Below, piece by piece: positions 1 to 30,131 of a stretch of DNA of 30,131 bases. Location of the stretch: positions 1 through 30,131 of the IMG/VR virus record IMGVR_UViG_3300036767_000990, one strand, 5' to 3'. This stretch comes from a virus. Every line of letters starts with the position of its first letter. Position 1 is the first letter of the stretch. The notes beneath the pieces are model-generated. The model saw only the letters and a program-made list of their open reading frames with translations, ran no database searches and was not told the origin of the DNA. The position numbers and the translations under genes were made by a program.

Positions 1-1
1 G

Positions 2-547
2 ATCCAGCCTTCGGAGTGGCTTCCGGATGTCTGGGGCGAAACAGGCGATGCACAGTTCCCCGATCTCAAAGCGGTTCAGGAGACCACCGCGGCCGTTATG
101 GCGCATTACAATTCTGTTGCTCAGGGAATTACGCAGGGGAGATGGCTTGAACCGATCTATGAAGTTGATCCCAACAGTGACGAGACTCTTTGGGAACCCT
201 GGCTTGATGGGTTTGTGACCGCCCAAGCGCTCCGCCCACAGGCTTGGGCTGATCTGTATGATCGATCCGACAAGAAAACGCAGTCTAGTTTGCAGTTCTT
301 TATGGCACTTCACGACATCTACACGGGGAACGCCACGTTTGACGATAAGACAGTTGATGAGATCGATGAAAGCGCCCCGAATATCATTCCCAACTGTGTC
401 GCGACCATCCTCAAATCCTCGCGCCCGGAGTTGTTTCAGCCTGCGAATGGCAATGCGGCCCCGGCGCGTAAGACGAAGATCGGCCGGAACGATCCCTGTC
501 CCTGCGGGTCGGGGCGCAAATACAAGCTCTGTTGCGGGGCCCATTAA
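2..547 (+). CDS. YecA/UPF0149-type protein with C-terminal SEC-C motif (5' end outside window)
   Basis: The reading frame is open from base 2, so the N-terminus lies outside the window; an internal ATG at 98 is not the true start because family-like sequence (EWLPDVWG) precedes it. The visible part is about 181 residues. The first two thirds resemble the UPF0149/YecA helical domain. The last 20 residues carry the SEC-C metal-binding motif [13 protein letters not shown], the zinc-binding tail also seen at the SecA C-terminus. YecA proteins are thought to bind metal and associate with ribosomes or SecA, but the exact role is unclear. The gene runs against the phage late operon and its stop overlaps the stop of the last phage tail gene by 4 bases. 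It may be a host gene at the prophage edge or another cargo gene. The family call is fairly sure; the function is not. Confidence 0.8.
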
Positions 548-774
548 TACTCACCACCATCCAACACCTCCTCCCATCCGGTGTCGGCCGCATTGCGCAG
601 CTTCAGAGCGGGCGGTGTGACGCTGGTATCAAGCCAAAGCATGCCGGCTTTGGTGTCAACTGGCTCAGAAGGACCGGCGTTCACGGTCTGCAGGGCGGCG
701 ATGATCTCGTTAAGACGGGCGCGCACGGCGGCCCCGGCTTCATTTAGCAGGGTAAAAGAGGGTGTCTGGCTCAT
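544..774 (-). CDS. Small phage protein, last gene of the tail operon
   Basis: This 76-residue protein starts with an ATG that overlaps the stop of the J-like gene (ATGA), so it is probably translationally coupled to it. It has a helical N-terminal half (roughly residues 8-32) followed by a short segment with the pattern AGMLWLDTS...[14 protein letters not shown]. That pattern resembles the short beta repeats in phage tail fibres and in small proteins found beside tail tips. It is the most downstream gene of the late operon in the window. A virion or host-contact role is inferred from position only. There is no signal peptide or membrane segment, so it is not a holin. Confidence 0.7.
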
Positions 775-3335
775 GGGCTGACCTCATCGGCATGCAGGCG
801 GAGTTTTGTGACCAGCGGCGAGTAGCCGGTATCTGTGGTGCGCAGCCAGGCGCGCGCTTCAATGGCCCGGGCTTCAATCTCATGACTGTCGACACGCCCC
901 CAGTCGGACCAGACGGGGGCTGCTGCCGGATCATCGTCGGTCTCGCGGGCTTCCAGCACCACATCGACCTCGGCACCTTCGGCCCCGTCAAAGTCCGCCC
1001 AGCTGTCCATCGGGCTCAATCGATCGTCGATCAGATCCTGCAGGGCCAAAACCGAAAGATCGATCTCGCTGCGCAGGCGAATGCGGCGCAGGGTGCCAAA
1101 GTCGAGGCCGAGATTGAAGGCGTAAAGGCCTTCGGAGGCCACGGTGATCCGGGCGCCGGTTCCATCCAGGTCTTCTGCAATCTGCAGCCCGGCCCCACTC
1201 ACACCCAAATCCGTTTTGCTACCTACAAAACCGGGATCGGCCATCAGACTGTCGACCGGGGCAAAGCGGACGGCCTGAGCAGCTTTGGTTGTGATCATCG
1301 CCACCGGACCCAAACGCCCGCCGCTGTCTTCGGCCCGCAGCAGATAGGTGCCGGGCTTGGCTGGAACGACTGCAAGAGCTTCAGCGCCAGCCACACGGTC
1401 CATCGAAACAGAGTTCGCCCAGGCAGGCGTGCCGGCCGTGGAATGGCGGATGACAATGGCGCCACCCAACCGAACATCCGGATCGGGGGATTTCGACCAC
1501 TTGAGAATTGCCAGCCCGCCGGCGGTTTGCAGGGTCAGGCCGTCCAGAGCTTGCGGTGGCGCCGAAAGCCCCAGGATTTCCACAGACCGCTCCCGCCAGT
1601 TTGAACGCACGCCCAGCGCCGAGATGGCTTTGACGCGGTAGGTCCAGAGACCAGCGGCAATGTCGCGATGGTTAAACCGCGTGTCTGTGGTTTGTCCCAG
1701 ATCCTGCCAGGGGGCGTCCGGACCCTCTGCCTCATTCCGGGCAGCAATCTGATAACGCTCTACAAAAGCACTGGCAGATGGTGCCCAGGTGATGTCTGCC
1801 TTGATCTTCAGCGCGCCACCATCACGGGTCACATAGAGGCTTTCGGTAACCTCGGGCGTGCCGGGGGCTGGCAGATCAAAGCCCGAGGGCAGGGCGGTGC
1901 GCGGGGCGGCGGCATAGATCTGCTCCTCGCTGGCGTCCCAATCATAGATGAGCGGCGAGGTCTCGCGCAGGGTCAGGTCGGGCAGCAGCGCCACAGCCTC
2001 TCCTTCGCGGACAAGCTCGAGGTTTTGCCGCACCACTTCGAAAGGTTTGGCGACAAAGCCCCAGCGGGCGTAATCCAGCGCCGCCGTGCCCCCCACATCC
2101 GGCGCCCAGGCGGTGAGCTTGCCTACAAGCCGGACCGACATCTGCCGGCGGGTGCGCTCAAGCTCGATCTTTGCGAGCCGCTGCGCACAGGACGCAGAGG
2201 TGGTGAACGGCAACGAGATATCCCGCCAACGCTGCTCACCCTGGTCCTCAGTGAGATACACATCCGAGGCGATGGCGGGAAAGTCGTCGGGCTGCCAGTT
2301 GTTCTCTGGTGAGATGAACTGGCCGCGCACCCCGTTGCAGTTCTCTGCCATGGAGATGCGGGTCGAGAGCGTCATGCCGCCCGGGCGGATATCATCGGGA
2401 CCCAGGGTGATTTCCGGCATCCGGTAGGCACCGGTATGAATGCGCCAGCGCCCCGCTTGCATAACGCAGATGCCAGCCATGGCTGTGAGCATCGCTTCGA
2501 TATTGGTCTTGGGGTCTTGGGCCAGCGAGACCACGCCATTGCAGGTATAGCGCGGCTCTGAACCGTCATCGGCGCGCGGCACCTCCTCGTCACTGATGTT
2601 TGCAGCTTCGATGAGATCATCGGGATCAATGCCATCTTCGGTCCCATAGGAGGCTCCGAGACCGAAGCGCGTGAGCGATATGTAATCCGCGAGGCACAGC
2701 GCGGCGTTGTTGGTATAACCCCGCGTGCCCAGACGTGGGTCAAACACATCGTTTTTGCCGTCGAGATCCACGGTGATGTTGTTCGGAATGCCAGAGGGAA
2801 ACACGTCCGGATCATAGGTCAGCTGCAGATGGATCGCGGCAATGCCGGCCAACCGATGCGCGCTGGTCCACTTCTCGGGGACCGCAGCGCGCAGCCCCGC
2901 AAAGGCCGCTTGATCGTCGGCCCCCAAAGCTTTCTCGAGTGTGACCTTGCCCGCATAGCGCCCGACGGCAGTGCCGGCGGCATCCACGGCTTCTTCACCG
3001 TTAAAATACACCGAGCCGATCGACTGCACCTGATGGCCGGCCAGCGCGATGACCAGATGCAGATACTGGTCGCGATCGCCCCGGCTGTGCAGAAAGACAA
3101 TCACCCCGCCCTTTCGGCGAGAGCCGTAGACAATCTCGCGCTGGGCCACAGGCGCTCGGACCGAGACAGAGCGGGACAGAGAGCCCACCTGAGGCTGCGG
3201 CATCAGCTTTTGCGCGGCCGCTGTCAGCACCAGCGTGCCGGCAGTGCGCAACAAAAACGCCTGTATGCCACCGGCCGCCAGGGTGGTGCTGATCCATGTG
3301 GCGACAGAGGTGATGGCAGGAACCAGAAAGGGCAT
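771..3335 (-). CDS. Tail tip / host-specificity protein (lambda gpJ-like)
   Basis: This 854-residue protein is the central hub of the tail tip and is expected to contact the host receptor. The N-terminal part has two hydrophobic stretches (about residues 1-20 and 28-42), then a gpJ-like region including REIVYGSRRKGGVIVF and the DPDVFPSGIPNNITVD segment. A fibronectin type III-like domain lies at roughly residues 489-585. The C-terminal quarter is variable in style, as expected for a receptor-binding part. The start was set at 3335 because a GGAGG motif sits 7 bases upstream and the ATG shares one base with the previous stop (TGATG). An in-frame ATG 15 codons further up lacks this support. Lambda gpJ is longer (1132 residues). 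Confidence 0.88.
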   Translation of the reverse strand: MPFLVPAITSVATWISTTLAAGGIQAFLLRTAGTLVLTAAAQKLMPQPQVGSLSRSVSVRAPVAQREIVYGSRRKGGVIVFLHSRGDRDQYLHLVIALAGHQVQSIGSVYFNGEEAVDAAGTAVGRYAGKVTLEKALGADDQAAFAGLRAAVPEKWTSAHRLAGIAAIHLQLTYDPDVFPSGIPNNITVDLDGKNDVFDPRLGTRGYTNNAALCLADYISLTRFGLGASYGTEDGIDPDDLIEAANISDEEVPRADDGSEPRYTCNGVVSLAQDPKTNIEAMLTAMAGICVMQAGRWRIHTGAYRMPEITLGPDDIRPGGMTLSTRISMAENCNGVRGQFISPENNWQPDDFPAIASDVYLTEDQGEQRWRDISLPFTTSASCAQRLAKIELERTRRQMSVRLVGKLTAWAPDVGGTAALDYARWGFVAKPFEVVRQNLELVREGEAVALLPDLTLRETSPLIYDWDASEEQIYAAAPRTALPSGFDLPAPGTPEVTESLYVTRDGGALKIKADITWAPSASAFVERYQIAARNEAEGPDAPWQDLGQTTDTRFNHRDIAAGLWTYRVKAISALGVRSNWRERSVEILGLSAPPQALDGLTLQTAGGLAILKWSKSPDPDVRLGGAIVIRHSTAGTPAWANSVSMDRVAGAEALAVVPAKPGTYLLRAEDSGGRLGPVAMITTKAAQAVRFAPVDSLMADPGFVGSKTDLGVSGAGLQIAEDLDGTGARITVASEGLYAFNLGLDFGTLRRIRLRSEIDLSVLALQDLIDDRLSPMDSWADFDGAEGAEVDVVLEARETDDDPAAAPVWSDWGRVDSHEIEARAIEARAWLRTTDTGYSPLVTKLRLHADEVSP

Positions 3336-3742
3336 CAGAGCCTCCAGGCCAGGCGGCAGGTGGAAAGTGGCAGAAAGCAAAGTCCAGACGGCGTCAGGAA
3401 CGCGCCGCGTGCGCCAGCACAGATGCCGAAGGCGTCCGGGCGTCCGCCGAGAAGAATGTCACCGCGTTGTGCCAGCCGGGTAGAGGGCAGGGGCTCACTC
3501 AGCAGATCACGGCCCATGGCTTCCAGATCGGACCATCCGAGGCGGCGCATCACGCGGGCAGCACCTGATGCCGTGGTGTAGGTGCCACGCCAGAGGGCGG
3601 CTACATCCTTACCGTCTGTCAGCATTTGGCGCAGATCGAAGACCCAGGTGGCGCAATCATGGGTGCCCCAGGCAAAGGGCGAGGTGCGCGCGGCGGTGAG
3701 GGCAGACGCCAGATGGCGCTCCCAATGGGGAATGCGGGGCAT
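3335..3742 (-). CDS. DUF6950-type tail assembly protein (lambda gpK/gpI position)
   Basis: This 135-residue protein resembles the DUF6950 family found just upstream of J in alphaproteobacterial phages. The motif FAWGTHDCATWVF near residues 24-36 looks like the active-site cysteine region of NlpC/P60 papain-like hydrolases. I do not see a convincing partner histidine, and the C-terminal segment (DAFGICAGARGAFLTPSG) has no catalytic look. It may therefore be a structural or assembly relative of lambda gpK rather than an active peptidase. The ATG at 3742 was chosen because AGGAAG lies 5 bases upstream; a start 9 codons earlier would run into the divergent relE promoter. The stop overlaps the J start by one base. 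Confidence 0.75.
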   Translation of the reverse strand: MPRIPHWERHLASALTAARTSPFAWGTHDCATWVFDLRQMLTDGKDVAALWRGTYTTASGAARVMRRLGWSDLEAMGRDLLSEPLPSTRLAQRGDILLGGRPDAFGICAGARGAFLTPSGLCFLPLSTCRLAWRL

Positions 3743-3755
3743 ATTTCTTCCTGGA

Positions 3756-3789
3756 TTGACGGATCCCAAATTGTGTATTAAATTACACA
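3756..3789 (+). promoter_or_regulatory. Promoter and operator of the RelE/HigA module
   Basis: A candidate sigma70 promoter has TTGACG at 3756-3761 and TAAATT at 3779-3784 with 17 bases between. The -10 region is covered by the inverted repeat TGTGTA (3772-3777), six bases, TACACA (3784-3789), a likely autorepression site. Transcription would start at about 3791, which is the toxin ATG itself, so the message is probably leaderless. This is inference from spacing; no transcript data are available. Confidence 0.55.
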
Positions 3790-3790
3790 G

Positions 3791-4093
3791 ATGCTCGAGT
3801 TACGTCAGACTGAGGTGTTCGCCGATTGGCTGAACGGATTGCGCGACCGTCGTGCTCAGGCGCGGATCGATATCCGGTTGAGGCGCCTCAGTCTCGGGCA
3901 CTTCGGGGATAGCAAATCTCTGGGCGACGGCGTCAGCGAATTGCGCGTAGATTACGGCCCCGGTTATCGGCTGTATTTCACGAGGCGAGGTGAGCAGATT
4001 GTGGTATTGCTCTGTGGTGGTGACAAGAAGCGGCAGAATGCCGACATCGCCCGGGCGAAGGAAATGGTGAAGGAGGTGGGTGATGCCCCTTAA
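3791..4093 (+). CDS. RelE/HigB-family toxin
   Basis: This 100-residue protein fits the phage-type RelE/HigB killer family (Gp49-like). It has a charged helix-helix N-terminus (RQTEVFADWLNGLRDRRAQARIDIRL), then the characteristic LGDGVSELRVDYGPGYRLYF and a C-terminal VLLCGGDKKRQNADI strand and helix. Proteins of this family are ribosome-associated mRNA interferases, with basic residues in the central GYRLY and GGDK regions forming the active site. The toxin comes first and the antitoxin second, as in higBA. No Shine-Dalgarno site precedes the ATG, which sits at the predicted transcription start. The two genes overlap by 11 bases, so they should be translationally coupled. The module sits between the DUF6950 gene and an upstream tail-tip gene, on the opposite strand. 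Confidence 0.9.
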   Translation: MLELRQTEVFADWLNGLRDRRAQARIDIRLRRLSLGHFGDSKSLGDGVSELRVDYGPGYRLYFTRRGEQIVVLLCGGDKKRQNADIARAKEMVKEVGDAP

Positions 4094-4382
4094 GACGACT
4101 GAATGGGATCCGGTCGAGCGACTGGAGAACCTTGAGGCACAAGAAGCCTATCTGGAAGCCGCTTTCGAAGACGGCGATCCGGATCTTATTGTGGCCGCGA
4201 TTGGCGACATCGCCCGTGCCCGCGGTATGAGCGAGATCGCCTCCCAGGCAGAGGTGAGCCGTGAAGTGATGTACAAGTCCTTCCGTCATGGCGGCAATCC
4301 AACATTGGCCACGCTTTCGCAGGTTGCCAAAGCACTCGGATACCGGATCAACCTGCAGCGCTTGGTCGAAGGCCAGGCCTGA
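4083..4382 (+). CDS. HigA-like antitoxin, helix-turn-helix
   Basis: This 99-residue protein is the likely antitoxin for the RelE/HigB toxin just upstream. A helix-turn-helix lies at about residues 50-85, with MSEIASQAEVSREVMYKSF followed by NPTLATLSQVAKALGY, the usual pattern of the HigA-type antidote. It should bind both the toxin and the operator at 3772-3789. The ATG at 4083 was preferred over a GTG one codon earlier because AGGAGG (4071-4076) is 6 bases away. The stop is 5 bases from the stop of the convergent phage gene. Confidence 0.9.
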   Translation: MPLKTTEWDPVERLENLEAQEAYLEAAFEDGDPDLIVAAIGDIARARGMSEIASQAEVSREVMYKSFRHGGNPTLATLSQVAKALGYRINLQRLVEGQA

Positions 4383-4387
4383 CCACT

Positions 4388-4948
4388 TCACCCCCGCCCC
4401 CATGTCACCTCCTGATCCTGAATGGCGGCAACATATTCGAGCCCTTTGTCTCCTGGGTAAAGCACCTGCTGGCTTTCGTGCGTGTAGCGCCAGTTGCGCG
4501 GCGTGGTGAGGTCGATAAGCCGGCTTTCATAAGAGATGCTGATGGTACACCGCGTGGCATCATCGGTGATCTCGGGCACATCGAGCCGCCCTGCAAAGGC
4601 CTGCACAGGATCGGCAATGATGGCGCCGTTCTCATCCAACAGCCCGATCCAGACCTTGCCCGGAAGACCCTGACGGGCGTCGGCAATGGCCGCCGAGACC
4701 AGCGCGGGATCGACGCCGGAGAGGCTGATGGTGACACCGCTGGCCGCCACCTCGGTGCTTTCTTCCAGCGCGCCGAGACCCAGGAGATATCCGGCGCCCG
4801 ACCAGGTCTCGCCGTTCCAGGGGATCTCGCCCAACCCTGACCAAAGCCGGAGGGTGCCAGAGGCAAACTGGCCCTCATAAAAGATCACCGGTTTGAGATC
4901 TCGGGCTCCCAGAGCCGCGGCAAACTCCGGTGTCAGGGTTTTGGTCAT
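4388..4948 (-). CDS. Tail-tip protein (lambda gpL-like position)
   Basis: This 186-residue protein belongs to a phage family common in Rhodobacterales. It opens with TPEFAAALGARDLKPVIFYEG, continues with a beta-rich part (TLRLWSGLGEIPWNGETWSGAG), and ends with a conserved-looking segment around YESRLIDLTTPRNWRYTHESQ. It may be distantly related to the DUF2163 (BR0599) hub proteins of gene transfer agents, but I cannot confirm that by eye. Its place between the tape-measure side and J suggests part of the baseplate or tail-tip complex. Its start overlaps the previous stop by one base. The RelE/HigA module separates it from the next tail-tip gene. Confidence 0.72.
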   Translation of the reverse strand: MTKTLTPEFAAALGARDLKPVIFYEGQFASGTLRLWSGLGEIPWNGETWSGAGYLLGLGALEESTEVAASGVTISLSGVDPALVSAAIADARQGLPGKVWIGLLDENGAIIADPVQAFAGRLDVPEITDDATRCTISISYESRLIDLTTPRNWRYTHESQQVLYPGDKGLEYVAAIQDQEVTWGRG

Positions 4949-5544
4949 CAGAGAGCCTCCCGGGCGGTGAGTGTAAAGCGATGCGTGTCGGCCCGCGTGA
5001 TCCGTGTCGGAACCGAATTGTTGAGCCGCAAGCAGACCTGTGGGGCTGTAATGTTGAGCGGTGCGCCCTCCAGCGGCGCGGAACGCAGGGCGGGCACAAA
5101 GCTCAGTGTGGCTTCGCCAAAGGCATCCGGTGTCACGTCTGCCGTCAGCTGGTAAAGCCGTGTGGCGGCACTGGCGCCAAGGCTGAAGAAGTCCCCATTT
5201 TGAGGCGCCGCGCCCGCGTCCCAGCCACTTGTTGCGAGCGCTGTGCCCGTCTGAGCACCTCCAATAACATAGGGCGCACCAGGCAATGAGGCCTGCGCGC
5301 GGGCAGACGGATCCGCCAACAAGAACCGTCCAGCAGCACCGCTAAGAGCGGCCAGGAAGGCCGAGAGAATGCGCGCGTCACGCCCCCTGGTGATCCCCAT
5401 CTCGATCTCGTAGCGCCACCAGCGCCCACCCCAATCCTGCACTTGGCTTGTACCGGTAAAAGCGGACGGCACCGGGGCCACGGCCGCCTCAAGTGTGCGG
5501 GTGAGGGAAGACACCAGTGTGAGAGGTAAGACGGGGATCGTCAT
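4948..5544 (-). CDS. Distal tail protein (lambda gpM-like position)
   Basis: This 198-residue protein lies directly after the tape measure gene with a 4-base ATGA overlap. The segment FTGTSQVQDWGGRWWRYEIEMG, then a helix (DARILSAFLAALSGAAGRFLL) and a beta-rich C-terminal half ending in RITRADTHRFTLTAREAL, match a recurrent phage family. Such proteins form a ring under the tail tube, as gpM or distal tail (Dit) proteins do. The role is inferred from gene order; the sequence family has no well-known enzymatic function. Confidence 0.72.
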   Translation of the reverse strand: MTIPVLPLTLVSSLTRTLEAAVAPVPSAFTGTSQVQDWGGRWWRYEIEMGITRGRDARILSAFLAALSGAAGRFLLADPSARAQASLPGAPYVIGGAQTGTALATSGWDAGAAPQNGDFFSLGASAATRLYQLTADVTPDAFGEATLSFVPALRSAPLEGAPLNITAPQVCLRLNNSVPTRITRADTHRFTLTAREAL

Positions 5545-8018
5545 AACTTGTATCCCCGCCCGAGCCGCACGCTCACCTCGTCACGGGCAATTCTGCGTAC
5601 CGCAGGCAGCATCTCTTCGAGCTTGTGGGCAATCTCTTCGGCCACACCGGCCTGAGCCCCGCGCGCATCGACATGGATGGTCACAGCTTGGGCCTGGGCC
5701 GCCCCTTGTCCATAAGCTGCGGTCTCTCGTCGCGAGAGCACCCGCTCGCCCCGTTGCAAAATGGCGGGCACTTCGTCGGGGCGTAACCCGACATGTTGGC
5801 CGGCCGTCCCTACGGCCCCGCCGGAATGCATCTGGGGGGCCCCGGCAAAGGCAAGTGCCGGCACAGAGCGCGTTGACCCGGTCAGACCGGCAATCGCTCC
5901 GCTGTGGGCGACACCGGCGAGAAGGTTGCTGCCCCCGCCAAAGCCGCCAAAGAGCGCATTGGCAATAGGTGCCAGAACCGCACGGCGAAACGACAGCACA
6001 GCAAGGTCCGCAAGGATCGAGCGCACCAGGCTTTTGAAGTCGAACTTGCCGGTATTCACGAAGCTGCGGAAGGCGCTTTCGGCCGAGCTGAATGCGCCGG
6101 TCAGGGCTTGCTTGAGCCCGTTGCCCCAGTCTTTGGCCGTCTCGACAAAGCTTTTGAGCCCATCGCGCACCGCAGCCCATCCGGCGAGCTTTTCACGTGT
6201 CTTGTCTGCAACATCTCCTGCATTGCCCAGCGCCGCGGTCAACCGTGCGCCGACTGCAGCACTTTCGGCCAAAGCCTCTTCACCTGTCTTACCCGCGTCG
6301 GTGACTGCGTCTTTCAAAGCTTTCCAGGCGGTGATCGGTTGGTTGCCGATACCGGCCCAGGCATTCGCGATCTCGCGCGCGGCTTCAACACCGGCCTCGG
6401 CATTCAGAATGTCCTCTATGAGGCCGGAATTTGTGGGTGAGAACACATCCTCGGAAAAAGCCTCAGCGAAGGCAGCCTGTATCGCTGCGGCTGTATCCGC
6501 TGCTACTCCCTCAAAAGGATTGGCAATGTCCTTGATCGCGACGCTTTCGAGCGGATCCAACACCATCCAGTCGGCGCGTGCCCAATCCGGTAGCTTGTCG
6601 GTGACACCATTCACGCGGGCCAGAAAGCCGTTGAGCTTGTCGATGGACCAATTGAGCATCGCGCCTAGCCCCTGCTGGACGGCATTGACGCCAGCATAGA
6701 TGGCCGAGCCCAAGAGCCGGGGCAGGTCTTGCCAGATCACAGCAATGCTCTTCACCGTGCCTTGCATTGTGTTCACGAGTGTGTTGGCGAGATCCGTTGC
6801 GCCATCGATAACGCCAAGAAACATCCAGAGCGCTTCGGCTTTAAAGCTGCGCCAGCCTGCGCGCATGTCCCAAACCCAGGCAGCAGTTTTGGCCAGAAGG
6901 CGCTCGAAGACCTGACCTGCAACGGTATTGAGCAGTGATAGCGCATCGCCAAACCCGCCAGCCCCGCGCACCAGTTTGCCAAACCAGAAGACCAGCTCGC
7001 CAGCACCAACGATAAGAGCCCCGATCCCGGTGCGGACAAGCGCCCCGCGCAGAACCTTGAGGGCGCCTGCCATGGCTATGGTTCGGGCGGCCGAAAGGGC
7101 AAGTGCGGCCACCAACTTTGTGCCGAAGATCCCTGCCGCCGTGACCCCATAGGTAACAAGACGCTCAAGATGACCCAGTGCCCCATCAAGCGCACGGCTC
7201 AGCGGGGAGGTGGCACTGGCCAGAGCCACAAAGGCATTTGCCAGCTTCTCTAGGATCGGCGCCACGGCCGCCCCGATCCTGTTGCCGACACCTGTTATAG
7301 CTTGTCCCATCGCCACAAGGGCCGTCCGGGAGCGCACAAGCCCGGCGATCGTTTTTTGATCCATCACCACACCCAGCTCGGCGGCCCGCTGTGCCAAGGT
7401 CGACATCTCTGCACCGCCCTCTCTTAGGAGCGGCAGCAAAGCCGTGGCATCAGACGCCATGGCCTCAAGAAAGAAGGTCATCTCCTGCTGGTTCACACCG
7501 GCTTTTTCCAGCGAAGAGACATAAAGCTGCAGCGCATCCGGACCCGAGAGCTTTGCAAACTGGTCTGCAGTCACGCCGACTTTGGGAGCGATCTGCTCGA
7601 AAAAGTCCTTCATCGGCCCACCACCGGTCGACAGAAAATCCCCCACGCGGTCGTTCATGTCCTTTAAGATATCCGAGAGCTTGTCAGCCTTTATCCCGAC
7701 CATCTCGGCACCCGCGGCCCAGCCTTGAAACTGCTCGGGATCCGCGTTGGCGAGCTGCGCCTGTCGCTGCACCTCGAAGGCGCGCTCCATCGCCGAGCGT
7801 GTGGCAGCAACTGCACCCACCGCGGCCGCTGAGGCCGCCGCAACAGCCGTCACCTTGACCCGTCGGGCAAAGCCCGCGAGCCGGGCGTTGGCGCGCTCCA
7901 CCTCGCGTGAGGTTTTGCGGAAGGCTTTCTCGCCATCGGACCCAACGCCTTTAAGCTCGCGGCGAACCTGATCACCCCCGGAGGCCGTCAGACGGACCGA
8001 GACCTGTTTGTTGGGCAT
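5541..8018 (-). CDS. Tail tape measure protein (lambda gpH-like)
   Basis: This 825-residue protein sets tail length and is expected to be ejected into the cell envelope during infection. The N-terminus (residues 1-60) is basic and helical, followed by alanine-rich coils. Hydrophobic segments occur in the middle, including GTKLVAALALSAARTIAMAG and the stretch beginning IGALIVGAGELVFWFG, as is usual for tape measure proteins. The C-terminal 250 residues are glycine- and alanine-rich, with helical segments such as FKSLVRSILADLAVLSFRRA. The length is close to lambda gpH (853). It follows the chaperone genes, though VapBC now separates them. The ATG at 8018 has only a modest upstream ribosome site, lying in the short space shared with the vapBC promoter. 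Confidence 0.93.
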   Translation of the reverse strand: MPNKQVSVRLTASGGDQVRRELKGVGSDGEKAFRKTSREVERANARLAGFARRVKVTAVAAASAAAVGAVAATRSAMERAFEVQRQAQLANADPEQFQGWAAGAEMVGIKADKLSDILKDMNDRVGDFLSTGGGPMKDFFEQIAPKVGVTADQFAKLSGPDALQLYVSSLEKAGVNQQEMTFFLEAMASDATALLPLLREGGAEMSTLAQRAAELGVVMDQKTIAGLVRSRTALVAMGQAITGVGNRIGAAVAPILEKLANAFVALASATSPLSRALDGALGHLERLVTYGVTAAGIFGTKLVAALALSAARTIAMAGALKVLRGALVRTGIGALIVGAGELVFWFGKLVRGAGGFGDALSLLNTVAGQVFERLLAKTAAWVWDMRAGWRSFKAEALWMFLGVIDGATDLANTLVNTMQGTVKSIAVIWQDLPRLLGSAIYAGVNAVQQGLGAMLNWSIDKLNGFLARVNGVTDKLPDWARADWMVLDPLESVAIKDIANPFEGVAADTAAAIQAAFAEAFSEDVFSPTNSGLIEDILNAEAGVEAAREIANAWAGIGNQPITAWKALKDAVTDAGKTGEEALAESAAVGARLTAALGNAGDVADKTREKLAGWAAVRDGLKSFVETAKDWGNGLKQALTGAFSSAESAFRSFVNTGKFDFKSLVRSILADLAVLSFRRAVLAPIANALFGGFGGGSNLLAGVAHSGAIAGLTGSTRSVPALAFAGAPQMHSGGAVGTAGQHVGLRPDEVPAILQRGERVLSRRETAAYGQGAAQAQAVTIHVDARGAQAGVAEEIAHKLEEMLPAVRRIARDEVSVRLGRGYKL

Positions 8019-8028
8019 GGAAAAATCC

Positions 8029-8085
8029 TTGATATTTGCGGATTAAGTTCTTACGTTTTTGCGATCGTTATGGAGGGTGTAAGAA
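8029..8085 (+). promoter_or_regulatory. Candidate vapBC promoter and operator
   Basis: TTGATA (8029-8034) and TACGTT (8052-8057) are spaced by 17 bases and could form a weak sigma70 promoter. An inverted repeat, TTCTTAC (8048-8054) and GTAAGAA (8079-8085), flanks the ribosome site GGAGG (8072-8076). It could be an operator for the VapB/VapC complex or could fold over the start site. Evidence is spacing and symmetry only. Confidence 0.4.
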
Positions 8086-8297
8086 TGCCTCAGACAGCAA
8101 CATTGTCATCCAAGTTTCAAATCTCAATCCCGAAAGCGATCCGGGCGTCACATCATTGGGAGGCCGGGCTAACCTTTGCATTCATTCCCAAAGGGGAAGG
8201 GGTGCTTCTTGTTCCTGTGCCTGCAAAAAAAGATCTCAAAGGGTTTGCCGCAGGCGCGAAGGCCGGCGAATACCGTGACCGACAGGATCGCTATTGA
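8085..8297 (+). CDS. vapB: VapB-type antitoxin, AbrB/SpoVT fold
   Basis: This 70-residue protein has the swapped-hairpin AbrB DNA-binding pattern: TATLSSKFQISIPKAIRASHHWEAG, then FAFIPKGEGVLLVPVP. The C-terminal tail (LKGFAAGAKAGEYRDRQDRY) is the usual part that binds and blocks the PIN toxin. An earlier ATG at 8070 was rejected because the GGAGG at 8072-8076 lies properly 8 bases before the ATG at 8085. Its stop shares one base with the toxin start (TGATG). It should bind its own promoter region. Confidence 0.9.
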   Translation: MPQTATLSSKFQISIPKAIRASHHWEAGLTFAFIPKGEGVLLVPVPAKKDLKGFAAGAKAGEYRDRQDRY

Positions 8298-8683
8298 TGG
8301 TTCTCGTAGACACCTCTGCCTGGATTGAATGGCTGATCGGATCCCCCACGGGCGATGCTCTAGAGGCAGATTTACCTGATCAATCGGACTGGCTCGTGCC
8401 TTCAATGGTCCAACTGGAGTTGAGCAAATGGCTCGTGCGTGAATTGGGGGAAGATAAAGCCGACCAGGTCATCGCGTTTACGCAAGTTTGCCAAACGGTC
8501 CCGCTCGATACCGAGATCGCCCTCGAAGCCGCAGAAGCTTGCCGAACCCACAAACTGGCCACTGCAGATGCCGTGATTTTTGCGACCGCCCGAGCGCATA
8601 ATGCCCGACTTCTCACCTGTGACGCGCATTTTGAAGGGCTGCCAGGCGTGAGGTATGTCGCAAAAGCTGCAAAAAAATCCTAA
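8297..8683 (+). CDS. vapC: VapC toxin, PIN-domain ribonuclease
   Basis: This 128-residue PIN-domain protein has the expected acidic metal-binding residues: D5 in MVLVDTSAW, E41 in QLELSK, D91 in LATADAVIFAT and D109 in LLTCDAHFE. VapC enzymes cleave tRNA or rRNA with magnesium or manganese and are blocked by VapB. All four acidic positions are present, so it is predicted to be active. The ATG at 8297 overlaps the VapB stop by one base. Its stop is only one base from the stop of the frameshifted tail chaperone gene on the other strand, so the module fits exactly between the chaperone and tape measure genes. Confidence 0.92.
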   Translation: MVLVDTSAWIEWLIGSPTGDALEADLPDQSDWLVPSMVQLELSKWLVRELGEDKADQVIAFTQVCQTVPLDTEIALEAAEACRTHKLATADAVIFATARAHNARLLTCDAHFEGLPGVRYVAKAAKKS

Positions 8684-8684
8684 A

Positions 8685-9391
8685 CTAAGGCGACCGATCA
8701 CAGCCCTCGCGGCCGCCTGAGGACTGCCCCTCATTCGCCTTGCGCACCATCGCGCCTTCCATCGCCGGCAGCAGCTCCGCGATGGCCAATGCGGGCACAC
8801 CAAGTGCTGTCCCCAGCGCCAGAGCAGCAGACATATCCCAGCCAAGAACTGTGCTGGCGTCCAAACCTGCGCTCACACGCATCTGACCCCCAAGCCGCTG
8901 AACCAGATCCCAAACCTGCCAGCCTTCAAAACTCAGTGGCTGGTTGAGCCTGCGCGGACAAGCGGGGCAGTCGGTTCCACATGCGCTGCAATACGCACCG
9001 CCCCCGCCGAACTCCCATTCGGCAAGAGCGATCAGGCGTTTTTTTCCGCATCCACCAACATCGCACCTGCCACGATCTTTTCCTGGAAGGCTTCAAACAT
9101 CGGCCAGAGATCGAGAAGCGCGTTGATCCAGGGCTCCGAGACAGCGACAACTTCCCCGGCCTCGTCACCGACGCCTTCCCAATCTTCGATCACCAGACCG
9201 GCAATGACCTTGGCCACTTCCAGCGCCACGGCATCCTCATCGTTCTGTGTTTCGCGGCCCGCAAGCGCAGTCACACGCGGGTCGTTGCGCGCGGCCAACA
9301 TCATCGCCGAGGTCAACGGGCGCGCCTTGATGCGGACACCGCCGGCAAGATCCACCCAGCGCGGGTCAGAGGAAAGATCAAGTTTCAGCAT
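8685..9391 (-). CDS. Tail assembly chaperone GT fusion made by -1 ribosomal frameshift
   Basis: The frame after the G gene continues open in the -1 frame from the slippery site to a TAG at 8687-8685. The predicted fusion has 235 residues: 118 from G and 117 from the extension. The extension begins RLIALAEWEF and contains a Cys cluster (C135, C138, C142, C145). It continues through FEGWQVWDLVQRLGGQ and GVPALAIAELLPAMEGAM, resembling the DUF7697-type protein usually annotated alone after the tail chaperone. An isolated ATG at 8882 would drop half of the conserved part, and no ATG lies between the slippery site and it, which supports frameshifting. In lambda, gpGT bridges the tape measure and tail tube proteins during tail assembly. 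Confidence 0.8.
9000..9044 (-). other. Programmed -1 frameshift signal (slippery heptamer plus stem-loop)
   Basis: On the minus strand the heptamer A AAA AAC occupies 9044-9038 in the correct phase (codons GAA AAA AAC). The G stop codon follows two codons later, at 9034-9032. Eight bases after the heptamer, a 12-pair stem can form: 9029-9018 with 9011-9000, including three G-U pairs, around a 6-base loop UGGGAG. A G-rich stretch about ten bases upstream could act as an internal Shine-Dalgarno stimulator. All parts of a classical signal are present with normal spacing. Confidence 0.8.
9032..9391 (-). CDS. Tail assembly chaperone (lambda gpG-like)
   Basis: This 119-residue protein is the unshifted product. 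It starts MLKLDLSSDPRWVDLAGGVRI, a beta-rich N-terminus typical of tail chaperones, and continues with helices up to VAGAMLVDAEKNA. In lambda the G product is made in large excess over GT, and both coat the tape measure protein before tube polymerisation. The start overlaps the tail tube stop by one base. The stop falls inside the frameshift signal, so the ratio of short to long product is set there. Confidence 0.85.
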   Translation of the reverse strand: MLKLDLSSDPRWVDLAGGVRIKARPLTSAMMLAARNDPRVTALAGRETQNDEDAVALEVAKVIAGLVIEDWEGVGDEAGEVVAVSEPWINALLDLWPMFEAFQEKIVAGAMLVDAEKNA

Positions 9392-10329
9392 CAGTAGCTC
9401 TCCCGCGCATTAACAAGCGTGACGCTCACCATCGGATCACCGCTTTCTTGCTGGGCGGCCTGCCAGTCAAAGCTCATCTGGACACCCTGGGGCCCTTGGA
9501 TCTCCCGACGGGGGCGGGGCAGAAAGACCCGAGGCACCGAGACGGTCAGGCTTTCGCCTGAGGGCAGGGCATAGCCGAACTCCAGCGCGCAAGACGTGCC
9601 GCTGATGGCTTGGGTCAGCAGCGTGGTGTCGGCAAAGCGCACATCGATCTTGCCGGTGAGGGCTGCAATCGACGGATCCGCCCCTTCGATTTTGCCATCC
9701 GCCCGAATGGTTTCCACCCGATCTAGATTGTTGGCGTAGTTGAGCTCAGCCGAGACGATATTGCCGATATCTGTGCCATTGCGGGTGACAGACCCGTTGA
9801 AGTGGCCAAAGCGGATCAGATCCACTGGCGTAAGCGTGCCGGCTCCTGACGTGGTTGCCAAGGTCTCGCCTTGAGCAACGATGTCCATCGAGGCCGTCAA
9901 CAGGCCGGATCGCGCCATGGACCAGCCGATCTTGTCGAGCATGCAGCCGCCATAAAGGGCATAACTTGGGACTTCCGGCAGACCGGTTTCGATCGAGAAG
10001 GACGGTAGCGACCAGTTCCCGCTGCTGAATACATGGGTGTAGGGTCCGGTGCCAGTGGTGACGGGATCGCCGAAAGCAGCCTTTAGCCAAAGACCGAAGG
10101 CCTCTGCATCAATGGGAACCACCACAGTGCCGTCTGCCGTCACCGCATCCTTGATCGGGGCCAGGGGATCACGACCGTAGCCCAAAAGCTCATTGCTTAA
10201 AAGCGGCTGCTCGGCGCCGAGCGAAGCTGTGGCAAAGGGCATCTTGGTATAGCCCGAAGTGGGCGAAGTGCCATAGGTGGTTTCAAAGGCAAGCGCCATC
10301 TGCGCCCGCGCCCCTTGGGCTCGTGCCAT
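9391..10329 (-). CDS. Major tail tube protein (lambda gpV-like)
   Basis: This 312-residue, beta-rich protein fits the phage tail tube family. The N-terminus (ARAQGARAQMALAFETTYGT) and KMPFATASLGAEQPLL are typical of tube proteins in this phage group. Repeated strands such as TVVVPIDAEAFGLWLKAAFG and VSAELNYANNLDRVETI follow. The C-terminal part ends with FDWQAAQQESGDPMVSVTLVN. It polymerises as rings to form the tail tube. It lies between the terminator gene and the chaperone pair, as V does in lambda; gpV is 246 residues, so this version is longer. Confidence 0.9.
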   Translation of the reverse strand: MARAQGARAQMALAFETTYGTSPTSGYTKMPFATASLGAEQPLLSNELLGYGRDPLAPIKDAVTADGTVVVPIDAEAFGLWLKAAFGDPVTTGTGPYTHVFSSGNWSLPSFSIETGLPEVPSYALYGGCMLDKIGWSMARSGLLTASMDIVAQGETLATTSGAGTLTPVDLIRFGHFNGSVTRNGTDIGNIVSAELNYANNLDRVETIRADGKIEGADPSIAALTGKIDVRFADTTLLTQAISGTSCALEFGYALPSGESLTVSVPRVFLPRPRREIQGPQGVQMSFDWQAAQQESGDPMVSVTLVNARESY

Positions 10330-10354
10330 GTTCTGTTCCTTTGTTCTCAGAGTG

Positions 10355-10774
10355 TCAGATCAGCGGATCGGATGTGGTGTAATGCAGGACAACGGCAACC
10401 ACGGCCGCCTTGAGGCTTGCCCCACCCTCGACCGGCAGATCCAGTGGTTCGGGCGCCTGCGCTTCAACCCAGTCGCAAAGACCGCCCAGGGTGCGATCGG
10501 AGGCCAGCGTTGTGCCCAAAGACGAGATAAGCGCGTCGTACTTTCCATCCCGCCCGGCGCCTTGCACCACAGCCTCGATCTCGACGCGATGCTGGTAGTG
10601 GTAGCGCAGTGGCGAAAGCGTTACCTCCGGCACGCCCGGGTCCCCGTCGCGCAGGATCAATAGGCCAGCTGGCGGCACACGTTCGGGCAGCACCTCGCCG
10701 CGCAGCACGGTGGCGGGCAGGGTCGACAGTGCCGTGTGCAGCGTGGAGAGCAGGGTTTCTCGGAGTGAGGGCAT
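10355..10774 (-). CDS. Tail terminator protein (lambda gpU-like)
   Basis: This 139-residue protein has the minor tail protein U pattern: an N-terminal helix (SLRETLLSTLHTALSTL), then beta strands including RYHYQHRVEIEAVVQG, a helix KYDALISSLGTTLASD and a final strand AAVVAVVLHYTT. gpU caps the finished tail tube and helps join it to the head (131 residues in lambda). It is the first gene of the tail block after the large toxin-antitoxin insertion. A hybrid promoter could exist in the 146-base gap upstream, but I see none on this strand. Confidence 0.83.
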   Translation of the reverse strand: MPSLRETLLSTLHTALSTLPATVLRGEVLPERVPPAGLLILRDGDPGVPEVTLSPLRYHYQHRVEIEAVVQGAGRDGKYDALISSLGTTLASDRTLGGLCDWVEAQAPEPLDLPVEGGASLKAAVVAVVLHYTTSDPLI

Positions 10775-10861
10775 GGGTGCGTTTGTTTGCTTTCGGTGTA
10801 TACGCCCGATGACGGGTTTGAAGCACTGTTGTCAGGTGGTTTCAGCTTCACTCTAGATTTC

Positions 10862-10919
10862 TTGATAAAATGTATAACCTGTGATACATAATAACCGTTT
10901 ACGTATTACAGGTTATACA
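10862..10919 (+). promoter_or_regulatory. hipBA promoter overlapped by a long inverted-repeat operator
   Basis: TTGATA (10862-10867) and TACATA (10885-10890), 17 bases apart, form a good sigma70 promoter. The inverted repeat 10871-10889 / 10901-10919 has 19-base arms with 17 matches around an 11-base centre; the outer 12 bases (TGTATAACCTGT) match perfectly. The repeat covers the -10 box and ends one base before the antitoxin ATG. It is almost certainly the binding site of the HipB-like antitoxin. Confidence 0.75.
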
Positions 10920-10920
10920 A

Positions 10921-11223
10921 ATGCCAGCTCCAACGCTTTCACTCACGCCCGCCGTTAAGCGCGAGATGCGAACACTTGGTACGCGTCTGAAGGAGGCGCG
11001 CTTGCGTCGGCGTTTGCCTATGGAACTTGTCGCGGAACGGGCTGGAACCACCCGCGCTACGCTCTATAGAATGGAGCGCGGTGATCCCAATGTGCGTATC
11101 GGAGCCTATATGCTCGTTCTACAAGCTCTGGGTCTGCTCAAGGGATTTGGAGGTTTCGAAGATCCGTTGGGAGACGCCTTGAGCTCCGAACAATTGCCAA
11201 AGCGGGTGCGTGATCGTGAGTGA
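10921..11223 (+). CDS. hipB: HipB-like antitoxin, Xre-type helix-turn-helix
   Basis: This 100-residue protein has a helix-turn-helix at about residues 35-52 (MELVAERAGTTRATLYRMERG), followed by a dimer-type helix (RIGAYMLVLQALGLLKGF). This is the Xre/HipB pattern. It should bind the operator that ends one base before its start and block the HipA kinase. The ATG has no strong ribosome site, only a weak AGG within the operator arm. The leader would be about 24 bases. The gene overlaps hipA, so the pair is co-translated. Base composition of this pair is a little less GC-rich than the phage genes around it. Confidence 0.88.
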   Translation: MPAPTLSLTPAVKREMRTLGTRLKEARLRRRLPMELVAERAGTTRATLYRMERGDPNVRIGAYMLVLQALGLLKGFGGFEDPLGDALSSEQLPKRVRDRE

Positions 11224-12457
11224 CATTGAAGTATTTCTGGACGCCTTCGGGGAACTCCGGCGGGTTGGCTTGCTCAGACGTTATGCCGGGGCCGGGCGGG
11301 AGCGTGTGACCTATGAACATGATCTTGACTGGTTGGCGAATCCTGATTCATTTCAATTTGATCCGACATTGCCGTTGGGACCGGGCGTGATGTCTCCACC
11401 AAACAACAGGGAGATGTTCGGAACCCTAGGGGACAGTGCCCCTGATACCTGGGGGCGCGAGCTGATGCGCCGGCGGGAGCGCCGTGCGGCCGATTCCGAG
11501 GGCCGCGCCGTGCGAACTTTTCACGAATCCGACTATCTCCTGGGCGTCTCTGATGAAACACGCCTTGGTGCACTGCGTTTTCGGTATGAAGGCGGGGAAG
11601 AGTTCCAAGCGCCTCAGCGACGTGGCGTTCCGACAACTGTTGCTCTCGGTGATCTGCTTCAGGCGTCCCAACGGATATTGCGGGGGGACGAAACGGACGA
11701 GGATCTCCTTTTGATCTTTGCACCAGGCTCGTCACTCGGTGGTGCAAGACCCAAAATATCGGTCTTTGATCAGCATGGTCATTTGTCGATCGCCAAGTTT
11801 CCCAAGGAAACAGATCGCTATTCAATTTCCCGATGGGAAGCCATTGCTCTTGATATGGCTCAGGCATGCGGGATTACCACTGTCACTTATGATCTTGAGG
11901 CTAGCGATCATGGACCTGTTTTTCTGACGCGCCGGTTTGATCGGGAGCATGGCGTGCGCATTCCTTTTATCAGTGCCATGGCGATCACCGAGCATGAAGA
12001 TGGAGATGATGATGGCAGCTATCTCGAAATCGTCGATGCGATAACAAGCCAGGGAGCGCATCCCGAAAGTGATCGTGCAGAGCTCTTCCGCCGGATGGCG
12101 TTTAGCATTCTGATCAGCAATACAGACGATCATCTGCGCAACCACGGATTTCTTTGGACGGGGCGTCATGGTTGGAAGCTGAGCCCGTGTTATGATTTGA
12201 ACCCGGTTCCAGATGCACCAAGAATCCTCAAGACCCGGATCAACTTCGAGGATGCGACAGCCTCATTGAGATTATTGCAGGATGTTGCCGAGTTTTTCCT
12301 ACGACCGGATGATGGCAACAGGATCATTCGGGAATGCTCCGAAATCGTGCGCAACTGGAAAGAGTTTGCCACTCGCAGGCAAGCTCCAAGTGCGGAGATC
12401 AGGCGTATGGAAACCGCTTTCGAGCACGAAGACCTCGAATACGGTTTGACGCTTTAA
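11210..12457 (+). CDS. hipA: HipA-type serine/threonine kinase toxin
   Basis: This 415-residue protein is a full-length HipA. It has the N-terminal couple domain, then a phosphate-binding loop GSSLGGARPK (about 173-182) and the ATP-lysine region SIAKFP (K196). The catalytic segment NTDDHLRNHGF (about 304-314) and the metal-binding SPCYDLNP (about 325-332) follow. HipA kinases phosphorylate targets such as aminoacyl-tRNA synthetases and cause dormancy. All key residues are present, so it is predicted to be active. The GTG at 11210 is used here; a GTG at 11216, giving an 8-base overlap with hipB, is equally plausible. Confidence 0.92.
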   Translation: MIVSDIEVFLDAFGELRRVGLLRRYAGAGRERVTYEHDLDWLANPDSFQFDPTLPLGPGVMSPPNNREMFGTLGDSAPDTWGRELMRRRERRAADSEGRAVRTFHESDYLLGVSDETRLGALRFRYEGGEEFQAPQRRGVPTTVALGDLLQASQRILRGDETDEDLLLIFAPGSSLGGARPKISVFDQHGHLSIAKFPKETDRYSISRWEAIALDMAQACGITTVTYDLEASDHGPVFLTRRFDREHGVRIPFISAMAITEHEDGDDDGSYLEIVDAITSQGAHPESDRAELFRRMAFSILISNTDDHLRNHGFLWTGRHGWKLSPCYDLNPVPDAPRILKTRINFEDATASLRLLQDVAEFFLRPDDGNRIIRECSEIVRNWKEFATRRQAPSAEIRRMETAFEHEDLEYGLTL

Positions 12458-12488
12458 GCATGTAAGAACATCCGTCTGATTTTCTCCG

Positions 12489-12752
12489 TCAGGTCCGCGC
12501 TTGGAAAAACGCACTTGTGAATGCGGAGCGAATAGCTTCCTGACCACTCCCATCAGCCAGCTCACCGCTTCGAGCTTGCTTCAGACCCGTTTGCAGCCGT
12601 GTTTTCAAATCACTCAACTTTGCCTCTTCGCATTCCAGCAAATGCAGCGCTTTTAGAATTGCTTCTGAGGCATCCTTGTAGCGGCCTGTGGCGACAAGCC
12701 GGTCCACGAGCTCAGTCTGGCTGTCGGTGAGAACGATTGTGCTGTTGGCCAT
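12489..12752 (-). CDS. Orphan ParD-type antitoxin
   Basis: This 87-residue protein has a ribbon-helix-helix N-terminus: NSTIVLTDSQTELVDRLVATGRYKDASEAILKALHLL. The tail (ELADGSGQEAIRSAFTSAF) resembles the toxin-binding part of ParD. A ribosome site GGAGA lies 8 bases before the ATG. ParD is normally followed by parE, but the next base-pairs on this strand run straight into the end of hipA, 31 bases away, and no ParE-like frame is visible on either side. It is the only toxin-antitoxin gene in the window on the phage strand. A small inverted repeat TGCC-ATT-GGCA at 12770-12780 may be its operator. It could be a leftover or an anti-toxin acting against a ParE elsewhere. Confidence 0.82.
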   Translation of the reverse strand: MANSTIVLTDSQTELVDRLVATGRYKDASEAILKALHLLECEEAKLSDLKTRLQTGLKQARSGELADGSGQEAIRSAFTSAFFQART

Positions 12753-12945
12753 GGCAGGTCTCCAAATTGTGCCATTGGCATTGTAGGTCTGTATTCGACT
12801 TCTGTCGCCTTATTTTACCCCGCCACCTTCACCCATTCCCGTTTGAGTATGAAGGTTCTATCGGGCGCGCGTGGGCGCATGCGTGTATGAAGGCGGATAC
12901 AGGCGCGTAGGGGGAAGGTGTTTCGAACGACGGTTATAGAAAAAC

Positions 12946-12974
12946 TTTACCTGTACGGCGTTATGCCGTACATA
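12946..12974 (+). promoter_or_regulatory. Promoter and operator of the DUF1778-GNAT module
   Basis: TTTACC (12946-12951) and TACATA (12969-12974) are spaced by 17 bases. The spacer and edge of the -10 hold a perfect inverted repeat: TGTACGGC (12952-12959), five bases, GCCGTACA (12965-12972). A second symmetric site, TACGT-A-ACGTA, follows just downstream (12987-12997). Ribbon-helix-helix antitoxins of the TacA type repress from such palindromes, so these are likely autoregulatory sites. The stretch 12781-12940 before it holds no gene that I can support. Confidence 0.7.
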
Positions 12975-13010
12975 TATGAAGCCCATACGTAACGTAGAGG
13001 AGAAACCGGT

Positions 13011-13319
13011 ATGTTTGCTCTCGAACAAACCACACCGACGCCCGGCAAGATGGAAGCACGCAAGGAATTGCGCATGCACCGCGCGGACGAGGAGCGTATC
13101 AAGGCTGCAGCAGCAGCTACAGGATTACAGGAAGCCGACTTCATTCGTCAGGCGGCTCTTTTGCGTGCACAAGAAGTGGAGCAACGTATGGCTCTTTCCA
13201 TTCTGCCCGTTGAAGCTTTCGAAGCATTTCGTGCGGCCGTTGACGTACCGGGTAAAGCTGTACCCGGATTGGTGAAGGCTGCGGCGGCATCGAAAGGTCT
13301 TTTGAAGGATGCCGGTTGA
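13011..13319 (+). CDS. DUF1778 (TacA-like) antitoxin, ribbon-helix-helix
   Basis: This 102-residue protein has the DUF1778 pattern RKELRMHRADEERIKAAAAATGLQEADFIRQAALLRAQEV at about residues 17-56, forming the ribbon-helix-helix DNA-binding domain. The C-terminal half (LPVEAFEAFRAAVDVPGKAVPGLVKAAAAS) is the toxin-neutralising segment typical of TacA antitoxins. A ribosome site GAGGAG precedes the ATG at 13011. The gene overlaps the GNAT toxin by 11 bases, so the two should be translationally coupled. Confidence 0.9.
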   Translation: MFALEQTTPTPGKMEARKELRMHRADEERIKAAAAATGLQEADFIRQAALLRAQEVEQRMALSILPVEAFEAFRAAVDVPGKAVPGLVKAAAASKGLLKDAG

Positions 13320-13860
13320 CGACGCTGCGAAACAAACCGCACTTACGATCGCACCATTTGACAAGGCGCTACATGACCGTAGCGCCTTTTCTTGCGGTTT
13401 CGGACCAATCGACAATTTTTTGAAGTCCTCGCTGTCCGAACAGATCAATAACGGATTTGTGCAGGCGTGGATTGCTACGGAGGAAGGTCAGTCTGACGTC
13501 CTTGGCTTTTACACACTCGGTGCCATGGCGGTTCGTGCCGGGCTGGGGCCGAAAAAGTGGGACCAAGGCCGAGTCGGTATTCCCGATATCCCGGTCATCT
13601 ACATCCGTGCGGTTGCCGTGCATGAAGACATGCAAGGAAAGGGCTACGGCACCGCTCTCGCTGTGGATGCGATGAAGCGCTGTATCGGAATAGCCGACCA
13701 GATGGGCGCTGCAGCCATCGTTCTAGATGTTCTGAAAGACGAGCATTTCGAGCGTCGGTGGAAATTCTACGAGGAGCTTGGATTTCAACTTCTGAACGAT
13801 GAAGGTAATCCAAATCGGGTTTACATTCCGATGGCCGATGCCCGGGCGAGTTTGAGCTAA
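13309..13860 (+). CDS. GNAT toxin (TacT-like tRNA acetyltransferase)
   Basis: This 183-residue GNAT-fold protein has the acetyl-CoA binding motif A at AVAVHEDMQGKGYGTALAVD (QGKGYG at 109-114) and the C-terminal FYEELGF (153-159). The tyrosine there acts as the general acid in GNATs. The early segment AFSCGFGPIDNFLKS is the TacT signature, in which the protein recognises its substrate tRNA. TacT-type toxins acetylate the amino acid on charged elongator tRNAs and stop translation. The antitoxin lies directly upstream. The stop is 6 bases from the stop of the facing phage gene. Confidence 0.92.
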   Translation: MPVDDAAKQTALTIAPFDKALHDRSAFSCGFGPIDNFLKSSLSEQINNGFVQAWIATEEGQSDVLGFYTLGAMAVRAGLGPKKWDQGRVGIPDIPVIYIRAVAVHEDMQGKGYGTALAVDAMKRCIGIADQMGAAAIVLDVLKDEHFERRWKFYEELGFQLLNDEGNPNRVYIPMADARASLS

Positions 13861-13866
13861 AGGCTT

Positions 13867-14496
13867 TCACCCCCGCACCTCCAACCATTCCCGCACAATC
13901 ATCCCGGGCACCTGAGCCTGCACCCGTGCTGCATCGCGCGCCAGATCAAGCCGTTTGCGCAGGTTCACTTGCGGCACCAGTAGGAATATCGGCACGGTGG
14001 TAAGTCCGCGGCCGGTTTTCGAGCGCGAGGCCAAACCGATGCCGCGGCTGTTGAGCCGCCCTTCAGCGACCAGCAGGCTTGGCCCGCGTTTGCGGTAGAT
14101 GAACCGTAACCGCAGGCCTCGCCGCTTCTCCCATTCTCCGGGTGTCAGTCGTTTTCCGCCGCGGCCTTTGCCGGCCGCATCGGTCGGAATGGCCAGCCAG
14201 AAGCTGGATTTCGAGCGAATAAGCGGCCCGTTATCATGGGCACCGATGATCTGCGGGGCTTTCGTCCAGACGAGTGCTGCGGCTTCCAGACTGTCTCCGC
14301 GCTTGGGATAGGACTGAGCGCGAATAGTTCGTGCAAGCCGTGTCCCCAGTCCCGCTCGCGTGATCTGGTCCCGCCAGTCGGATTTGAGCTCCTGACCGGC
14401 CGCTTGCATGGCACGAGAAACAGCACGCTCGCCAGCCTTGATCTCTTTGGTCATGGCAGCGACCAGATCCGGCGTAATCTCAACCCCAAGCTTCAT
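13867..14496 (-). CDS. Tail completion protein, DUF6441-type (lambda gpZ-like position)
   Basis: This 209-residue basic protein has an N-terminal helix region (AAMTKEIKAGERAVSRAMQAAGQELKSDWRDQI) and a beta-rich, arginine-rich core (RLRFIYRKRGPSLLVAEG). It resembles the DUF6441 family of phages from Rhodobacterales, which occupies the gpZ or HK97 gp10 position. Such proteins sit at the head-tail joint. The start overlaps the previous stop by 4 bases. In the transcription direction the next phage gene (tail terminator) is displaced by the 3.1 kb toxin-antitoxin insertion. Confidence 0.8.
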   Translation of the reverse strand: MKLGVEITPDLVAAMTKEIKAGERAVSRAMQAAGQELKSDWRDQITRAGLGTRLARTIRAQSYPKRGDSLEAAALVWTKAPQIIGAHDNGPLIRSKSSFWLAIPTDAAGKGRGGKRLTPGEWEKRRGLRLRFIYRKRGPSLLVAEGRLNSRGIGLASRSKTGRGLTTVPIFLLVPQVNLRKRLDLARDAARVQAQVPGMIVREWLEVRG

Positions 14497-14804
14497 GCCG
14501 GCACAGCCTCGATGGTCCAGATGAGCCTGTCGCGATCGCGAACCGGTTCACCCTGAATGAGATAGGTCTCTTCGCCATAAAGGATCTGCTCGTCCGGCCG
14601 GGGGCTTGGAAGCTCGCTCACCCGCACATCGAACCGGAAGCTCTCCGACCAGAGCTGCGCCCCTCCAAAGCCGCGAGTGGCATCTTCCGTGCGTGGAATG
14701 ATGCGAATGCCAGTGAACATTCCCTCGCTGTCGCGATGCCAGGCATCGCGCGCGAGGTTCGGATCGGCGAAGAGCAAATCCACGGCGGTGGCAAAGGCGT
14801 CCAT
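14493..14804 (-). CDS. Head-tail joining protein (lambda gpFII-like)
   Basis: This 103-residue beta-rich protein follows the major capsid gene after a 9-base gap. The pattern DLLFADPNLARDAWHRD, then FDVRVSELPSPRPDEQILYGEETYLIQGEPVRD, matches the small head-tail attachment proteins related to gpFII (117 residues in lambda). It is expected to complete the connector under the portal so that tails can join. Function is inferred from size, pattern and position. Confidence 0.75.
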   Translation of the reverse strand: MDAFATAVDLLFADPNLARDAWHRDSEGMFTGIRIIPRTEDATRGFGGAQLWSESFRFDVRVSELPSPRPDEQILYGEETYLIQGEPVRDRDRLIWTIEAVPA

Positions 14805-14813
14805 TCCCTTACC

Positions 14814-15836
14814 TTAGTTCGAGCTGTGCAGGCGGATGGCCAGACGCGGGCGCTTGTTCACCGGCAGGATCGAGGTCTCGGTCATGAGATCAATCCAGCG
14901 CCCCTTGGTGTCCATCTGCTGGCGCGCATAAAGCGGCAGACCGATCGTATTGGCGGTCTCCAGCAGGTTTGCCGGACCGCCGTAGGTGGTGAAGGTATCA
15001 TAAGTGCCAAGCGGGAAGGCAATGCCTTCGCCGGCCGGAATGAGACGTTCACTGGTGCCGTTCGAAAGCGTAACCGAGCCGTTATATTCCTCGAAAAGGA
15101 TGCCCGCGAAGGGAAAGGACCGGCGCATGTCCTCGCGCAGAGGCTGACCGCCGGTGGCCGAGAAGAACTTGTAGGCCTCTTCGGTTTTCGAATGGCTGAT
15201 GAGCTTGTCGAAGAACTCGGAACTTACAAGCGCATGTGCCGAGGTCATGGTCTCGCCCAGCAGGTTGTCCTCGATCGACCGCAACACGGTGCGCACCTTG
15301 GTTTGCACGGAGGTGCCGGCCGTGCCCAGAACAAAGTCGACGGAGATCTTTTCGAGGCCAAACTCGGTGAAGTAGTCATATAGCGTGGTGCCCGCCCCGT
15401 CCTTCACGATGCCGCGCAGGGCGTTCATTTCCATATATTCCCTGGTCTGGGCATGTTTGCGCCGCATGAGACCGAGCTTGCGGGTCATTATCGTGACCAG
15501 CGGATCGGCGGCATCCGAGGCCCCTAATGCCGGAGTGCCCTGAATGTCTGCCGGCAGGATCACATCGTCATGCGGAATCCACGGCAGGGCAAAGCTGCGC
15601 ATGGAGCGTTCTTCACGCGAGCCCACGGTGGCGGGCGCCCCGAGGGGGACGGAGGGGAGAAGGCTCAGGACCCCTTTGCGTTGTTCGATGACGACCGAGC
15701 GTTGGGTGACGCCTTCAAAGCGGAAAAGCCCGATTTGCGCGAGGCGCGTATAGATGTTGGGCAGGATATTGATGGCTTGCGTCATCTCGGCTAGCGAATA
15801 GCCGCCCGCATCAAAGGGATTGCGGATGAGGGTCAT
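14814..15836 (-). CDS. Major capsid protein (lambda gpE family)
   Basis: This 340-residue protein is almost the length of lambda gpE (341). It has the family features: N-terminal PFDAGGYSLAEMTQAINILPN, the E-loop-like REERSMRSFALPWIPHDDVILPADIQG, helices with HAQTREYMEMNALRG, and a C-terminal LYARQQMDTKGRWIDLMTETSILPVNKRPRLAIRL. It forms the icosahedral shell, with the D-like protein at the surface. GGAG lies at a normal distance before the ATG. It is expected to be the most strongly translated gene of the head block. Confidence 0.95.
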   Translation of the reverse strand: MTLIRNPFDAGGYSLAEMTQAINILPNIYTRLAQIGLFRFEGVTQRSVVIEQRKGVLSLLPSVPLGAPATVGSREERSMRSFALPWIPHDDVILPADIQGTPALGASDAADPLVTIMTRKLGLMRRKHAQTREYMEMNALRGIVKDGAGTTLYDYFTEFGLEKISVDFVLGTAGTSVQTKVRTVLRSIEDNLLGETMTSAHALVSSEFFDKLISHSKTEEAYKFFSATGGQPLREDMRRSFPFAGILFEEYNGSVTLSNGTSERLIPAGEGIAFPLGTYDTFTTYGGPANLLETANTIGLPLYARQQMDTKGRWIDLMTETSILPVNKRPRLAIRLHSSN

Positions 15837-15880
15837 GGGCGAACTCCGGAAACTGGACTGGATAGAGGAGAGGGTGCGAT

Positions 15881-16261
15881 TTAGGCCGCATCCCGCGGGA
15901 TAAGACCAAGCGCGATCAGTTCACCGTGCTTGGTGGCAAACTTGGCAGCATCATCGATGGTGGCATCGACAACAAGCGCGGCTTTCGACAAGAGCGCGGG
16001 GCCCCGGATAATCACGAGACCGGTGGCATCTGCGGCGCTGGCATCAACGGCTTCAATGAGCACCGCGGCCGCTGTCTCGGACCCGTCCGTGCCGGTAGCG
16101 GGCGAGAGGGTGTATTTGCCGCTGGCGGTGACCACACCCAGGACAGCGCCCAGGGGATAGTCGGTTCCGGCCAGAAGCGTCACGCTCTCGCGGGTGTAGT
16201 TGGGATTGAGCTCGTATTTGAGAAGATCGCCCATCGAGGGCGGTTGGGTCAGTTGAGGCAT
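15881..16261 (-). CDS. Head decoration protein (lambda gpD-like)
   Basis: This 126-residue protein matches the gpD/HDPD family: N-terminal PNYTRESVTLLAGTDYPLGAVLG, then KYTLSPATGTDGSETAAAVLIEAVDASAAD and ALVVDATIDDAAKFATKHGELIALGLIPRD. Trimers of this protein clamp the expanded shell at its three-fold positions. Its ribosome site is weak. A strong hairpin with a T-tract lies between this gene and the upstream protease-scaffold gene, so its message may end up separated from that of the upstream genes. Confidence 0.92.
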   Translation of the reverse strand: MPQLTQPPSMGDLLKYELNPNYTRESVTLLAGTDYPLGAVLGVVTASGKYTLSPATGTDGSETAAAVLIEAVDASAADATGLVIIRGPALLSKAALVVDATIDDAAKFATKHGELIALGLIPRDAA

Positions 16262-16284
16262 GGCAGGCTTTCGAGGTCAGAGAG

Positions 16285-16319
16285 TTAAAAGAGCCCCCGT
16301 TCGGGTGAGAACGGGGGCT
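16285..16319 (-). terminator. Intercistronic hairpin with T-tract between scaffold and decoration genes
   Basis: The arms GAACGGGGGCT and AGCCCCCGTTC (16309-16319 and 16292-16302) form a perfect 11-pair stem with a 6-base loop. On the minus strand it is followed by CTTTTAA, so it has the form of a Rho-independent terminator in the direction of the late operon. Since capsid genes follow, it probably acts as a partial terminator, an antitermination target or a stabilising 3' end. The rest of the gap 16262-16367 holds no gene. Confidence 0.7.
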
Positions 16320-16367
16320 GAGGAAGGGCGCGCCCTTAGGCAAGGGGTGCAACCGGAGGCAATCCAG

Positions 16368-16784
16368 TCAGGCAGGCGCGCCCGAGGCAGTCCGTTTGGC
16401 AGCCGCTACAAGCGGGCTTTCTTTGGCTGGGGACGTCTCTGCTGGTGTGGGCACGGAGGCAATCACATCGCGGCTCTCGGAGGCGGCCGCTGCACGCGAC
16501 AGCACCTCGGCGCGTAAGGCATTGGGAGAGGTGCCTTCTCGCAGGGCTTTGGCCGCATCGACACTCACGCCGATACGCGCGGCCTGCGCAGCAATCTCGG
16601 TGATATCAGCCGCTTCTGCGCGAATGCGTACCGCTGTCTCCGCGGTGGTGGCTTCAGAGGGCGCGGCGATCGGAGGGACAGCTTCTTGGGATGCGCTGGC
16701 GGTGTCGTCAGCCGGGGTGTCCACTGCTGCGGGCTCTGTGGTCTCCGTCGCGTGCAGGTCTTGGGTGGGGATTTTGTTGCTCAT
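16368..16784 (-). CDS. Nested scaffolding protein (lambda Nu3-like), in frame with the protease
   Basis: An internal ATG at 16784 is preceded by the very strong ribosome site AAGGAGG, 6 bases away, inside the S49 protease gene and in the same frame (protease residue 322). The resulting 138-residue product is acidic, alanine- and threonine-rich and helical (TAETAVRIRAEAADITEIAAQAARIGVSVDAAKAL), as phage scaffolds are. In lambda the Nu3 scaffold is likewise encoded in frame at the end of gene C. The product should fill the procapsid and be removed by the protease. Confidence 0.82.
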   Translation of the reverse strand: MSNKIPTQDLHATETTEPAAVDTPADDTASASQEAVPPIAAPSEATTAETAVRIRAEAADITEIAAQAARIGVSVDAAKALREGTSPNALRAEVLSRAAAASESRDVIASVPTPAETSPAKESPLVAAAKRTASGAPA

Positions 16785-17747
16785 GGCAACCTCCTTCTGG
16801 ATTTTTCGTGTCAGGGCAGGGGATGAGGGCTGGGATGTTCGTGCGGTGACAAATGCGCGGAAGCGCTCAAAACCACCGGCGAGATCCGTGACCTCGTCTG
16901 CCAGTCCAGCGTCAACAGCATTTGCTCCGCGATAGCTGACGGCCTCGGTCGCAAGGGCGGCTTTAGCATTACACTTGGCTCCACGCCCGGCTGCGACGGT
17001 CTCGGCAAAGAGAAAGCGCAGTACGTCAATCTCGCGTTGGATATCGTCGCGCACGTCCACAGGCAGCGGGGCATAGGGATTGCCATCCACCTTGTGACTG
17101 CCGGAATGGATGAGAGTCACGCTCACCCCGTCTTCAGCAAGCTTGCCGCTGAGATCGGTATGCATGACCACCACGCCGATCGAACCCAGCGCGCCGGTAC
17201 GGGGTAGCAGGATGCGGTCTGCTTGCGAGGCCAGCACATAACCGGCCGAGAAGGCGTGCTCGGCCACAAAGGCCCAGACGGGTTTCGACTGTCGCAACAC
17301 CCTGATCCGGTCGGCCAGATCAAAAACCCCGGCCACCTCGCCGCCAAAGCTGTCGATCTCAAGCGCCACGCCGCGGACTTTCGGGTCTGTTGCTGCCGCG
17401 TCGATTTGTGCCGAGATGCCCTCGTAACTGGTTTGACCGGAGCTTTTACCAATCCAAGCGCCGCGATGGATGAGCACGCCGGTGATTTCGATGACAGCAA
17501 TGCCATCCACGATCGGATAGGGAGTGTCTCCGCGGACTTCAAAGTTTTCCGCCAGATCGCCCGCGAGCAGGCTGGCGCGGGGCACGGGGGCAAAGCTGTT
17601 GGTCTGCTCAAGCTCTTCCTTCCCATCGCGCCCGACGGGCTGGCCCAGAATGCGCGGACCTAGCCCCGAGAGAAACGCCTGGGCTTTGGCGGGCTCGACA
17701 AGCAGCGGCGTGTTAAACGCCCGCGCGGCAATTTGGGGATGCAACAT
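16368..17747 (-). CDS. Prohead protease, S49 family (lambda gpC-like), with scaffold domain
   Basis: This 459-residue protein has an SppA/ClpP-like serine protease domain at about residues 75-310. The nucleophile is probably S167 (HAFSAGY) and the base K219 (SGSHKVDGNPY), the Ser-Lys dyad of family S49. The C-terminal 138 residues are the scaffold segment that is also made alone from an internal start. The enzyme matures the procapsid by cutting the scaffold and itself. The ATG directly follows the portal stop (TGAATG) and has GAGGAGAGG upstream. Lambda gpC has 439 residues. Confidence 0.93.
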   Translation of the reverse strand: MLHPQIAARAFNTPLLVEPAKAQAFLSGLGPRILGQPVGRDGKEELEQTNSFAPVPRASLLAGDLAENFEVRGDTPYPIVDGIAVIEITGVLIHRGAWIGKSSGQTSYEGISAQIDAAATDPKVRGVALEIDSFGGEVAGVFDLADRIRVLRQSKPVWAFVAEHAFSAGYVLASQADRILLPRTGALGSIGVVVMHTDLSGKLAEDGVSVTLIHSGSHKVDGNPYAPLPVDVRDDIQREIDVLRFLFAETVAAGRGAKCNAKAALATEAVSYRGANAVDAGLADEVTDLAGGFERFRAFVTARTSQPSSPALTRKIQKEVAMSNKIPTQDLHATETTEPAAVDTPADDTASASQEAVPPIAAPSEATTAETAVRIRAEAADITEIAAQAARIGVSVDAAKALREGTSPNALRAEVLSRAAAASESRDVIASVPTPAETSPAKESPLVAAAKRTASGAPA

Positions 17748-19244
17748 TCAGGACCTCTCCTCGTCAGATGCGGGGGCAGGGCTGTCATCACGGCTCTTGT
17801 CGTTGTCATCCGGATCGGGGCGTGCGGCGATCCCTTGAGCAGGAGAGCCCGGACGACGGAAGTCGAGACCAAGTGCCCGTTCGCGCCCGCGTTCGGCAGC
17901 AATCTCGCGATCGACCTGCTCGGCGTCATAGCCCCGTTCGGCAATGGCCTGGGTGCGGGATTTGAGCCCCGCTTCGATCTGGTTGATTTCTGCGTTGGCG
18001 TCTTTTAGCGGATCCACCCAGTCCCATTTGGTGGGCAACCAGTTTGCACTGAGATAGGCGCGACGCTTGCCCTCGTAACCCGGCAGCTCCAGCGCCCCCG
18101 ACAGCACGGCCATATCCATCCAGCGTTGCCAAATCGGACGACAGAGCTGGTAGACCATCACTGAGTGCTGCCAGGCAGAGACCCGACGGCGGAATTCGAT
18201 AAGCGCCAGTCGCGAGTTCGAGAAGTTGCCCTTCACCATGTCATTGGTCAGATACGGATAGGGGATGCCCAGTGCCGAGGCGATCTGCAAAAGCGTGCGG
18301 TACTGAAAGGGCTCGTAGGTCGCGCCACTGTCGGCCGGTTGGCCCACGGTGACATCTTCCCCGGGATCAAGCCGCACCACCTGACCGGGGCTGATTTCAA
18401 AGCCAGCCATCATGTCTTCGTCTTCCGGCGGCATGAGCGGATTTTCCGGAGCGGGTGAGGTCACAAACATCGCATACATCGCCGCCACCTTTTTGCGATC
18501 AAGCTCGGCGTCGTCGTATTGATCGAGCAGAAACATCTTCACGATCGCCGGTGCCAGCTTCGAGACCCCGCGCAACTGGCCGGCTTCGACCGGATCAATC
18601 ACATGGATGATCTCGGAAGCCGGAATGCGGGTTGTTTCGCCTGCCAGCCCCGGATCGGTGCTATCCCCCGGATGGCGTCGCAGAAAGTGATAGGCCACAC
18701 GGCGCCCGATCCGGTCAAACTCGATGCCCTGCCGGATGGCATTGCCCTGAGCTCCTACGCGGTTGTCATCCAGCGGCAGCATTTCTGCGGGCAGCATTTG
18801 CAGCTGCAGAGGCACGGTCAGGCCATCGGAGACCCGTCTCGGGCGCAGCCGGAAGAAGACTTCTCCGGCGAGAAACACTTCCCGGGCTGCCCGGCGTTGC
18901 ACCCCGTAGAAATCCGTGAGCCCTTCACTATCGACCTCATCGGTCCAGTCGAGCCAAAGCTTCTGCAGGGCTTCTTTGGTGCCGGCATCCTCGATCTGCG
19001 AGATGGGCTTGATCCCGTCCCCCACCGTATTGGCACCCCAGCTTTCCACAGCATTGGCCGCATAGCCGTTGTTGCGGATAAGCCAGCGTGCGCGGGCGGT
19101 GATATCGGGACCGGCCGCTGCAATGAGCGCGTTCACATGCGCGCGCGTTGCCCGGAAGCCCCGCAGACGCCTGTGATTGCTGCCCGCATCAAAGCCGCCG
19201 ATGAAGACGCCGAGCCTCTGTCGCCAGTTCATGGAGGACTGCAT
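17748..19244 (-). CDS. Portal protein (lambda gpB family)
   Basis: This 498-residue protein has lambda-family portal features: N-terminal DITARARWLIRNNGYAANAVESWGANTVGDG, the VLPAEML-like LQMLPAEMLPLDD, IIHVIDPVEAGQLRGVSKLAPAI, and a C-terminal YLSANWLPTKWDWVDPLKDANAEINQI. Twelve copies form the ring through which DNA enters and leaves. AAGGA lies 7 bases before the ATG, which shares one base with the gpW stop. The tail is rich in Asp, Ser and Arg and is probably disordered. Lambda gpB has 533 residues. Confidence 0.95.
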   Translation of the reverse strand: MQSSMNWRQRLGVFIGGFDAGSNHRRLRGFRATRAHVNALIAAAGPDITARARWLIRNNGYAANAVESWGANTVGDGIKPISQIEDAGTKEALQKLWLDWTDEVDSEGLTDFYGVQRRAAREVFLAGEVFFRLRPRRVSDGLTVPLQLQMLPAEMLPLDDNRVGAQGNAIRQGIEFDRIGRRVAYHFLRRHPGDSTDPGLAGETTRIPASEIIHVIDPVEAGQLRGVSKLAPAIVKMFLLDQYDDAELDRKKVAAMYAMFVTSPAPENPLMPPEDEDMMAGFEISPGQVVRLDPGEDVTVGQPADSGATYEPFQYRTLLQIASALGIPYPYLTNDMVKGNFSNSRLALIEFRRRVSAWQHSVMVYQLCRPIWQRWMDMAVLSGALELPGYEGKRRAYLSANWLPTKWDWVDPLKDANAEINQIEAGLKSRTQAIAERGYDAEQVDREIAAERGRERALGLDFRRPGSPAQGIAARPDPDDNDKSRDDSPAPASDEERS

Positions 19245-19453
19245 CAGAGATCCTTCACCGCATGAGGCCTTGAGATCCGCGAAGCCTTGCTGCCCAGTGC
19301 GGCGATTCGGCGCTCGATATCAGCAATGGCGGTCGCCAGTTCCGCATCACTACCATAGGTCACAGATCGCCCGTCGTAGTTTACACTGCGCAGCCCGGCA
19401 TAACGCGCGGTAAGCAGGGCGGTGTGTTTGGCCTTGAGCTCTGTCAGGGTCAT
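19244..19453 (-). CDS. Head-tail connector gpW-like protein
   Basis: From the ATG at 19453 the protein has 69 residues, almost exactly lambda gpW (68). It has a first helix (TLTELKAKHTALLTARYAGL), a beta hairpin (RSVNYDGRSVTYGS) and a second helix (DAELATAIADIERRIAALG), the gpW fold. A longer frame reaching 19534 was rejected because it would enter the ccdAB promoter region and has no family-like sequence. gpW closes the portal from below before FII binds. It now lies downstream of CcdAB, which splits it from the terminase gene. Confidence 0.88.
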   Translation of the reverse strand: MTLTELKAKHTALLTARYAGLRSVNYDGRSVTYGSDAELATAIADIERRIAALGSKASRISRPHAVKDL

Positions 19454-19521
19454 TGTTTTTGTCAGTCTGTATCTAGAGGGTGATAGCCGCTTGGGTAAAG
19501 AAGCGGATGGAGTTGGATGGA

Positions 19522-19550
19522 TTGATTTACACACTCATGATGTGTATGTT
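19522..19550 (+). promoter_or_regulatory. ccdAB promoter with inverted-repeat operator
   Basis: TTGATT (19522-19527) and TATGTT (19545-19550) lie 17 bases apart. Between them is the inverted repeat TACACA (19528-19533), seven bases, TGTGTA (19541-19546). It resembles the half-sites of the RelE/HigA operator, but in the opposite order. A CcdA/CcdB complex would be expected to repress here. A second small symmetry, AGAGG-AGA-CCTCT, lies just before the ccdA start and includes its ribosome site. Confidence 0.6.
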
Positions 19551-19575
19551 GCGGGGCACTCAGAGGAGACCTCTC

Positions 19576-19821
19576 ATGTCGGTTGCCACCGGAGAAAAAC
19601 AACGTACCAATGTGACGCTCAACGCCGCCAATCTGGCTTTGGCGCGGGATTTTGGTCTTAATGTCTCGGCCATCAGCGACCGGGCGCTGGCCGAAGCGGT
19701 CAGGGCTGCGCGCGCCAAGGTGTGGGCCGAAGAGAATGCTGAAGCCATTGAAGAGCGTCGGGAATGGATTGAGACCAATGGAACACCTCTGGCAGATGTT
19801 CAGGTTTTGAAGACCACCTGA
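19576..19821 (+). CDS. ccdA: CcdA antitoxin
   Basis: This 81-residue protein has the CcdA layout: a short N-terminal ribbon (KQRTNVTLNAANLALARDFG) and helix (NVSAISDRALAEAVRAARAKVWAEENAEAIEERREWIETNG), the latter being the toxin-binding arm with the family pattern WAEENAEAIEE...IETNG. The ATG at 19576 follows GAGGAG. Its stop overlaps the ccdB ATG by one base (TGATG). It should bind the operator at 19528-19546 and neutralise CcdB. Confidence 0.93.
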   Translation: MSVATGEKQRTNVTLNAANLALARDFGLNVSAISDRALAEAVRAARAKVWAEENAEAIEERREWIETNGTPLADVQVLKTT

Positions 19822-20117
19822 TGACCCAGTTCCACGTTTACGAACTCTCCGGCGCCCGGCTTGTACTCGATTTGCAGACCGATCTGATCGAGACGGGCAC
19901 ACGCGTGGTGGCACCGCTCATCCCGCGAGATCAGGGTCCTCGACCTCTCGGACGACTTGAGCCCATCCTGAGCATCGACGGGGTGGATCATGTTCTGCAC
20001 ACGGCAGAGATGGCCGCGATCCCGTCGCGCCTTCTCAAAGATCCACCTCTCGCAGATCTGACCGCGCGAGATTACGAGATCCGTGGTGCCCTGGATATGG
20101 TGTTTTCCGGCTTTTAA
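19821..20117 (+). CDS. ccdB: CcdB toxin (gyrase inhibitor)
   Basis: This 98-residue protein has the CcdB pattern: TQFHVYELSGARLVLDLQTDLIETGTRVVAPLIP, then LEPILSIDGVDHVLHTAEMAAIPSRLL and a C-terminal YEIRGALDMVFSGF. CcdB poisons DNA gyrase by trapping the cleaved complex; the final three residues contact GyrA in F-plasmid CcdB (WGI), and here they are SGF, so contact details may differ. The stop is 2 bases from the terminase stop on the other strand. The module divides terL from gpW. Confidence 0.93.
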   Translation: MTQFHVYELSGARLVLDLQTDLIETGTRVVAPLIPRDQGPRPLGRLEPILSIDGVDHVLHTAEMAAIPSRLLKDPPLADLTARDYEIRGALDMVFSGF

Positions 20118-20119
20118 CC

Positions 20120-22108
20120 TCAATCCATGTAACTTGATCTGTAGCTGCGCCAGCCACGACGGCGCTGTCGGGTCACCTGACCGGCTTGAGGTTCGGACGG
20201 GGCCGGAGGATGTTCCGATCTTGCAAGTGGCTCTTCAGGTGGCGCTTCAACACCAACCTGTGTTTCCAGCTGTCGCCACATACGCTCATCCCAACGATCC
20301 GCCCCGAGGATCCAGGCGGCCGCGCGGGCATAGACGCGGGTATCCAGCGCTTCGTTGCGCGCGCGTATCTTCTGCCATTCCTGTCGGGCGTAGCCGCGAC
20401 GGTTCTTCACGGTCACCAGTTGCTCGGCCACAAGCTGTTTGAGCCATTCGCTGTCGATCCAGTCGGGCAGGTGAACAAAGCCCGTAGGATCGCAGGCACA
20501 GTTCGCGCGTTCTTCGTCACTGATCCGCTCGAGTCGCAAGAACCGGTAGGTCTCGGCTTTGAAGGTGGCGGTGGCAATGGTCCAGAGCCGCGCCCCGCGT
20601 TTCAAGCGCCGCCCGCCGACGGTGGCATCGACATAGGTCGGGCCGGTCACCGGCGTGGCGCGGTTAAAGCCCTCCATCCCCTTGATTGGGATCACCTGTT
20701 CATAGCCCTGCCGTCGTGCCCAGGCGTGCACGGCTGCGGACTCATACCCAGTATCAATGGCGAGCTTTGCAACCGGCATCACCGCCCCGCAGGCGTGGGT
20801 CCATGTGCGCCCCAGCAACTCGGTCAGTTGATCCCAGGCCGCTTCGCTGTCAGGTCCCCCTTGAATGACGATGTGATCCACAAGCCAGCTCGAGAGCCCG
20901 CGCCCCCAAGCCCAGACGTCCACTTCGATGCGATCCTTCTGAATATCCACACCAGCGGTGAGGAATAATCCGCCTTCCGGAATTTGCGCCTCGAAGTTTT
21001 CCCGCCGGTCGGCTAGGCGCTGCCATTCAGGCGCATCGCCGCTTTCCACCCAGGTTTCGCCCAGAAGCGTGTTGCGGGCGGCCCGCATCATCTCGTCAGA
21101 GCCCTGGGCGGCCACCCAGTCACGGGCAAACTGCGCCCAGCTCTTCCAGCCGATCGGTGAATAAAGCGCCGAGAGATGGAACCCGATCGCATGCGGATCC
21201 GTCGCGATCGCCGTTGCCCGCCATTCACCGCGCTCGAGCATCTGTGTTTTGTGATGCTCGGCAATCGGGGTCTCGCAGCCCTCGCAGTGGTAGACAGCTG
21301 TCTCGGGCTGTCCCTTGTCCCAGCGCAAACGGCCAAACTGCAGCCATTGCATAACCCCACAATGGGGGCAGGGCACAAAATACCGCCGCTGGTCGCTAGC
21401 CTCGAACTCCCGCTCGATCCGACTGAGCCCTTTGATGGTCGGGGTCGAGACTAGAAAGAGTTTACGGCGATGCGCGAAGGTTGTGGTGCGCGCCTCGGCC
21501 AGAGTGACCGGATCGCCTTCCTCGTCGGCCGAGGCCGGATAGGCATCGACCTCATCGAGAAACACGTAGCGCGCGGGCATCGAGCGTAGGCCCGTGGCCG
21601 AGTTCGCGCCGGTTAGCACCAGAATGCCGCCCGGAAACTCTTTCGACAGCATCGAGTTGCCCGCATCCCGCGAACGGGCCGGGTTCACGCGTTCTTTTAA
21701 AGCCGCACTTTCCGCAATCAGCGGATCAATCCGGCCGCGAGAGGCGCGTTTCGCCATCTCGACCGTGGGCAGGACGGCCAGCATCGGACCCGGGGCGTGG
21801 TGGATCACAAAGCCGATCCAGTTGTTGCCAGCTTCTGTCGCCCCGACCTGAGCGGCTTTCATGAAGCTGATCTTTTGCGCTGGATGCTTGGGGCTTAGCG
21901 CATCCATAATCTCGCGCAGATAAGGTGTGCGGGCAGTGCGATAGCGACCGGGTTCCGCGGCACCTCGCGACGAAAGCCAGCGGTGCTTGTCAGCCCAGTC
22001 CGAGACTGTAAGATCCGGATCAGGTTCAAGACCACGTCGCCAGGCGCGCAGGATGTCGCCCGCGCCGTCGAACGCGAGATCAAAATTCTCCGATTGATCT
22101 TCACTCAC
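20120..22108 (-). CDS. Terminase large subunit (lambda gpA family)
   Basis: The 662-residue protein packages DNA into the procapsid. The ATPase domain has a Walker A-like segment AQVGATEAGNN (about residues 86-96) and Walker B VFLDEVDAYP (LDEVD at 184-188). A CPHCG...CEGC pair suggests a zinc site. The nuclease half includes a DIQKDRIEVDVWAWG segment and a C-terminal GYARQEWQKIRARNEALD typical of gpA. The GTG at 22108 was chosen because it overlaps the TerS stop by 8 bases; an ATG at 22156 would overlap by 56 and has no ribosome site. Lambda gpA has 641 residues and makes cos ends, so a cos-type mechanism is likely. Confidence 0.94.
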   Translation of the reverse strand: MSEDQSENFDLAFDGAGDILRAWRRGLEPDPDLTVSDWADKHRWLSSRGAAEPGRYRTARTPYLREIMDALSPKHPAQKISFMKAAQVGATEAGNNWIGFVIHHAPGPMLAVLPTVEMAKRASRGRIDPLIAESAALKERVNPARSRDAGNSMLSKEFPGGILVLTGANSATGLRSMPARYVFLDEVDAYPASADEEGDPVTLAEARTTTFAHRRKLFLVSTPTIKGLSRIEREFEASDQRRYFVPCPHCGVMQWLQFGRLRWDKGQPETAVYHCEGCETPIAEHHKTQMLERGEWRATAIATDPHAIGFHLSALYSPIGWKSWAQFARDWVAAQGSDEMMRAARNTLLGETWVESGDAPEWQRLADRRENFEAQIPEGGLFLTAGVDIQKDRIEVDVWAWGRGLSSWLVDHIVIQGGPDSEAAWDQLTELLGRTWTHACGAVMPVAKLAIDTGYESAAVHAWARRQGYEQVIPIKGMEGFNRATPVTGPTYVDATVGGRRLKRGARLWTIATATFKAETYRFLRLERISDEERANCACDPTGFVHLPDWIDSEWLKQLVAEQLVTVKNRRGYARQEWQKIRARNEALDTRVYARAAAWILGADRWDERMWRQLETQVGVEAPPEEPLARSEHPPAPSEPQAGQVTRQRRRGWRSYRSSYMD

Positions 22109-22643
22109 CAAGCCCGACTTTGAGATCGGCCAATGCTGCGAGCTGCTCTCGGACATGGGTTTCCAATACGCGCTGCAGGATCGCGGTCTCGATCATCACA
22201 GGGGCAGCACCAGCCTTCTCCAATTCAGCCGTCAGATCGGCCGCCATCATCGCGGCGACCCGGTTGGGCCAGGTGATCCAAGCGTCGCGCTCTTGTCGGG
22301 CCAGGCGAAACACAAGGGTCTCCGCTCTGGCTCGATCGACCAGAACGCCTTTCTTCTTCTGGATCGCTAATTGGCGTTCCTGCGCCTGATAGACCGTGAG
22401 TGCGGTTCGGGCTTTGAGGTAGGATGTGCTGTCGCCAGCGCCACTGACGCTTGTTTCACCCGATCCGACCGAGCGGCGTTGTTGGTCTAGATCGGTCATC
22501 TGGGTGCGGAGTTTGTCGGAGGCTTCTACGTTGATTGAGCCGTCCGCGTGAAGCACCAACCGCCCGCTGGTCTTGGCTTTCTGCACAGCACCTCGGGACA
22601 GCCCGGCATGCACGGCATAGGCGCGTTCGCTCATCCCTTTCAT
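22101..22643 (-). CDS. Terminase small subunit (Nu1-like)
   Basis: This 180-residue protein is almost exactly the length of lambda Nu1 (181). The N-terminus (SERAYAVHAGLSRGAVQKAKTSGRL followed by HADGSINVEASD) is a winged-helix-type domain for recognising the cos/packaging site. The C-terminal half is long-helical (SYLKARTALTVYQAQERQLAIQKKKG) and contacts the large subunit. AGGAGA lies 6 bases before the ATG at 22643. It sits right before terL in the operon. Confidence 0.88.
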   Translation of the reverse strand: MKGMSERAYAVHAGLSRGAVQKAKTSGRLVLHADGSINVEASDKLRTQMTDLDQQRRSVGSGETSVSGAGDSTSYLKARTALTVYQAQERQLAIQKKKGVLVDRARAETLVFRLARQERDAWITWPNRVAAMMAADLTAELEKAGAAPVMIETAILQRVLETHVREQLAALADLKVGLGE

Positions 22644-22760
22644 GGCTGTCTCCTATTAGACACCGATGCAGTAGAAATCACCGCTGGTCTTGTAATTGCG
22701 TTGATGGCGGCGGCGATCCGATCATCTGTGGGATCACCAGAACTGTATCGAAGATCCACC

Positions 22761-23339
22761 ATGACCAAACGCAAGCAATTCCCGACCGAGGCTCAGATCC
22801 GAATTCTCGACGCTGCGTCCAGACGTTCGGGGTTACTGGCAATACCGTTGCCGAGCGGTATTCACGGTGCTGCAGCCAGAACTGTGGTGGGTAAGCTCGT
22901 CGCTCTCGGGTATCTGAAGGAAGTTCCAGCAGACCCTGTCAAGAAACCACTTTGGCGCGAGACCCTAGAGCAAGGGGCGCTGACGCTTGTTGCAACGAAC
23001 GCAGGGGTGGATGCCGTTGGTATTGTTCCGGTTGTCAGCCGGTCGGTTTCACGAGCTGTGACACGAAAAGTTCGCCCAACACGCCCGAAGGCGAAGGTTC
23101 AGATATTCGATTCGCCGGTGAAAATTATCGCGATACGACCAGGCACCAAGCAGGCGACGCTTCTGGAGTTCTTGCAGCGAGGCGAAGGCGCAAACCTTGC
23201 GGAAATCTGCGACGCCACAGGTTGGCAGCCGCATTCGGTCCGAGGCGCTATTTCCGGAACGATTGGAAAGAAGCTGGGTCTTCAAGTGGCAACCTCAAAC
23301 GAACCCGAACGCGGTAGGGTTTACCGGATCGTCGGATGA
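22761..23339 (+). CDS. DUF3489 domain protein, opposite to the late operon
   Basis: From the ATG at 22761 this protein has 192 residues. The N-terminal part (EAQIRILDAASRRSGLLAIPLPSGIHGAAARTVVGKLVALGYL) looks like a winged helix. The C-terminal domain is DUF3489: PGTKQATLLEFLQRGEGANLAEICDATGWQPHSVRGAISG, ending ERGRVYRI. This domain is a predicted winged-helix DNA-binding unit of unknown role, often near mobile genes. It faces the methyltransferase (stops 18 bases apart) and diverges from terS (117 bases). No partner gene is present, so it is a single-gene cargo like Fic. The function is unknown; regulation of DNA-related genes is a guess. Confidence 0.85.
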   Translation: MTKRKQFPTEAQIRILDAASRRSGLLAIPLPSGIHGAAARTVVGKLVALGYLKEVPADPVKKPLWRETLEQGALTLVATNAGVDAVGIVPVVSRSVSRAVTRKVRPTRPKAKVQIFDSPVKIIAIRPGTKQATLLEFLQRGEGANLAEICDATGWQPHSVRGAISGTIGKKLGLQVATSNEPERGRVYRIVG

Positions 23340-23357
23340 TCTTTCCAGATGTAAGGT

Positions 23358-24620
23358 TTAAGTCGCCAGCATTCTGGCTTTCAACGCGTCAAAGCTTTCA
23401 CCGCTCTCCGCCAGAATGGCCTCTTCGCCGGTAAACTTCTGCCAGCGTTCTACAATGACATCAGCGTAGGTCGGATTTAACTCGATACCATAGCACACGC
23501 GCCCAGTCGTCTCGGCGGCGATCAAGGTTGTGCCGGATCCCATAAAAGGCTCGTAAATCGCCTGACCCGGGCTTGAGTTGTTCAGGATCGGGCGGCGCAT
23601 GCATTCCACGGGCTTTTGCGTGCCATGCACGGTCTCGGAGTCCTGATCCTTGTTCGGAATATGCCAAAGCGTGGTCTGTTTCCGATCCCCCGCCCAGTGA
23701 CCCTTGCCCTTCTTCTTAACCGCATACCAGCAGGGTTCGTGTTGCCAGTGGTAATCCCCGCGGCTCAGCACCAGCCGGTCTTTGGCCCAGATGATTTGCG
23801 AGCGAATTTTGAAGCCGGAAACTTCAAGGCTCTCGGCCACAGTGCCTGCATGCAGGGCGCCATGCCAGACATAAGCCACATCTCCGGGAAAAAGCGCCCA
23901 GGCCTCCCGCCAATCGGCGCGATCATCATTCAGCACCTTGCCCGTACGCTTGGTTTTGCCAGCACCGGTTTCATTGCGCCAGCCCGGATCATACTCCACC
24001 CCATAGGGCGGGTCGGTGACCATCAGTAATGGGCGGACATCGCCCAGCAACCTGCCAACCACATCAGCCAAAGTGCTATCGCCGCAGATCAGACGGTGGG
24101 GGCCAAGCTGCCACAGATCACCCTCGACGGAGACCGGTTTGACCGGGGGCTCCGGAATGTCGTCTTCGCCTTCAACGCTTCCGTCCTCGCGCGGGTCATC
24201 CGGATCCGCCAGCAAAGCCTCCAGATCCTCGTCAGCAAATCCCAGAAGGTCGAGATCGAAGTCTTCCGCCAGCAACGAGGTAATCTCTTCGCGCAGAATA
24301 GCGTCGTCCCAATCACCCAGTTCCGTAAGCTTATTGTCGGCGATGCGATAGGCGCGGCGTTCGGCTTCATCGAGATGCCCAAGCCGGATCACTGGAGCTT
24401 CGCGAAGGCCAAGCAGTGTTGCGGCCATGACCCGCCCATGACCCGCGATCAGCTCGCCGTCATCGGCCACCAGACACGGCACTGTCCAGCCGAATTTCGC
24501 CATGCTCGAGGCGATTTTTGCGACCTGATCCTCCCCGTGCATCTTTGCATTCTTGGCATAGGGACGCAGGCGCTCAAGCGGCCACGTCTCGATCTCGCGT
24601 GGCGCGAAAGCAAGGTCCAT
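23358..24620 (-). CDS. ParB-like domain fused to DNA N-methyltransferase
   Basis: This 420-residue protein has a ParB/sulfiredoxin-like N-terminal domain (about 1-110) with the motif ELIAGHGRVMAATLLG, then an aspartate-rich linker. A methyltransferase domain follows with TDPPYG (about 202-207) and FMGSGTT (about 359-365). The order DPPY first and FxGxG last is that of beta-class N6-adenine or N4-cytosine methylases. Such phage proteins protect DNA from host restriction or time packaging; no restriction partner is seen. The ATG at 24620 was chosen because a longer frame to 24746 would read through the terminator hairpin at 24673-24698. No clear ribosome site precedes it. It is the first late gene. 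Confidence 0.88.
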   Translation of the reverse strand: MDLAFAPREIETWPLERLRPYAKNAKMHGEDQVAKIASSMAKFGWTVPCLVADDGELIAGHGRVMAATLLGLREAPVIRLGHLDEAERRAYRIADNKLTELGDWDDAILREEITSLLAEDFDLDLLGFADEDLEALLADPDDPREDGSVEGEDDIPEPPVKPVSVEGDLWQLGPHRLICGDSTLADVVGRLLGDVRPLLMVTDPPYGVEYDPGWRNETGAGKTKRTGKVLNDDRADWREAWALFPGDVAYVWHGALHAGTVAESLEVSGFKIRSQIIWAKDRLVLSRGDYHWQHEPCWYAVKKKGKGHWAGDRKQTTLWHIPNKDQDSETVHGTQKPVECMRRPILNNSSPGQAIYEPFMGSGTTLIAAETTGRVCYGIELNPTYADVIVERWQKFTGEEAILAESGESFDALKARMLAT

Positions 24621-24660
24621 AGAGGAAGGTCTCGATGTCAGGAAAAGGGATGGGCTGTCG

Positions 24661-24698
24661 CCCCAAAAGAAACGCCCGGATACCATCTGGTCCGGGCG
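24661..24698 (-). terminator. Rho-independent terminator at the head of the late operon
   Basis: On the minus strand, CGCCCGGACC (24698-24689) and a complementary arm with a two-base bulge (24684-24673) form a GC-rich stem around a 4-base loop. TTTCTTTT follows at once (24672-24665). It lies 40 bases upstream of the methyltransferase start, so it would stop transcription before the late genes unless overridden. This resembles the tR'-type terminators controlled by lambdoid antitermination. Confidence 0.7.
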
Positions 24699-24717
24699 CA
24701 ATTCTTCGATGATCCCT

Positions 24718-24746
24718 GTATGAGTCAAGGGGGGCAGATCTGTCAA
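24718..24746 (-). promoter_or_regulatory. Candidate late promoter
   Basis: Minus-strand TTGACA (24746-24741) is followed after 18 bases by CATACA, a weak -10. Further TTGAC(A/T) boxes occur on this strand at 24849-24844, 24783-24778 and 24728-24723. A start near 24710 would place the terminator hairpin directly downstream. The evidence is only the boxes and their position. Confidence 0.35.
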
Positions 24747-24792
24747 CAGGGAATGTGAACAAAGCCGGAACTTTGATTGTCAATTTGGAGAG

Positions 24793-24958
24793 GGTGGATT
24801 TCGAAGTGGCTTCGCAACCCGATCAGGTGGATTTTACTATTTTTGTCAAGAATCCACTCCCGTTAAAGAAAACCCCAATTTTATTGAGGAAATATAGAAT
24901 TATAGCCAGTTTTGGATTCTAGGCGGATTCCCCGGTGAAATCCAGTTTCGCTAGCGAA
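24793..24958. other. Non-coding control region with GGATT boxes and a palindrome
   Basis: This AT-richer stretch holds no gene but has several short repeats. GGTGGATTT occurs twice (24793-24801, 24826-24834). AGAATCCA (24849-24856) and TGGATTCT (24913-24920) are an inverted pair. GGATT also appears at 24925-24929 and, inverted, in AAATCC at about 24938. A perfect 12-base palindrome TTCGCTAGCGAA lies at 24947-24958, followed by TATAAA at 24980-24985. It probably contains binding sites for a regulator of the late promoter or of the small gene and fic to the right. Confidence 0.45.
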
Positions 24959-25005
24959 GTGGTGCGCTAAGCCCCCCCGTATAAACACGTGCCCGGGGAG
25001 GAACC

Positions 25006-25122
25006 ATGGGAGGGGGGCGGCCAGCTGGTGTGCTGTCTGCTCGGCCAATCAAACGGTACAGAGGATCGGCACAGAGGATCGGCACAAGCTTGCAAAAATC
25101 TCACTTAACCTCTAATGAGTAA
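25006..25122 (+). CDS. Possible 38-residue small protein upstream of fic
   Basis: The ATG at 25006 is preceded by a very strong ribosome site, GGGGAGG, 4-5 bases away, and by TATAAA and a 12-base palindrome further up. The product starts MGGGRPAGVLSARPIKRYR and is basic, with no known family. The frame crosses the tandem repeat at 25058-25086. It ends 30 bases before fic, so it could be a leader peptide, an unrecognised fic partner or chance. Low certainty. Confidence 0.3.
   Translation: MGGGRPAGVLSARPIKRYRGSAQRIGTSLQKSHLTSNE
25058..25086 (+). repeat. Tandem 13-base repeat before fic
   Basis: ACAGAGGATCGGC occurs twice in direct succession (25058-25070, 25071-25083) and a third copy begins (ACA). 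The core GATCGGCA appears a third time at 25143-25150, directly at the fic ribosome site. It may be an operator array for fic or a recent small duplication. Confidence 0.6.
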
Positions 25123-25152
25123 AGAATTATTGTTAAATAAGAGATCGGCAAA

Positions 25153-26382
25153 ATGGTCCTTGAAACACCGGCGCGCATTGAGCCCTGTGGCATAGAAGAG
25201 ATGGTCCCCGAAGAGTTGATGGATCTGGTTCTTGAGATCAGGTCGGCTGCGGAGGCGCTTGGCAGACGGCTTCATCCGGATAGTGCTGCCGAACTGCGCT
25301 CCATGACAAGGATAATGAATGCCTATTACTCAAACTTGATTGAAGGACATAACACGCGCCCACGCGACATTGAGGCTGCATTGGCCGGTCAGCTTGATCA
25401 CGTTGAGAACCGCCCATTGGCCGAGGAAGCAGTTGCTCACGTAAGCGTACTGGCCTGGATTGATCAAAGATACTCCGAAGGTCAATTGCCTGAGCCAACA
25501 TCAGTTGAATTCATCCAAGAACTCCACTTGCGATTTTATGAAGCGATGCCAGAGGAATTACGATTCACGGAACATGATGGTGTTCGGAAGGAGATCGTTC
25601 CGGGAACTTTTAGGGTAGAAGGCGAAGAGGTTGAAGTTGGAAGACACCTTCCCCCTTCGGCCGAGCGTTTGCCGGCATTCATGGGCCACTTTTCCTCACG
25701 CTATCATGATCTTACGAGGGGGGCGGCAGGCAAAATACTGTCGATCCCTGCAGCACATCATCGCCTGAACTACATTCACCCATTTCTTGACGGAAATGGA
25801 CGTGTGAGTCGACTTATGTCCCATGCTATGTGCCAGTCAGCGGGAATTGGCGGTCATGGGTTATGGTCTATTAGCCGCGGGTTGGCCCGCGGACTGGCTG
25901 ATCCTGCCGAATACAAAGAGCGTATGGATGCAGCCGATCATCAGCGCCGTGGTGATCGCGACGGTCGCGGAAATCTGTGTCTAGCCGCGCTGACATCGTT
26001 TTCCGCGTGGTTTCTGACCGTCATGTTGGATCAGATCCGGTTTACCGAAGCCATGTTTGATCTCACATCACTTCAAGATCGCTACACTCGGCTTATTGGG
26101 GATTTGTATCCCGGTAAAGATCGGTTGCCTCAATTGATCAAGCGTGTATTGGCGCAGGGTGAGATGCCGAGAGGCGACGCAAGCTTCGTAACTGGAGTAA
26201 AGGATCGTGCTGCGAGAAATGACTTAAGCGAACTGCTAAAAGCAGGGTTTTTGAAGTCGGATACGCCAAAAGGGCCAGTACGAATAGCTTTCCCTTTAGA
26301 CTATCGGGAACGACTTTTCCCAAATCTGTTTACTGATGCAGAACCAATACTGCCACCCGCTCCGGTGGTTCCGGTTGTTTGA
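25153..26382 (+). CDS. Fic family AMP-transferase-type protein
   Basis: This 409-residue protein has the full Fic motif HPFLDGNGRVSR at about residues 209-220, with the catalytic His and the phosphate-binding GNGR. An N-terminal inhibitory helix is visible as SNLIEG (60-65), the S/T-x-x-x-E-G motif of class II Fic proteins, so activity is probably kept low until released. Fic enzymes attach AMP or similar groups to proteins. A C-terminal winged-helix-like part (LPQLIKRVLAQGEMPRGDASFVTGVKDRAARNDLSELLKAGFLKS) follows. The gene is less GC-rich than its neighbours and lies on the strand opposite to the phage genes, between the early and late operons. The ATG has only a weak ribosome site. Confidence 0.93.
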   Translation: MVLETPARIEPCGIEEMVPEELMDLVLEIRSAAEALGRRLHPDSAAELRSMTRIMNAYYSNLIEGHNTRPRDIEAALAGQLDHVENRPLAEEAVAHVSVLAWIDQRYSEGQLPEPTSVEFIQELHLRFYEAMPEELRFTEHDGVRKEIVPGTFRVEGEEVEVGRHLPPSAERLPAFMGHFSSRYHDLTRGAAGKILSIPAAHHRLNYIHPFLDGNGRVSRLMSHAMCQSAGIGGHGLWSISRGLARGLADPAEYKERMDAADHQRRGDRDGRGNLCLAALTSFSAWFLTVMLDQIRFTEAMFDLTSLQDRYTRLIGDLYPGKDRLPQLIKRVLAQGEMPRGDASFVTGVKDRAARNDLSELLKAGFLKSDTPKGPVRIAFPLDYRERLFPNLFTDAEPILPPAPVVPVV

Positions 26383-26444
26383 AAATACCTCATGTTTTGA
26401 AGAGCTCTAGACTAGGTTCGACTGCAAAACTTTTGGAGTTTATA

Positions 26445-26475
26445 TATGGCTATGCCGCGTTGTGACATAACCATA
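26445..26475. other. Hairpin in the gap between convergent genes
   Basis: TATGGCTATG (26445-26454) and CATAACCATA (26466-26475) pair at 9 of 10 positions around an 11-base loop, between the ends of fic and the minus-strand gene. It may serve as a weak terminator in either direction, though no clean T-tract follows. The remainder of 26383-26485 shows nothing else. Confidence 0.35.
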
Positions 26476-26485
26476 TCTTGTTGGC

Positions 26486-27202
26486 TCATCGCCACGGCTC
26501 CCGCATCGGCACCCCCTCAACCACAACAACCTCCCGCATCAGTTTACTCCCCCTGAGCGCATCGCTAACCCAGCCTAGCGCCTTAACCCAATCCGAATAC
26601 CCCCGGTGCGCGGTTTCAATCTGTGCCGGGTAGGGATCCCAGATAACGGGACAGATAAGGACATCCACTGTCCGCCACTTGCCGCGTGAAAACACCCGCT
26701 CGGTTCCGACAACTTCGGTCACCGCCCGCACCCCGTGCTGGTTTTGGCGAGTCTCGCGTGGCAGACACCGCGGCACCACCCCAGGCATCCAGTCCGGGGT
26801 CAGCCCCGCGCGTGCCAGTTCTGCGATCCGAATGGCCATGCGCTTGCCGCCCAGCGCGTCAGGCAGCATGACTACGGTGGCCGCAATCACATCGGCATCT
26901 TCGTGCGTGTAGCTGTCCCGCTTGTACCGTCCGCCATCAACCTTTGTGCCTAGCTGCGCCTGCCGGATCAGAACATACTCAAACCCATAGCCCTGTGCCT
27001 CGGCGGCTTCGGTATCCGGTGGTGGCGGCAGCTCCAGCTGCGCCTTCTCGATCCTGAAGGCCCACTCCAGCGCTTGCTGTATGGTCATCTCGCGTTTGTG
27101 GCGCCCCGAGGTAGTTCTGTTCGTGTTTGCACCCCTGCGCAATGAGCGTGACTTCGCGGCTGATGTGCCATTGCTCTGATGCAGTCTACGATCGTGTTTC
27201 AT
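26486..27202 (-). CDS. Conserved phage protein of unknown function, last early gene (lambda Q position)
   Basis: This 238-residue protein starts with a basic, likely disordered segment (about 1-38), then a helix (MTIQQALEWAFRIEKAQLEL) and two conserved-looking parts: YGFEYVLIRQAQLGTKVDGG and KRMAIRIAELARAGLTPDWMPG. It ends in REPWR. Similar proteins occur in phages of Rhodobacterales without a known role. It is translationally coupled to the replication gene (ATGA) and is the last gene before the late control region. A regulator of late transcription is therefore possible by position, but no domain proves it. If the basic segment is not translated, an internal ATG at 27088 is the likely start. 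Confidence 0.75.
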   Translation of the reverse strand: MKHDRRLHQSNGTSAAKSRSLRRGANTNRTTSGRHKREMTIQQALEWAFRIEKAQLELPPPPDTEAAEAQGYGFEYVLIRQAQLGTKVDGGRYKRDSYTHEDADVIAATVVMLPDALGGKRMAIRIAELARAGLTPDWMPGVVPRCLPRETRQNQHGVRAVTEVVGTERVFSRGKWRTVDVLICPVIWDPYPAQIETAHRGYSDWVKALGWVSDALRGSKLMREVVVVEGVPMREPWR

Positions 27203-28248
27203 CGAATGCCCCTTTCGTTCAGTCGTTCTCTGGTGACGAGGCCGGAAGCGATCAGCCGGTCGCGCATGGTGTTGGTGATGGCACTGCTGGGCAGGAAGCT
27301 CTCGCCGTTGACCCAGTTCGCGTAGGTGGCGACCATGGCGTCTTCGCTGACAGGTGTCTCAGAGGGGCCTTTCGCCTTTGATGAGCGATGTGCTGGGGCA
27401 GATGTTTTTTGCGCCCTCTGCGCCCGCTCCATGACGCGATCAAGGGCTTTCGGCCCGTCGGGTGGGGTAGGATGCGCGTCCCGGCTTCGTCTGGCCACAT
27501 CAAGGATTTGGTCCTCGCTTAAGCCCAGTTCGTCACGCCAACGTCGGACATGCTCTCTGGGCGGCCATCCCTGCCACCAGCCGGGAAGATCGGATTTTGG
27601 ATCAATGCCCAGCGCTCTCAGAAGCTCTTCAAAGAAATTTTCAAATTCGTCCTCGCGCTCTCGCGCGCCCTCCTCCTCCTTTACTGGTTCTCTTACAAGG
27701 TTACTGTCCGGATTTGAGACACGGGATCGCCGCCAATCCGGACACAGCTCGGCGTCTAAATCGGACACGGCTCCGTGTGCAGTTTCCGGACACGGGTTTG
27801 AAGCGGATTTCGGACCCAAACCTTTGCTGCTGTTGAGATTTTCGTCGCCATCGCCGTGTCTGAAATCCGGACACGGGTTTGGACCTGTGAGACTGCCCGC
27901 ATCTGGGCATTCAAACGAGGTTTCTTGATCATCCCCGCCAGTTGTTTCTCCACCACCATTTTGCGATTTGAAACCGGTCTCGAAGCCCAGAATGTAGCGT
28001 GTGGGCAGCTGACGTTTCGAGCCGGGTGTCCGTCGCTTTACGCGCCGGATTAGTGACGCCATTTCCAGCGCCTTCAGATGTTCATTCAGTGTGGATCTGC
28101 TGATCTCGCAGTCATGGGCAAGCTGTTCCTGAGACGGAAAACATCCATAATCCGGATTGTACCTGTCACAGAGATGCCAGAGCACAATCTTGGTGGTGGG
28201 CTTTAATCCGCGTTGCTGGATGGCCCAGTTTGTCGCAGCGTGACTCAT
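27199..28248 (-). CDS. Replication initiator-like protein with helix-turn-helix (lambda O-like position)
   Basis: This 349-residue protein has an N-terminal winged helix (about 1-75): ATNWAIQQRGLKPTTKIVLWHL, then FPSQEQLAHDCEISRSTLNEHLKALEMASLI. This is the HTH_36 pattern used by phage and plasmid replication proteins. A low-complexity middle (about 110-190) contains repeated NPCPDF-like words whose DNA forms iteron-like repeats. The C-terminal part (FENFFEELLRALGIDPK...GWPPREHVRRWRDELGLSEDQILDVARRSRD) is helical and may recruit helicase. Such an architecture mirrors lambda O, whose origin lies inside its own gene. Both ends overlap neighbours by 4 bases. Confidence 0.82.
   Translation of the reverse strand: MSHAATNWAIQQRGLKPTTKIVLWHLCDRYNPDYGCFPSQEQLAHDCEISRSTLNEHLKALEMASLIRRVKRRTPGSKRQLPTRYILGFETGFKSQNGGGETTGGDDQETSFECPDAGSLTGPNPCPDFRHGDGDENLNSSKGLGPKSASNPCPETAHGAVSDLDAELCPDWRRSRVSNPDSNLVREPVKEEEGAREREDEFENFFEELLRALGIDPKSDLPGWWQGWPPREHVRRWRDELGLSEDQILDVARRSRDAHPTPPDGPKALDRVMERAQRAQKTSAPAHRSSKAKGPSETPVSEDAMVATYANWVNGESFLPSSAITNTMRDRLIASGLVTRERLNERGIR
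27706..27881. other. Candidate phage replication origin: iteron-like repeats inside the initiator gene
   Basis: The core TCCGGACAC recurs at 27737-27745, 27786-27793 region and 27866-27874, with TCGGACACGG at 27761-27770. The two best copies (27785-27800, 27866-27881) share the 16 bases TCCGGACACGGGTTTG. A looser copy lies at 27706-27725. Short inversions such as CACGG-CT-CCGTG (27765-27776) overlap them. They lie in the middle of the initiator gene, as in lambda. Confidence 0.6.
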
Positions 28249-28730
28249 GTCTCCTCCCCAGCGCTGGGCGCAGTGGAGACACGAACACCCGCGTCCCTAA
28301 CAATGCGTGTGACCATCCCCGCCTCTGTCAAGGCGCCCAGCGCATCCTCGACGGATCGCACCAGTGCCCAGGCAAAGCCCTGAGCCTGCACTGCGTCTCG
28401 GAAGACTTTCTGGGCATCGCTGAGAGAGCCCGTGGTGCTCTTCACTTCCAGAAACAGCACCTTGCCCTGCGACAGCACGATGAGATCGGCAAAGCCGGGG
28501 GTGACGCCCATGCCGACAAGAATAGCCTGACGCTTGGCACCAGCCTGTCCGGCTTGCGTTACTTCGTTGGCGCAGTGGTGGACGATCGATCCGGCGGGCA
28601 AAACAAACCGAAGCGTACTGACAATCGCGCGCTGGATATCCGCCTCGGGTGTTCCTCGTTGTGCTTTAGCAGGGGCCTTGCTGGCCTTGATCCGCCCAAG
28701 GAGCGAGGAATTGCGTTTCAATCTTCTCAT
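28245..28730 (-). CDS. VRR-NUC domain nuclease
   Basis: This 161-residue protein has the VRR-NUC form of the PD-(D/E)XK nuclease fold. TPEADIQRAIVSTLRF supplies the first acid (E29), GVTPGFADLIVL the aspartate (D82), and KVLFLEVKS the E95-x-K97 pair, followed by SLSDAQKVFRDAVQAQGFAWALVRSVEDAL with the usual Gln (Q107). All catalytic residues are present. Such phage enzymes are thought to cut branched or flap DNA during replication and recombination. It is coupled to the initiator gene by a 4-base overlap, which fits a role in DNA replication. Confidence 0.9.
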   Translation of the reverse strand: MRRLKRNSSLLGRIKASKAPAKAQRGTPEADIQRAIVSTLRFVLPAGSIVHHCANEVTQAGQAGAKRQAILVGMGVTPGFADLIVLSQGKVLFLEVKSTTGSLSDAQKVFRDAVQAQGFAWALVRSVEDALGALTEAGMVTRIVRDAGVRVSTAPSAGEET

Positions 28731-29011
28731 GAACCCGCACCTCGTCCACGGCCATACAAAGACTTGGCTTCCACAATGGTCAGCAGGATGCGGGCATCCT
28801 CGCGCTCTTCTTCGCTCTCACCATGCTGAAGCAGCACCTTGCAGGAGAGTTTCACCAGATGGTCCGAGTGATGGGCGACATCGGCGATAACCATGCGGGC
28901 CTCCCGCAACTTCTCGGCAACCCAGGCTGCCCGTGCTTTGTCGCGCTCGGACAGGTGGCGAGTACCGCGGTGTGGCCGCTTTCCCTCGGAATTCAATTTG
29001 ATCTGCTTCAT
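28727..29011 (-). CDS. Small helical phage protein, unknown function
   Basis: This 94-residue, highly charged protein is mostly helical (LSERDKARAAWVAEKLREARMVIADVAHHSDHLVKLSCKVLLQHGESEEEREDARILLTIVEAKSLYG). It has no recognised domain. Its start and stop both overlap neighbours by 4 bases, so it is a regular member of the early operon and most probably works with the replication proteins. Nothing more can be said safely. Confidence 0.75.
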   Translation of the reverse strand: MKQIKLNSEGKRPHRGTRHLSERDKARAAWVAEKLREARMVIADVAHHSDHLVKLSCKVLLQHGESEEEREDARILLTIVEAKSLYGRGRGAGS

Positions 29012-29340
29012 GCTGCGCGCCCTCCGATGCGAGGGGGCCGCGCGGGACGGGCGGTTTTGGGAGTGCGGCGTTTCCCAGTGGATGTCTCAATTTCTGGTGC
29101 CGTGTTCTCTTGCGCGTCCAGCCAGGCCAGAACCGTGCTGCGCTTGTAGAGCGCCTTACGGCCGGCTTTCACGCATTTGGGGCCATAGCGCCGACGCTCC
29201 CAGCGGATCAGCGTGTCCACGCAGACACCAAGCGCTTCAGCCAGTTCCGCGCGGCTCATCCAGCCGTCAAGCAGGCTGGTGCTGGTCTCTGGATGTGGGG
29301 TTTCAGTTCTGGGTTCGGGGGAGGTTTCTAACCTGTCCAT
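29008..29340 (-). CDS. AlpA/MerR-like DNA-binding protein (excisionase-like)
   Basis: This 110-residue protein has a winged-helix motif at about residues 28-75: MSRAELAEALGVCVDTLIRWERRRYGPKCVKAGRKALYKRSTVLAWLDAQ, the helix-turn-helix pattern of AlpA, excisionase and MerR-type proteins. The tails are basic or disordered. It is the first gene of the early operon and could be a regulator or an excisionase. AGGAGC lies 7 bases before the ATG at 29340. The region just upstream carries three ACGTC boxes (29369-29373, 29381-29385 inverted, 29390-29394) that could be its own operator. Confidence 0.82.
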   Translation of the reverse strand: MDRLETSPEPRTETPHPETSTSLLDGWMSRAELAEALGVCVDTLIRWERRRYGPKCVKAGRKALYKRSTVLAWLDAQENTAPEIETSTGKRRTPKTARPARPPRIGGRAA

Positions 29341-29360
29341 GCTCTCGCTCCTGTTGTGAG

Positions 29361-29394
29361 TTACAGCGACGTCGGTGAACGACGTGCAAACGTC
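29361..29394 (-). promoter_or_regulatory. Candidate early promoter and operator boxes
   Basis: Three ACGTC boxes, two direct (29369-29373, 29390-29394) and one inverted (29381-29385), precede the first early gene. A weak TTGCAC (29389-29384) and TGTAAC (29365-29360), 18 bases apart, are the best promoter boxes on the minus strand here. The symmetry suggests regulator binding; the promoter itself is uncertain. Confidence 0.35.
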
Positions 29395-29409
29395 AGAGCA
29401 GACGAGGAG

Positions 29410-29480
29410 GGGTGGCAGGGAGGCGCAGGGTGGCAGTCATTCCAAACTTCGTGCCACCCCAATAAACATTGGGGTTTTCG
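29410..29480 (+). terminator. Terminator with an overlapping alternative stem (attenuator-like)
   Basis: CCCCAAT (29457-29463) and ATTGGGG (29468-29474) form a 7-pair stem with loop AAAC and are followed by TTTT, a plus-strand terminator. Its left arm overlaps TGCCACCC (29452-29459), which can pair instead with GGGTGGCA (29428-29435); a further copy of GGGTGGCAG is at 29410-29418. The two stems exclude each other, which is typical of attenuation. The plus-strand gene at 29761 is downstream. Confidence 0.5.
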
Positions 29481-29605
29481 TCGGTTGCGGTTGCGAGCGG
29501 AAACACCTGACTCGGAGCATCAACGGACAAATCACGAGTCAAGAACAAAAATAGAACAAATTGTGCAAAGTTTTCTTGCCGAATCTATCTCGGGTGCCGG
29601 AAAGT

Positions 29606-29697
29606 GTCGGCGTTTCCGACGGGTTTTCTGTTTTGGACACGGTCATTTCTGCATGCCGTGCCCCAAATCTGTTTTGTGTCAGCGTCGGAAGCGTTTC
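29606..29697. promoter_or_regulatory. Operator-like repeats upstream of the right-edge gene
   Basis: CGTCGGAARCG occurs inverted at 29621-29611 and direct at 29683-29693. The first copy is part of GTCGG-CGTTT-CCGAC (29606-29620). Two direct copies of TCTGTTTTG lie at 29627-29635 and 29668-29676, with CACGG/CCGTG (29638-29642, 29656-29660) between. They are likely sites for a repressor controlling the divergent genes. I do not support any gene in 29341-29760. Confidence 0.4.
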
Positions 29698-29760
29698 TGG
29701 GGAAATCAAAGGCGGTCCGGAGGAAAATGAGACGGCCTGTAATAGAAGGAGGCAGTGTCC

Positions 29761-30131
29761 ATGGGGCTACCACAAAAGGTATTTTATTCTGTGAATGAGG
29801 TTGCAGCACGTTGGGAATGTTCGCTGGCAGATATCGCGGGCTGGGCATCGGTGGGGTATTTCGACATTGTGACGGTCATGTCGTCAAAGAAGGCAGGTGG
29901 AGATCCGCGTCTTGAGGGTTTTGTCTGTGTAGCCGTGACCGACGTGTTGCCGATCCTGCGGGGCTACGGCAAAGCAGCAAAGAAAGCTGACTTAGGACGC
30001 ATGCGGTACTGTAACCTGAGGTCTGGAAATTTCGTTGGCGATTGCGCTGTGCGCCCCTGCCGGGGCATGCCCCGGCAGGGGCGGTCCATTCTGGTATTCC
30101 ATGGAGTTGCAAAACCAACCGTGGAGGACCG
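29761..30131 (+). CDS. Protein of unknown function, runs off the right edge
   Basis: The frame is open from the ATG at 29761 to the end of the window, at least 123 codons. AGGAGG lies 9 bases upstream. The N-terminus (LPQKVFYSVNEVAARWECSL, then ADIAGWASVGYFDIVTVM) looks like a small helix-turn-helix of the kind found in hypothetical proteins of phages from this order. The later part becomes unlike a normal protein where a 32-base palindrome crosses it (residues RPCRGMPRQG). The gene may have been invaded by a palindromic element, or the real gene may end elsewhere. It is the only plus-strand gene at the right end and diverges from the early operon. Confidence 0.6.
   Translation, partial: MGLPQKVFYSVNEVAARWECSLADIAGWASVGYFDIVTVMSSKKAGGDPRLEGFVCVAVTDVLPILRGYGKAAKKADLGRMRYCNLRSGNFVGDCAVRPCRGMPRQGRSILVFHGVAKPTVED
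30052..30083. repeat. Perfect 32-base palindrome inside a reading frame
   Basis: The two 16-base arms meet at the central CATG (30066-30069) and are exact complements; the arm core is CCCCTGCCGGGG. It would form a very stable hairpin. No T-tract follows, so it is not a standard terminator. It resembles a REP-like palindromic unit inserted in the right-edge gene. Confidence 0.85.

Follow-up and report, generated by a model that had tools for sequence, protein, structure and literature searches.

An iteron-like repeat array and a probable replication origin inside a prophage initiator gene, on the lambda O plan

The initiator gene, its neighbours and its repeats

The stretch of DNA analysed, hereafter the window, is 30,131 nucleotides long; it is part of contig C19 in a 3.19-Mb genome, and carries a prophage, with genes for a terminase GpA, a lambda-type portal and a tape measure on the minus strand. 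On the same strand, at 27199..28248, an open reading frame of 349 aa is found, which qualifies as a replication initiator gene: its product matches the Pfam HTH_36 domain (9.7e-16, aa 14-67) and, over the HTH and the linker, the PHROG families phrog_345 (8.5e-22), phrog_270 (1.3e-21) and phrog_391 (6e-16), annotated as 'replication initiation O-like' or 'replication initiation protein'. Upstream, in the same operon, lies a VRR-NUC nuclease gene (28245..28730, minus strand; Pfam VRR_NUC, 1.5e-5). Downstream, a 238-aa gene (26486..27202, minus strand) overlaps the initiator and occupies the slot of lambda P; in Pfam and PHROG searches it matches phrog_9306, and no P-like helicase loader is recognised in the window.

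The AlphaFold2 model of the initiator, analysed by DSSP, features a winged-helix DNA-binding domain (aa 1-92; 27973..28248, minus strand), where the recognition helix spans aa 51-63 (28060-28098, minus strand) and includes Arg51 and Glu56; both assignments agree with the covariation described below. The linker (aa 100-186), which is the part encoded by the repeats, is predicted to be disordered (pLDDT < 50). It is followed by a helical C-terminal domain (aa 191-349; 27202..27678, minus strand), modelled with confidence. When this domain is folded alone, DnaD (Z 6.4) and primosome DnaB (Z 5.1) score highest among its matches, both within the chance range for helical folds: these scores are too low for a fold assignment, but compatible with a helicase-recruiting role. 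DnaD and the Gram-positive DnaB primosome proteins, like the window protein, have a winged helix at the N-terminus, while the C-terminal likeness stays within chance scores, and the domain has no Pfam DnaB_2 match. Searched by sequence, solved relatives are limited to weak MarR-type matches (best E 0.015).

Four toxin-like modules, on the plus strand, are interspersed among the minus-strand phage genes (8070-8683, 10921-12457, 13011-13860 and 25153-26382). They consist of a small ORF with a PIN-domain gene, a small Xre-like ORF with a HipA-like kinase gene, a small ORF with a GNAT acetyltransferase gene (TacAT-like), and a Fic gene; the larger genes were assigned by Pfam, the small partners by eye. 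A lone small ORF with the look of a ParD-type antitoxin, again judged by eye and with no obvious partner, lies between the HipA and GNAT modules (12489-12752, minus strand).

The repeats are built on an 11-bp core, CCGTGTCCGGA, read on the strand of the gene. The earlier note had reported four to five copies of a longer word: the repeats are indeed found where it placed them, but the full 16-mer, TCCGGACACGGGTTTG, occurs exactly twice (27785-27800 and 27866-27881), and the remaining copies have only the core in common (27737, one mismatch; 27760, two mismatches; 27854, two mismatches, inverted; 27702-27724). Altogether, about eight half-sites of uneven quality lie within 27702-27876, arranged as two palindromes followed by three direct copies at 23 bp, the last of which is palindromic. 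In the coding sequence, the cores of the palindromes start at 373/385 and 454/466, those of the direct copies at 479, 502 and 525, and the inverted copy at 537.

All elements are given on the minus strand. Palindrome 1, CCGTGTCCGGA-T-TTCAGACACGG (27854..27876), corresponds to homologous 23-bp palindromes in relatives. Palindrome 2, CCGTGTCCGGA-A-ACTGCACACGG (27773..27795), is defined by its core matches and has a degenerate right arm; each of these two palindromes retains one perfect arm. Iteron 1, CCGTGTCCGAT (27760..27770), is read in the second codon phase, as AVSD. Iterons 2 and 3 are core matches at the 23-bp spacing: the former, CTGTGTCCGGA (27737..27747), is read in the first codon phase, as LCPD; the latter, which is also palindrome 3, CCGTGTCTCAA-A-TCCGGACAGTA (27702..27724), in the third, as RVSNPDS.

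When up to two mismatches are allowed, the core is found 19 times in the whole window, against 12.6 expected, which is unremarkable; six of the 19 matches fall within 140 bp, where about 0.06 would be expected for a word that was, however, picked after being seen. Outside the array, the 3.19-Mb genome contains no exact copy of the 11-mer. The 23-bp triple of the window scores 15/20, a value reached by 54 of 2000 synonymous shuffles: this is weak by itself, and the strong evidence was taken from homologues. The array is degenerate, both in the triple and in the lack of one 12-bp unit from the adjoining AT-rich stretch, and this copy may be a weaker or decaying one. DnaA boxes have a single match in the window, at chance level, and none near the array; in the GC-skew profile of the window, where transcription confounds phage skew, no distinct feature marks the array.

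Conservation of the array and of the adjoining AT-rich region

Homologues gathered from genomes, viral contigs and phage records provided 208 different coding sequences. A triple was considered sharp when three 10-bp words, spaced by exactly 23 bp, reached a score of 17/20 or more. The spacing that starts with iteron 1 in the window is generally kept: 189 of the 208 homologues contain a sharp triple, while other spacings, from 14 to 39 bp, are found in at most two genes each, and synonymous codon shuffling leaves a sharp triple in 0-5 of the 208. The repeats are thus present in nearly all homologues, in favour of the reading given in the earlier note. Since 23 leaves a remainder of 2 when divided by 3, the repeats are read in three frames, and in homologues one DNA word generates unrelated peptides, such as AVSGF, PCPEN and SRVRNPDT. 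Upstream of the direct repeats, relatives feature palindromes of 23 bp, whose half-sites are 12 bp apart.

Where the residue is unchanged, codon identity amounts to 0.73-0.91 in the array and in the melting region described below, against about 0.39 expected, and 0.35-0.65 over most of the remaining gene, the first 25 codons excepted. In these (aa 1-25; 28174-28248 in the window), which lie outside the array, synonymous identity is 0.61-0.72, against about 0.42 expected. Use of three frames, synonymous-site conservation and predicted disorder of the linker support selection of the linker repeats at the DNA level, in line with the suggestion of the earlier note that DNA function drives peptide repeats of low value.

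The half-sites are confined to the initiator gene: 647 are present within 126 genes and 19 in 1.3 Mb of flanking sequence, while a reversed control word is found 0 times within the same genes and 33 times in the flanks. A promoter operator was also considered and rejected, as half-sites are not enriched outside the gene and a near-match upstream of the operon, at 29632, is within chance. In a class-wide search of 385 genomes, with a divergent HTH as query, only three matched, including the window's own.

The C-terminal domains vary among subfamilies (L027, L047, L030 and L048, compared with the window), while HTH, iterons and melting word persist; the differences look as if the helicase-recruiting part were exchanged. 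Two homologues are broken or truncated, by a run of N (L024) or by an early end (L040), which suggests decaying prophages or assembly faults.

The AT-rich region next to the array, a putative melting region (DUE), begins with AACCTTGTAAGAGAACCAGTAAAGGAGG and is located at 27670..27702 (minus strand); it is defined by its stability and by a unit at fixed offset, and lacks the one 12-bp unit, found in most relatives, mentioned above. The least stable 50 bp of the window gene are 27670-27719. Homologues show the same picture: 164 of 173 have their least stable 40 bp directly 3' of iteron 3, starting 60-79 bp from the start of iteron 1. The stretch contains tandem units GTAAnnGAACC, the first of which is placed 28 bp after the start of iteron 3 in 187 of 193 genes; elsewhere in the 170 kb of coding sequence of these 193 genes the unit is absent. 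Several relatives (L042, L224, L288, L304, L312) keep the word in another reading frame, with other codons, which indicates that it is not a peptide feature.

The word is also able to retrieve initiators by itself. A scan of viral contigs with GTAAnnGAACC, required twice and used alone, returned 22 matches in HTH initiator ORFs; almost every one is closely preceded by a 22- or 23-bp triple, and several have iteron words new to the set. A blind scan with the gammaproteobacterial form, GAACCnGTCAnn, found HTH-type initiators in 70 of 76 ORFs. As both scans return initiators, the melting word appears to be common to phage groups with different iterons. The chances are about even that the melting region is a conserved tandem 12-bp word, GAACCnGT(A/C)Ann, common to O-like initiators of alpha- and gammaproteobacterial phages with very different iterons, and read sequence-specifically by one and the same factor, such as a surface of the initiator that binds single strands or the helicase machinery of the host, with the pair of iteron and HTH as the fast-changing, specificity-determining part. 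A further 64 matches of the viral-contig scan fell in ORFs devoid of the HTH, for the most part short PVNEPVNEP frames, which may correspond to structural-gene repeats on the opposite strand; these were left out of the evidence.

Covariation of half-sites and recognition helix

The letters of the half-sites follow the residues of the recognition helix, as the earlier note had anticipated in proposing that iterons should change in step with the HTH. In a set of 191 genes, Arg51 goes with G at base 5 of the half-site (169 of 169), and Ile, Val or Asn at this position with C (22 of 22), so that all 191 agree; base 9 is C in the genes with Arg56 (32 of 32) and in no others of the 191. When the residues of the domain are ranked, 51 comes first for base 5, and 56 for bases 8, 9 and 10: both fall within the helix predicted by AlphaFold2 and DSSP (H51-63). 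Genes outside this set, part of which came from the melting-region scan, where HTH and iterons are unused, obey both rules (25 of 25 for base 5, 25 of 25 for base 9).

In a tree built without the helix columns, site and helix switches coincide; with the extra genes, all 12 switches inferred on the best tree (4 and 8) are in step, few of them being on strongly supported branches. A nearly minimal pair is provided by L026 and L281, which are 82% identical: their recognition-helix cores, SRSALNEHLLRLE and SLSALNEHLLRLE, differ only by R51L, and, alongside this change, three half-sites are GTGTCC in the former and GACTCC in the latter. The array is thus very probably read by the protein.

The putative origin, alternative readings and known systems

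Judged from the sequence, region 27670-27876 is most likely the replication origin of the prophage, contained in its own initiator gene on the lambda O plan. The N-terminal winged helix would bind the CCGTGTCCGGA half-sites, dimerised on the palindromes and head-to-tail on the 23-bp iterons; the resulting nucleoprotein complex would open the AT-rich GTAAnnGAACC stretch beside iteron 3, and the helical C-terminal domain would bring the host helicase DnaB to the opened stretch, either directly or via a loader. An origin within the gene is the simplest account of the anatomy, the DNA-level conservation, the covariation and the confinement of the half-sites.

The main rival, which we consider improbable, is that the array, though bound by the protein, serves as an in-gene autoregulatory operator, a silencer or a centromere-like site. 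MarR-like winged-helix domains are often repressors, and the covariation, which makes reading of the array by the protein very probable, bears on the reading itself and not on its consequences. An operator, however, does not require that a stretch of least stability be conserved, with a fixed word kept at fixed distance; half-sites are enriched neither in the flanks nor in promoters, and the PHROG annotation is replication, with relatives placed as lambda O is, next to genes for a helicase or a loader. Still less probable is a role in RNA, with palindromes forming mRNA hairpins, or with the AT-rich stretch acting as a slow patch of rare codons, tuning translation or folding. RNA hairpins are possible, as the codons of PCPESGHG form a perfect 23-nt inverted repeat, and AT-rich codons do occur in a conserved stretch of otherwise GC-rich genes; yet iterons 1 and 2 are direct half-sites and form no hairpins, the bases of the half-sites vary together with recognition-helix residues and not only with their pairing partners, and the melting word does not depend on frame or codons in several relatives. 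Finally, it is hardly credible that selection acts on the peptide (NPCPDF-type linker repeats) and that the DNA similarity simply follows from it. Relatives do contain recurrent peptide repeats, PCPESGHG among them, but this reading was rejected on the three frames, which give three unrelated peptides, and on the synonymous shuffles, which destroy the pattern, while the peptides lie in a linker predicted as disordered and follow the DNA class (PCPES to PTPES).

For the origin reading, the natural term of comparison is lambda O, which, with its iterons, is the model system for an in-gene origin (PMC6022878, PMC7466680). In lambda as in the window family, the DNA-binding domain is N-terminal and the origin, proposed in our case, is in the middle of the gene (PMC6022878, PMC7466680). 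Two traits of the lambda plan are found here: repeated words within the initiator gene, which the earlier note had recognised, placed between the DNA-binding and the C-terminal domain, and an AT-rich stretch, presumed to unwind, immediately adjoining the last iteron. Used as a positive control, lambda O has its least stable 40 bp at 39121, with iteron 4 ending at 39118, the same layout as in the homologues. Lambda features four palindromic iterons, likewise in several codon phases, with distances of 20, 24 and 23 bp between their starts. Differences are also evident. Here the spacing is strictly 23 bp, most sites are single half-sites, and the iteron words are different; lambda lacks the GAACC unit, and the window a recognised P gene. 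Lambda O belongs to the Pfam family Phage_rep_O (PF04492; 5.7e-36), which is not among the matches of the window protein up to E 10: being outside Pfam's lambda O family, the window family is better described as a work-alike, a distant O-like relative, than as a Phage_rep_O member.

Gammaproteobacterial phages, such as Aggregatibacter S1249, Klebsiella RAH1 and Salmonella SI8, contain relatives, 'O-like' initiators which share the HTH_36 domain and the PHROG families. Their position is the lambda O slot: the gene precedes a P-like loader in S1249, lies between cII and P in RAH1 and stands before a primase/helicase gene in SI8; in mid-gene they carry a tandem of GAACCnGTCAnn, a unit one base off (GTCA instead of GTAA). 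Their repeat words are different and their spacing is other or looser (21 bp in S1249): no sharp 23-bp triple was found in gammaproteobacterial phages, and strict 23-bp spacing is therefore claimed only for the alphaproteobacterial family. Agrobacterium phage Rivra has neither the array nor the GAACC unit, and Sinorhizobium phi2LM21 features only a weaker 24-bp repeat, with no GAACC unit. In a 46-kb circular phage-plasmid from Sulfitobacter (L417; NZ_CP136687.1, 4604-6720), a DnaB-like helicase gene directly precedes the HTH_36 gene, which contains three repeats at 22 bp and GAACC units; this phage-plasmid is a natural test replicon.

Among plasmid systems, RepC of the alphaproteobacterial repABC plasmids likewise has its origin in the initiator gene, where silent mutations abolish the function of the melting region (PMC3155836); repC of p42d is reported as devoid of iterons (PMC3155836). 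The window protein does not belong to RepC, as its RP-C match (E 0.085, 13.1 bits) is far below the cut-off of 24.4 and repAB is absent, nor to the Rep_3/RepA family of iteron plasmids, since Rep_3 is not among its Pfam matches up to E 10. HTH_36 proteins are listed as the replication type of pYEE7 and pYEE8, small Paracoccus plasmids from the same bacterial group (PMC6209633); this likeness rests on the protein type.

In the study consulted on Rhodobacter capsulatus phages that contain this gene, it is annotated only as an HTH protein, and the main text mentions no iteron, initiator or origin (PMC8601537). A description of this origin family was not found in the literature searched, absence there being no proof of novelty. 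Since the 1970s, a few enterobacterial phages have been the known examples of the lambda O plan, which would now extend to hundreds of alphaproteobacterial prophages, from Rhodobacter-like hosts, with an initiator family outside Pfam's lambda O domain and with clearer signs of DNA-level selection than one phage alone can give. As the sites and their reader are contained in one gene, natural variants provide a readable recognition code, with near-minimal pairs such as the one described above, which would make initiator-origin specificity predictable and testable. The shared melting word, in turn, may serve as a sequence tag for origins in unannotated phages.
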